From: Spirochaetaceae bacterium
GTDB lineage: Bacteria; Spirochaetota; Spirochaetia; SZUA-6; Bin103
Length of the DNA: 32,962 nucleotides
NCBI GenBank assembly: GCA_028821475.1
Contig: JAPPGB010000134.1
Span: 1-32,962 of the forward strand
Direction: 5' to 3'
The position numbers and the translations under genes were made by a program. The notes beneath the pieces are model-generated. The model did no database searches. It was given only the letters and a program-made list of their open reading frames with translations, and was not told the origin of the DNA. How positions within the stretch are numbered: position 1 is the stretch's first letter; each line of letters begins with the position of its first letter. Positions 1 through 32,962 of the stretch are shown piece by piece.

Positions 1-944
1 GGCGCGGCCAGCAGTGCGGCGAGGCGCGCGGCGGCGCGCGTTTCGGCGGCCGCCAGGCGGGGAAGATAGCGCGCGGCGACGGCGCCCGGCTGCCCGGCGG
101 CGGGGAGATCGGCGCACACCACGCGCCCCTCCCGGCACAAGGCGGCGAGCGCCTGCACCACCAGCCGCTGGTCGGACAGCCCGGTCAGATCCGCGGTGCG
201 CCGGCGCAGGTCGGGCTCGGGAAGGAATACGTCGCCCTCCGCGGCGCCCGCGGCGAGCTGGTGGAGGGCCGCCGCCTGGATGCGTTGCGGCGAGTCGGGT
301 GCGATGCCGAGCCGGGCGGCGATGCGGTCGGCGGTGTGGAAACCCATGCCCGGCACGTGGCTCGCGAGCCGGTAGGGGTCGTCCTGCAGCACGGCGCGGG
401 CGCGGGCGCCGAACTGCCGCCAGATGCGCCGTGCGTGCGCGGCGGAGATGCCGTACGACTGCAGGAACAGCATGGTGCCGCGCTGTGCGCGCTGCTCGTG
501 CCAGACGCGCGCCACCTGCCCGGCGCGGGCGGCGCCGATGCCGGGCACCTCGCGCAGCCGTGCGCTGGCCTGATCGAGCACCCGCAGGGTTTCCAACCCG
601 AAGTGGCCGACGATGCGGCGCGCGAAGCCCGGCCCGATGCCGGGCACCATCCCGGAACCGAGGTACTGCTCCAGGCCGGCTACCGTGCGCGGAGCGACGG
701 TGGCGTAGGACTGCGCTTCGAATCGGCGGCCATAGCGGGGATGCTCCACCCAGCCGCCGGTCAGGCGTACGGTCTCGCCGGGCTTGATGCCGAGCAGGTT
801 GCCGACCGCGACCGCCTCGCCGCCGCCCTCGGGCTGCTGCACAACCAGTACCGCAAAGCCGCTCTCTTCCTGCTCGTAGACCACGCGGCGCACGCTTCCC
901 TCGAGTGTCGCGCGCGAGCTGTTGCCGGTGGCGGTTTGCGGCAC
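1..944 (-). CDS. recD2: RecD2-type ATP-dependent DNA helicase, N-terminal part (runs off the window)
   Basis: This gene codes for the N-terminal third (about 314 residues) of a RecD2/TraA-family SF1B 5'-3' DNA helicase, a repair and recombination enzyme that in this family acts without RecBC. The frame shows the family's N-terminal small domain (EGSVRRVVYEQEESGF, residues 15-30). A chain of helix-hairpin-helix elements follows: YLGSG..PGIGPGFARRIV near 94-112, REVPGIG near 131-137, and PYRLASHVPGMGFHTADRIA near 190-209. These match the order in RecD2. The Walker A and helicase motifs lie beyond the window edge. No ATG is available before the conserved region; an in-frame stop lies a little upstream, so the GTG at 944 is the best start, with no clear ribosome-binding site. 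It follows the SirB1-like gene after 75 bases, on the same strand. Assignment by motif reading only, but the match is strong. Confidence 0.85.
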   Translation of the reverse strand, partial: MPQTATGNSSRATLEGSVRRVVYEQEESGFAVLVVQQPEGGGEAVAVGNLLGIKPGETVRLTGGWVEHPRYGRRFEAQSYATVAPRTVAGLEQYLGSGMVPGIGPGFARRIVGHFGLETLRVLDQASARLREVPGIGAARAGQVARVWHEQRAQRGTMLFLQSYGISAAHARRIWRQFGARARAVLQDDPYRLASHVPGMGFHTADRIAARLGIAPDSPQRIQAAALHQLAAGAAEGDVFLPEPDLRRRTADLTGLSDQRLVVQALAALCREGRVVCADLPAAGQPGAVAARYLPRLAAAETRAAARLAALLAA

Positions 945-1019
945 GGCGCGGGCGAACGGGCTGCTATCGCCCCGAGCTCACCGCCTGCCGGCGGCGCTCT
1001 TGGCCCATCCCGTCCGTTC

Positions 1020-1865
1020 CTAGTTCGCTTTGCGCCGGGCGGTGATGCCGAGCAGCTCGATCATGAACGCGCTCAGGTCGTGATCCCCGGCCCGGCGGTA
1101 GGCGTGATTGAGGTTGTGCAGGATGCGCTGCACGGTACGCACCGGGTCGGCGCCGTTGCGCAGCATCTGCAGATGGCGCAGGTTGGCGGGCGTGCGCGCG
1201 AGCAGCTTCTCCGCCTCCACCACACGGCCGCGGTCGAAGCAGTCCACGAGCACGATGCGCTTGTCGTGGATGACGCGCGCCAGGAAGTGGTTCGGCACGT
1301 TGCACCCCTGGATATCCAGGCCGAGGCGGCGGCCGACCAGCATGTAGACCGCGACCAGGCTGATCGGGATGCCGCGCTTGGAGAGGATGACCGAAACCAG
1401 GTTGCTGTTGAGCGGGTTGTAGAAGTCGTCGCGATTGCCGCTCAGCCCCACCTCCTTGAACAGAAACGCGCTCAGTGCGAATGCGTCCGGGGCGTGGCCG
1501 GAACCGCGAAAGTCGTCGGCAAGATCGTCGAGCACGTCGCCGACGGAAAGCGGAAACTCCACCCCGAGCTGGAACCCGGCGAGCAGGCTGAGCGCGGCCT
1601 CGATGCGCGGACGGCGGCCCTCGACCGCCGCCCAGCTCGGCCATCGCTCGCGCAGCCAGGCCTTGCGCTGGCGCGCCAGAACGCGCCGCAGGGCCTCGTG
1701 CTGGTCGGCGTTCAGCCGCTTGAGGTGCGGTTCGGCGAGCGGTTCCAGGTCGGGGCCCAGCTTCTCAAGGGCGTGCATCACCCGCCGCCGCACCGCCGCA
1801 GCGTCGTCGTCGAGCAACTGCAGCAGGTAGGGAACCTGTGCGCGGGTGTCGCCCAGTTCGTTCAT
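1020..1865 (-). CDS. SirB1-like transglutaminase-fold protein
   Basis: The product is a 281-residue protein of the SirB1/transglutaminase-like family. Residues about 1-75 are helical and HEAT-like (VPYLLQLLDDDAAAVRRRV). The middle holds the family core: a DDFYNPLNSNL stretch, then VILSKRGIPISLVAVYM and a GLDIQGCNVPNHFLARV segment. In this family the Cys and His of that last segment lie in the degenerate transglutaminase active-site region. The biochemical role of SirB1 proteins is not established; in many bacteria the gene sits near prmC/prfA or kdsA, which is not the case here. The ATG at 1865 is the natural start. Domain order and length (about 270-280 residues) fit an intact gene. It lies between a small membrane protein and recD2 on the same strand. 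Confidence 0.8.
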   Translation of the reverse strand: MNELGDTRAQVPYLLQLLDDDAAAVRRRVMHALEKLGPDLEPLAEPHLKRLNADQHEALRRVLARQRKAWLRERWPSWAAVEGRRPRIEAALSLLAGFQLGVEFPLSVGDVLDDLADDFRGSGHAPDAFALSAFLFKEVGLSGNRDDFYNPLNSNLVSVILSKRGIPISLVAVYMLVGRRLGLDIQGCNVPNHFLARVIHDKRIVLVDCFDRGRVVEAEKLLARTPANLRHLQMLRNGADPVRTVQRILHNLNHAYRRAGDHDLSAFMIELLGITARRKAN

Positions 1866-1945
1866 GGCCGCCAGGGTAAGAGCCTACTCGCGCCGCGGCG
1901 CGAAATCAAGGGCGTCGGCCGGCGCGGCCGGCGCGGCGGGAGGGA

Positions 1946-2464
1946 TCAGTCGGGCAGGAATGCTTCCAGGTCCTTTTCGATCTCGGCTTCGCTGAAACCG
2001 AGCTTGCGGTCGTAGCGGATGGTCTTGGCCACCCGGCGGTCGCGCTCCGGCGAGCGCACGTAATCGTCTGACAACAGTCCCTTGGCCAGCGCCTCGTCGA
2101 CCAGGTCGGTGGCCTTCTGCGCGGTCATCAGGTAGCGGTCGCTGAACGAGCGCATGCCGACCGCGCACCAGCGCATCAGCACGAACGTGACGACGGCGGA
2201 CACGATCGCGATGACGATGTCCTGGATCCTTACCGAGGTGCTCTTGCCCTCCCAGCCGATGCCGGCGCCGATCGCCAGCGAGGCCAGCACGCTCACCGAC
2301 AGCAGCCAGGTCGCCAACCGCCAGCGCCGCCAGTAGGCGCGGTGGGCGGTCACGGTCGGGGGGTATCGCTCGCCGTGGGCGGTGCGCCGGTCGGAAACGG
2401 TAGCCTGCCTCACTGCCGCGAGTCCTGATCCGAGCGTGCCGGCCGGCACGGGATTCCTGTGCAT
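1946..2464 (-). CDS. Small predicted membrane protein of unknown function
   Basis: I do not recognise this 172-residue protein. It has a basic N-terminal region (YWRRWR), then two hydrophobic segments likely to span the membrane (WLLSVSVLASLAIGAGIG, then IVIAIVSAVVTFVLM). A charged cytosolic tail follows, with a helical stretch (ATDLVDEALAKGL) and the C-terminus FSEAEIEKDLEAFLPD. Both termini would be on the same side of the membrane. The ATG at 2464 was chosen; a TTG at 2485 would add seven residues and neither has a good ribosome-binding site. It lies about 100 bases downstream of the TRAP membrane subunit and 80 bases upstream of the SirB1-like gene, so it may be a read-through operon member. 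Nothing in the sequence ties it to TRAP function. Confidence 0.6.
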   Translation of the reverse strand: MHRNPVPAGTLGSGLAAVRQATVSDRRTAHGERYPPTVTAHRAYWRRWRLATWLLSVSVLASLAIGAGIGWEGKSTSVRIQDIVIAIVSAVVTFVLMRWCAVGMRSFSDRYLMTAQKATDLVDEALAKGLLSDDYVRSPERDRRVAKTIRYDRKLGFSEAEIEKDLEAFLPD

Positions 2465-2563
2465 CGGGTCGTCATCGTTTTCCAAGCCGCGCGCAGTGCG
2501 TGCGCCCCCTCACTGCAAGGTACTGCGATCGCCGCCCCCCCGCCACCGCCGGCCGGCGCATGG

Positions 2564-4606
2564 TCAAAACTGGACTACCGAGAGCAGGCCGGTGGTCAGG
2601 AACGGTGCATAGGTGATCACCAGTACGACCACCAGCAGGACCAGCAGGAACGGCACCACCGTGCGGTACACGCTCACCAGGTCCTTGTCGAAGCGGTAGG
2701 AGGACAGGAACAGGTTGATGCCCACCGGCGGCGTCAGGTATCCCAGCTCCAGGTTGGCCAGGAAGATGATGCCGAGGTGCACCGGGTGGATGCCGTAGGA
2801 GACCCCGAGCGGGATCAGCAGCGGAGCGAGCACGACGATGGCGGAGAAGATGTCCATCAGCGCGCCGGCGACCAGCAGGGTGAGGTTGAGCAGGATCAGG
2901 AACAGCAGGCGGGAACTGATGGCGCCGGTCACCCACGCGGCCAGGCTGGTGGGCACCTCGGCGTCCACCATGAAGTAGGACAGGCCCTTGGCGAGGGCGA
3001 GAATGATCATCACGCCGCCGATGATCGGCGTGCACTTGGCGAGCACGCGCGGCAGGGTGCGCAGCGGTATGTCGCGGTGCACCACCGTCTCCACCAGCAG
3101 CACGTAGATGGTGGCGGCCGCCGCCGTTTCCACCAGCGAGGTGATGCCGCCGAAGTAGAGCGCCACCACGACCACCGGCAGCGCCAGCTCCCAGGCCGCC
3201 CCGCGTGCCGCCTGCAGGGCGGGGCGCAGATGGAAGCGGGGCCGCTCACCGCCCTGGCCGGGGGCCGCCTCGGTACGCCGCCGGAGCGCCTGGAAGATGC
3301 CGAGCGCGGCCAGGGCGAGCACCATCAGCACGCCCGGCACGAAGCCGCCGACGAACAGTTGGCGGATGTCGATCTGGGCGATGACGCCGTACATGATGAT
3401 CGGCAGCGCGGGCGGGAACAGCAGTCCGATGCTGCCGGCGGCGGTCAGCAGCCCGATGCTGAACCGCTCGCGGTAGCCGTTGCGCTGCAGCATGTACAGC
3501 AGCAGTCCGCCGAGGGCGAGAATGGTGACCCCGGAAGCGCCGGTGAAGGTGGTAAAGAAGGCGCACAGCAGCACCGCCATCACCGCCAGACCGCCGCGGA
3601 ACCAGCTGAACCAGGCCTGGAACAGCGTGATCAGCCGTTCTCCCGCCTTGCTCTCCGAGAGGATGAAGCCGGCGACCGTGAACAGCGGCAGCGCCGGCAC
3701 CAGCGGTTGGGACAGCATGGCATACGCCTCGTCCGGCACCACCTCCAGGGCGCCGCCCGATCCCAGGAACTGCAGCAGCGTGAAACCGCTCAGGATCACG
3801 AAGATCGGCGTACCGATGAACGCCGACGCGATCAGCACCAGCACCAGCGGCAGGCGCGCCGCGGCCGCCGCCGCGGCCACCGCATCAACCAGCGCGTAGC
3901 TGGGAAAATAGCCGGGTGCGACCACCTGCAGCGCATTGACCAGCGGGCCGATGCCGATCAGAAGGCCGGCGGGAACCGCCAGCAGGACCGCGGCACGCGC
4001 CGCCGGCTGCCGACACCCGTGCGCCACGAAGTGCGCGGCCATGCCGGCGAACCCCAGCGGCAATACGGCCACGGCGAGCCTGATCGGCACCCCGCCGACG
4101 TCCTGGCTGGGGTCGAAGGCGATCAGCACCAGCGACAGCGCGCTGACCGCGAGGGCGGTGGTGACCACCACCGAGATCGCGCCGGCGGCCGCGCGCACCC
4201 GTTCGCCCCAGGGATCCGGCAGTTGGTGGAGGCCGCTGGACAGCGCGAGATGGGAGCCGCGGCGGGTGGTGACGACGCCTCCGATCAGCGCCACCCAGAG
4301 GGTGAGGTGGCGGACGTACTCGCCACTGGCGGCGAGCCCGCCACCGAACAACAGGCGCAGCACGGCGGCGGCGGTCGGCAGCGCCGCCAGCAGCACCAGC
4401 GCCGCGGTAACGGTGCCGTTTTCCAGGCGCGCCAGCGCAGAACGCGGCGCGGAGTGTTCGCCGACCGCCGCATGCGCGGCGAGCGGCGGCTGCTGGTCGC
4501 CGGGCGCCGCGTGCGCCTCCCGTTCCGGCGGATTGTTCTCGGCCCCGGTTGAGGCGGGCCCTCGCGGCCCCCCCGGCCCCCCCGGCGCCCCCGGACCACC
4601 GGTCAT
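2564..4606 (-). CDS. TRAP transporter fused small and large membrane subunits (DctQ-DctM / TatQM)
   Basis: This is the membrane part of a sodium-coupled TRAP uptake system, with the four-helix DctQ-type subunit fused to the large DctM-type permease in about 680 residues. The DctQ part begins near RLENGTVTAALVLLAALP and includes RRGSHLALS. The DctM part shows FTTFTGASGVTILALGG, GLLFPPALPIIMYG and LELGYLTPPVGINLF, typical of this permease, with many hydrophobic spans. Such QM fusions are known, including in spirochaetes. Upstream lie the binding protein and TatT, so the three genes form one transporter; the substrate cannot be read from sequence. The ATG at 4606 is preferred because the longer open frame would run back into the binding-protein gene. 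The first 60 residues after it are low complexity (Gly-X-Pro rich) and unlike a normal TRAP N-terminus, so the true start could be further in. Confidence 0.88.
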   Translation of the reverse strand: MTGGPGAPGGPGGPRGPASTGAENNPPEREAHAAPGDQQPPLAAHAAVGEHSAPRSALARLENGTVTAALVLLAALPTAAAVLRLLFGGGLAASGEYVRHLTLWVALIGGVVTTRRGSHLALSSGLHQLPDPWGERVRAAAGAISVVVTTALAVSALSLVLIAFDPSQDVGGVPIRLAVAVLPLGFAGMAAHFVAHGCRQPAARAAVLLAVPAGLLIGIGPLVNALQVVAPGYFPSYALVDAVAAAAAAARLPLVLVLIASAFIGTPIFVILSGFTLLQFLGSGGALEVVPDEAYAMLSQPLVPALPLFTVAGFILSESKAGERLITLFQAWFSWFRGGLAVMAVLLCAFFTTFTGASGVTILALGGLLLYMLQRNGYRERFSIGLLTAAGSIGLLFPPALPIIMYGVIAQIDIRQLFVGGFVPGVLMVLALAALGIFQALRRRTEAAPGQGGERPRFHLRPALQAARGAAWELALPVVVVALYFGGITSLVETAAAATIYVLLVETVVHRDIPLRTLPRVLAKCTPIIGGVMIILALAKGLSYFMVDAEVPTSLAAWVTGAISSRLLFLILLNLTLLVAGALMDIFSAIVVLAPLLIPLGVSYGIHPVHLGIIFLANLELGYLTPPVGINLFLSSYRFDKDLVSVYRTVVPFLLVLLVVVLVITYAPFLTTGLLSVVQF

Positions 4607-4802
4607 CGGCGGCCCTGCGCGCGGACCGCGCGCCGCGGATGCCCGCGTGCCCGTGCGTCCCTGCGGATGCCCGCCAACCCGTAGCCCGGCAGCCGGCGGC
4701 GAAACAGCGGCTGCATGGCAGCGGCGCTCGCTGTGCGACGCCGGGGTCCACCACGGGCTGCTCGCGGCTGCGCAGCCGCCGCGTGCGGTGTCGGTGCCGT
4801 TC

Positions 4803-5846
4803 TCAGTTGCTGCCCCCGCGGGCGCGGTAGGCGGCGACCTTCTCAAGGACCAGTTCGTAGGCCACGGGATCGATCTCGTCGCCGATCAGGTCGCCGAAGT
4901 TGCGCGCGATGATGTCCTGGAATTCCCGCTCCAGGGCCGGGCTGGCGTCGTGCACCTGCAGGCCGTGCGCGACCATCACGTGCACCGCCAGGTCGTCCAT
5001 CTCGTAAGCGCCCTCGCTTACCCGCCGGGCCGCCATCTCCGCCGCGCGCATCAGCCGCGGGCGCAGGTCGGCGGGGATGCGCTGCCACGCGCGTTTGCTG
5101 ATCATCACCGCCCCGAACAACGGCGTGAAGCGCAGGTCGGTCATGTGCGGCACGATCCCGAACCACTGGAACGATGCCGCGCCCGAGGGGCTGGAGGCCA
5201 CCGCGTCGATCATGCCGCTCTGCAGCGCCGTGGTGACCTCCGACACCGGCAGCGCCACCGGGTTGAACCCCGCCTGCTGCCAGGCGCGCAGCACGGCCGG
5301 ACTGGCCGACCCGACCCACAGCTTGTGCCGGCGCAGGTCGTCGGCGGTGCGCACCGGCTCGCGCGCAAAGAACTTCACCCAGCCGATCGGCGCCCACATC
5401 AGCGGGACGAATCCGCGCGCTTCGAGTTGCTCGTTGAAGAACGGCGTCATCTCCTCCAGGATGTTGCGCATCTCGTCGTCGGTGCGCACCAGCATCGGCT
5501 GGGCGATCGCCAGCACGCCGGGATAGATGTTGTTGAAGCTGATCGCGGTCATGGCGGCGGCCTGAAGCTGGCCGATGCGCATCTTGCGAATCATGTCCAG
5601 TTCGTTGCCGGCGATGCCGCCGGGGAAGATCTTCACGTCGATCTCGCCGTCGGAGATGCGCGCCCAGTCGGCGGCCAGACCGCGCAGCGCCAGGTCCCAG
5701 GGCGTATTGGCCGGCGCCACGCTGCCGAGCTTGATGGTGAGCGCGGAGGCGCCGGTGGTGCAGCACAGCACCAGAATCATGGCCGGCAGGACGCGCCGCC
5801 ACCAGCGGCCGGCGCGGTGCGGATGTGCTTGGTTATAGCTCAACAA
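4803..5846 (-). CDS. tatP: TRAP transporter substrate-binding protein, TatP/DctP-like
   Basis: This is the periplasmic solute-binding protein (347 residues) that captures substrate and delivers it to the TatQM permease. A signal peptide is clear: basic RAGRWWRR, hydrophobic VLPAMILVLCC, then ASA before the mature LTIKLGSVAPANTPWD. The DctP fold is shown by FPGGIAGNELDMIRKMRIGQLQAA, by FFAREPVRTADDLRRHKLWV, by ALPVSEVTTALQSGMIDAV and by the C-terminal helices. The start is a TTG: GGAGG at 5853-5857 lies 6 bases before TTG at 5846 (a second TTG is at 5843). An ATG at 5780 would cut off the basic part of the signal peptide. The gene overlaps the end of tatT by 14 bases, implying translational coupling. 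The canonical DctP substrate arginine was not assigned. Confidence 0.85.
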   Translation of the reverse strand: MLSYNQAHPHRAGRWWRRVLPAMILVLCCTTGASALTIKLGSVAPANTPWDLALRGLAADWARISDGEIDVKIFPGGIAGNELDMIRKMRIGQLQAAAMTAISFNNIYPGVLAIAQPMLVRTDDEMRNILEEMTPFFNEQLEARGFVPLMWAPIGWVKFFAREPVRTADDLRRHKLWVGSASPAVLRAWQQAGFNPVALPVSEVTTALQSGMIDAVASSPSGAASFQWFGIVPHMTDLRFTPLFGAVMISKRAWQRIPADLRPRLMRAAEMAARRVSEGAYEMDDLAVHVMVAHGLQVHDASPALEREFQDIIARNFGDLIGDEIDPVAYELVLEKVAAYRARGGSN

Positions 5847-6855
5847 ACAGGTCCTCCATGTGATCGAGCAGCCAGACGGCATATTGCTGATCAAGCGTAT
5901 TCTGTAGCCGATACTGCGCCACGTCCAACTCGATGGCCAGCGCGTCGCCGAGCAGGCTGCGGAACAGCTCCGGGTCCTGCTGGCCTACGGCCACGCCGGC
6001 CATCGCCAGGTAGGGTCCGGTGCGCTTGTCGCCGGACGCGGCCACGGCGCGCTCGAAGTGCTCGCGCGCGCGTCCCATGTCGCCGCCGAGCACCGCCGCG
6101 GTGCCCGCATAATAGCGGATAAGGATATCGTGCGCGGCCCCGCCCTGGTAACGCTCGTCCCAGTCGATCACCATGTGCAGCATCTTGGCCGCATACGGGG
6201 CGGCGACCAGCAGTTCCATGTCGAACGGATCGGTGGACAGGGCGCCGAGGCATGCCGCCGCCATCCAGTACAGGTAGTCGATGCTCCCCGCGTCCACCAT
6301 CGCCAGCGCTTCGTCCATGCTGTCCGGGGATGCGAACAGGGCGGCGAACCCCGGATGGCGCAGGTCGAGACCGGCCAGGAGATAGTCGTGGCCGCGCAGA
6401 TAGTGCAGCTTGGCGCGCTGCAGCTCGCTGATGCGGAGGTCGATCTCGGTCACCGGCATCTGCTCCGCCGGGCGCTGCACGAATGCGTTGGCGTAGGCCA
6501 CGAAGCTGCGCCCGGTGGCGAGTTGCAGCCCGGGGTCGTCGGGAGCGCGCGACAGCAGCAGCTCGTACAGCTTGAGGGCGAACGGCAGCGCATCGCCGAC
6601 CAGCCGCGGGTCCTGTTCGCTGGCGAACACGTCGTCGCCGCCCTGGCCGCTTACCAGGTCGGTCACGGTGCGGGTGGCGAGGCGGTCGAGCGAACAGCCG
6701 GCCAGGACGGCGGCAACGCAGCCGAGCGCGGCGAGCAGCGGGACGAAGCAGCGGCGGCGCGCTGGGCGAGTCGTGCGGCGCGCGCCGGCACCGGCACTCC
6801 GCGGTGCCGAAGCCCACGAAAACCGTGAAGACCATGAAGACCGATGCGCGGCCAT
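5833..6855 (-). CDS. tatT: TatT-like TRAP-associated TPR lipoprotein
   Basis: This 340-residue predicted lipoprotein resembles TatT (Tp0956) of Treponema pallidum. TatT is a helical, TPR-like periplasmic protein that pairs with the TRAP binding protein TatP and is thought to hand hydrophobic ligands to it. The sequence shows a basic stretch, a hydrophobic segment (FVPLLAALGCVAAVLAGC) and a lipobox with Cys54. The rest is helical, with SEQDPRLVGDALPFALKLYELLL, RGHDYLLAGLDLRHPGF and DMGRAREHFERAVAASG. The only in-frame start before the signal is the ATG at 6855. The first 25 or so residues (HRSSWSSRFSW...) come from an imperfect DNA repeat and look unlike a signal n-region, so the annotated start is uncertain. 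It is followed immediately by tatP and tatQM, the same order as the treponemal system. Confidence 0.82.
   Translation of the reverse strand: MAAHRSSWSSRFSWASAPRSAGAGARRTTRPARRRCFVPLLAALGCVAAVLAGCSLDRLATRTVTDLVSGQGGDDVFASEQDPRLVGDALPFALKLYELLLSRAPDDPGLQLATGRSFVAYANAFVQRPAEQMPVTEIDLRISELQRAKLHYLRGHDYLLAGLDLRHPGFAALFASPDSMDEALAMVDAGSIDYLYWMAAACLGALSTDPFDMELLVAAPYAAKMLHMVIDWDERYQGGAAHDILIRYYAGTAAVLGGDMGRAREHFERAVAASGDKRTGPYLAMAGVAVGQQDPELFRSLLGDALAIELDVAQYRLQNTLDQQYAVWLLDHMEDLFVEL
5853..5857 (-). promoter_or_regulatory. Ribosome-binding site for tatP inside the tatT coding end
   Basis: The minus strand reads GGAGG here, 6 bases before the TTG at 5846 and 9 before the TTG at 5843. It lies within the last codons of tatT (the Met-Glu-Asp of the C-terminal DHMEDLFVEL). 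It is the strongest Shine-Dalgarno match near the start of the binding-protein gene and decides the TTG start over later ATGs. Confidence 0.6.
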
Positions 6856-6977
6856 CGACCGCCGGGCAGCCTCTTCGGGTCGGTGTGCGGCAAGAGCGTC
6901 GGTACGGTCACTCCGTGACATCAAAGACGATGGAAACCGATGCCCAGGCATCGCCGGCCGGCCGGCTTTTTCGGACC
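6831..6977. repeat. Imperfect direct repeat pair between tatD and tatT
   Basis: Two 51-base copies lie at 6831-6881 and 6927-6977, 96 bases apart. By hand alignment without gaps 37 of 51 positions agree. Shared cores are ACCGATGC near the start, CATCG in the middle and TTCGG near the end. The stretch just before the first copy (6810-6838) is made of short near-repeats of the form CCACGAAAA/CCGTGAAGA/CCATGAAGA. The first copy contains the start codon of tatT on the minus strand, and the second ends 13 bases before the tatD stop codon. It may be a small dispersed intergenic element; its family is unknown to me. Confidence 0.55.
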
Positions 6978-6989
6978 AGGTACGTATCG

Positions 6990-7796
6990 TCATCGTACTC
7001 CTTCCGGGTTCAGCCGCGGGAACAGACGTCCCGCGTTGGCGGTGGTTTGCAGAGCGATCTGCTCGGTGTCGGTGGCGCGCACCGCCGCCAGGCGCAGGGC
7101 GATGTGGCGCAGCAGAGCCGGTTCGTTGCGGCGCCCGCGCAGCGGTTCCGGGGCCAGGTAGGGAGCGTCGGTCTCCAGCACCAGGCGGTCCGCGGGGGCG
7201 GCGGCGGCCACCGCACGCAGCTCGTCGGAGCGGCGGAAGGTGAGCATGCCGCCGATACCCAGGTAGAACCCGGCGCCGAGCGCGAAGTCGGCGGCGGCGG
7301 GTCCGGCGCTGAACGCGTGCAGCACGCCGGGCGGCCGCGGCAGTGCCGCGCGTTCGCCCCAGGCGCGCAACCGCTCCAGCAGTTTGCCGGTGGCCTCGCG
7401 GTTGTGCAGGATCACCGGCAGGCCGGCGGCGGCGGCCAGGTCGAGCTGGGCATCGAGCCAGCGTGCCTGCAGCGCCGGGTCCGGCCCGCGGAAGAAGTCG
7501 AGGCCGATCTCGCCGACGGCCACCACCGCGGGATTGGCGGTGAGTGCCTGCAGTGCGAGTATCGCCGCCTGCAGGCGGCCCGCCTGCGCGCACCACAGCG
7601 GATGCACGCCGACGGCAACGCCGATGCCGGGGTAGAGCGCGGCCAGCTCGGCGGCGGCGCGCGCACTCGCCAGCCCGGTGGCCGGGATCAGTACCCCGGT
7701 AACGCCGGCCGCGCCGGCGCGCGCCACCACTTCGTCGCGGTCGCCGGCGAAGCGCGCGTCGTCCAGGTGGCAGTGGGTGTCGACCAAGGCGCTCAC
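6990..7796 (-). CDS. tatD: TatD-family metal-dependent hydrolase (DNase)
   Basis: This 268-residue protein is a TatD-family TIM-barrel metal-dependent hydrolase, a family with 3'-5' exonuclease and quality-control roles in the cytoplasm. All metal-site elements are visible: DTHCHLDD (His8, His10), GEIGLDFFRG (Glu), VILHNREA (His), GVLHAFSAGP (His), and LETDAPYLAPEPLRGRRNEP (Asp). The length is typical. The GTG at 7796 is the start; its first bases form a GTGA overlap with the stop codon of the upstream sugar kinase gene (7793), so translation is probably coupled. Despite the name it has no link with the neighbouring Tat (TRAP) genes. It ends just before a DNA repeat that separates it from tatT. 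Confidence 0.9.
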   Translation of the reverse strand: MSALVDTHCHLDDARFAGDRDEVVARAGAAGVTGVLIPATGLASARAAAELAALYPGIGVAVGVHPLWCAQAGRLQAAILALQALTANPAVVAVGEIGLDFFRGPDPALQARWLDAQLDLAAAAGLPVILHNREATGKLLERLRAWGERAALPRPPGVLHAFSAGPAAADFALGAGFYLGIGGMLTFRRSDELRAVAAAAPADRLVLETDAPYLAPEPLRGRRNEPALLRHIALRLAAVRATDTEQIALQTTANAGRLFPRLNPEGVR

Positions 7797-8923
7797 CCCG
7801 CCGTCCGGGCCTCGTGCAGCACCGGTTCCGGAACCGCCGGAGTGGCGCCGCGCCGGGTCGCCACGAACGCCGCGTACCGGTTGGCCGCCACGGCGGTGCG
7901 CTGCAGGTTGCCGCCGCGCAGCACGTGGTACAGGAGGGCGGCGGCAAACGCGTCGCCGGCGCCGACCGTGTCGGCCACCGGGACGTGGATTCCGGGTTGT
8001 TCCGTGCGCCGCACGGCTCCGGAAGCGATGCCGTGTGCCGGGCCGCCCGCATCGGAGGCAGCGCCCGGCACGCCCACGGGGAGGTGTTTGCGGGGTTTTT
8101 CGGGGCCCCCAAGGGCTCGGTATGGTTTGCGGTGTGCGGGGCGGCCGGCTGGGTTGGCCGCCCCGGGCACGCCGGCGCCGGCGCCATGCGCGGGCGTGCA
8201 GCCGCGGGCGCCATGCGCAGGCGCGCCGACCAACAGGCAGCCGCGCGCGCCGCGGGTCAGGCACGCCACCCGCAGCCGGTACCGCTCGAGCAGAGCGGCG
8301 AGCATGGCGGGCTCGTCGCCGGCGGACATGCCGAGTGCGCCTGCTACCAGCGGCAGCTCCTCGTCGTTCAGCTTCACCGCGGTGGCGGCATCGAGCGAAG
8401 CGTCGAGCACCTGCGCGGACCAGAATCGCTGGCGCAGGTTGACGTCGAACAGGCGCACGCAGTGCGGCGGACAGGCGGCAACGAACGCTCCGATGGTCTG
8501 GGCCGCGTCGGGCGTGCGCTGCGCCAGGGTGCCGAACGTCACCGCGTCGGTGCGTGCGGCCAGCTCGCGCCAGCCGCGGTCGAGCTGCGCATAGTCGAAC
8601 GCGACCTGCTCGTGGATGGTGTAGCTCGGCAGGCCGTCGTGCAGGGCCACGTCGACGGTACCGGTAGGGTGGTCGGCATCGCGCTGCAGGTAGCGGCCGT
8701 CCACTCCGAGCGCGCGCAGGCGCGCGACCAGGTCGTCGCCGCCCGCATCCCGGCCGACGCGGCTCGCCAGGACGCCGCGGTCGCCGAGCAGCGAGGCGTG
8801 GTAGGCGAGATTCGCCACCGCCCCGCCGAGTTCGCGGCGGCCGTCGGGGAATATGTCCCACAGCAGTTCACCGATGCCGACGACCGTAAACGGGCCGTGC
8901 AATGGCGATCGCTTCGCAGCCAT
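7793..8923 (-). CDS. PfkB-family carbohydrate kinase with an 80-residue in-frame insert
   Basis: This 376-residue ribokinase/fructokinase-fold enzyme would phosphorylate a sugar with ATP; the substrate cannot be read. The N-terminal core is standard: VVGIGELLWDIFPDG, ELGGAVANLAYHASLLG, SRVGRDAGGDDL. So is LFDVNLRQRFW and KLNDEELPLV. The C-terminal signature is ADTVGAGDAFAAALLYH (residues 317-333) with Asp324 as the expected catalytic base. Between TRGARGCLLVG and the PVADTVGAGD block there are about 80 extra residues (roughly 233-312), rich in Gly, Ala and Pro, where PfkB enzymes normally have about 20-25. Both flanks remain in frame, and length minus insert is a normal 295-300 residues. The gene starts at ATG 8923 and overlaps tatD by 4 bases. 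Whether the protein is active depends on that loop being tolerated next to the active site. Confidence 0.85.
   Translation of the reverse strand: MAAKRSPLHGPFTVVGIGELLWDIFPDGRRELGGAVANLAYHASLLGDRGVLASRVGRDAGGDDLVARLRALGVDGRYLQRDADHPTGTVDVALHDGLPSYTIHEQVAFDYAQLDRGWRELAARTDAVTFGTLAQRTPDAAQTIGAFVAACPPHCVRLFDVNLRQRFWSAQVLDASLDAATAVKLNDEELPLVAGALGMSAGDEPAMLAALLERYRLRVACLTRGARGCLLVGAPAHGARGCTPAHGAGAGVPGAANPAGRPAHRKPYRALGGPEKPRKHLPVGVPGAASDAGGPAHGIASGAVRRTEQPGIHVPVADTVGAGDAFAAALLYHVLRGGNLQRTAVAANRYAAFVATRRGATPAVPEPVLHEARTAG
7988..8227. repeat. Hairpin-rich GC insert within the PfkB kinase gene
   Basis: This is the approximate DNA segment encoding the extra loop. It contains a perfect inverted repeat with 9-base arms, GGGGCGGCC (8138-8146) and GGCCGCCCC (8156-8164), separated by 9 bases. 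A second near-perfect palindrome, CCGTGCG-C-CGCACGG, lies at 8002-8016. Near the 5' end of the insert as transcribed there is a direct repeat GCGCCATGCGC(G/A)GGCG (about 8182 and 8209). It looks like an element or an expansion that kept the reading frame. Edges are set by comparison with the usual PfkB layout, not by target-site duplications. Confidence 0.45.
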
Positions 8924-8967
8924 CACTACTGTTATCGGCCGTTTGGCGGGCTTACTAGCGTCTCGTC

Positions 8968-10926
8968 TTAAGAAATGCCGAGAGCGCGGCGGCGGCGCGC
9001 CTGCCACCGGGCAACGGCGTCTGCCGGTACCTCCGGCGCGCGCCACAGCGCCCAGTTGAGGCAGGCGGCCAGATCGTGTTCGTCCTCGACGCCGATGCCG
9101 AGCCGCACCAGCCGGTCGACGCCGATGCGGCGCACCTCCGCCTCGGCGGTGAAGTACTCCGATACCGAGCGGTGGTGGTTGATCTTGGTAGCCAGGCCGT
9201 CGAAGCTGAGTGCATAACGTGGCACGCCGGTCATCGCGAGCACGTCGCAGAAGTGGCGGGTGGCATCCTCGTCGGCGTTGCGGATGCGGAAACTGACCAT
9301 CGAACCCGGCAGCCGGTAGTGGCGGGCGACCGTGGCGGCGTCGGGATGGTCGGGCAGCGACGGGTGCAGCACCTCCGCCACCCGCGGGTGCCCGGCCAGG
9401 AAGCGCGCCACCGCGCCGGCCGTGGCGCAGCGCCGCTCGAAGCGCCCCCGCGCGCCTTCCAGGCCGGCCAGTATGGCTCGTGCGCGCCGCCAGTCCAGGA
9501 TGCCGCCGCGCATCGCCTGCAGGTCCATCGCCTCGTTGACGACGTCGATGTGGTTGCTGGCCACGTAACCCCACATGTCGCGGTCCTGGCCGGCGAGCGC
9601 CTTGGTGCCGCTGGCCACCACCACGTCGATGCCGGGCACCGACAGCAGCGGCTCGCGCAGACCCCACGGTGTGGCGATGGTGTTGTCTACCACCACCCGC
9701 AGGCGGCCGTCGCGGGCGCCTCGGGCGCGCGCCGCCACGGCCGCCAGGGCAGGCGGGTCGACCGCCCTGGTATGCGGGTTGGTGTAGGTCTCGGTGAACA
9801 GCACCGTGGTGTCCGGGCGCAGCGCCCGCTCGATGGCGTCCAGGTCGCCGTCGTCCACCAGGGTCACCTGGCCGCCCTGGCGCGCGGCGAGGCGCTGCAG
9901 GTAGCTCTTGGTCTTGTTGTACACGCTGCGCGTGACCACGGCGTGGCTGCCGGGTGCGAACAGCACGTCGCAGGCGAGCGCGCACGCCTGCATGCCGCCG
10001 TCGGTGAGCAGGGCGCCGGCGGCTTGCTCCAGACGGCGCACCTCGGCGAGCAGCAGGCGGCCGCTCTCGGTGCCGTAGCGCCCGTAGGTCTGCGGCAGGT
10101 CGGACCACGCCTCGGCGCCGAGAAACACCGCCGCCGCCTTGCGTTCCTGCCAACGCACCATCGGTTCGCTGCCGAACAGGTCGAGCTGCAGCGTCTCGCC
10201 GTCGGGGTGCAGGTACGGCTGCCCGAGGCGGCGCATGGTGGCATCGATGGCGTCGTGCAGCGAGCGCGTGGCCGGGTTCATGGCGGCGCGCGGCGGCGGC
10301 TCGGCGGGCAGCGCGGCGCCTGCGCCGGGGTCGAGGTAGGCCGGATCCAGCACAACGCCCGTACCGGCGCCGGCACTGCCGGGGAGCACGCCGAGCAACG
10401 CCAACTCGTGCTCGAGCATCGGAGTCAGCGCGCCGGTGCCGGCGGCGGCGCGCAACTGCTCCGCGGACCAGAAGCGCAGTTCGTCTATCTCCTCCGGGTG
10501 CGGGCGGAACGGACCACCGCAGTGGATACGGTAGGAGGTGACGTGCTCGGTTTCCATCGGCGAACGCCACACGAACCCGTGCACCGGCACCAGGGCGTCC
10601 ACGTCGATGGCCAGGCCAAGCTCCTCGGCGGTCTCGCGGACCGCGGCGGCCGGGTAGCTCTCTCCGGACTCCAGGTGGCCGCCGACCGAGGTGTCCCACT
10701 TGCCGGGCTGAATCTCCTTGCCGGCGGAGCGCTTCTGCAACAGCAGATGTCCGCGGTCGTCGTACACCAGCACGTGCACGGCGCGGTGGCGCAACGCCGG
10801 CGCGCCATGCACGCGGGAGCGGTCGACCGTGCCGATCACCGTGTTGTCGGCGTCGACCAGATCCAGAAGTTCCTGGTCGGAGCGCGCGGGCACGGGGCGT
10901 GCGGCCGGCGGCGCGCCGGTGCTCAT
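8968..10926 (-). CDS. Nudix hydrolase fused to a Cys/Met-metabolism PLP-dependent enzyme
   Basis: One uninterrupted frame encodes 652 residues with two enzyme domains. Residues about 15-180 are a Nudix hydrolase of the isopentenyl-diphosphate-isomerase/YfcD-like type: HRAVHVLVYDD, GKWDTSVGG and a full Nudix box from Gly83 to Leu105 (GX5EX7REX2EEXG). After a Gly/Ala/Pro linker (about 185-212), residues about 213-640 are a fold-type I PLP enzyme of the cystathionine gamma-synthase/lyase family. Visible are YGRYGTESGR, SVYNKTKSYL, FTETYTNPHTRAVD, VVVDNTIATPWG and the Lys442 site VVASGTKALAGQDR. The C-terminal RLSVGIEDE-like motif reads RLGIGVEDEHDL. ATG 10926 is preferred; a GTG at 10935 adds three residues. 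The substrates of both halves are unknown. I do not know this domain pairing as a standard architecture. The gene follows the thioredoxin-fold gene on the same strand. Confidence 0.85.
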   Translation of the reverse strand: MSTGAPPAARPVPARSDQELLDLVDADNTVIGTVDRSRVHGAPALRHRAVHVLVYDDRGHLLLQKRSAGKEIQPGKWDTSVGGHLESGESYPAAAVRETAEELGLAIDVDALVPVHGFVWRSPMETEHVTSYRIHCGGPFRPHPEEIDELRFWSAEQLRAAAGTGALTPMLEHELALLGVLPGSAGAGTGVVLDPAYLDPGAGAALPAEPPPRAAMNPATRSLHDAIDATMRRLGQPYLHPDGETLQLDLFGSEPMVRWQERKAAAVFLGAEAWSDLPQTYGRYGTESGRLLLAEVRRLEQAAGALLTDGGMQACALACDVLFAPGSHAVVTRSVYNKTKSYLQRLAARQGGQVTLVDDGDLDAIERALRPDTTVLFTETYTNPHTRAVDPPALAAVAARARGARDGRLRVVVDNTIATPWGLREPLLSVPGIDVVVASGTKALAGQDRDMWGYVASNHIDVVNEAMDLQAMRGGILDWRRARAILAGLEGARGRFERRCATAGAVARFLAGHPRVAEVLHPSLPDHPDAATVARHYRLPGSMVSFRIRNADEDATRHFCDVLAMTGVPRYALSFDGLATKINHHRSVSEYFTAEAEVRRIGVDRLVRLGIGVEDEHDLAACLNWALWRAPEVPADAVARWQARRRRALGIS

Positions 10927-11005
10927 CGGCTCCACGTCACGGTGCGGCCCGCCGCCGGCCGTTCGGCCGCAGTGTGCCGGCCGCGGCGTGATCGTGCCGT
11001 CACCG

Positions 11006-11587
11006 TCAGACCAGGTCGCAGGCCTCCGCGGGCATCCAGTGGGCGTCCTGGTTCTGCCACTTCACGTTGCAGCCGATCGGGTTGGTCAGCGGCACCGCCA
11101 CCTCGTTGCCGGCCAGCACCGCGTCGAGCGCGTCGCGCAACTCGCGGGTGGAGGCGCCGGCTGGGTCGCGCGGATCGTCGTCCATGCGCCCGGTGTAGCG
11201 CAGCTTGCCGTCGCGGTCGAACAGGTAGAAGTGGGGCGTGCGTAGCGCGCCGTAGGCGAGCGCCACCTCCTGGCTGTCGTCGCGCACGTACGGGAACTGA
11301 AAGCCCTTCTCGGCGGCGCGTTCCTGCATGTGCTCGAACGAGTCGGTGGGATGGCCGTCGATCTCGTTGGAGTTGATCGAGACCAGCGCCACGCCCTTGT
11401 CCTTGTAGTCGGCGTACAGGTCGTTGAAGCGGTCTTCCGAGCCGATTACGAACGGACAGTGGTTGCAGGCGAACACGACGATGAGCGCCTCCGCGTCGGC
11501 GAAGCTGGCCAGCGAGTAGTCCTTGCCGTCCACTCCCGGCAGGCTGAAGTCGGGCGCCTTGGCGCCCAGTTCGAGGGTAAAAGCCAT
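11006..11587 (-). CDS. Thioredoxin-fold protein, AhpC/TSA-like (PRX_like1 type)
   Basis: This 193-residue cytoplasmic protein belongs to the thioredoxin-like AhpC/TSA group. It starts LELGAKAPDFSLPGVDGKDYSL, as peroxiredoxins do, and carries the motif ACNHCPFV with Cys41 and Cys44. SINSNEI..HPTDS, FPYVRDDSQEVALAYGA and TPHFYLFDRDGKLRYTGRMDD follow. These are the hallmarks of the PRX_like1 subgroup, annotated as thioredoxin family proteins; the precise redox partner is not known. No signal peptide is present. The start at ATG 11587 is well supported by AAGGAGA 5-8 bases upstream. A GC inverted repeat sits between that site and the upstream region, a possible operator. The neighbouring gene downstream is the Nudix-PLP fusion, 80 bases away. 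Confidence 0.88.
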   Translation of the reverse strand: MAFTLELGAKAPDFSLPGVDGKDYSLASFADAEALIVVFACNHCPFVIGSEDRFNDLYADYKDKGVALVSINSNEIDGHPTDSFEHMQERAAEKGFQFPYVRDDSQEVALAYGALRTPHFYLFDRDGKLRYTGRMDDDPRDPAGASTRELRDALDAVLAGNEVAVPLTNPIGCNVKWQNQDAHWMPAEACDLV

Positions 11588-11894
11588 AATGGTCTCCTTG
11601 ATATCGGGACTCTGTTACTATGTCCCGTAGTATGCCCGTGACCGGCGCCGGCCGGCAACAAGCCGCCGCCGGCAGATGCCGGCAGATGCCGGCCGAGCGC
11701 GGGCCGGCGCGGGTTCGCCAACCATCTCGCACCGGGCCCTGGCCGGCGGGAGGCGGCGCCACGGCGTGCAGTTGGGGCGGCGCAACTCCGGCACCGGCTG
11801 CCGTCCCTGCCGGCGCCTCGGGCCGTGCCGCGCCGTCGCGGTTGCCGGGTCAGCCCCGCGCCCGGCGTGCCGGCGCCAGAGGAGCCGTAAGCCC
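11588..11894. other. Divergent intergenic region
   Basis: This 307-base stretch separates two divergently transcribed genes and should hold both promoters. On the minus strand an AAGGAGA site precedes the thioredoxin-fold gene. At 11605-11627 there is an inverted repeat, CGGGAC and GTCCCG with 11 bases between, that could be an operator or a leader hairpin. At 11671-11693 a 10-base unit GGCAGATGCC is repeated two and a third times. The rest is very GC-rich and shows no convincing gene or promoter hexamers. Confidence 0.5.
11605..11627. promoter_or_regulatory. Inverted repeat upstream of the thioredoxin-fold gene
   Basis: The arms CGGGAC and GTCCCG are perfect complements spaced by 11 bases of mostly A/T-rich sequence. 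The inner edge lies about 18 bases before the ATG at 11587, just upstream of the Shine-Dalgarno. It could be a regulator site or a 5' leader stem-loop; no known operator consensus is recognised. Confidence 0.35.
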
Positions 11895-12359
11895 ATGAAG
11901 ATCAGCGCAGTTCGTACGCGTCCGTTTCGCATCGACCTGAACCGCCCCATCGGCGATGCCAACTCGCCGCGCGGCCGCCGCGCCTTCGCCGGGTTGATCG
12001 TGTCCGTGCACTGTGCAGGGAAGCGCGGCGGCGCCATGCGCGGCGGCGCCGACACCGAAGCGGCCGGCATCGCCATCGCGCCGGCCGATGCCGGCGCTGC
12101 CATTGACGGGCTCGCCGAGTTGCTCGTGGGGGCCGACCCGCGCGGCGTGCGCGGGCTGTGGCAGCGCATGAACGACGCCCTGTTCAAGGCGGGCGCGGTG
12201 GGCGTGGCCGGCGATGCGATGGCCAGCCTGGACGTGGCGCTGTGGGACCTGAAGGGCAAGCTCGCCGGCGAGCCGCTGTGGCGCCTGCTCGGGGCATCCG
12301 AACCGCGGGTGCGCGCCTACGCCAGCGGTCTGGACATGCCGCTGTCCGACGCCGAGTAG
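11895..12359 (+). pseudogene. N-terminal remnant of an enolase-superfamily (mandelate racemase/muconate lactonizing) dehydratase
   Basis: The 154-residue product covers only the N-terminal capping domain and the first helices of a mandelate-racemase/muconate-lactonizing enzyme, the family of sugar-acid dehydratases. It starts MKISAVRTRPFRIDLNRPIGDAN. It contains the conserved GVAGDAMASLDVALWDLKGKLAGEPLWRLLG and then RVRAYASGLDMPLSD, before a TAG at 12357. Intact family members have about 370-400 residues; the barrel with the metal ligands and catalytic Lys/His residues is missing. A short Gly/Ala-rich insert (RGGAMRGGADTE) lies near residue 45. The acid-sugar kinase begins 3 bases later, so the missing part was probably lost by deletion rather than by a simple frameshift. 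It cannot be an active enzyme on its own. Confidence 0.75.
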
Positions 12360-12362
12360 CGT

Positions 12363-13895
12363 GTGAGTAAGACCATGCCGCGGAGCGCCAAACCGGAGTG
12401 GCGCGCCGGACGTTGGCCGTGGGCGGGCGCAGTCGCGGTGGTGGCCGACGATCTTACCGGTGCCATGGACGGCGGCGTGCAGCTCCTGCCGCGCACCGCC
12501 GTGGAGGTGCTGGTAGGCGCCGGCGGCGCTGTCCCGCCAGCCGCCATGGCCGGCAGGGGTCCGGCGTTGGCGGGCGGCGTGCAGACGGCGCTCGCGGGCG
12601 GCGGTCCGGCGCCGGACGCTCCTGCCCGCATCGGGCACGCGGAAAACGCGTCCGTGCTGCCGGTGATCAACACCCAGTCGCGCGGCGTGCCGCCGGATGA
12701 GGCGTCCGCGCGCGTGCGTGCCGCATGCCGCGATCTGTCCGCCGCGGGCCGTACGGTGTGGTTCAAGAAGATCGACTCGACGATGCGCGGCAGCGTCGGG
12801 GCCGAGTTGGCGGCCCTGCACGAGGCGCTCGCCCCATGCGTGATCGTGTGCACGCCGGCGCTGCCGGAACAGGGGCGCACCGTGCAGGAGGGCGTGCTGC
12901 TGGTGGCCGGCGAGCCGGCCATGGCAACCCCCTACCGCGACGAGATTCGCACCGCGCACGGCGCGCCCGCCAGCTCGGCGGTGATCGACATCGTGCGCCG
13001 CCAATGGCCGGGGTGCCGCGCCGCGCACCTGCCGGCGCGCCCGTGCCGCCGGCAGGTCGCCGCGGCGGCGCACGGACCGGTCGATCTGGTCGTGGCCGAT
13101 GCCGCCGGCGACCGCGACCTGACTGCGCTTGCGGAGTCGGCACGCGGTCTCGCTCGCGGGGGGCGCAGGCTGGTTTGGGCGGGTTCCGCCGGCCTGCTGC
13201 ACGCCCTGGCGCGGGCCGGCGCACCCCGGCTCGATGCCGCCCCGCGCACGGACGGAGACGGACCCTTTGGCAACCCGGAGCGTACGCGCCCGGCGCCGAT
13301 GGTACTGATCTGCGGATCACGCCGCAGCCTGGCCCGCACGCAGGTGGACTTCGCCGCCGCCGCCGCTCGCCCGCTGATGGTGCGCCCGAGTGCGCCTTCC
13401 GCAGCCGCGGCGTGCGCCCGGCGCTGGCACGCCTCCGGTGGCGCGCCCGGCGGAGCCGCGGGCCCACTGCGGGCGGCGGATGCGGTCACGCTGTCCGCCG
13501 AGGCGCTGGCCGGCGGCCGGGACCTCTTTCTCTGCGCACCTGCGCCCGCGGAGCCCGCCGCACGGCCGCCCGCTCCCGTGGCGGAGACCGTAGCCGCGGA
13601 CCTCGCCGATCTGGCCGCGCGCGCCCTGACGGCCGCGGCAGTGCGCCCGCGCGCGCTCCTCCTGGTGGGCGGCGACACCGCCTACGCCTGCCTGCGACGG
13701 CTGCACATTCGCCGCATCATGCTGTGCGGCGAGGCGGAGCCCTACGTTCCGTGGGGCCGCGTGCTCGGTGGGCCGTGGAGCGGCTTGCTGGTGGTCACCA
13801 AGGCGGGCGGCTTCGGGGACCGCCACACCCTGCGCCGCATATGCGGAACGCCGTGGGCGCAGGCAGGTCAGGTTGGGCCGGACGCGGCGCCGTAG
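12363..13895 (+). CDS. Four-carbon acid-sugar kinase family protein (DUF1537; OtnK/DtnK-like)
   Basis: This 510-residue kinase belongs to the family that phosphorylates four-carbon acid sugars such as erythronate, threonate or 3-oxo derivatives. The N-terminal domain shows VVADDLTGAMDGG (residues 27-38), INTQSRG (102-108) and FKKIDSTMRGSVGAEL (134-149). The C-terminal nucleotide domain shows VWAGSAGLLHAL, VLICGSRRSLARTQ, LLLVGGDTAYACLRRL and LLVVTKAGGFGD. All expected motifs are present, so the gene looks intact. A Gly/Ala/Pro-rich insert spans residues about 52-95, unlike relatives. Start GTG 12363, or ATG 12375 (four residues shorter); both lack a strong ribosome-binding site. Its pairing with a sugar-acid dehydratase relative, now broken, suggests a former sugar-acid degradation operon. 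Confidence 0.85.
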   Translation: MSKTMPRSAKPEWRAGRWPWAGAVAVVADDLTGAMDGGVQLLPRTAVEVLVGAGGAVPPAAMAGRGPALAGGVQTALAGGGPAPDAPARIGHAENASVLPVINTQSRGVPPDEASARVRAACRDLSAAGRTVWFKKIDSTMRGSVGAELAALHEALAPCVIVCTPALPEQGRTVQEGVLLVAGEPAMATPYRDEIRTAHGAPASSAVIDIVRRQWPGCRAAHLPARPCRRQVAAAAHGPVDLVVADAAGDRDLTALAESARGLARGGRRLVWAGSAGLLHALARAGAPRLDAAPRTDGDGPFGNPERTRPAPMVLICGSRRSLARTQVDFAAAAARPLMVRPSAPSAAAACARRWHASGGAPGGAAGPLRAADAVTLSAEALAGGRDLFLCAPAPAEPAARPPAPVAETVAADLADLAARALTAAAVRPRALLLVGGDTAYACLRRLHIRRIMLCGEAEPYVPWGRVLGGPWSGLLVVTKAGGFGDRHTLRRICGTPWAQAGQVGPDAAP

Positions 13896-13977
13896 GCGGT
13901 GGCGCCCGGGCGGTCGGGGTGCTTCGGCGGTGCTCGCCCCATTGCCTCGCCGCCGGCGAGCGCGGTAAGCTCAACGG

Positions 13978-14226
13978 ATGAGTGACCCCGCCCAGCCGAC
14001 CCTACGCGATGTCCTGACCGAACTGCGCGAGATCCGCGCCGAGATCGCCGCGATGCGCGCCGACCTCGGCTCCCGCATGGACGGACTGTGCGCCGAAATC
14101 CGTGCCATCCTGGAGGAGTTCGCCGCCGAATTGCGCGCGGACCTCGCCGCGCGGCTCGGCGCTGTGGGCGACCAGGCGGAGCAGGCGCGCGCCGCCCTGC
14201 ACATCGTCGAGCCCGACGAGGAATAG
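13978..14226 (+). CDS. Small coiled-coil protein
   Basis: This frame encodes an 82-residue hydrophilic protein with no recognised family. Residues 8-75 have heptad-like spacing of Leu, Ile and Ala with alternating charges (LTELREIRAEIAAMRADLGSRM, then EIRAILEEFAAELRADLAARLG). That predicts one long coiled coil; there is no signal or membrane segment. The start ATG is 82 bases after the kinase stop. A reading frame on the opposite strand is open over most of the same region, but its product lacks the regular composition, so the plus-strand frame is preferred. Confidence 0.55.
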   Translation: MSDPAQPTLRDVLTELREIRAEIAAMRADLGSRMDGLCAEIRAILEEFAAELRADLAARLGAVGDQAEQARAALHIVEPDEE

Positions 14227-14395
14227 CCTCCGTCTACCGGCGCCGCGCCGAGACGACTGACGGCGCCGCACGGAGACGGATCACACCAGCCGGTCGTGCC
14301 GGCGGCCGCGGCAAGCAACCATCAGATGCAGCTGCATGCAGAGTCGGGCGAGAGCCAGGCCGCCACCCGAATCGGATGGATCAGCGGGCCTGGTA

Positions 14396-14977
14396 TCAGA
14401 AAACTGCGACGGTGGGGAGGTCGGCAAGCAGGGATTCCGGGAAGCGGAGGTAGGTGACCTGCTGCCAGCGGTGCGGGATGAACATGTGCACGGTGCCGCG
14501 GTCGATGAACAGGTCGATGTAGGAACACTGGTGGTTCCGGAACGGGGTGTCGAACGTGGGCTCGAGCGCGTTGGCGAGCAGGAAGCGCGGCGCGGACCAG
14601 GAGCGCCCGCCGTCCGATGACAGGGCAACCCAGAGTTCCGAGCGGTCGGCCATCAACTCCGGCTTGGTGCCGTCGAGGCCGGTGTTGTCGAGGTCGTGAT
14701 GCCGGTTGTGGTGAAAGGCGGCCAGGGTGGCGCCGTCCGACAGCATGAACAGCATCGGCGGCGCGTCCGGGTGGACCAGCGGCGAGGGCGCCGGATAGCT
14801 CCAGCTCCTGCCGTCGTCCATGCTGCGCGCCTGCCACAGGTGGCCCTCGGGCGAGCGCACCATCAGCAGCACCTCGCCGCCGCCGAGGTCGATGGGACGG
14901 CCTTCGTCCAGCCTCCCGAACCCGCTCGCGAACCAGCCGCCGGGATGCGAACGCCGGAAGCGCGGCGGACGACGGCA
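14396..14977 (-). pseudogene. 5'-truncated sialidase-like (BNR/Asp-box) gene
   Basis: The minus frame encodes the C-terminal half of an exo-alpha-sialidase-like beta-propeller protein. There are two Asp-box-type repeats, SMDDGRSWSYP and SSDGGRSWSAP. Also typical are PPMLFMLSDGATLAAFHHNRH, SYIDLFIDRGTVHMFIPHRWQ and a terminal TYLRFPESLL. The conserved reading continues upstream (FGRLDEGRPIDLGGGEVLLMV) to an in-frame TAG at 14978-14980 with no ATG; the only usable start is GTG 14872, giving 158 residues. Family members have about 350-400 residues, so the first half of the propeller and its catalytic residues are missing. The break lies within 250 bases of the defence island, which may have replaced the missing part. 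I could not find the other half in the window. Confidence 0.65.
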
Positions 14978-15202
14978 CTATGGTGTGCCGAAGCACCGAC
15001 TCGAAGGCTCGCTCAAGCTGTACCACACTCCGCCCGCGGTCCGCGGGGCCGGTAGCCGTAGCGCGCGTTCGCCCGCAGCCCGCGGCAGTTGTATGGGCCG
15101 TGCGCGGCGCTGAGCATGACCGTACCTGTGGTGGGCACCGCGATCAGCAACGCCCGATTCGCCCGGCCCGCGCTTGCGCGTATAATCGAGTTGGATGCTG
15201 AC
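14978..15202. other. Left edge of the defence island, no gene assigned
   Basis: This stretch lies between the broken sialidase gene and the methyltransferase. It holds a good -10 hexamer close to its right end. On the minus strand a frame at 15013-15243 reads AHGPYNCRGLRANARYGYR in its middle, but I recognise no family in it and it overlaps the methyltransferase start, so no gene is called. Confidence 0.35.
15181..15186 (+). promoter_or_regulatory. Putative -10 box for the methyltransferase-nuclease pair
   Basis: A perfect TATAAT lies 16 bases before the methyltransferase ATG at 15203, in otherwise GC-rich DNA where such a hexamer is unusual. The -35 region 17 bases upstream (TTCGCC) is weak. 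If used, the transcript would start about 10 bases before the ATG, almost leaderless. Confidence 0.4.
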
Positions 15203-16183
15203 ATGCTTGAGCTCGCCCCTCGAAATCGCACGATCACATGCACAGCGGCGGAACGGGAGCAACTCGTACACCGCGTCTTGCGACTGGATCACCCTGTCTC
15301 GCGTCGTGAGGTGGCAGGGCGGATTGTCGGCGGCGACATCTTCTCCGTCGCCCGGTACCTGCCCTCCTCGGTCGTCGACCTGCTGATCCTCGATCCTCCA
15401 TACAACATCACCAAGCAATACGGCGGGAGCACTTTCAGGAAGAGACCGGCAGACGAGTATCGCGACTGGTTTCAGGGTCTGATCGACCTGCTGATGCCAC
15501 TGATGAAGCCGGACGCGACACTGTATGTGTGCTCGGACTGGAGCACGTCGACGGTGATCTTTCCGATCCTGGAGACCTCCTTCCAGGTGAGGAACCGAAT
15601 CACCTGGGAACGCGACAAGGGCCGCGGCGCGAAGCGCAACTGGAAGAACAACACAGAAGACATCTGGTTCTGCACCCGGTCGGACCGCTTCCACTTCGAC
15701 CTGGGAGCGGTGAAACTGAAGCGCCGGGTGCTGGCACCCTACCGCGTGAACGGAGAGCCGAAGGACTGGTCTGAGGACCAGGATGGCAGATTCCGCCTGA
15801 CCCACCCTTCCAACATCTGGACCGACATCACCGTGCCGTTCTGGTCGATGCCGGAGAACACCGACCATCCGACTCAGAAGCCGGAGAAACTGATGGCGAA
15901 GCTGATCCTGGCGAGTTCCAAGCCCGGCGACAGCGTGTTCGACCCGTTTCTCGGCAGCGGTACCACCGCGGTCGTAGCGGAAAAGCTGTCGCGCCGCTGG
16001 TGCGGCGTCGAGATCGATGCCGAGTACCAGTGCCTGGCACTCAAGCGCCTCGCGGCCGCCAAGACCGATCCATCGATCCAGGGCTACGCCGACGGCGTGT
16101 TCTGGGACCGTAACGCACTCCCCGCCCGCACGCCGCTCGGCGTGGCGCACAACAACAACGGCCAGTCGGATCTGTTTTCATGA
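15203..16183 (+). CDS. Site-specific DNA methyltransferase (N4/N6, beta class) of a restriction-modification pair
   Basis: This 326-residue S-adenosylmethionine-dependent enzyme methylates an exocyclic amino group of DNA. The catalytic motif LILDPPYN (DPPY at 64-67) comes before the target-recognition part, and the SAM-binding motif FDPFLGSGTT (247-255) comes near the C-terminus. That order defines the beta class. Other family features are ITWERDKGRGAKRNWKNNTEDIWF, RVLAPYRVNGEPKDW and FWSMPENTDHPTQKPEKL. The ATG at 15203 begins LELAPRNRTI, as in relatives; upstream starts would add residues encoded by the promoter region. The stop overlaps the next gene by 4 bases (ATGA), tying it to the PLD-fold nuclease. 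It should protect the host DNA from that nuclease. The recognition sequence cannot be inferred. Confidence 0.88.
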   Translation: MLELAPRNRTITCTAAEREQLVHRVLRLDHPVSRREVAGRIVGGDIFSVARYLPSSVVDLLILDPPYNITKQYGGSTFRKRPADEYRDWFQGLIDLLMPLMKPDATLYVCSDWSTSTVIFPILETSFQVRNRITWERDKGRGAKRNWKNNTEDIWFCTRSDRFHFDLGAVKLKRRVLAPYRVNGEPKDWSEDQDGRFRLTHPSNIWTDITVPFWSMPENTDHPTQKPEKLMAKLILASSKPGDSVFDPFLGSGTTAVVAEKLSRRWCGVEIDAEYQCLALKRLAAAKTDPSIQGYADGVFWDRNALPARTPLGVAHNNNGQSDLFS

Positions 16184-17379
16184 AGTCGCAAGCACAACCG
16201 CGCTCTTTTCGTTTGGTCGACCGTGGGTGGGCCGCGGAGTTGATCGATGGCGCACGCGAGGTGCCGGGGGAACTCAGGATCGTCTGTCCGTTCATCAAGG
16301 AACGTGCTCTCGACCGCCTGCTGCAACTGGGTTCCAGGGACATCCGCGTTATCACCCGATTCAACCTAGCTGACTTCGCTGACGGAGTAAGCGACATCGC
16401 GGCGTTGCGGAACCTGCTACGCGCCGGGGCGGCGGTCCGGGGGATACGCAACCTCCATGCGAAGCTCTATCTGTTCGGCGAGCACCGGGCGATCGTAGCT
16501 TCGGCGAATCTCACCGAGGCAGGTCTCCGGCACAACTCGGAGCTCGGCGTGGTAACCAACGACGCTTCGGAGGTTCGAGAGTGCCGGGGTTACTTCGATG
16601 ACCTGTGGAGCCGAGGTGGCGACAATCTTCGTCGTGACCAACTCGATTTGTGGGACGGACAAATCAAGCGCCACCTTGTGTCGGGATGGACCGAGACAAC
16701 AGGCGCGCTTGATGACTTCGGGGTTGACGCCGGTCTCGACGACGTGCCACGCGTCTGGATCACAGCAACTTTCGAGGATGTGCCACAGGCGTTCGTAAAG
16801 CTCCTCGGTGAGAGTAGTAATCGAGCCGCTCTGTCACTATCCACAGTCGAGGGAATCGTTCGGTCTTGTTGTCATTGGGCCGTTGGCTATCCAGCGAAGA
16901 AGCGACCCAGGAGCGTGGAGGATGGGGCGGCGATGTTCATCTCACGGCTTGTCGAGGGATCCGATTCACGTGTTTTCGGCGTGGCCACCGCAATGAAGCA
17001 CGTCCCGGGTCGCGATGATGCCACCGAGCATGACATCGAGCTCCGCCCGTGGAAGGAAAACTGGCCCCGTTACATTCGCATCCATCATCCTGAATTCGTT
17101 GCCGGCACGTTGGCTAACGGCATATCGCTCTCCGAGTTGATGGACAGTCTGGGAGCCGATTCGTTCGCTTCCACCAAGCGGAACAAGGAACGTGGTCACG
17201 GCAACCAGAATCCCCGACGCGCGCTTATGCAACAGCCCGCCGTGAAGCTGTCCGAGAACGGCTACGCATGGCTCAATGAACGGCTCCAGAAGGCATTCAA
17301 GGAGCATGGCAGGGTGCCTGCCTCTGAGTTGAGGAAACTGGACCAACCGGGACTCGCGCCAGACTGGCGATCCGAATAA
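16180..17379 (+). CDS. Phospholipase-D-fold nuclease, likely restriction endonuclease
   Basis: This 399-residue protein has an N-terminal PLD-like nuclease domain. It shows the motif HAKLYLFGEHRAIVASANLT, with His93, Lys95, Ser108 and Asn110 in the HxK...SxN pattern of single-motif PLD nucleases. Such proteins dimerise to form one active site, as in BfiI. Residues 33-60 (RIVCPFIKERALDRLL...IRVITRF) are the preceding strands of the fold. The C-terminal 250 residues have no motif I recognise and may recognise the DNA target. The ATG overlaps the methyltransferase stop (ATGA), so both are made together, as expected for a restriction-modification system. PLD-fold restriction enzymes are less common than PD-(D/E)XK ones. 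The role is inferred from fold and context. Confidence 0.75.
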   Translation: MKSQAQPRSFRLVDRGWAAELIDGAREVPGELRIVCPFIKERALDRLLQLGSRDIRVITRFNLADFADGVSDIAALRNLLRAGAAVRGIRNLHAKLYLFGEHRAIVASANLTEAGLRHNSELGVVTNDASEVRECRGYFDDLWSRGGDNLRRDQLDLWDGQIKRHLVSGWTETTGALDDFGVDAGLDDVPRVWITATFEDVPQAFVKLLGESSNRAALSLSTVEGIVRSCCHWAVGYPAKKRPRSVEDGAAMFISRLVEGSDSRVFGVATAMKHVPGRDDATEHDIELRPWKENWPRYIRIHHPEFVAGTLANGISLSELMDSLGADSFASTKRNKERGHGNQNPRRALMQQPAVKLSENGYAWLNERLQKAFKEHGRVPASELRKLDQPGLAPDWRSE

Positions 17380-17546
17380 CGTGGTTGACGGCAGGCACCG
17401 AAGAGCGGTCCGGCGCCTTACCGCCCGTCGCGGCAGTGCCTTGACGGTGCGGCCACGGGATAGCCGACTTTCGCAACTGATTAGAGTAGAGGAAGAGGAT
17501 CGGGAAGCCGTACCGGATGGATAGCGGCGTTGTTAGGTCGGTCTGC

Positions 17547-17552
17547 TATGAT
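17547..17552 (+). promoter_or_regulatory. Possible -10 box before the type IIG gene
   Basis: TATGAT (one mismatch from TATAAT) lies 43 bases before the ATG at 17596, in the 216-base gap after the PLD nuclease gene. No good -35 element is visible at the usual spacing. It suggests, weakly, that the type IIG gene has its own promoter. Confidence 0.25.
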
Positions 17553-17595
17553 GGCACACCAAGTCGAATCCAAAGCCTCCGCTGAAGGGACCATC

Positions 17596-20500
17596 ATGAA
17601 GGGCCAGCTATTCACTCAGTTCTTTCTCACCGACGGTATTCGCACGACTCCTGAGTGGGACGCCGCGGCCCCGAAGCTCGCCGACCTTCGCCGTGAACTG
17701 GGGAGCGTGCACGAGCGGTTCGTGGCGTTGCGGCAGCCGAATGAGGCGGTGACCGAGCACGCCTTGATTCGGCCCATCATGGAACTGCTCGGTTGGAGTG
17801 AGTACTTGCCGCAGCAGGCGGCCGCCGGTCACGAGGATGTCCCTGACCATTTGCTGTTCGCTGACGCGGCGGCCAAAGCGCGCGCTACCGCTCGGGGAAA
17901 TTCGGACGAGCGCTTTCAGGACGCCCTGATCGTGCAGGAGAGCAAACGGTTCGGGCTCGCGCTCGATCAACGCGACCGGACCGACGGGCATCGCGCCGGC
18001 ACTCCGCACGGCCAGATGCTGCGCTACCTGACGACCGCCGACGTCGCCTCCGAGGGGCGCATCCGGTTCGGCATCCTCACCAACGGCAGCGTGTGGCGGT
18101 TGTACGACCGGCGCGCACGCCCGCGGGCAAGCGGGTTCTTCGAGGCCGACCTCGCCGATCTGCTCCAGGCGGGCAACGAGGATGGCCTGCGCGCTTTCCT
18201 TCTGTTGTTCGGTCGCGACTCGTTTACCCTGCAAGGAACGGCGACCACGACCTTCCTCGAAGCCGCCCTCGCGGAAGGCCGGCGCTACGAGGAGTCGGTC
18301 GCACAGGATCTCTCCATGGTAGTGTTCGAGCGGGTCTTCCCTCGGTTGGTGGGGGCGATCTCAGACGCCACCGGGGCCGCCGAGGACCAGAACCTGGCCG
18401 AAGCTCGTTCGGCGGCACTCATCTTCCTGTATCGGCTGTTGTTCTTGCTGTACGCCGAGGATCGCGGGCTGCTGCCCGTCAATGACACCAGGTACGACGA
18501 CTACGGCTTGCGCAAGCGGGTGCGCGAGGACGTGGCGCGCCGCATGGCCGAGGAAGACGCGTTCTCCGCGACGGCCGGACACTACTACAACCGTCTGACC
18601 GAGCTGTTCCGCCAAATCCACCAGGGCGACATGTCGATCGGTCTGCCACCCTACAACGGAGGCCTGTTCGCACCCGATGCGGCACCGATCCTGGAGCGTA
18701 TCCGGCTGCCCGACACGGTAGTCGCGAAGATCATCTACGACCTCAGCCACACCGCCGCGCGAGCACCGGAGAACGGGTTCCGGAGCTTCGTCAACTATCG
18801 CGACATGTCGGTGCAGCAACTAGGCTCCATCTACGAGCGCCTGCTGGAGCGGGAACCATCCCGCGCCCCCGATGGCTCGGTTGAGATTCGGCTCGACGCG
18901 TACGCCCGGAAGGACAGCGGCAGCTTCTATACACCGCAAGAGTTGGTGGACCTGGTCATCGACCAGACCCTGAAACCACTCGCGGAGGAGCGGCTGCGGG
19001 CATTCGAGGCCCGGGCGCGTGAACTGGCTGGAGATCGGCGCTCCAAAGCCGAGCGGAGGGAGGAACTGGCGCGCGTCGACCCCGCGGAAGCGGTGCTTCG
19101 GCTCAAGGTGCTGGATCCCGCGATGGGTAGCGGTCACTTCCTGGTCACCGCGGTGGACTTCCTGTCGGACTACATCGCGGAACTGATCGAGTACGTACCC
19201 GGCGTGCCGCGGTGGCTGGAGGGCGAGTACGAGTCGCCGCTGGTGGCGCGGATCGCGGAGACTCGGCGCGGAATCCTGCTTCGGGCGCAGGACGGCAACT
19301 GGATCATCGACGTGGCTCAACTCACCGACCAGGCAATTGTCCGGCGTATGGTGCTCAAGCGCTGCATCTACGGCGTCGACAAGAACCGCCTGACCGTGGA
19401 GCTGGCGAAGGTCTCCCTATGGTTGCACAGCTTCACCGTGGGTGCACCGCTGTCGTTCCTCGACCATCACCTCAGGTGCGGCGATTCGCTGGTTGGCATC
19501 CGCGTGCGGGATGCGATCCGGGAGCTGGATCGGCTCGGTGGATTGTTTGCCGCATCGGCGATGGCAGGAGCGGAGGTCGCGGCCGAGGGGATGGCGCGGA
19601 TCGAGGAGATGTCCGATGCCGACGTGGTGGAGGTGCACGAGTCGGCTACCGTGTTCCACGACGTGGAGGCGACCACGGCCGACCTGAGAGGTTTGCTTGA
19701 CTGCCTGTGCGGGCTGCAGTGGATGACCGCCGGCATGAAACACAAAGCGCGCTCCCAATACGAGACGCCGCTTGCCGAAGCGCTCAGCCACAACCCGACC
19801 GATGCATACCGGATTCTGGCGCACGGGCCGGATTCATTCCTCCGCGGCGACGCTGGCGCCGATCCCGATCGCTTGGCGACGCTACGTACGCGCTGGCAGG
19901 AAGCCCGGGCCATCGCGAGGCAAGAGGAATTCCTGCACTGGGAGGCCGCCTTCCCCGGGGTGTGGCGGGACTGGCAGAGTGGTCGGCCCGAGGGAGGCTT
20001 CGACGCGGTGATCGGCAATCCTCCCTGGGACCGCATCAAGCTGCAGGAAGTGGAGTGGTTCGCGACACGCGCGTCGGACATCGCGCACGCCACCACCGCC
20101 GCTGCACGGCGGGCTGCCATCCGCCGGTTGCGTGAGCGGGGCGAGCCGCTGGCGGCCCAATTTGACGCTGCCAAGGAGCGCGCCGACCAGCTCGGCCGCG
20201 TGGTCCGTGCGTGTGGAGCCTTCCCGTTGCTGGGTGGCGGCGACATCAACCTCTACTCGCTGTTCGTCGAACGCGCCATGAGCCTGATCAAGCCGGACGG
20301 ACTGGTAGGACTCCTCACCCCGTCCGGAATCTACGCCGACAAGACCGCCGCCCGCTTCTTCCAGAGCCTCTCCACCACCGGCAGAATCGGCGGCCTGTTC
20401 GACTTCGAGAACCGCCGCCTTGGAACCGACTTGCCACCGTTCTTCCCGGATGTCGATTCGCGGTTCAAGTTCTGCGCCCTGGTGTTCGGCGGCGAGGAAC

Positions 20501-21639
20501 GCCGATTCGACCAAACCATGTGCGCCTTCTTCCTGTACGACACCCGGGAGGTGGATGACCCGCAGCGTTGCTTCCCGCTGACGCCGAGCGACTTCTCCCG
20601 CGTCAACCCGAACACCGGCACCGCGCCGGTGTTCCGCACCCGCCGAGACGCCGACATTACGCGTCGCATCTACGAGACCCATTCGGTGCTCGTAGACCGC
20701 TCAGGCACCGAGGAACGCCGCGCTTGGCCGGTGCGCTACCATCGGATGTTTGACATGACCAATGATTCCGGTCTCTTCCGGACCGCGGCGCAACTCGACG
20801 CCGACGGGTTCTACCGCGTCACGGGCAACCGATGGAAGAAGGGTGACGAATTGTACCTTCCGCTGTATGAGGGAAAGATGGTACAGGCGTTCGACCACCG
20901 CGCCGCTAGCATCACCGTCAACCGTAGCAACCTGAACAGGCCCGCCCAACCACGAGTGGCCACCGCGCAGCAGCACACCGATCCCGAGTGGCTTCCGACC
21001 CCCCAGTTCTGGGTTCGAGCCGATGCGTGTGATTGGCCAGCCAATCTCGGTTGGGCCGTAGCATTCAAGGATGTCACCGCTCCGACGAATGTACGCACCA
21101 TGATCGCGAGTCTGGTGCCCTGCGCTGGCTTCAGTAACACGTTGCCGTTGCTCTTGCCACTTCCCAAAGAATCGAATGCTTACCGTGAGCACGTCTGGCT
21201 TCTCGCTGCCTGCCTCAATTCCACCGCATACGATTTCGTTGCCCGTCAGAAAGTTCAAGGGCAACACCTAAATTGGTTCGTCGTGGAACAGCTCCCTGTC
21301 GTCGCCCAACCTGAATACAATCGACGCTTCGGCGGAACGACCGCCCGAAATCTGGTCCGCGACCACTTACTGCAGCTCGCCTACACCGCTCACGACATGG
21401 CGCCCCTCGCGCGGGATCTGGACTATGACGGGCCCCCGGTCACGTGGAACCCTGAGCAGCGACGCCACCTCCGTGCGCGGCTCGACGCCCTCTATTTCCA
21501 CCTTTATGGCCTGTCCCGCAAGGAAGCCTCCTACGTCCTGGACACTTTCCCTATCGCCCGTCGCCGTGACCAAGCCGCCTACGGCACCTATGAGCAGCGC
21601 ATCTTCTCGATTCACACGATCAAGAATCAAGCTCTGTGA
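17596..21639 (+). CDS. Eco57I-like type IIG restriction-modification enzyme
   Basis: This 1347-residue protein joins nuclease, methyltransferase and target recognition. The N-terminal region has a PD-(D/E)XK-like site: HALIRPIMELLGW, then PDHLLF (Pro83-Asp84) and VQESKR (Glu115, Lys117). The methyltransferase core has FYTPQELVDLVID, motif I VLDPAMGSGHFLV from Asp507, IYGVDKN and motif IV VIGNPPWDRIKL from Asn808 (gamma class, adenine N6). The C-terminal 350 residues carry target-recognition-like sequence and finish with RLDALYFHLYGLSRKEASYVLDTFP, typical of these enzymes. The ATG 17596 has GAAGGGA upstream; a TTG at 17530 is less likely. BREX PglX and DISARM methyltransferases look similar, but their partner genes are absent here. 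The last 273 bases overlap the SIR2 gene on the other strand. Confidence 0.85.
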   Translation: MKGQLFTQFFLTDGIRTTPEWDAAAPKLADLRRELGSVHERFVALRQPNEAVTEHALIRPIMELLGWSEYLPQQAAAGHEDVPDHLLFADAAAKARATARGNSDERFQDALIVQESKRFGLALDQRDRTDGHRAGTPHGQMLRYLTTADVASEGRIRFGILTNGSVWRLYDRRARPRASGFFEADLADLLQAGNEDGLRAFLLLFGRDSFTLQGTATTTFLEAALAEGRRYEESVAQDLSMVVFERVFPRLVGAISDATGAAEDQNLAEARSAALIFLYRLLFLLYAEDRGLLPVNDTRYDDYGLRKRVREDVARRMAEEDAFSATAGHYYNRLTELFRQIHQGDMSIGLPPYNGGLFAPDAAPILERIRLPDTVVAKIIYDLSHTAARAPENGFRSFVNYRDMSVQQLGSIYERLLEREPSRAPDGSVEIRLDAYARKDSGSFYTPQELVDLVIDQTLKPLAEERLRAFEARARELAGDRRSKAERREELARVDPAEAVLRLKVLDPAMGSGHFLVTAVDFLSDYIAELIEYVPGVPRWLEGEYESPLVARIAETRRGILLRAQDGNWIIDVAQLTDQAIVRRMVLKRCIYGVDKNRLTVELAKVSLWLHSFTVGAPLSFLDHHLRCGDSLVGIRVRDAIRELDRLGGLFAASAMAGAEVAAEGMARIEEMSDADVVEVHESATVFHDVEATTADLRGLLDCLCGLQWMTAGMKHKARSQYETPLAEALSHNPTDAYRILAHGPDSFLRGDAGADPDRLATLRTRWQEARAIARQEEFLHWEAAFPGVWRDWQSGRPEGGFDAVIGNPPWDRIKLQEVEWFATRASDIAHATTAAARRAAIRRLRERGEPLAAQFDAAKERADQLGRVVRACGAFPLLGGGDINLYSLFVERAMSLIKPDGLVGLLTPSGIYADKTAARFFQSLSTTGRIGGLFDFENRRLGTDLPPFFPDVDSRFKFCALVFGGEERRFDQTMCAFFLYDTREVDDPQRCFPLTPSDFSRVNPNTGTAPVFRTRRDADITRRIYETHSVLVDRSGTEERRAWPVRYHRMFDMTNDSGLFRTAAQLDADGFYRVTGNRWKKGDELYLPLYEGKMVQAFDHRAASITVNRSNLNRPAQPRVATAQQHTDPEWLPTPQFWVRADACDWPANLGWAVAFKDVTAPTNVRTMIASLVPCAGFSNTLPLLLPLPKESNAYREHVWLLAACLNSTAYDFVARQKVQGQHLNWFVVEQLPVVAQPEYNRRFGGTTARNLVRDHLLQLAYTAHDMAPLARDLDYDGPPVTWNPEQRRHLRARLDALYFHLYGLSRKEASYVLDTFPIARRRDQAAYGTYEQRIFSIHTIKNQAL

Positions 21640-23826
21640 TACAAAGTAGAAGTGTTCAGCATCACGAAGTCCGGGAACTTCGTAATCCCCTGACCTTAGG
21701 TTACTGAGAAGCATCGACACTTCAGCTTCCGCTTCTACTTGAAGCTCCGACCGATAGGTACCACGATCCACGCGTGCCGTGTGTATTTCGACCTTGGTCT
21801 GCTCGACATTACCGATGTCCGCCGAGCCAAATCCTGGAGATCGTGACATGTCGACCACCTGCAGCCCAAGACTCGCTACTTGCTCTTCAAATGCCGTCCG
21901 GCTGACTCGGTTACCACCGCATATGCGTGAAATGTACTCTCGAAAGGTTCCGACATCTCCGTCGGCTCGCAACCGAATATAACCGTCGAGGAATAGATTC
22001 TGTCGAAAGCTGCCCTTTACCAGCGCCGCGCGTAGCAGATCCAACGAACGCGAACCGCGTTCCTCCACAAAATGTAGGGCCCAGCTGAAATGGGACCAAG
22101 CTTCCCGCAGTAGCTTTGGTGTAGTATACAGCAAAGCGTCTTCGGCGGCTAGCATACGAAATAACTCATACGCGTGCGCGTGGTTGTGACAGCCGAGTGC
22201 GATCCGTGGGAGGATAACACTAGAGTCGCACAACCACAGCGTCTTGTGAAATATCTCTCGGCGCGTCTCACCGCAAGTCGGATCTAAACCAAGTAAGTGA
22301 TAAAGAAAGTACCCCTGCGACACCGAGGCAAGGTACCGCTTCTGTTGTTCGTTAGGCTCCACAAGGAACTCGTGCATCGCCTCGATGAACGCACCACGAA
22401 GCGGAGCTTCCTGTAGATATGCCGCTTGGTCCGCCACGTTCGCGAATACATCCGAAAGCTCGTGCGCACGGGGCGATTGATCGGAGAACACCTTGTTCGC
22501 GATCGTGGTTCCTCGGTCGGCGAAGCTGGAGACGATTGCCCTCTCGGCGAGAAGCTCGCACTGGTTCAGCTCGGACTCGTTGATATTGGAGAAGGATCTA
22601 GCAAGGGTAATGCGAAATTGGCCGTATGCTTGATCCAGCTCTATCTCACGCACCCGCTGAAATTCGGCGACTGTAGACCGTCCTTCGTCCGTGAGAGACA
22701 CCACATTGTCTGCGGTCAAGACGTGGCCGCTCGCGGAGAGTTGCGCTAAGGCGTCAGATATATGACCCTCGTAGCCGTCTCTTTGGCGCAACACTGCGTT
22801 CAACATGGGCAGCTCGCCGAGTTTGGTGACTTGCGTGCACTCTAACGGAGATGCGGCAAGTCCTGAGAGGATCAGCGGCGAGAGATAGTCCGTAGCAGTA
22901 ACGCCTTGGAGTCGCCTGTACAAGGAGATCGTCATCGCTGCGGAGGTCACATCTGCAGACTGCGGTGCCGTTGAGGGCGTGCCTGCGTGTCTCCGTCGCG
23001 AGACAATGAAACGATCGGCTGTCCTCAGTAGCCGGAGGAGTTCTGCATGATTACCGTCGTCATTTGGATATTGAACGAGGACTATATTGTACTGTTCGAA
23101 ATAGTCTTTCTCGTCAGCAAGTGTGAATCCAGTGCCGATCATATATATTGGCCGGGTCGGATCGCGTAACGATCTTGCCAACTTAAGAATCAAGCTGATG
23201 TCAGGGTCGTTTAGACTATGTCCAATTATCAACACGTCAAACATCGTGAAGATACGTAGTAAGCCGTCACGATAGTATTGTCCACCGGGTTCGATGTCGA
23301 GACGAGTGTAGTCTTCCGACGTAAGGATAAGTTCTCTCGGGTGGTTAAGGTCTGAGTGCAGCTTTTGGACAACACTACTCACTCCATCACGCCAGACATA
23401 GAAATCCTGTGGTCGGTTCCTGACCACGGCGAAGTGCTGGCCAATTGATGAGAGATGCTTGTGGATTTCGTCGTCATAGTTTGTTGTGAGGTAACAGGCA
23501 AACGGCCAGTTGGCAATTAGTCGGTAGATCGCTCCCGTCGTGGGTTGACTGGGTCTCAACAGAGGCCCAATGAGCTGTACCAACGCCTCTCGACTATTCT
23601 TTAGATCACGCTGGATTTGGCGGAAGAGGTGGGGATAGGTTCTTTCTCGGAGATGTTTATCGTAGGACGCGGGATCAACGTACTCGGGGCGAGTTTGAAG
23701 CTGTTCATATGACTGCCTAGCAAGATCGCTCCATGAAGGGTATCCCATTTCACAAGAGGGACCTGCTCCTACGAGTACCATACACCGGCCGGAGTTGATC
23801 TTTCGGATAAGTTCCTTATCAAACAC
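21367..23826 (-). CDS. SIR2-domain defence protein with winged-helix segment and unknown C-terminal region
   Basis: This 819-residue protein begins with a SIR2-like NAD-binding domain. It shows VLVGAGPSCEMGYPSW (residues 17-32), CYLTTNYDDE with Asn116, QKLHSDL with His157, and IIGHSLNDPDISLIL (201-215). In phage-defence SIR2 proteins these residues serve NAD hydrolysis that starves the infected cell. Residues about 340-385 resemble a winged helix (GHISDALAQLSASGHVLTADNVVSLTDEGR). The remaining 400 residues look mostly helical and match nothing I know; they may sense infection. The GTG at 23826 puts the GAG motif at the usual place. GC is far lower than around it (23 of 60 bases at 23041-23100), pointing to recent transfer. 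The last 90 residues are read from the antisense strand of the type IIG gene, so the C-terminus may be aberrant. Confidence 0.82.
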   Translation of the reverse strand: MFDKELIRKINSGRCMVLVGAGPSCEMGYPSWSDLARQSYEQLQTRPEYVDPASYDKHLRERTYPHLFRQIQRDLKNSREALVQLIGPLLRPSQPTTGAIYRLIANWPFACYLTTNYDDEIHKHLSSIGQHFAVVRNRPQDFYVWRDGVSSVVQKLHSDLNHPRELILTSEDYTRLDIEPGGQYYRDGLLRIFTMFDVLIIGHSLNDPDISLILKLARSLRDPTRPIYMIGTGFTLADEKDYFEQYNIVLVQYPNDDGNHAELLRLLRTADRFIVSRRRHAGTPSTAPQSADVTSAAMTISLYRRLQGVTATDYLSPLILSGLAASPLECTQVTKLGELPMLNAVLRQRDGYEGHISDALAQLSASGHVLTADNVVSLTDEGRSTVAEFQRVREIELDQAYGQFRITLARSFSNINESELNQCELLAERAIVSSFADRGTTIANKVFSDQSPRAHELSDVFANVADQAAYLQEAPLRGAFIEAMHEFLVEPNEQQKRYLASVSQGYFLYHLLGLDPTCGETRREIFHKTLWLCDSSVILPRIALGCHNHAHAYELFRMLAAEDALLYTTPKLLREAWSHFSWALHFVEERGSRSLDLLRAALVKGSFRQNLFLDGYIRLRADGDVGTFREYISRICGGNRVSRTAFEEQVASLGLQVVDMSRSPGFGSADIGNVEQTKVEIHTARVDRGTYRSELQVEAEAEVSMLLSNLRSGDYEVPGLRDAEHFYFVSQSLILDRVNREDALLIGAVGGLVTATGDRESVQDVGGFLAGQAIKVEIEGVEPRTEVASLLRVPRDRGPVIVQIPREGRHVVSGVGELQ

Positions 23827-24237
23827 TCCGTGTGAGTTCCTTTGGTGCAGTGCGTGGAAGTGAGCAACGGCACGCTACGCGAGTTCCGTTCTCTATTGAA
23901 TTGCGGACGGTGTTTGGCCGACGCAGTTGTACTCGCGTTGACGCACCGCGGCCGAGTTGGAGGTCGGCCGGTTTGGCGGATTGGGTGTCGAGAGATTCCA
24001 CAACGGTATCGATGGTGCCATTATTGTCGTATACCGCCGTTCGGGATCAAGCGGGGGCGTGTTGGGGAATTGGGAGAGGTCTCGAGCCGGGAGGTCGACG
24101 GCCGTTAAGGGTGGACGGATGGTGGTAGGGGGTACGATCACCGGTTCTAGTTTGACTATTAGTCTGACTGACTCGACTGACTGACTCAGATGGGGTGGAC
24201 AGGAAGTGGCGGGTGCGGGTAGGGTGGCGCGGCGCTG
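23827..24237. other. Intergenic region at the right edge of the defence island
   Basis: These 411 bases separate the divergent SIR2 and mvaS genes and should carry both promoters. Several short frames are open but none has a recognisable product. GC rises from left to right towards the mvaS side. A GACT-rich repeat lies at 24154-24186. No clear -10/-35 pair could be assigned, and no half of the broken sialidase gene was found here. Confidence 0.45.
24154..24186. repeat. GACT-rich simple repeat upstream of mvaS
   Basis: Six GACT tetramers occur in 33 bases (24154, 24166, 24170, 24175, 24179, 24183), three of them directly adjacent. The first forms a short palindrome with AGTC at 24161-24164 (GACTATTAGTC). 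It lies about 50 bases before the mvaS start, in the promoter region, so slippage here could alter spacing. Confidence 0.6.
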
Positions 24238-25515
24238 ATGGAGAGATCCTTCGGGATCGGCGACATCGCCGTATATATCCCCCGTCTACAGATTTCGCTC
24301 GATACGCTGATCGCACGGCACCGTGAACGCGACCCGCAGTGGGCCCGGACCCTGGCGCGGGCGCGGCGGCGCACCGGACAGGAGTCGCTGCGCTTCCCGG
24401 AGCCGTGGGAGGATTCCGCCACGATGGCGGCGCAGGCGGCGGCCGCGGTGCTCGAACGGATGGGCGAGGCCGAGATCGGCTCGCTGCGCTACCTGGTGGT
24501 GGGCACGGAGACCGGTGTCGACCAGGCCAAGCCGGTCGCGGCGCACGTGCAGGGCATGCTGCAGCGCGCCGGATTCGCGCTGTCGGGGGCGCTGTCCACC
24601 TTCGACATTCAGCACGCCTGCGCCGGCGGCGCGATCGGTCTGGCGAGCGTGGGGGCGATGCTGCAGGTGAGCCGCGGCGCGGCCGGGCGCGGGCTGATCA
24701 TCTGTACCGACGAGGCGCGCTACGCACCGGGCAGCAGCGCCGAGATTACCCAGGGCGCGGCCGCGGTTGCGCTGCTGGTGGAGCCCGACCCGCGCCTGCT
24801 GCAGATCGACTTCACGGCGGTCGGCTACGCGTCGCGCGACGTGGACGATTTCTTCCGCCCGCACGGCTCGGTGGCGGCGCGCGTCCGGGGGCGGTTTTCC
24901 ATCGAGTGCTATCAGCGGGCGGTGGAGGAGGCGCTGCTGGACCTGGGCGCCCGCACCGGGTGCGGCATGGCGGCGCTGCTGGAGGAGGCCGGGCTGCTTG
25001 CGCTGCACGTGCCGTTCCGCTCGCTGCCGGAAGAGACGATGGCGAGGCTGGTGCAGCGCCACTTGGGCTGCGACGCGGCAGTGGCGGCCCGGTATCTGGC
25101 CGGGCGCCAGTTCGCGGACGGCACCGCCCCGGCCGCGGTGGTGGGCAATGTGTACTCGGGGGCGCTGTTTCTGAGCGTGGCGGCGCTGCTGGCTGCGCGT
25201 CACCGCGAATGCCGGTCGGCGCTGGCCGGACAGCGCATGGTGCTGGTGGCGTACGGCTCCGGCAACACCGCGCTGGCGTTCTCGGCGCGAGTCGGACGGC
25301 AGGCCGGCGCGGTGCTCGGAGGCTGGTGTCTCGATTCGCAGATCGAGCAGGGAGTGGAGGCGCCGCTGGCGGCGTACGATGCCTGGATCGCCGACTATCC
25401 CGGCCGGCGCGGCGCCGAACCGGCCCCGGGCCAGGTTCCGGCCGGCGGCTTCTACCTGCACGGGGTTCGCGAGGACGGCTATCGGACCTACCGGCACGCG
25501 GGATCCGCCCAATGA
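24238..25515 (+). CDS. mvaS: Hydroxymethylglutaryl-CoA synthase
   Basis: This 425-residue thiolase-fold enzyme condenses acetyl-CoA and acetoacetyl-CoA to HMG-CoA, the first committed step of the mevalonate pathway to isoprenoids. Visible landmarks are GIGDIAVYIPRLQI at the N-terminus, WEDSATMAAQAA with the expected catalytic Glu58, VVGTETGVDQAKP, FDIQHACAGGA with the acyl-carrying Cys128, and LHVPFRSLPE with the active-site His. The C-terminal GNVYSGALFLSVAALL and LVAYGSGNTALAF complete the fold. Length matches bacterial MvaS with a slight C-terminal extension. The start ATG at 24238 is directly followed by the conserved N-terminus. The stop overlaps the isomerase start by 4 bases, so the two form an operon. 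Mevalonate genes are also clustered in Borrelia. Confidence 0.92.
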   Translation: MERSFGIGDIAVYIPRLQISLDTLIARHRERDPQWARTLARARRRTGQESLRFPEPWEDSATMAAQAAAAVLERMGEAEIGSLRYLVVGTETGVDQAKPVAAHVQGMLQRAGFALSGALSTFDIQHACAGGAIGLASVGAMLQVSRGAAGRGLIICTDEARYAPGSSAEITQGAAAVALLVEPDPRLLQIDFTAVGYASRDVDDFFRPHGSVAARVRGRFSIECYQRAVEEALLDLGARTGCGMAALLEEAGLLALHVPFRSLPEETMARLVQRHLGCDAAVAARYLAGRQFADGTAPAAVVGNVYSGALFLSVAALLAARHRECRSALAGQRMVLVAYGSGNTALAFSARVGRQAGAVLGGWCLDSQIEQGVEAPLAAYDAWIADYPGRRGAEPAPGQVPAGGFYLHGVREDGYRTYRHAGSAQ

Positions 25516-26795
25516 GTTGGAACGATCCCGTCGCCGCCGCCGGCGAAGCGTCCAACGCAGACGGAGAGGCCAACGCGGGCAGCGCGGCCGAAATCAGTGT
25601 CCGCAAGGAGCATCATCTCGACATCTGCCTCGACGACGAGCGCTACCCCGACCCGGCGGCCGGCGGCACCAGTCTCGACCAGGTACGGCTGGTGCACCGC
25701 GCACTGCCGGAGCTGGACTACGGCGCCATCGACACCGGGCAGCGATTTCTGCGTGCGCGGTTGCGGCTGCCGTTGTTGATCTCCTGCATGACCGGCGGCT
25801 CGGGACGCGGGCGCAGCGCCAACCGCGCCCTGGCCGAGGCGGCGCAGCGCGCCGGCGTCGCCGTGGGGGTGGGATCGATTCGCCCGTTGCTGCGCGATCC
25901 GGACACCTTCGCCGACTTCCACGTCAAGCCGCACGCGCCCGACGTGCCGGTGCTCGCCAACCTGGGTGCGGTGCAGCTCCGCGACCTCGGCGCCGGCGCG
26001 CTGCGCCCGTTGCTCGAGCGCCTGGAGGTACAGGCGCTGGTGATCCACCTGAACGCCGGCCAGGAGCTGTTTCAGCCGGGCGGCGACCGCGACTTCCGCG
26101 GCCTGCTGGAGGCGATCGCCGGCGCCGTGGCGGGCTGCGGGGTGCCGGTGCTGGTCAAGGAGACCGGGTTCGGCATCGGTCCGGCAGAGATCCGCCTGTT
26201 GCTCGGCTACGGGGTGCGCTACGTGGACGTGGCCGGTGCCGGCGGCACCAACTGGATCGCGGTGGAGGGAGAACGGCTGGCCGCCCCGGAGCGGCAGAGC
26301 GCACGTGCGTTCGCCGACTGGGGGCTGCCGACCGGGGTATTGCTGGCGGCGCTCGGTAGCGAAAAAGCGGGTCGCGTGATCGCCTCCGGCGGCCTGCGCC
26401 ACGGCGTGCACCTAGCCAAGGCACTCGCGCTCGGCGCCGGCCTCGGCGCCATGGCGCTGCCGTTCATCCGCGCCGTGATGGCGGGCGGCACCGAGGGCGC
26501 GCTGGCGCTGATCGGGCGCGTCGGACACGAGCTGCGGGTGGCGATGACGTTGTGCGGCGCACCGACGCTGGCCGACCTACGCCGTGCGCCGCTGATGCAA
26601 TCGGCATCGTTCCGCGACCAGGTGGCCGAACTGCGTCGAGCCGCCTTGTCGGCGCGCGTCCCGGCGGTGGTGTCTACGCCGCGATCCGTACCCGGCGCGG
26701 AAGCGGCGCTCGGTACCCGTGGAATGTCCCGACCCGACGCGTCAGGGACGTCGAACGAGCCACCGCCGCCGGCGAGGACGATTGCCGGTGGCTGA
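25512..26795 (+). CDS. fni: Type 2 isopentenyl-diphosphate delta-isomerase (FMN-dependent)
   Basis: This 427-residue TIM-barrel flavoenzyme interconverts isopentenyl and dimethylallyl diphosphate with reduced FMN. Landmarks are RKEHHLDICL near the N-terminus, LLISCMTGGSGRG and AGVAVGVGSIRPLLRDP. HLNAGQELFQPGGDRDFRG carries the Gln/Glu site that binds metal and substrate. VLVKETGFGIGP, YVDVAGAGGTNWIAVEGER and IASGGLRHGVHLAKALALGA (phosphate binding) follow. The ATG at 25512 overlaps the mvaS stop as ATGA. Compared with relatives the protein carries an acidic/Ala-rich N-terminal extension of about 28 residues and a low-complexity tail after residue 375 (PRSVPGAEAA...). Other mevalonate genes (HMG-CoA reductase, the kinases, decarboxylase) are not in the window. 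Confidence 0.92.
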   Translation: MSWNDPVAAAGEASNADGEANAGSAAEISVRKEHHLDICLDDERYPDPAAGGTSLDQVRLVHRALPELDYGAIDTGQRFLRARLRLPLLISCMTGGSGRGRSANRALAEAAQRAGVAVGVGSIRPLLRDPDTFADFHVKPHAPDVPVLANLGAVQLRDLGAGALRPLLERLEVQALVIHLNAGQELFQPGGDRDFRGLLEAIAGAVAGCGVPVLVKETGFGIGPAEIRLLLGYGVRYVDVAGAGGTNWIAVEGERLAAPERQSARAFADWGLPTGVLLAALGSEKAGRVIASGGLRHGVHLAKALALGAGLGAMALPFIRAVMAGGTEGALALIGRVGHELRVAMTLCGAPTLADLRRAPLMQSASFRDQVAELRRAALSARVPAVVSTPRSVPGAEAALGTRGMSRPDASGTSNEPPPPARTIAGG

Positions 26796-27323
26796 GCCGA
26801 TGCCTGGCCGCCGCCCCGCGCCCGCGCTGTGGGAGGCGTCCGCTTCGGCGGCGGAGCCGGCCGCGGTAGCACTTGTGCCACGGAGGAACAGACGTGGTTG
26901 AGCCCGGGCTTCGCCGCGGGATCGCGGCGGCGTCCAACGCTGCCGCGAGTCTGCCGGCCGGTACGACCGCCTGGTGCGCCGCGGAGGCAGGTGGCGCCGC
27001 GCGCCGTGAGCGGGGTGCGCCGGGTGGCGGGGACGCCCGTGGCGGAAGCGGCGTCCCGTGCGACGGTGGTGCTCGGCGCCGGCAGCGCCGGCAACGGGGA
27101 GAGTGCGTAGCTGCAGCGGAGTCCAACGCGGGCGGTGCCGCGGAGTCGACGCGGCGGCCCGGCACTGGCGCCGGTGTCGGTACGCGGTTTGCGACCTCCG
27201 GCGTGGCGCGGGCGCTTGTTGCGGCAGTGGAGCCGCGTGTGGGGGCGGTCGGTGTGTTCGGGGTGCGCGGCACGCCGGTGGTGCCGCGGGGTGGGCGCGG
27301 GCCGTGCGCGGTGGGAGGCGTAC
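26796..27323. other. Long GC-rich gap without a recognisable gene
   Basis: This 528-base stretch follows the isomerase gene. Several frames are open because of high GC (for example 26829-27110 and 26873-27331 on the plus strand), but their products are Gly/Ala/Arg-rich and show no motif. I looked for HMG-CoA reductase or a PurH cyclohydrolase domain and found neither. GGGAGG at the right end is the ribosome-binding site of the next gene. Confidence 0.45.
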
Positions 27324-28487
27324 GTGGCTGAGCTGCGGCTTCGTTACGGGACCAACCCGCACCAGGCGGGCGCCCGCGTCACGGCGTCCGGGGCGCTGCC
27401 GTTCACGGTGCTGGGCGGGGCGCCCGGCTATATCAACTTTCTCGATGCGCTGAACTCGTGGCAACTGGTGCGCGAGGCGCGCGCGGCCGCCGGGGTGCCG
27501 GCGGCGGCCTCGTTCAAGCACGTCAGCCCGGCGGGGGCGGCGCTCGGGCTGCCGCTGACCGACGCCGAGCGGCGGGTGTTCGCGGCCGGCACGGGCGAGC
27601 TGTCGGCGACCGCCGCCGCCTACGCCCGCGCCCGCGGCGCCGACCGCATGAGCTCCTACGGCGACTGGGTGGCGGTGAGCGACCGGGTGGACGTGGCCAC
27701 CGCGCGGCTTCTGAAGCGGGAAACGTCGGACGGCATCATCGCCCCGGGCTACGATCGCGACGCGCTGGCGGTGCTGCGCACCAAGAAGGGCGGCGGCTAC
27801 CGCGTGCTGGCGATCGATCCCGATTACCGGCCGCCGGCCACCGAGCGGCGCGAAGTGTTCGGGGTGACCCTGGAACAGCCGCGTAACGATACCGCCATCG
27901 ACCGCGGGCTGCTGGCCAATGTCCCCACCGCGGCACACAAGATTCCGCCGCCGGCGGCGCGCGACATGCTGCTCGCGCTGATCGCTCTGAAGTACACCCA
28001 GTCCAACTCGGTGTGCATCGCGTTTCGCGGCCAGACCATCGGTATCGGCGCGGGCCAGCAGTCGCGCATCCACTGCACCCAGCTCGCCGTCGACAAGGCG
28101 TGCGCCTGGCACCTGCGTTTTCACCCGGTCCTGCGCGAGGTGCGCTTTCGCCCCGGCACGCGCCGCCACGACCGCGACACCTGGATGACCCAGTACGTGG
28201 GCGGGGTGCAGGTCACCGACGATGCCTGGCTGCGCGCGCAGGTGGAGGAGATGCCGCCGCCGCTGACGGCCGAGCAGCGCGCCGAGTGGCTGGCCGGGCT
28301 CGATGGCGCGGTGCTGGCCTCGGATGGCTTCTTCCCGCATCGCGACAGCATCGACGTGGCGCGACGCTGCGGCGTACGTTACATTGTGCAGCCGGGCGGA
28401 TCGCTGCGCGACGGCGACGTGATCGAGGCCTGTGACGAGCACGGGCTGGTGATGGCAATGACCGGCCTGCGCCTGTTTCACCACTAG
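27324..28487 (+). CDS. purH: Stand-alone AICAR transformylase (PurH C-terminal domain)
   Basis: This 387-residue enzyme would formylate AICAR with 10-formyl-tetrahydrofolate in purine synthesis. It starts with the family signature LRYGTNPHQ. Next come NFLDALNSWQLV, the catalytic KHVSPAGAA (Lys65-His66), MSSYGDWVAVSD, LKYTQSNSVCIA, IGIGAGQQSRIHC and the C-terminal SDGFFPHRDSID and YIVQPGGSLRD. The bifunctional PurH (about 520 residues) also has an N-terminal IMP cyclohydrolase domain of the MGS fold; that domain is absent here, so cyclohydrolase must come from another gene. GTG 27324 is the start, with GGGAGG placed 5 bases upstream; upstream codons in the same frame do not look coding. It follows a long gap after fni and precedes the Rieske protein. 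Confidence 0.9.
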   Translation: MAELRLRYGTNPHQAGARVTASGALPFTVLGGAPGYINFLDALNSWQLVREARAAAGVPAAASFKHVSPAGAALGLPLTDAERRVFAAGTGELSATAAAYARARGADRMSSYGDWVAVSDRVDVATARLLKRETSDGIIAPGYDRDALAVLRTKKGGGYRVLAIDPDYRPPATERREVFGVTLEQPRNDTAIDRGLLANVPTAAHKIPPPAARDMLLALIALKYTQSNSVCIAFRGQTIGIGAGQQSRIHCTQLAVDKACAWHLRFHPVLREVRFRPGTRRHDRDTWMTQYVGGVQVTDDAWLRAQVEEMPPPLTAEQRAEWLAGLDGAVLASDGFFPHRDSIDVARRCGVRYIVQPGGSLRDGDVIEACDEHGLVMAMTGLRLFHH

Positions 28488-28635
28488 GAGACTGCCGGAT
28501 TCGACAGACTCCTGGTGGAAGGCCGGCTGGTCCGGAAGCGGCGTCCGAAGGCTACAAATTCGGGGCGCTACGAGTTGGCGGTGCGTGGTTCGCCACGGGC
28601 TGCCAACGCGCTGCCGCCGGCGAGGAGGGAAAGCA

Positions 28636-30657
28636 ATGGGCACCAGTAATGGCACCAAGGGCAGCAACGGAATGGTTCCGGTCGCGAGCCTGGATGAAGT
28701 ACGCCGCCGCGGCGTGGTGGTGACGCAGGCGGGCGACCGCTCGGTGGCGGTGTTTGCGGACGGCGCACAGATCCACGCGGTGGACAACCGCTGCCCGCAC
28801 ATGGGGTTTCCGCTCGACCGCGGCAGCGTCAAGGATGGCATCCTGACCTGCCACTGGCACGAGGCGCGCTTCGAATTGGCGAGCGGCTGCACCTTCGACC
28901 TGTGGGCCGACGACGCCATCTCCTACCCCACCGAGGTGCGCGGCGGCGAGGTGTGGGTGGCCACCCGCCCGCGCAGCGCGCGCGATGCCGCCTATCACCG
29001 GCTGCGCCTGCGCCGCGGCATGGAGATGGGGGTCGGGCTGGTGCAGGCCAAGAGCCTGATCAGCCTGCTCGGCGGCAATGGCGGCCTGATGCCGATCGTG
29101 GCGAGCGTGGTGGACTACGCCGCGGCCAACGTGACCAGTTTCGGCGAAGGCATGGTGCGACTCACCTGCGTCGCGCGCCTGGCGCCCTGGCTGAGCGACG
29201 AGACACTGTACCTGGGGATGAGCTACGCGGTGCGCCAACTGGCCGACGAGGCGAACGCCGGCACGGCGCGCCGGCCGCGCGACCCGCTCGCCGCGCCGGC
29301 CCCCAACGCGGCCCTGAAGGGGTGGCTCAGGCAGTGGGTGCTGACCCGACACCGCGACGCGGTCGAGCGCACCCTGCTCGCCGGCGTGGCCAACGGCATG
29401 CCGGCGGCGGAGCTGGCCGACCTGTTGTACGGCGCCGCGGCGGACCGGCTGTACGCCAACACCGGGCACCTGTTCGACGCCTGCAACAAGGCCCTGGAGC
29501 TTACCGACCTGCTCGACGGGGCCGCGCCCGACGACCTGTTGGCCCTGCTCGCTCCGGCGCTGGCCGACGCCCGCGGCGAGGAGGAGAACACCCCGTGGCA
29601 CCACCCGGTGGAGATCGCCGCCGCCGTGCGCGCCGCCGAAGAACGCTTGCCCGAGCTGCTCGCAAACGGCGTCCGTGCCCCGACCGGCACGGCGCCGACC
29701 GGCACTAGCACCGCCACGGCCGCCCGGACCGGCGACGAGAGCGCCATCGGTGGCGCGCCAGGTGCCGCTGCCGCCACCACGCCCGCGGATGGCGCGCCTG
29801 ATCGACGCGGCGCCGGGGCGATGGACATTCCCCACGGTCCGGCTGCCGCGGCGACCGATACGGGCGCGGCCGGCGCGGGCGCCGGTGCCGGTGCCGGTGC
29901 GCGCGGTTTGCTCGGCGAGGCTGCCGAAGACGCCCTGGTGGAGCGGGTTCTCGGCGATGATCCGCTCGATGTTCTGGCCGCCGTGGAGGAGGCGCTCGCC
30001 GGCGGCGCCGCTCCGGCCGCGGTGGGCGCGGCGATCACCCGCGCCGCCGGCCTGCGGCTGGCGCGCTTCGCCACCTCCAACGAGGTCAGCGACTGGTTCA
30101 ACCCACAGCATACGCTCATCTTCTGCAACGCCGTGCAGCGCGCCCTGCTGCGCACCGGCGGCCCCGACGTGGTGCGGGCGCTGTACCAGGCCGCCATCGC
30201 CGTCTACATGGACCGCTACCTGAACGTGCCGGCTGCCAAGCTGCCGGCCGAGCGCGGCACCGCCAGCCCGGCCGCGGACGATGCCGCGGCGGCCGGCCTG
30301 CTCGACGGTCTGCTCGCCGCACTCGACAACCGCGCCGAGGTGGAGCGCGCCGCCGACCTGACCGGCAGCTACCTGCGCACGCCGGCGGCCGACTGGCCCG
30401 CCCACCTGGGCCGCCTGGTGGACCGGCTGGCCTATGCCACGCTGCGCGAGGACCTGGACTTCCACACCCTGCAGGTGCTGGAGGCGGCCGCCACGCAGCT
30501 CGCCGCGCGCGGCAACGACCGCGGCGCCGAGCAGATCATGGTCGGCGTGGTGCGCAACCTCGCCGCGCACTGCCCGACGCAGCGCGCCGGCTACCAGACG
30601 GCGGTGATCGCCCGCCGCCTGCAGCACGGCGAGGAGCTGTTCGCGGACGACGCATGA
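28636..30657 (+). CDS. Rieske [2Fe-2S] protein with a long helical C-terminal region
   Basis: This 673-residue protein starts with a Rieske domain. NRCPHMGFPLD supplies Cys53 and His55, and LTCHWHEARFEL supplies Cys72 and His75. That is the C-x-H...C-x-x-H set that holds a [2Fe-2S] cluster, in a soluble ferredoxin-like setting with no membrane segment. From residue 120 on the sequence is helical and unlike oxygenase alpha subunits (no mononuclear iron site seen). Recognisable blocks include WLRQWVLTRHRDAVERTLL, TGHLFDACNKALEL, WHHPVEIAAAV, DWFNPQHTLIFCNAVQRAL and LDFHTLQVLEAA. Residues about 343-422 are an Ala/Gly/Thr-rich spacer, with a GAGAGAGAGA run. AGGAGGGA precedes the ATG at 28636 with good spacing. 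The function is unknown; electron transfer to an unidentified partner is inferred. Confidence 0.8.
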   Translation: MGTSNGTKGSNGMVPVASLDEVRRRGVVVTQAGDRSVAVFADGAQIHAVDNRCPHMGFPLDRGSVKDGILTCHWHEARFELASGCTFDLWADDAISYPTEVRGGEVWVATRPRSARDAAYHRLRLRRGMEMGVGLVQAKSLISLLGGNGGLMPIVASVVDYAAANVTSFGEGMVRLTCVARLAPWLSDETLYLGMSYAVRQLADEANAGTARRPRDPLAAPAPNAALKGWLRQWVLTRHRDAVERTLLAGVANGMPAAELADLLYGAAADRLYANTGHLFDACNKALELTDLLDGAAPDDLLALLAPALADARGEEENTPWHHPVEIAAAVRAAEERLPELLANGVRAPTGTAPTGTSTATAARTGDESAIGGAPGAAAATTPADGAPDRRGAGAMDIPHGPAAAATDTGAAGAGAGAGAGARGLLGEAAEDALVERVLGDDPLDVLAAVEEALAGGAAPAAVGAAITRAAGLRLARFATSNEVSDWFNPQHTLIFCNAVQRALLRTGGPDVVRALYQAAIAVYMDRYLNVPAAKLPAERGTASPAADDAAAAGLLDGLLAALDNRAEVERAADLTGSYLRTPAADWPAHLGRLVDRLAYATLREDLDFHTLQVLEAAATQLAARGNDRGAEQIMVGVVRNLAAHCPTQRAGYQTAVIARRLQHGEELFADDA

Positions 30658-30850
30658 AGCGGCACGGTCGGCCCGCGACGCGGAAGGCGACCGCACCCGT
30701 GGCCCGCGCGTCCATTGCGGGCGGCCACTGCGGGGTCGGGTGCGGCATGCGGGCGGCACCGGACACGGACACGGATCCGAGTCGGGCCGCCGTTGTCGTC
30801 GTGACGGGCGCAGGCCAAGTCGCCTGGGCTGCGTCCTCGGCGGCGGCTCG

Positions 30851-31816
30851 ATGAGCGGGGATGCGCAGCCCGCGAGCCGCCGTCCGCCGGCGCCGGAGCT
30901 GGAGACGATTCTGGGGCAACCGCTGCCGGTGCTCGACGACGGCTACGTGCGGGTGGTGGACTACATGGGCAGCGACGCCGCCATCGTGCAGGCGGCGCGC
31001 GTTTCCTACGGCGCCGGCACCCGGCGGGTCAGCGAGGACCGCACGCTGATCCGCTACCTGCTGCGCCACCGGCACACCACCCCGTTCGAGATGTGCGAGA
31101 TCAAGCTGCACGTGCGGGTGCCGATGGACTGCTGGCGGCAGTGGATCCGCCACCGCACCGCCAACGTCAACGAGTACTCGACCCGCTACTCGGTGGCGAT
31201 CGACGCCGCCAGCCGCACCGCCCCCGACCAGTGGCGCCTGCAGAAGGCAACCAACCGGCAGGGCTCCGAGGGGCGCGTCGACCCGGCCGCCGGCGCCCGG
31301 CTGTCCGCCGCCGAGGCCGGCCTGCAAAGGCAGGCGCGCGCCGTCTACCAGGAGCGCCTGGATGCCGGCGTGGCGCGCGAGCAGGCGCGCAAGGATCTGC
31401 CGCTGTCCACCTACACCGAGGCGTACTGGAAGATCGACCTGCACAACCTGCTGCACTTCCTGGGCCTGCGCGCCGACAGCCACGCCCAGGAGGAGATCCG
31501 TGCCTACGCCACCCTGATCGGCGAGCAGGTGGTGAGCCGCTGGGTGCCGCTCGCCTGGGAGGCGTACCTCGACTACCGCGCCGGCGGCCTGCTGCTGACC
31601 CGCGCCGAGCGCGAGATCGCCGCCTGCCTGAACGCCGGCCGCCGGCAGGAGGCGCTGCGCATCGCCGAGCGGGCGGGCTGGCTGCGCCGCCGCGCCGACC
31701 CGCCGCCGGGTGCGTCGGGAGCCGCGCTCCTGCGCCGCAACCGCGAGCGCACCGAGGCCGAGGCCAAGCTCGCCGCCCTGGGGCTGACGGCGCCCTGGCT
31801 CGCCGCCGGAAGCTGA
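30851..31816 (+). CDS. thyX: Flavin-dependent thymidylate synthase
   Basis: This 321-residue enzyme makes dTMP from dUMP with FAD, NADPH and methylene-tetrahydrofolate. The ThyX signature RHR-X7-S is present as RHRTANVNEYS (residues 100-110), followed by TRYS. Also visible are ARVSYGAGTRRVSEDRTLIRYLLRHRHTTPFE, RQWIRHRT, ARKDLPLSTYTEAYWKIDLHNLLHFLGLR and AQEEIRAYA. The N-terminus (to residue 30) and the C-terminus (after about 265, Arg/Ala-rich) are longer than in minimal ThyX. The ATG at 30851 was chosen because the upstream part of the frame is Gly/Arg-rich and unconserved. ThyX is common in spirochaetes. It lies 193 bases after the Rieske gene, in which I see no feature apart from a short CGGACA repeat. 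Confidence 0.92.
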   Translation: MSGDAQPASRRPPAPELETILGQPLPVLDDGYVRVVDYMGSDAAIVQAARVSYGAGTRRVSEDRTLIRYLLRHRHTTPFEMCEIKLHVRVPMDCWRQWIRHRTANVNEYSTRYSVAIDAASRTAPDQWRLQKATNRQGSEGRVDPAAGARLSAAEAGLQRQARAVYQERLDAGVAREQARKDLPLSTYTEAYWKIDLHNLLHFLGLRADSHAQEEIRAYATLIGEQVVSRWVPLAWEAYLDYRAGGLLLTRAEREIAACLNAGRRQEALRIAERAGWLRRRADPPPGASGAALLRRNRERTEAEAKLAALGLTAPWLAAGS

Positions 31817-32130
31817 CCGGCACCCATTGTGGTGTCCCTGCACGTTCTCGCCCACGCGCGGCGCGCCGTTGCGCGGTCCCGCGACACGATGAGGCGTCCG
31901 CGGGACTGCGCCGCCGGCCCGCTACCGATTCGGCCAGCGTGGTGCGCCGCGCTTCGCGGCCGGCAGCAGGGCGGCAACCGTTCGTTTCCTGTGTAGAGGG
32001 AGTCCCGGACACCGACACCAGCCGCTGCCTGCGCGCACCGGCGCACCGCCGCCGCGAGCGGCATGAACTGCTCATGAACGCCGGCCGCGGCCGGTGGAAT
32101 TGCCGCGGGGCCGGCGGTACGTTTCCTGGC
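31817..32130. other. Gap between thyX and the ABC transporter
   Basis: These 314 bases are GC-rich and contain no gene I can support. A short frame continuous with the ABC ATPase is open through this region and includes an ATG at 32074, so the promoter and start of the ATPase probably lie at its right end. No clear terminator hairpin with a T-run is visible. Confidence 0.4.
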
Positions 32131-32838
32131 GTGGCCGCCGTCACGCTCACCGACGTACACAAGGTATACCCGCTCGGCAAGACGCTGGTGCGCGCCGTCA
32201 ATGGCGTCAGCTTCGCGATCGAAGAGGGCGACTTCGTTTCCATCGCCGGCCCGTCGGGGTCCGGCAAGACCACGATCCTCAACATGATCGGCTGCATCGA
32301 CACCCCGACCTCGGGGACGGTGCGCGTGATGGACACCGATACCGCCGGCCTGACCGACCGCGCGGTGACCGACCTCCGTCACCAGGTGCTGGGGTTCATC
32401 TTCCAGTCGTTCAACCTGATCCCGGTCCTGGACGTCACCGAGAACGTGGAGTTCCCGCTGCTGATCGGCCAGGCGCGGGTTCCGAAAGCCGAGCGCGCTG
32501 ACTGGGTCGCCTACCTGATCGATGCGGTGGGACTGGACGAGCATCGCGACCACCGCCCGGCCGAGCTGTCCGGCGGCCAGCGCCAGCGGGTGGCGATTGC
32601 CCGCGCCCTGGCCAACAAGCCGCGTATAGTGCTCGCCGACGAGCCGACCGCCAACCTGGATTCCGAAACCAGCGCGCAGATCATCGGGTTGATGAAGCGC
32701 ATGAACGCGGAACTCGGCACGACGTTCATCTTCTCCACGCACAAGCCGGCGATAGTCGACATCGCGGACCACGTCATCCGCCTGCACGACGGGCTGGTGA
32801 CCGCGGATTTCAGGACGGCGCCGGAGCCGGCGGCGTGA
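32131..32838 (+). CDS. ABC transporter ATP-binding protein, MacB/LolD type
   Basis: This 235-residue ATPase powers a MacB/LolD-type exporter or lipoprotein-handling system at the inner membrane. It has Walker A GPSGSGKTT (residues 40-48), Q-loop Gln92 (FIFQSFNLIPVL), the signature LSGGQRQRVAIARAL (146-160), Walker B IVLADEPTANLDS (Glu171) and the switch His204 (FSTHKPAIVD). The VxNVEFPLLIG stretch after the Q-loop is typical of the MacB/LolD/FtsE group. GTG 32131 gives the usual N-terminus; an ATG at 32074 would add 19 unconserved residues. The stop overlaps the permease start by 4 bases (GTGA), so ATPase and permease are translated together. Confidence 0.9.
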   Translation: MAAVTLTDVHKVYPLGKTLVRAVNGVSFAIEEGDFVSIAGPSGSGKTTILNMIGCIDTPTSGTVRVMDTDTAGLTDRAVTDLRHQVLGFIFQSFNLIPVLDVTENVEFPLLIGQARVPKAERADWVAYLIDAVGLDEHRDHRPAELSGGQRQRVAIARALANKPRIVLADEPTANLDSETSAQIIGLMKRMNAELGTTFIFSTHKPAIVDIADHVIRLHDGLVTADFRTAPEPAA

Positions 32839-32962
32839 GCGTGGTCTGGCGCATCGCGTTCCGCAACCTGCAGGAGCACCGCGCCAAGAGCCTGATCGTC
32901 GGCACCATCATCCTGATCGGCACCTTCGTGCTGGTGGTGGGCAACTCGCTGATGGACTCGGC
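32835..32962 (+). CDS. ABC transporter permease (FtsX/MacB-like), N-terminal fragment at the window edge
   Basis: Only the first 42 residues are present. They start VVWRIAFRNLQEHRAKSLIVG and run into a strongly hydrophobic segment (TIILIGTFVLVVGNSLM). That is the usual N-terminus of FtsX/MacB-fold permeases: a short amphipathic stretch, then the first membrane helix. The GTG at 32835 overlaps the ATPase stop. The rest, including the periplasmic domain and the remaining helices, lies beyond the window. Confidence 0.75.
   Translation, partial: MSVVWRIAFRNLQEHRAKSLIVGTIILIGTFVLVVGNSLMDS

Follow-up and report, generated by a model that had tools for sequence, protein, structure and literature searches.

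SIR2 effectors and toxins linked to immunity loci

SIR2 effectors and back-up toxins encoded in restriction loci are each already known. ThsA of the Thoeris system combines SIR2 and SLOG domains, and DSR1 and DSR2 are single long proteins with an N-terminal SIR2 domain; in SIR2 proteins of the DSR2 type, the C-terminal half serves as the sensor of phage proteins. The effector-TPR-GreA/B-C-PIN systems, which are mostly stand-alone, include SIR2 versions (Kaur et al. 2021, PMC8195603), in which an N-terminal SIR2 and a C-terminal PIN domain lie in a single polypeptide. An association between Sir2 genes and type I R-M was pointed out in 2012, in work that also covers PrrC/PrrI and proposes a coupling of toxins to immunity loci (PMC3506569). 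PrrC and RloC, which join an ABC-ATPase to a HEPN-type nuclease, are translation-type toxins tied to type I R-M operons and held in reserve for the case that restriction fails (PMC3506569, PMC2610378). BREX operons carry embedded back-up suicidal effectors, among them PIN RNases, whereas SIR2 or sirtuin proteins are absent from the main text of the respective survey (PMC12839542). In the literature, we came across neither a SIR2-wHTH-PIN protein nor a single family shared between type I R-M and BREX operons.

Domain architecture of the SIR2 protein

The window analysed here is a stretch of 32,962 nucleotides of contig JAPPGB010000134.1 from a Spirochaetaceae bacterium. The original prediction placed in it, at 21367-23826, a SIR2 defence protein with a winged-helix-like segment and about 400 residues of no recognised family, interpreted either as a stand-alone abortive-infection effector with its own sensor or as a new architecture beside a type IIG enzyme. 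The ORF is indeed on the minus strand, with 819 codons and a GTG start, but its low-coordinate boundary does not hold, as 21367-21591 is not native SIR2 sequence (see below). The features of the locus are:

15089..16183, plus strand: N6/N4 DNA methyltransferase (Pfam N6_N4_Mtase, 5e-42)
16180..17379, plus strand: PLD-family nuclease, DrmC-like (PADLOC PDLC02599, 1e-133; Pfam PLDc_2)
17530..21639, plus strand: type IIG restriction-methylase ORF (Eco57I, 1.8e-19; PADLOC IIG/DrmMI)
21367..21591, minus strand: non-native ORF tail, residues 746-819 (74 codons), the type IIG 3' part read antisense (homology boundary, GC shift, no counterpart in SIR2 relatives)
21590..21591, no strand: rearrangement (or assembly) junction cutting both convergent genes (homology boundary, GC shift)
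21592..22245, minus strand: PIN-fold domain, residues ~528-745, 3'-truncated, with D534, E575, E700 and E702 kept and the last strand and lysine-rich tail lost (L021 domain model, Foldseek, alignment, site check)
22246..22689, minus strand: all-helical linker, residues ~380-527 (AlphaFold model of relative L021)
22693..22896, minus strand: winged-helix-like segment, residues ~311-378 (secondary structure, AlphaFold model of L021 in the same numbering)
23002..23826, minus strand: SIR2 domain, residues 1-275, with G20xG22, N116, H157 and the GHSLNDPD motif (Pfam SIR2_2, family-invariant residues, Foldseek of L021)

The restriction setting is borne out by Pfam and PADLOC, which identify DNA-modification and restriction genes next to the SIR2 gene; the type IIG gene adjoins it in convergent rather than co-directional orientation. 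The hand counts behind the reported low GC of the gene (23/60 at 23041-23100, 52/60 at 25801-25860) are exact. Despite the DrmC-like and DrmMI-like genes, the locus is not assigned to DISARM because the window contig contains no MZB (DrmB-type) match; in this genome, such matches are confined to contigs C99, C73 and C149.

The SIR2 motifs are intact, as originally stated, and the Pfam SIR2_2 match is well above threshold (1.6e-15; 57.9 bits vs a cut-off of 24.5). In Foldseek searches, relative L021 matched the SIR2 domains of KomC, ThsA and DSR2. Pfam, NCBIfam, PADLOC and PHROGs contain no family that covers more than the SIR2 domain, so the portion left without a family in the original prediction remains without a library match; in the models, however, a helical linker can be distinguished in it, followed by a PIN fold. 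The winged-helix-like segment is also seen in the AlphaFold model of L021 (helices 311-325, 333-338, 340-347 and 353-365; strands 369-372 and 375-378). As modelled, the C-terminal half thus starts with the winged helix, which a helical linker connects to a PIN-fold (endoribonuclease-like) domain.

Because Foldseek of the whole model is swamped by the SIR2 domain, the PIN region of L021 was modelled alone (pLDDT 83, pTM 0.81). All PDB matches with a probability of at least 0.4 belong to the PIN superfamily (VapC 5ecw, 0.97; HARP RNase P; RRP44), with weak E-values (best 0.19), and the top viral match of the region is a 'PIN like domain' protein. Searches of the C-terminal profiles against PDB sequences and hhalign against the VapC adjoining L020 returned nothing, so the PIN assignment rests on structure. 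For none of the 8 family members did a Pfam PIN-clan model score above chance. The acidic set comprises the conserved D534, E575 and E700/E702, whereas the family has S/T at the position of the fourth canonical PIN acid. Given this substitution, the Foldseek E-values and the Pfam result, RNase activity of the PIN half is a prediction only.

The nearest described SIR2 domain is that of ThsA (PADLOC, 5e-22 over residues 2-238; PDB sequence search, 6lhx, 2e-10). Assignment to Thoeris was nevertheless rejected: the match ends at query residue 238, model position 230 of 478, no library match extends into the SLOG part, where the window protein instead has a winged helix and a PIN domain, and no ThsB was found beside the SIR2 gene. 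DSR2 ranks first in Foldseek of the L021 model owing to the SIR2 domain, but NCBIfam scores for DSR1 and DSR2 are 18.9 and 14.2 bits vs a cut-off of 1400, the Dsr1 match (18.9) covering residues 5-130 only. PIN-TPR-GreABC (PF20698) is absent at E<=10 from the SIR2-PIN loci of genomes G000, G497 and G559, although a true member was detected elsewhere in G000; unlike the mostly stand-alone TPR-GreA/B-C-PIN proteins, SIR2-PIN genes are found in operons, and the L021 model lacks the FKBP-like beta domain. In contrast to PrrC and RloC, no ATPase was found in the SIR2-PIN family. There was no PADLOC or Pfam match to HerA ATPase or APAZ/pAgo in the SIR2 protein and the three neighbouring island genes scanned; further neighbours were inspected as ORFs. 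In the libraries searched, no described defence SIR2 family matches over the full length.

Truncation of the window gene

The 3' truncation of the SIR2 gene was not part of the original prediction. The protein is alignable with its relatives to about residue 744; residues 1-745 are encoded with 52.8% GC and residues 746-819 with 64.9%, equal to the type IIG value; and the match of the type IIG gene to its ortholog in a genome of the same genus stops at 21590. These three observations together show that 21367-21591 is foreign to the SIR2 gene, the native part of which encodes residues 1 to about 745 of the 819-aa ORF. The two genes are fused tail-to-tail at ~21590, and both are 3'-truncated: the last ~16 codons of the type IIG ORF (21592-21639) are SIR2 antisense, in place of ~24 native codons (the ortholog ends in ...GTYRTRDLILAYMNALAAADTETIVAL), and the SIR2 protein lacks ~174 C-terminal residues of its relatives, including the last PIN strand. 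An apparent homologue in genome G054, matched at query residues 742-796, is the type IIG gene read antisense.

Relatives and their genomic context

Combined HMM and pattern searches identified SIR2-PIN relatives at 7 other loci in several phyla, bringing the known members, with the window copy, to 8; a second phylum-wide search with an eight-row profile added 0 loci. Relative L010 aligns over residues 3-716 (26%, E 2e-72). Intact relatives are about 890-920 aa long, with a lysine-rich helical tail after the PIN domain. N116, H157, D534 and E575 are present in 8/8 members, the Asn/His pair accordingly not being lost in homologues, and E700 and E702 in all 7 with coverage. Among plasmids, the full window protein matched SIR2-domain genes only (26-34% of the query covered among the matches listed), and no match was found in phage records; tblastn with the SIR2-PIN C-terminal half detected no relatives in plasmid or phage records, and the single kind of match on viral contigs was to the SIR2 domain only.

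At four loci (L016, L017, L018 and L019), an R-M or BREX operon holds or adjoins the SIR2-PIN gene. In L018, HMMs delineate an hsdR-hsdM-bro-hsdS-SIR2PIN operon, with the SIR2-PIN gene in the last position after a 22 bp gap; in L016 and L017, hsdR adjoins the gene; and in L019, it is embedded in a BREX operon, pglX-SIR2PIN-brxH-pglZ-brxA, where the intergenic distances are 1 and about 8 bp. The three relatives with a type I link group in a single clade, so this link may reflect one event. The remaining loci considered, L020, L021, L022 and the window copy, lie outside type I and BREX operons: in L021, PDC-M30A/B, a predicted two-gene defence module, is located downstream, and L020 and L022 are on short contigs, both frameshifted, with no clear R-M gene. 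Proximity to a type IIG gene is not a recurring feature of the relatives, which are encoded within or next to operons of type I R-M and BREX instead. The proposal of a defence SIR2 protein with a new architecture survives in its main part, given the lack of a full-length library match, the retained catalytic pairs and the restriction and BREX loci of the relatives, but without type IIG as a recurring neighbour.

Proposed function

The frequent location of full-length relatives inside DNA-restriction operons suggests a back-up weapon for the case that phages disable restriction. We consider it likely, with a probability of roughly 0.6, that SIR2-wHTH-PIN proteins are dual NADase and RNase abortive effectors that back up DNA-modification defences, of which the window carries a 3'-truncated copy. 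In intact relatives, the predicted activities are NAD+ hydrolysis by the N-terminal SIR2 domain and cleavage of RNA, perhaps tRNA or mRNA, by the C-terminal PIN domain. The effector would be silenced by R-M subunits as long as restriction is functional, or be off for lack of a phage trigger, and would be released if a phage blocks restriction or restriction fails, much as PrrC is coupled to the PrrI type I enzyme. A broader version, in which the dual-enzyme effector guards unrelated DNA-modification defences, is swapped among type I R-M, BREX and others, and fires on phage inhibition of restriction, is put forward only tentatively. If the family works as proposed, the old notion of a functional coupling between immunity genes and suicide genes would become easy to test.

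The stand-alone effector with its own sensor of the original prediction has some plausibility but weaker support than a back-up role connected with DNA-modification systems. Under this rather unlikely scenario, the wHTH/helical/PIN half would sense phage RNA or DNA and switch on the SIR2 NADase, much as DSR2-type proteins use their C-terminal half, the PIN domain would bind without cutting, consistent with the missing fourth acid, and the restriction link would reflect nothing but defence islands, as the members outside type I and BREX operons might indicate. However, gaps of 1-22 bp inside the hsd and BREX operons (L018, L019) are tighter than general island clustering, and conservation of D534, E575, E700 and E702 wherever aligned is unexpected for a dead PIN domain. 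The tight operon placement, along with the toxin-immunity coupling proposed earlier (PMC3506569), would also fit a toxin component of the adjoining restriction system that is neutralised by an R-M subunit in toxin-antitoxin fashion and becomes active on operon loss, in post-segregational killing, rather than on infection; this appears improbable given that the partners vary by locus (type I, BREX, PDC-M30, IIG), so that no single antitoxin is conserved.

The back-up effector reading of the family is compatible with a different fate of the window copy, for which the chances appear even that it has decayed into a non-functional remnant and plays no role today. The conserved PIN acids are kept, but with the final strand of the PIN domain and the lysine-rich tail gone, its PIN half is probably broken, which would leave at best a SIR2-only remnant, and the neighbouring type IIG gene is 3'-truncated as well. 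Alternatively, the junction at 21590 might have arisen by chimeric assembly of the metagenome, the gene itself being full length, given that the source is a 183-contig draft and that the break in each gene coincides precisely with the joint; this is unlikely, as the missing 3' end has no copy elsewhere in the assembly beyond a chance-level match (E 0.047). Against complete decay, the window copy retains the SIR2 domain with all its residues, and 745 codons are still open, so that either the decay set in recently or there is retention of the SIR2 part.

Identification of the SIR2-PIN family

The open reading frame 21367-23826 (minus strand), which lies on a contig of 32,962 bases (the whole window) from a draft genome of 5.7 Mb in 183 contigs, is real: it spans 819 codons from a GTG start that agrees with the N-terminus of its relatives (MFDKRLI), and the originally reported GC counts (23/60 and 52/60) proved exact on recount. 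The absence of a known family for the C-terminal half was also borne out, in that Pfam, PADLOC (2023 version), NCBIfam and PHROGs match the SIR2 part only. The sole Pfam match is SIR2_2, PADLOC matches ThsA over residues 2-238, the NCBIfam Dsr1 model scores 18.9 bits (cut-off 1400), and a PDB sequence search yields ThsA, DSR2 and KomC. Membership in Thoeris or in DSR1/2 was considered, and no full-length match to either was found.

The C-terminal half as query retrieved a relative of 897 aa (L010; 26% identity, E 2e-72) and then one of 888 aa (L014); a genome-wide scan added L017, L019, L020, L021 and L022, such that the family is known from eight loci (the window and seven relatives). The relatives are found in Spirochaetota, Planctomycetota and Nitrospirae, and also in a Delta-proteobacterial symbiont of Olavius and in a MAG labelled alphaproteobacterial. 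One clade unites the window protein with L019-L022 (identity up to 52%), and another consists of L010, L014 and L017 (support 100/100); L020 and L022 contain frameshifts. The gene is carried by 2 of 393 sampled genomes of Spirochaetota (phylum label inferred), and no relatives were detected in the plasmid and phage records searched.

Domain architecture and predicted active sites

The full-length AlphaFold model of L021, which is numbered as the window protein (8-row alignment, pLDDT 68), comprises the following parts.

Domains in the AlphaFold model of L021
1-275, SIR2 domain
311-378, winged helix (wHTH)
380-527, helical linker
528-750, Rossmann-like C-terminal domain
after 528-750, long lysine-rich helix

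The C-terminal domain of L021 was modelled separately with pLDDT 83 and pTM 0.81. In a Foldseek search of the PDB with this model, every match at a probability of at least 0.4 belongs to the PIN superfamily, none passing E 0.001; these are VapC toxins, HARP RNase P, the RRP44 PIN domain, and AF1683 and PAE2754, both of which we take to be PIN-superfamily proteins. The top viral match is a 'PIN like domain' protein, and sequence profiles alone give no PIN match. In the model, D534 directly follows the first strand and E575 lies in the helix after the second strand, both as in PIN enzymes, and E700/E702 are in the helix preceding the next core strand; the fourth PIN position is S/T in this family. 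These acidic residues, together with N116 and H157 of SIR2, are kept in all members covering these sites, and the chain apparently combines two active catalytic sites. In the window copy, the last PIN strand and the tail are missing, and the PIN half is probably inactive.

The nearest architecture published in open-access papers is the effector-TPR-GreA/B-C-PIN family, which includes SIR2 versions (PMC8195603), whereas the L021 model lacks the FKBP-like beta domain. The PIN-TPR-GreABC model did not match the SIR2-PIN loci of three genomes even at E 10; a true member is found elsewhere in the window's genome. A 1363-aa open frame of the window's genome (G000:C118:5531-5866, L040), another predicted conflict-system protein, matches Pfam PIN-TPR-GreABC above the cut-off.

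Genomic neighborhoods and a possible mechanism

Placement in DNA-modification operons recurs among the relatives. At the L014 locus (also L015 and L018), the SIR2-PIN gene begins 22 bases downstream of a co-directional hsdR, hsdM, Bro-N and hsdS series; in L010 (L016) it precedes hsdR by 44 bases, and in L017 it lies 101 bases beyond hsdR. In L019 it is located 1 base after pglX and ~8 bases before the brxH helicase gene, with pglZ and brxA beyond, a BREX type 3-like order. In L021 the PADLOC candidates PDC-M30A/B come after it; L020 and L022 are short contigs on which no clear R-M genes were seen. The antirepressor-like Bro-N gene between hsdM and hsdS (L015 9249-10124) is PADLOC candidate PDC-S13, and a VapC-like PIN toxin is encoded a little downstream of the SIR2-PIN gene in L020 (7340-7735).

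In the window, the SIR2 gene is convergent with a type IIG restriction-methylase (IIG) ORF and is accompanied by an N6/N4 methylase and a DrmC-like PLD nuclease. This is a variable defence slot, because its counterpart in the congeneric genome G054, between IIG and HMG-CoA synthase, is occupied instead by an SDH-type protease and a ThiF protein. The G054 genes (L012 5795-8449) encode a ClpP-like protease and an E1-like protein, the latter with a part-length PADLOC match to E1-E2 models. A BNR-repeat gene remnant lies at the island edge (window ~14322-15026); the G054 copy (L012 16130-17395, 421 aa) is intact.

We propose that the SIR2 domain would hydrolyze NAD and the PIN domain would cleave RNA, the effector being freed once restriction is blocked. 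The scheme is patterned on PrrC, a tRNA nuclease that the PrrI type I complex restrains until phage anti-restriction sets it free (PMC3506569, PMC2610378), and on the suicidal back-up effectors listed in a survey of BREX loci (PMC12839542). PIN RNases are among the latter, and the main text of the survey names no sirtuin. A link between Sir2 genes and type I R-M has been noted previously (PMC3506569).

Truncation of the window genes

The original prediction of a single gene holds for the SIR2 part (residues 1 to ~745) and fails for residues 746-819, which have IIG-like GC and no counterpart in the relatives. The last 273 bases of the SIR2 ORF are overlapped by the convergent IIG ORF (17530-21639, plus strand). 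Both genes are cut short near 21590/21591 by a joint that arose through deletion or inversion, or else during assembly, as follows from four observations. The G054 IIG aligns up to window 21590 and then reads on as RTRDLILAYMNALAAADTETIVAL, unlike the window ORF, which continues as EQRIFSIHTIKNQAL, the SIR2 antisense; GC shifts from 52.8% in SIR2 residues 1-745 to 64.9%, the IIG value, in residues 746-819; similarity to the relatives ends at REDAL (~residue 744), beyond which they extend by ~174 residues absent from the window; and this missing 3' part was not found elsewhere in the window's genome.

The two congeneric genomes differ in the damage to IIG: the 3' end is lost from the window copy, and in G054 (L012 9663-12110) the counterpart of window 19674-21444 (~1.77 kb) is absent and the frame is broken. 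The window's genome also contains a duplicate N-terminal IIG fragment (G000:C36:12265-12879, L028) with 86% identity to IIG residues 40-244.
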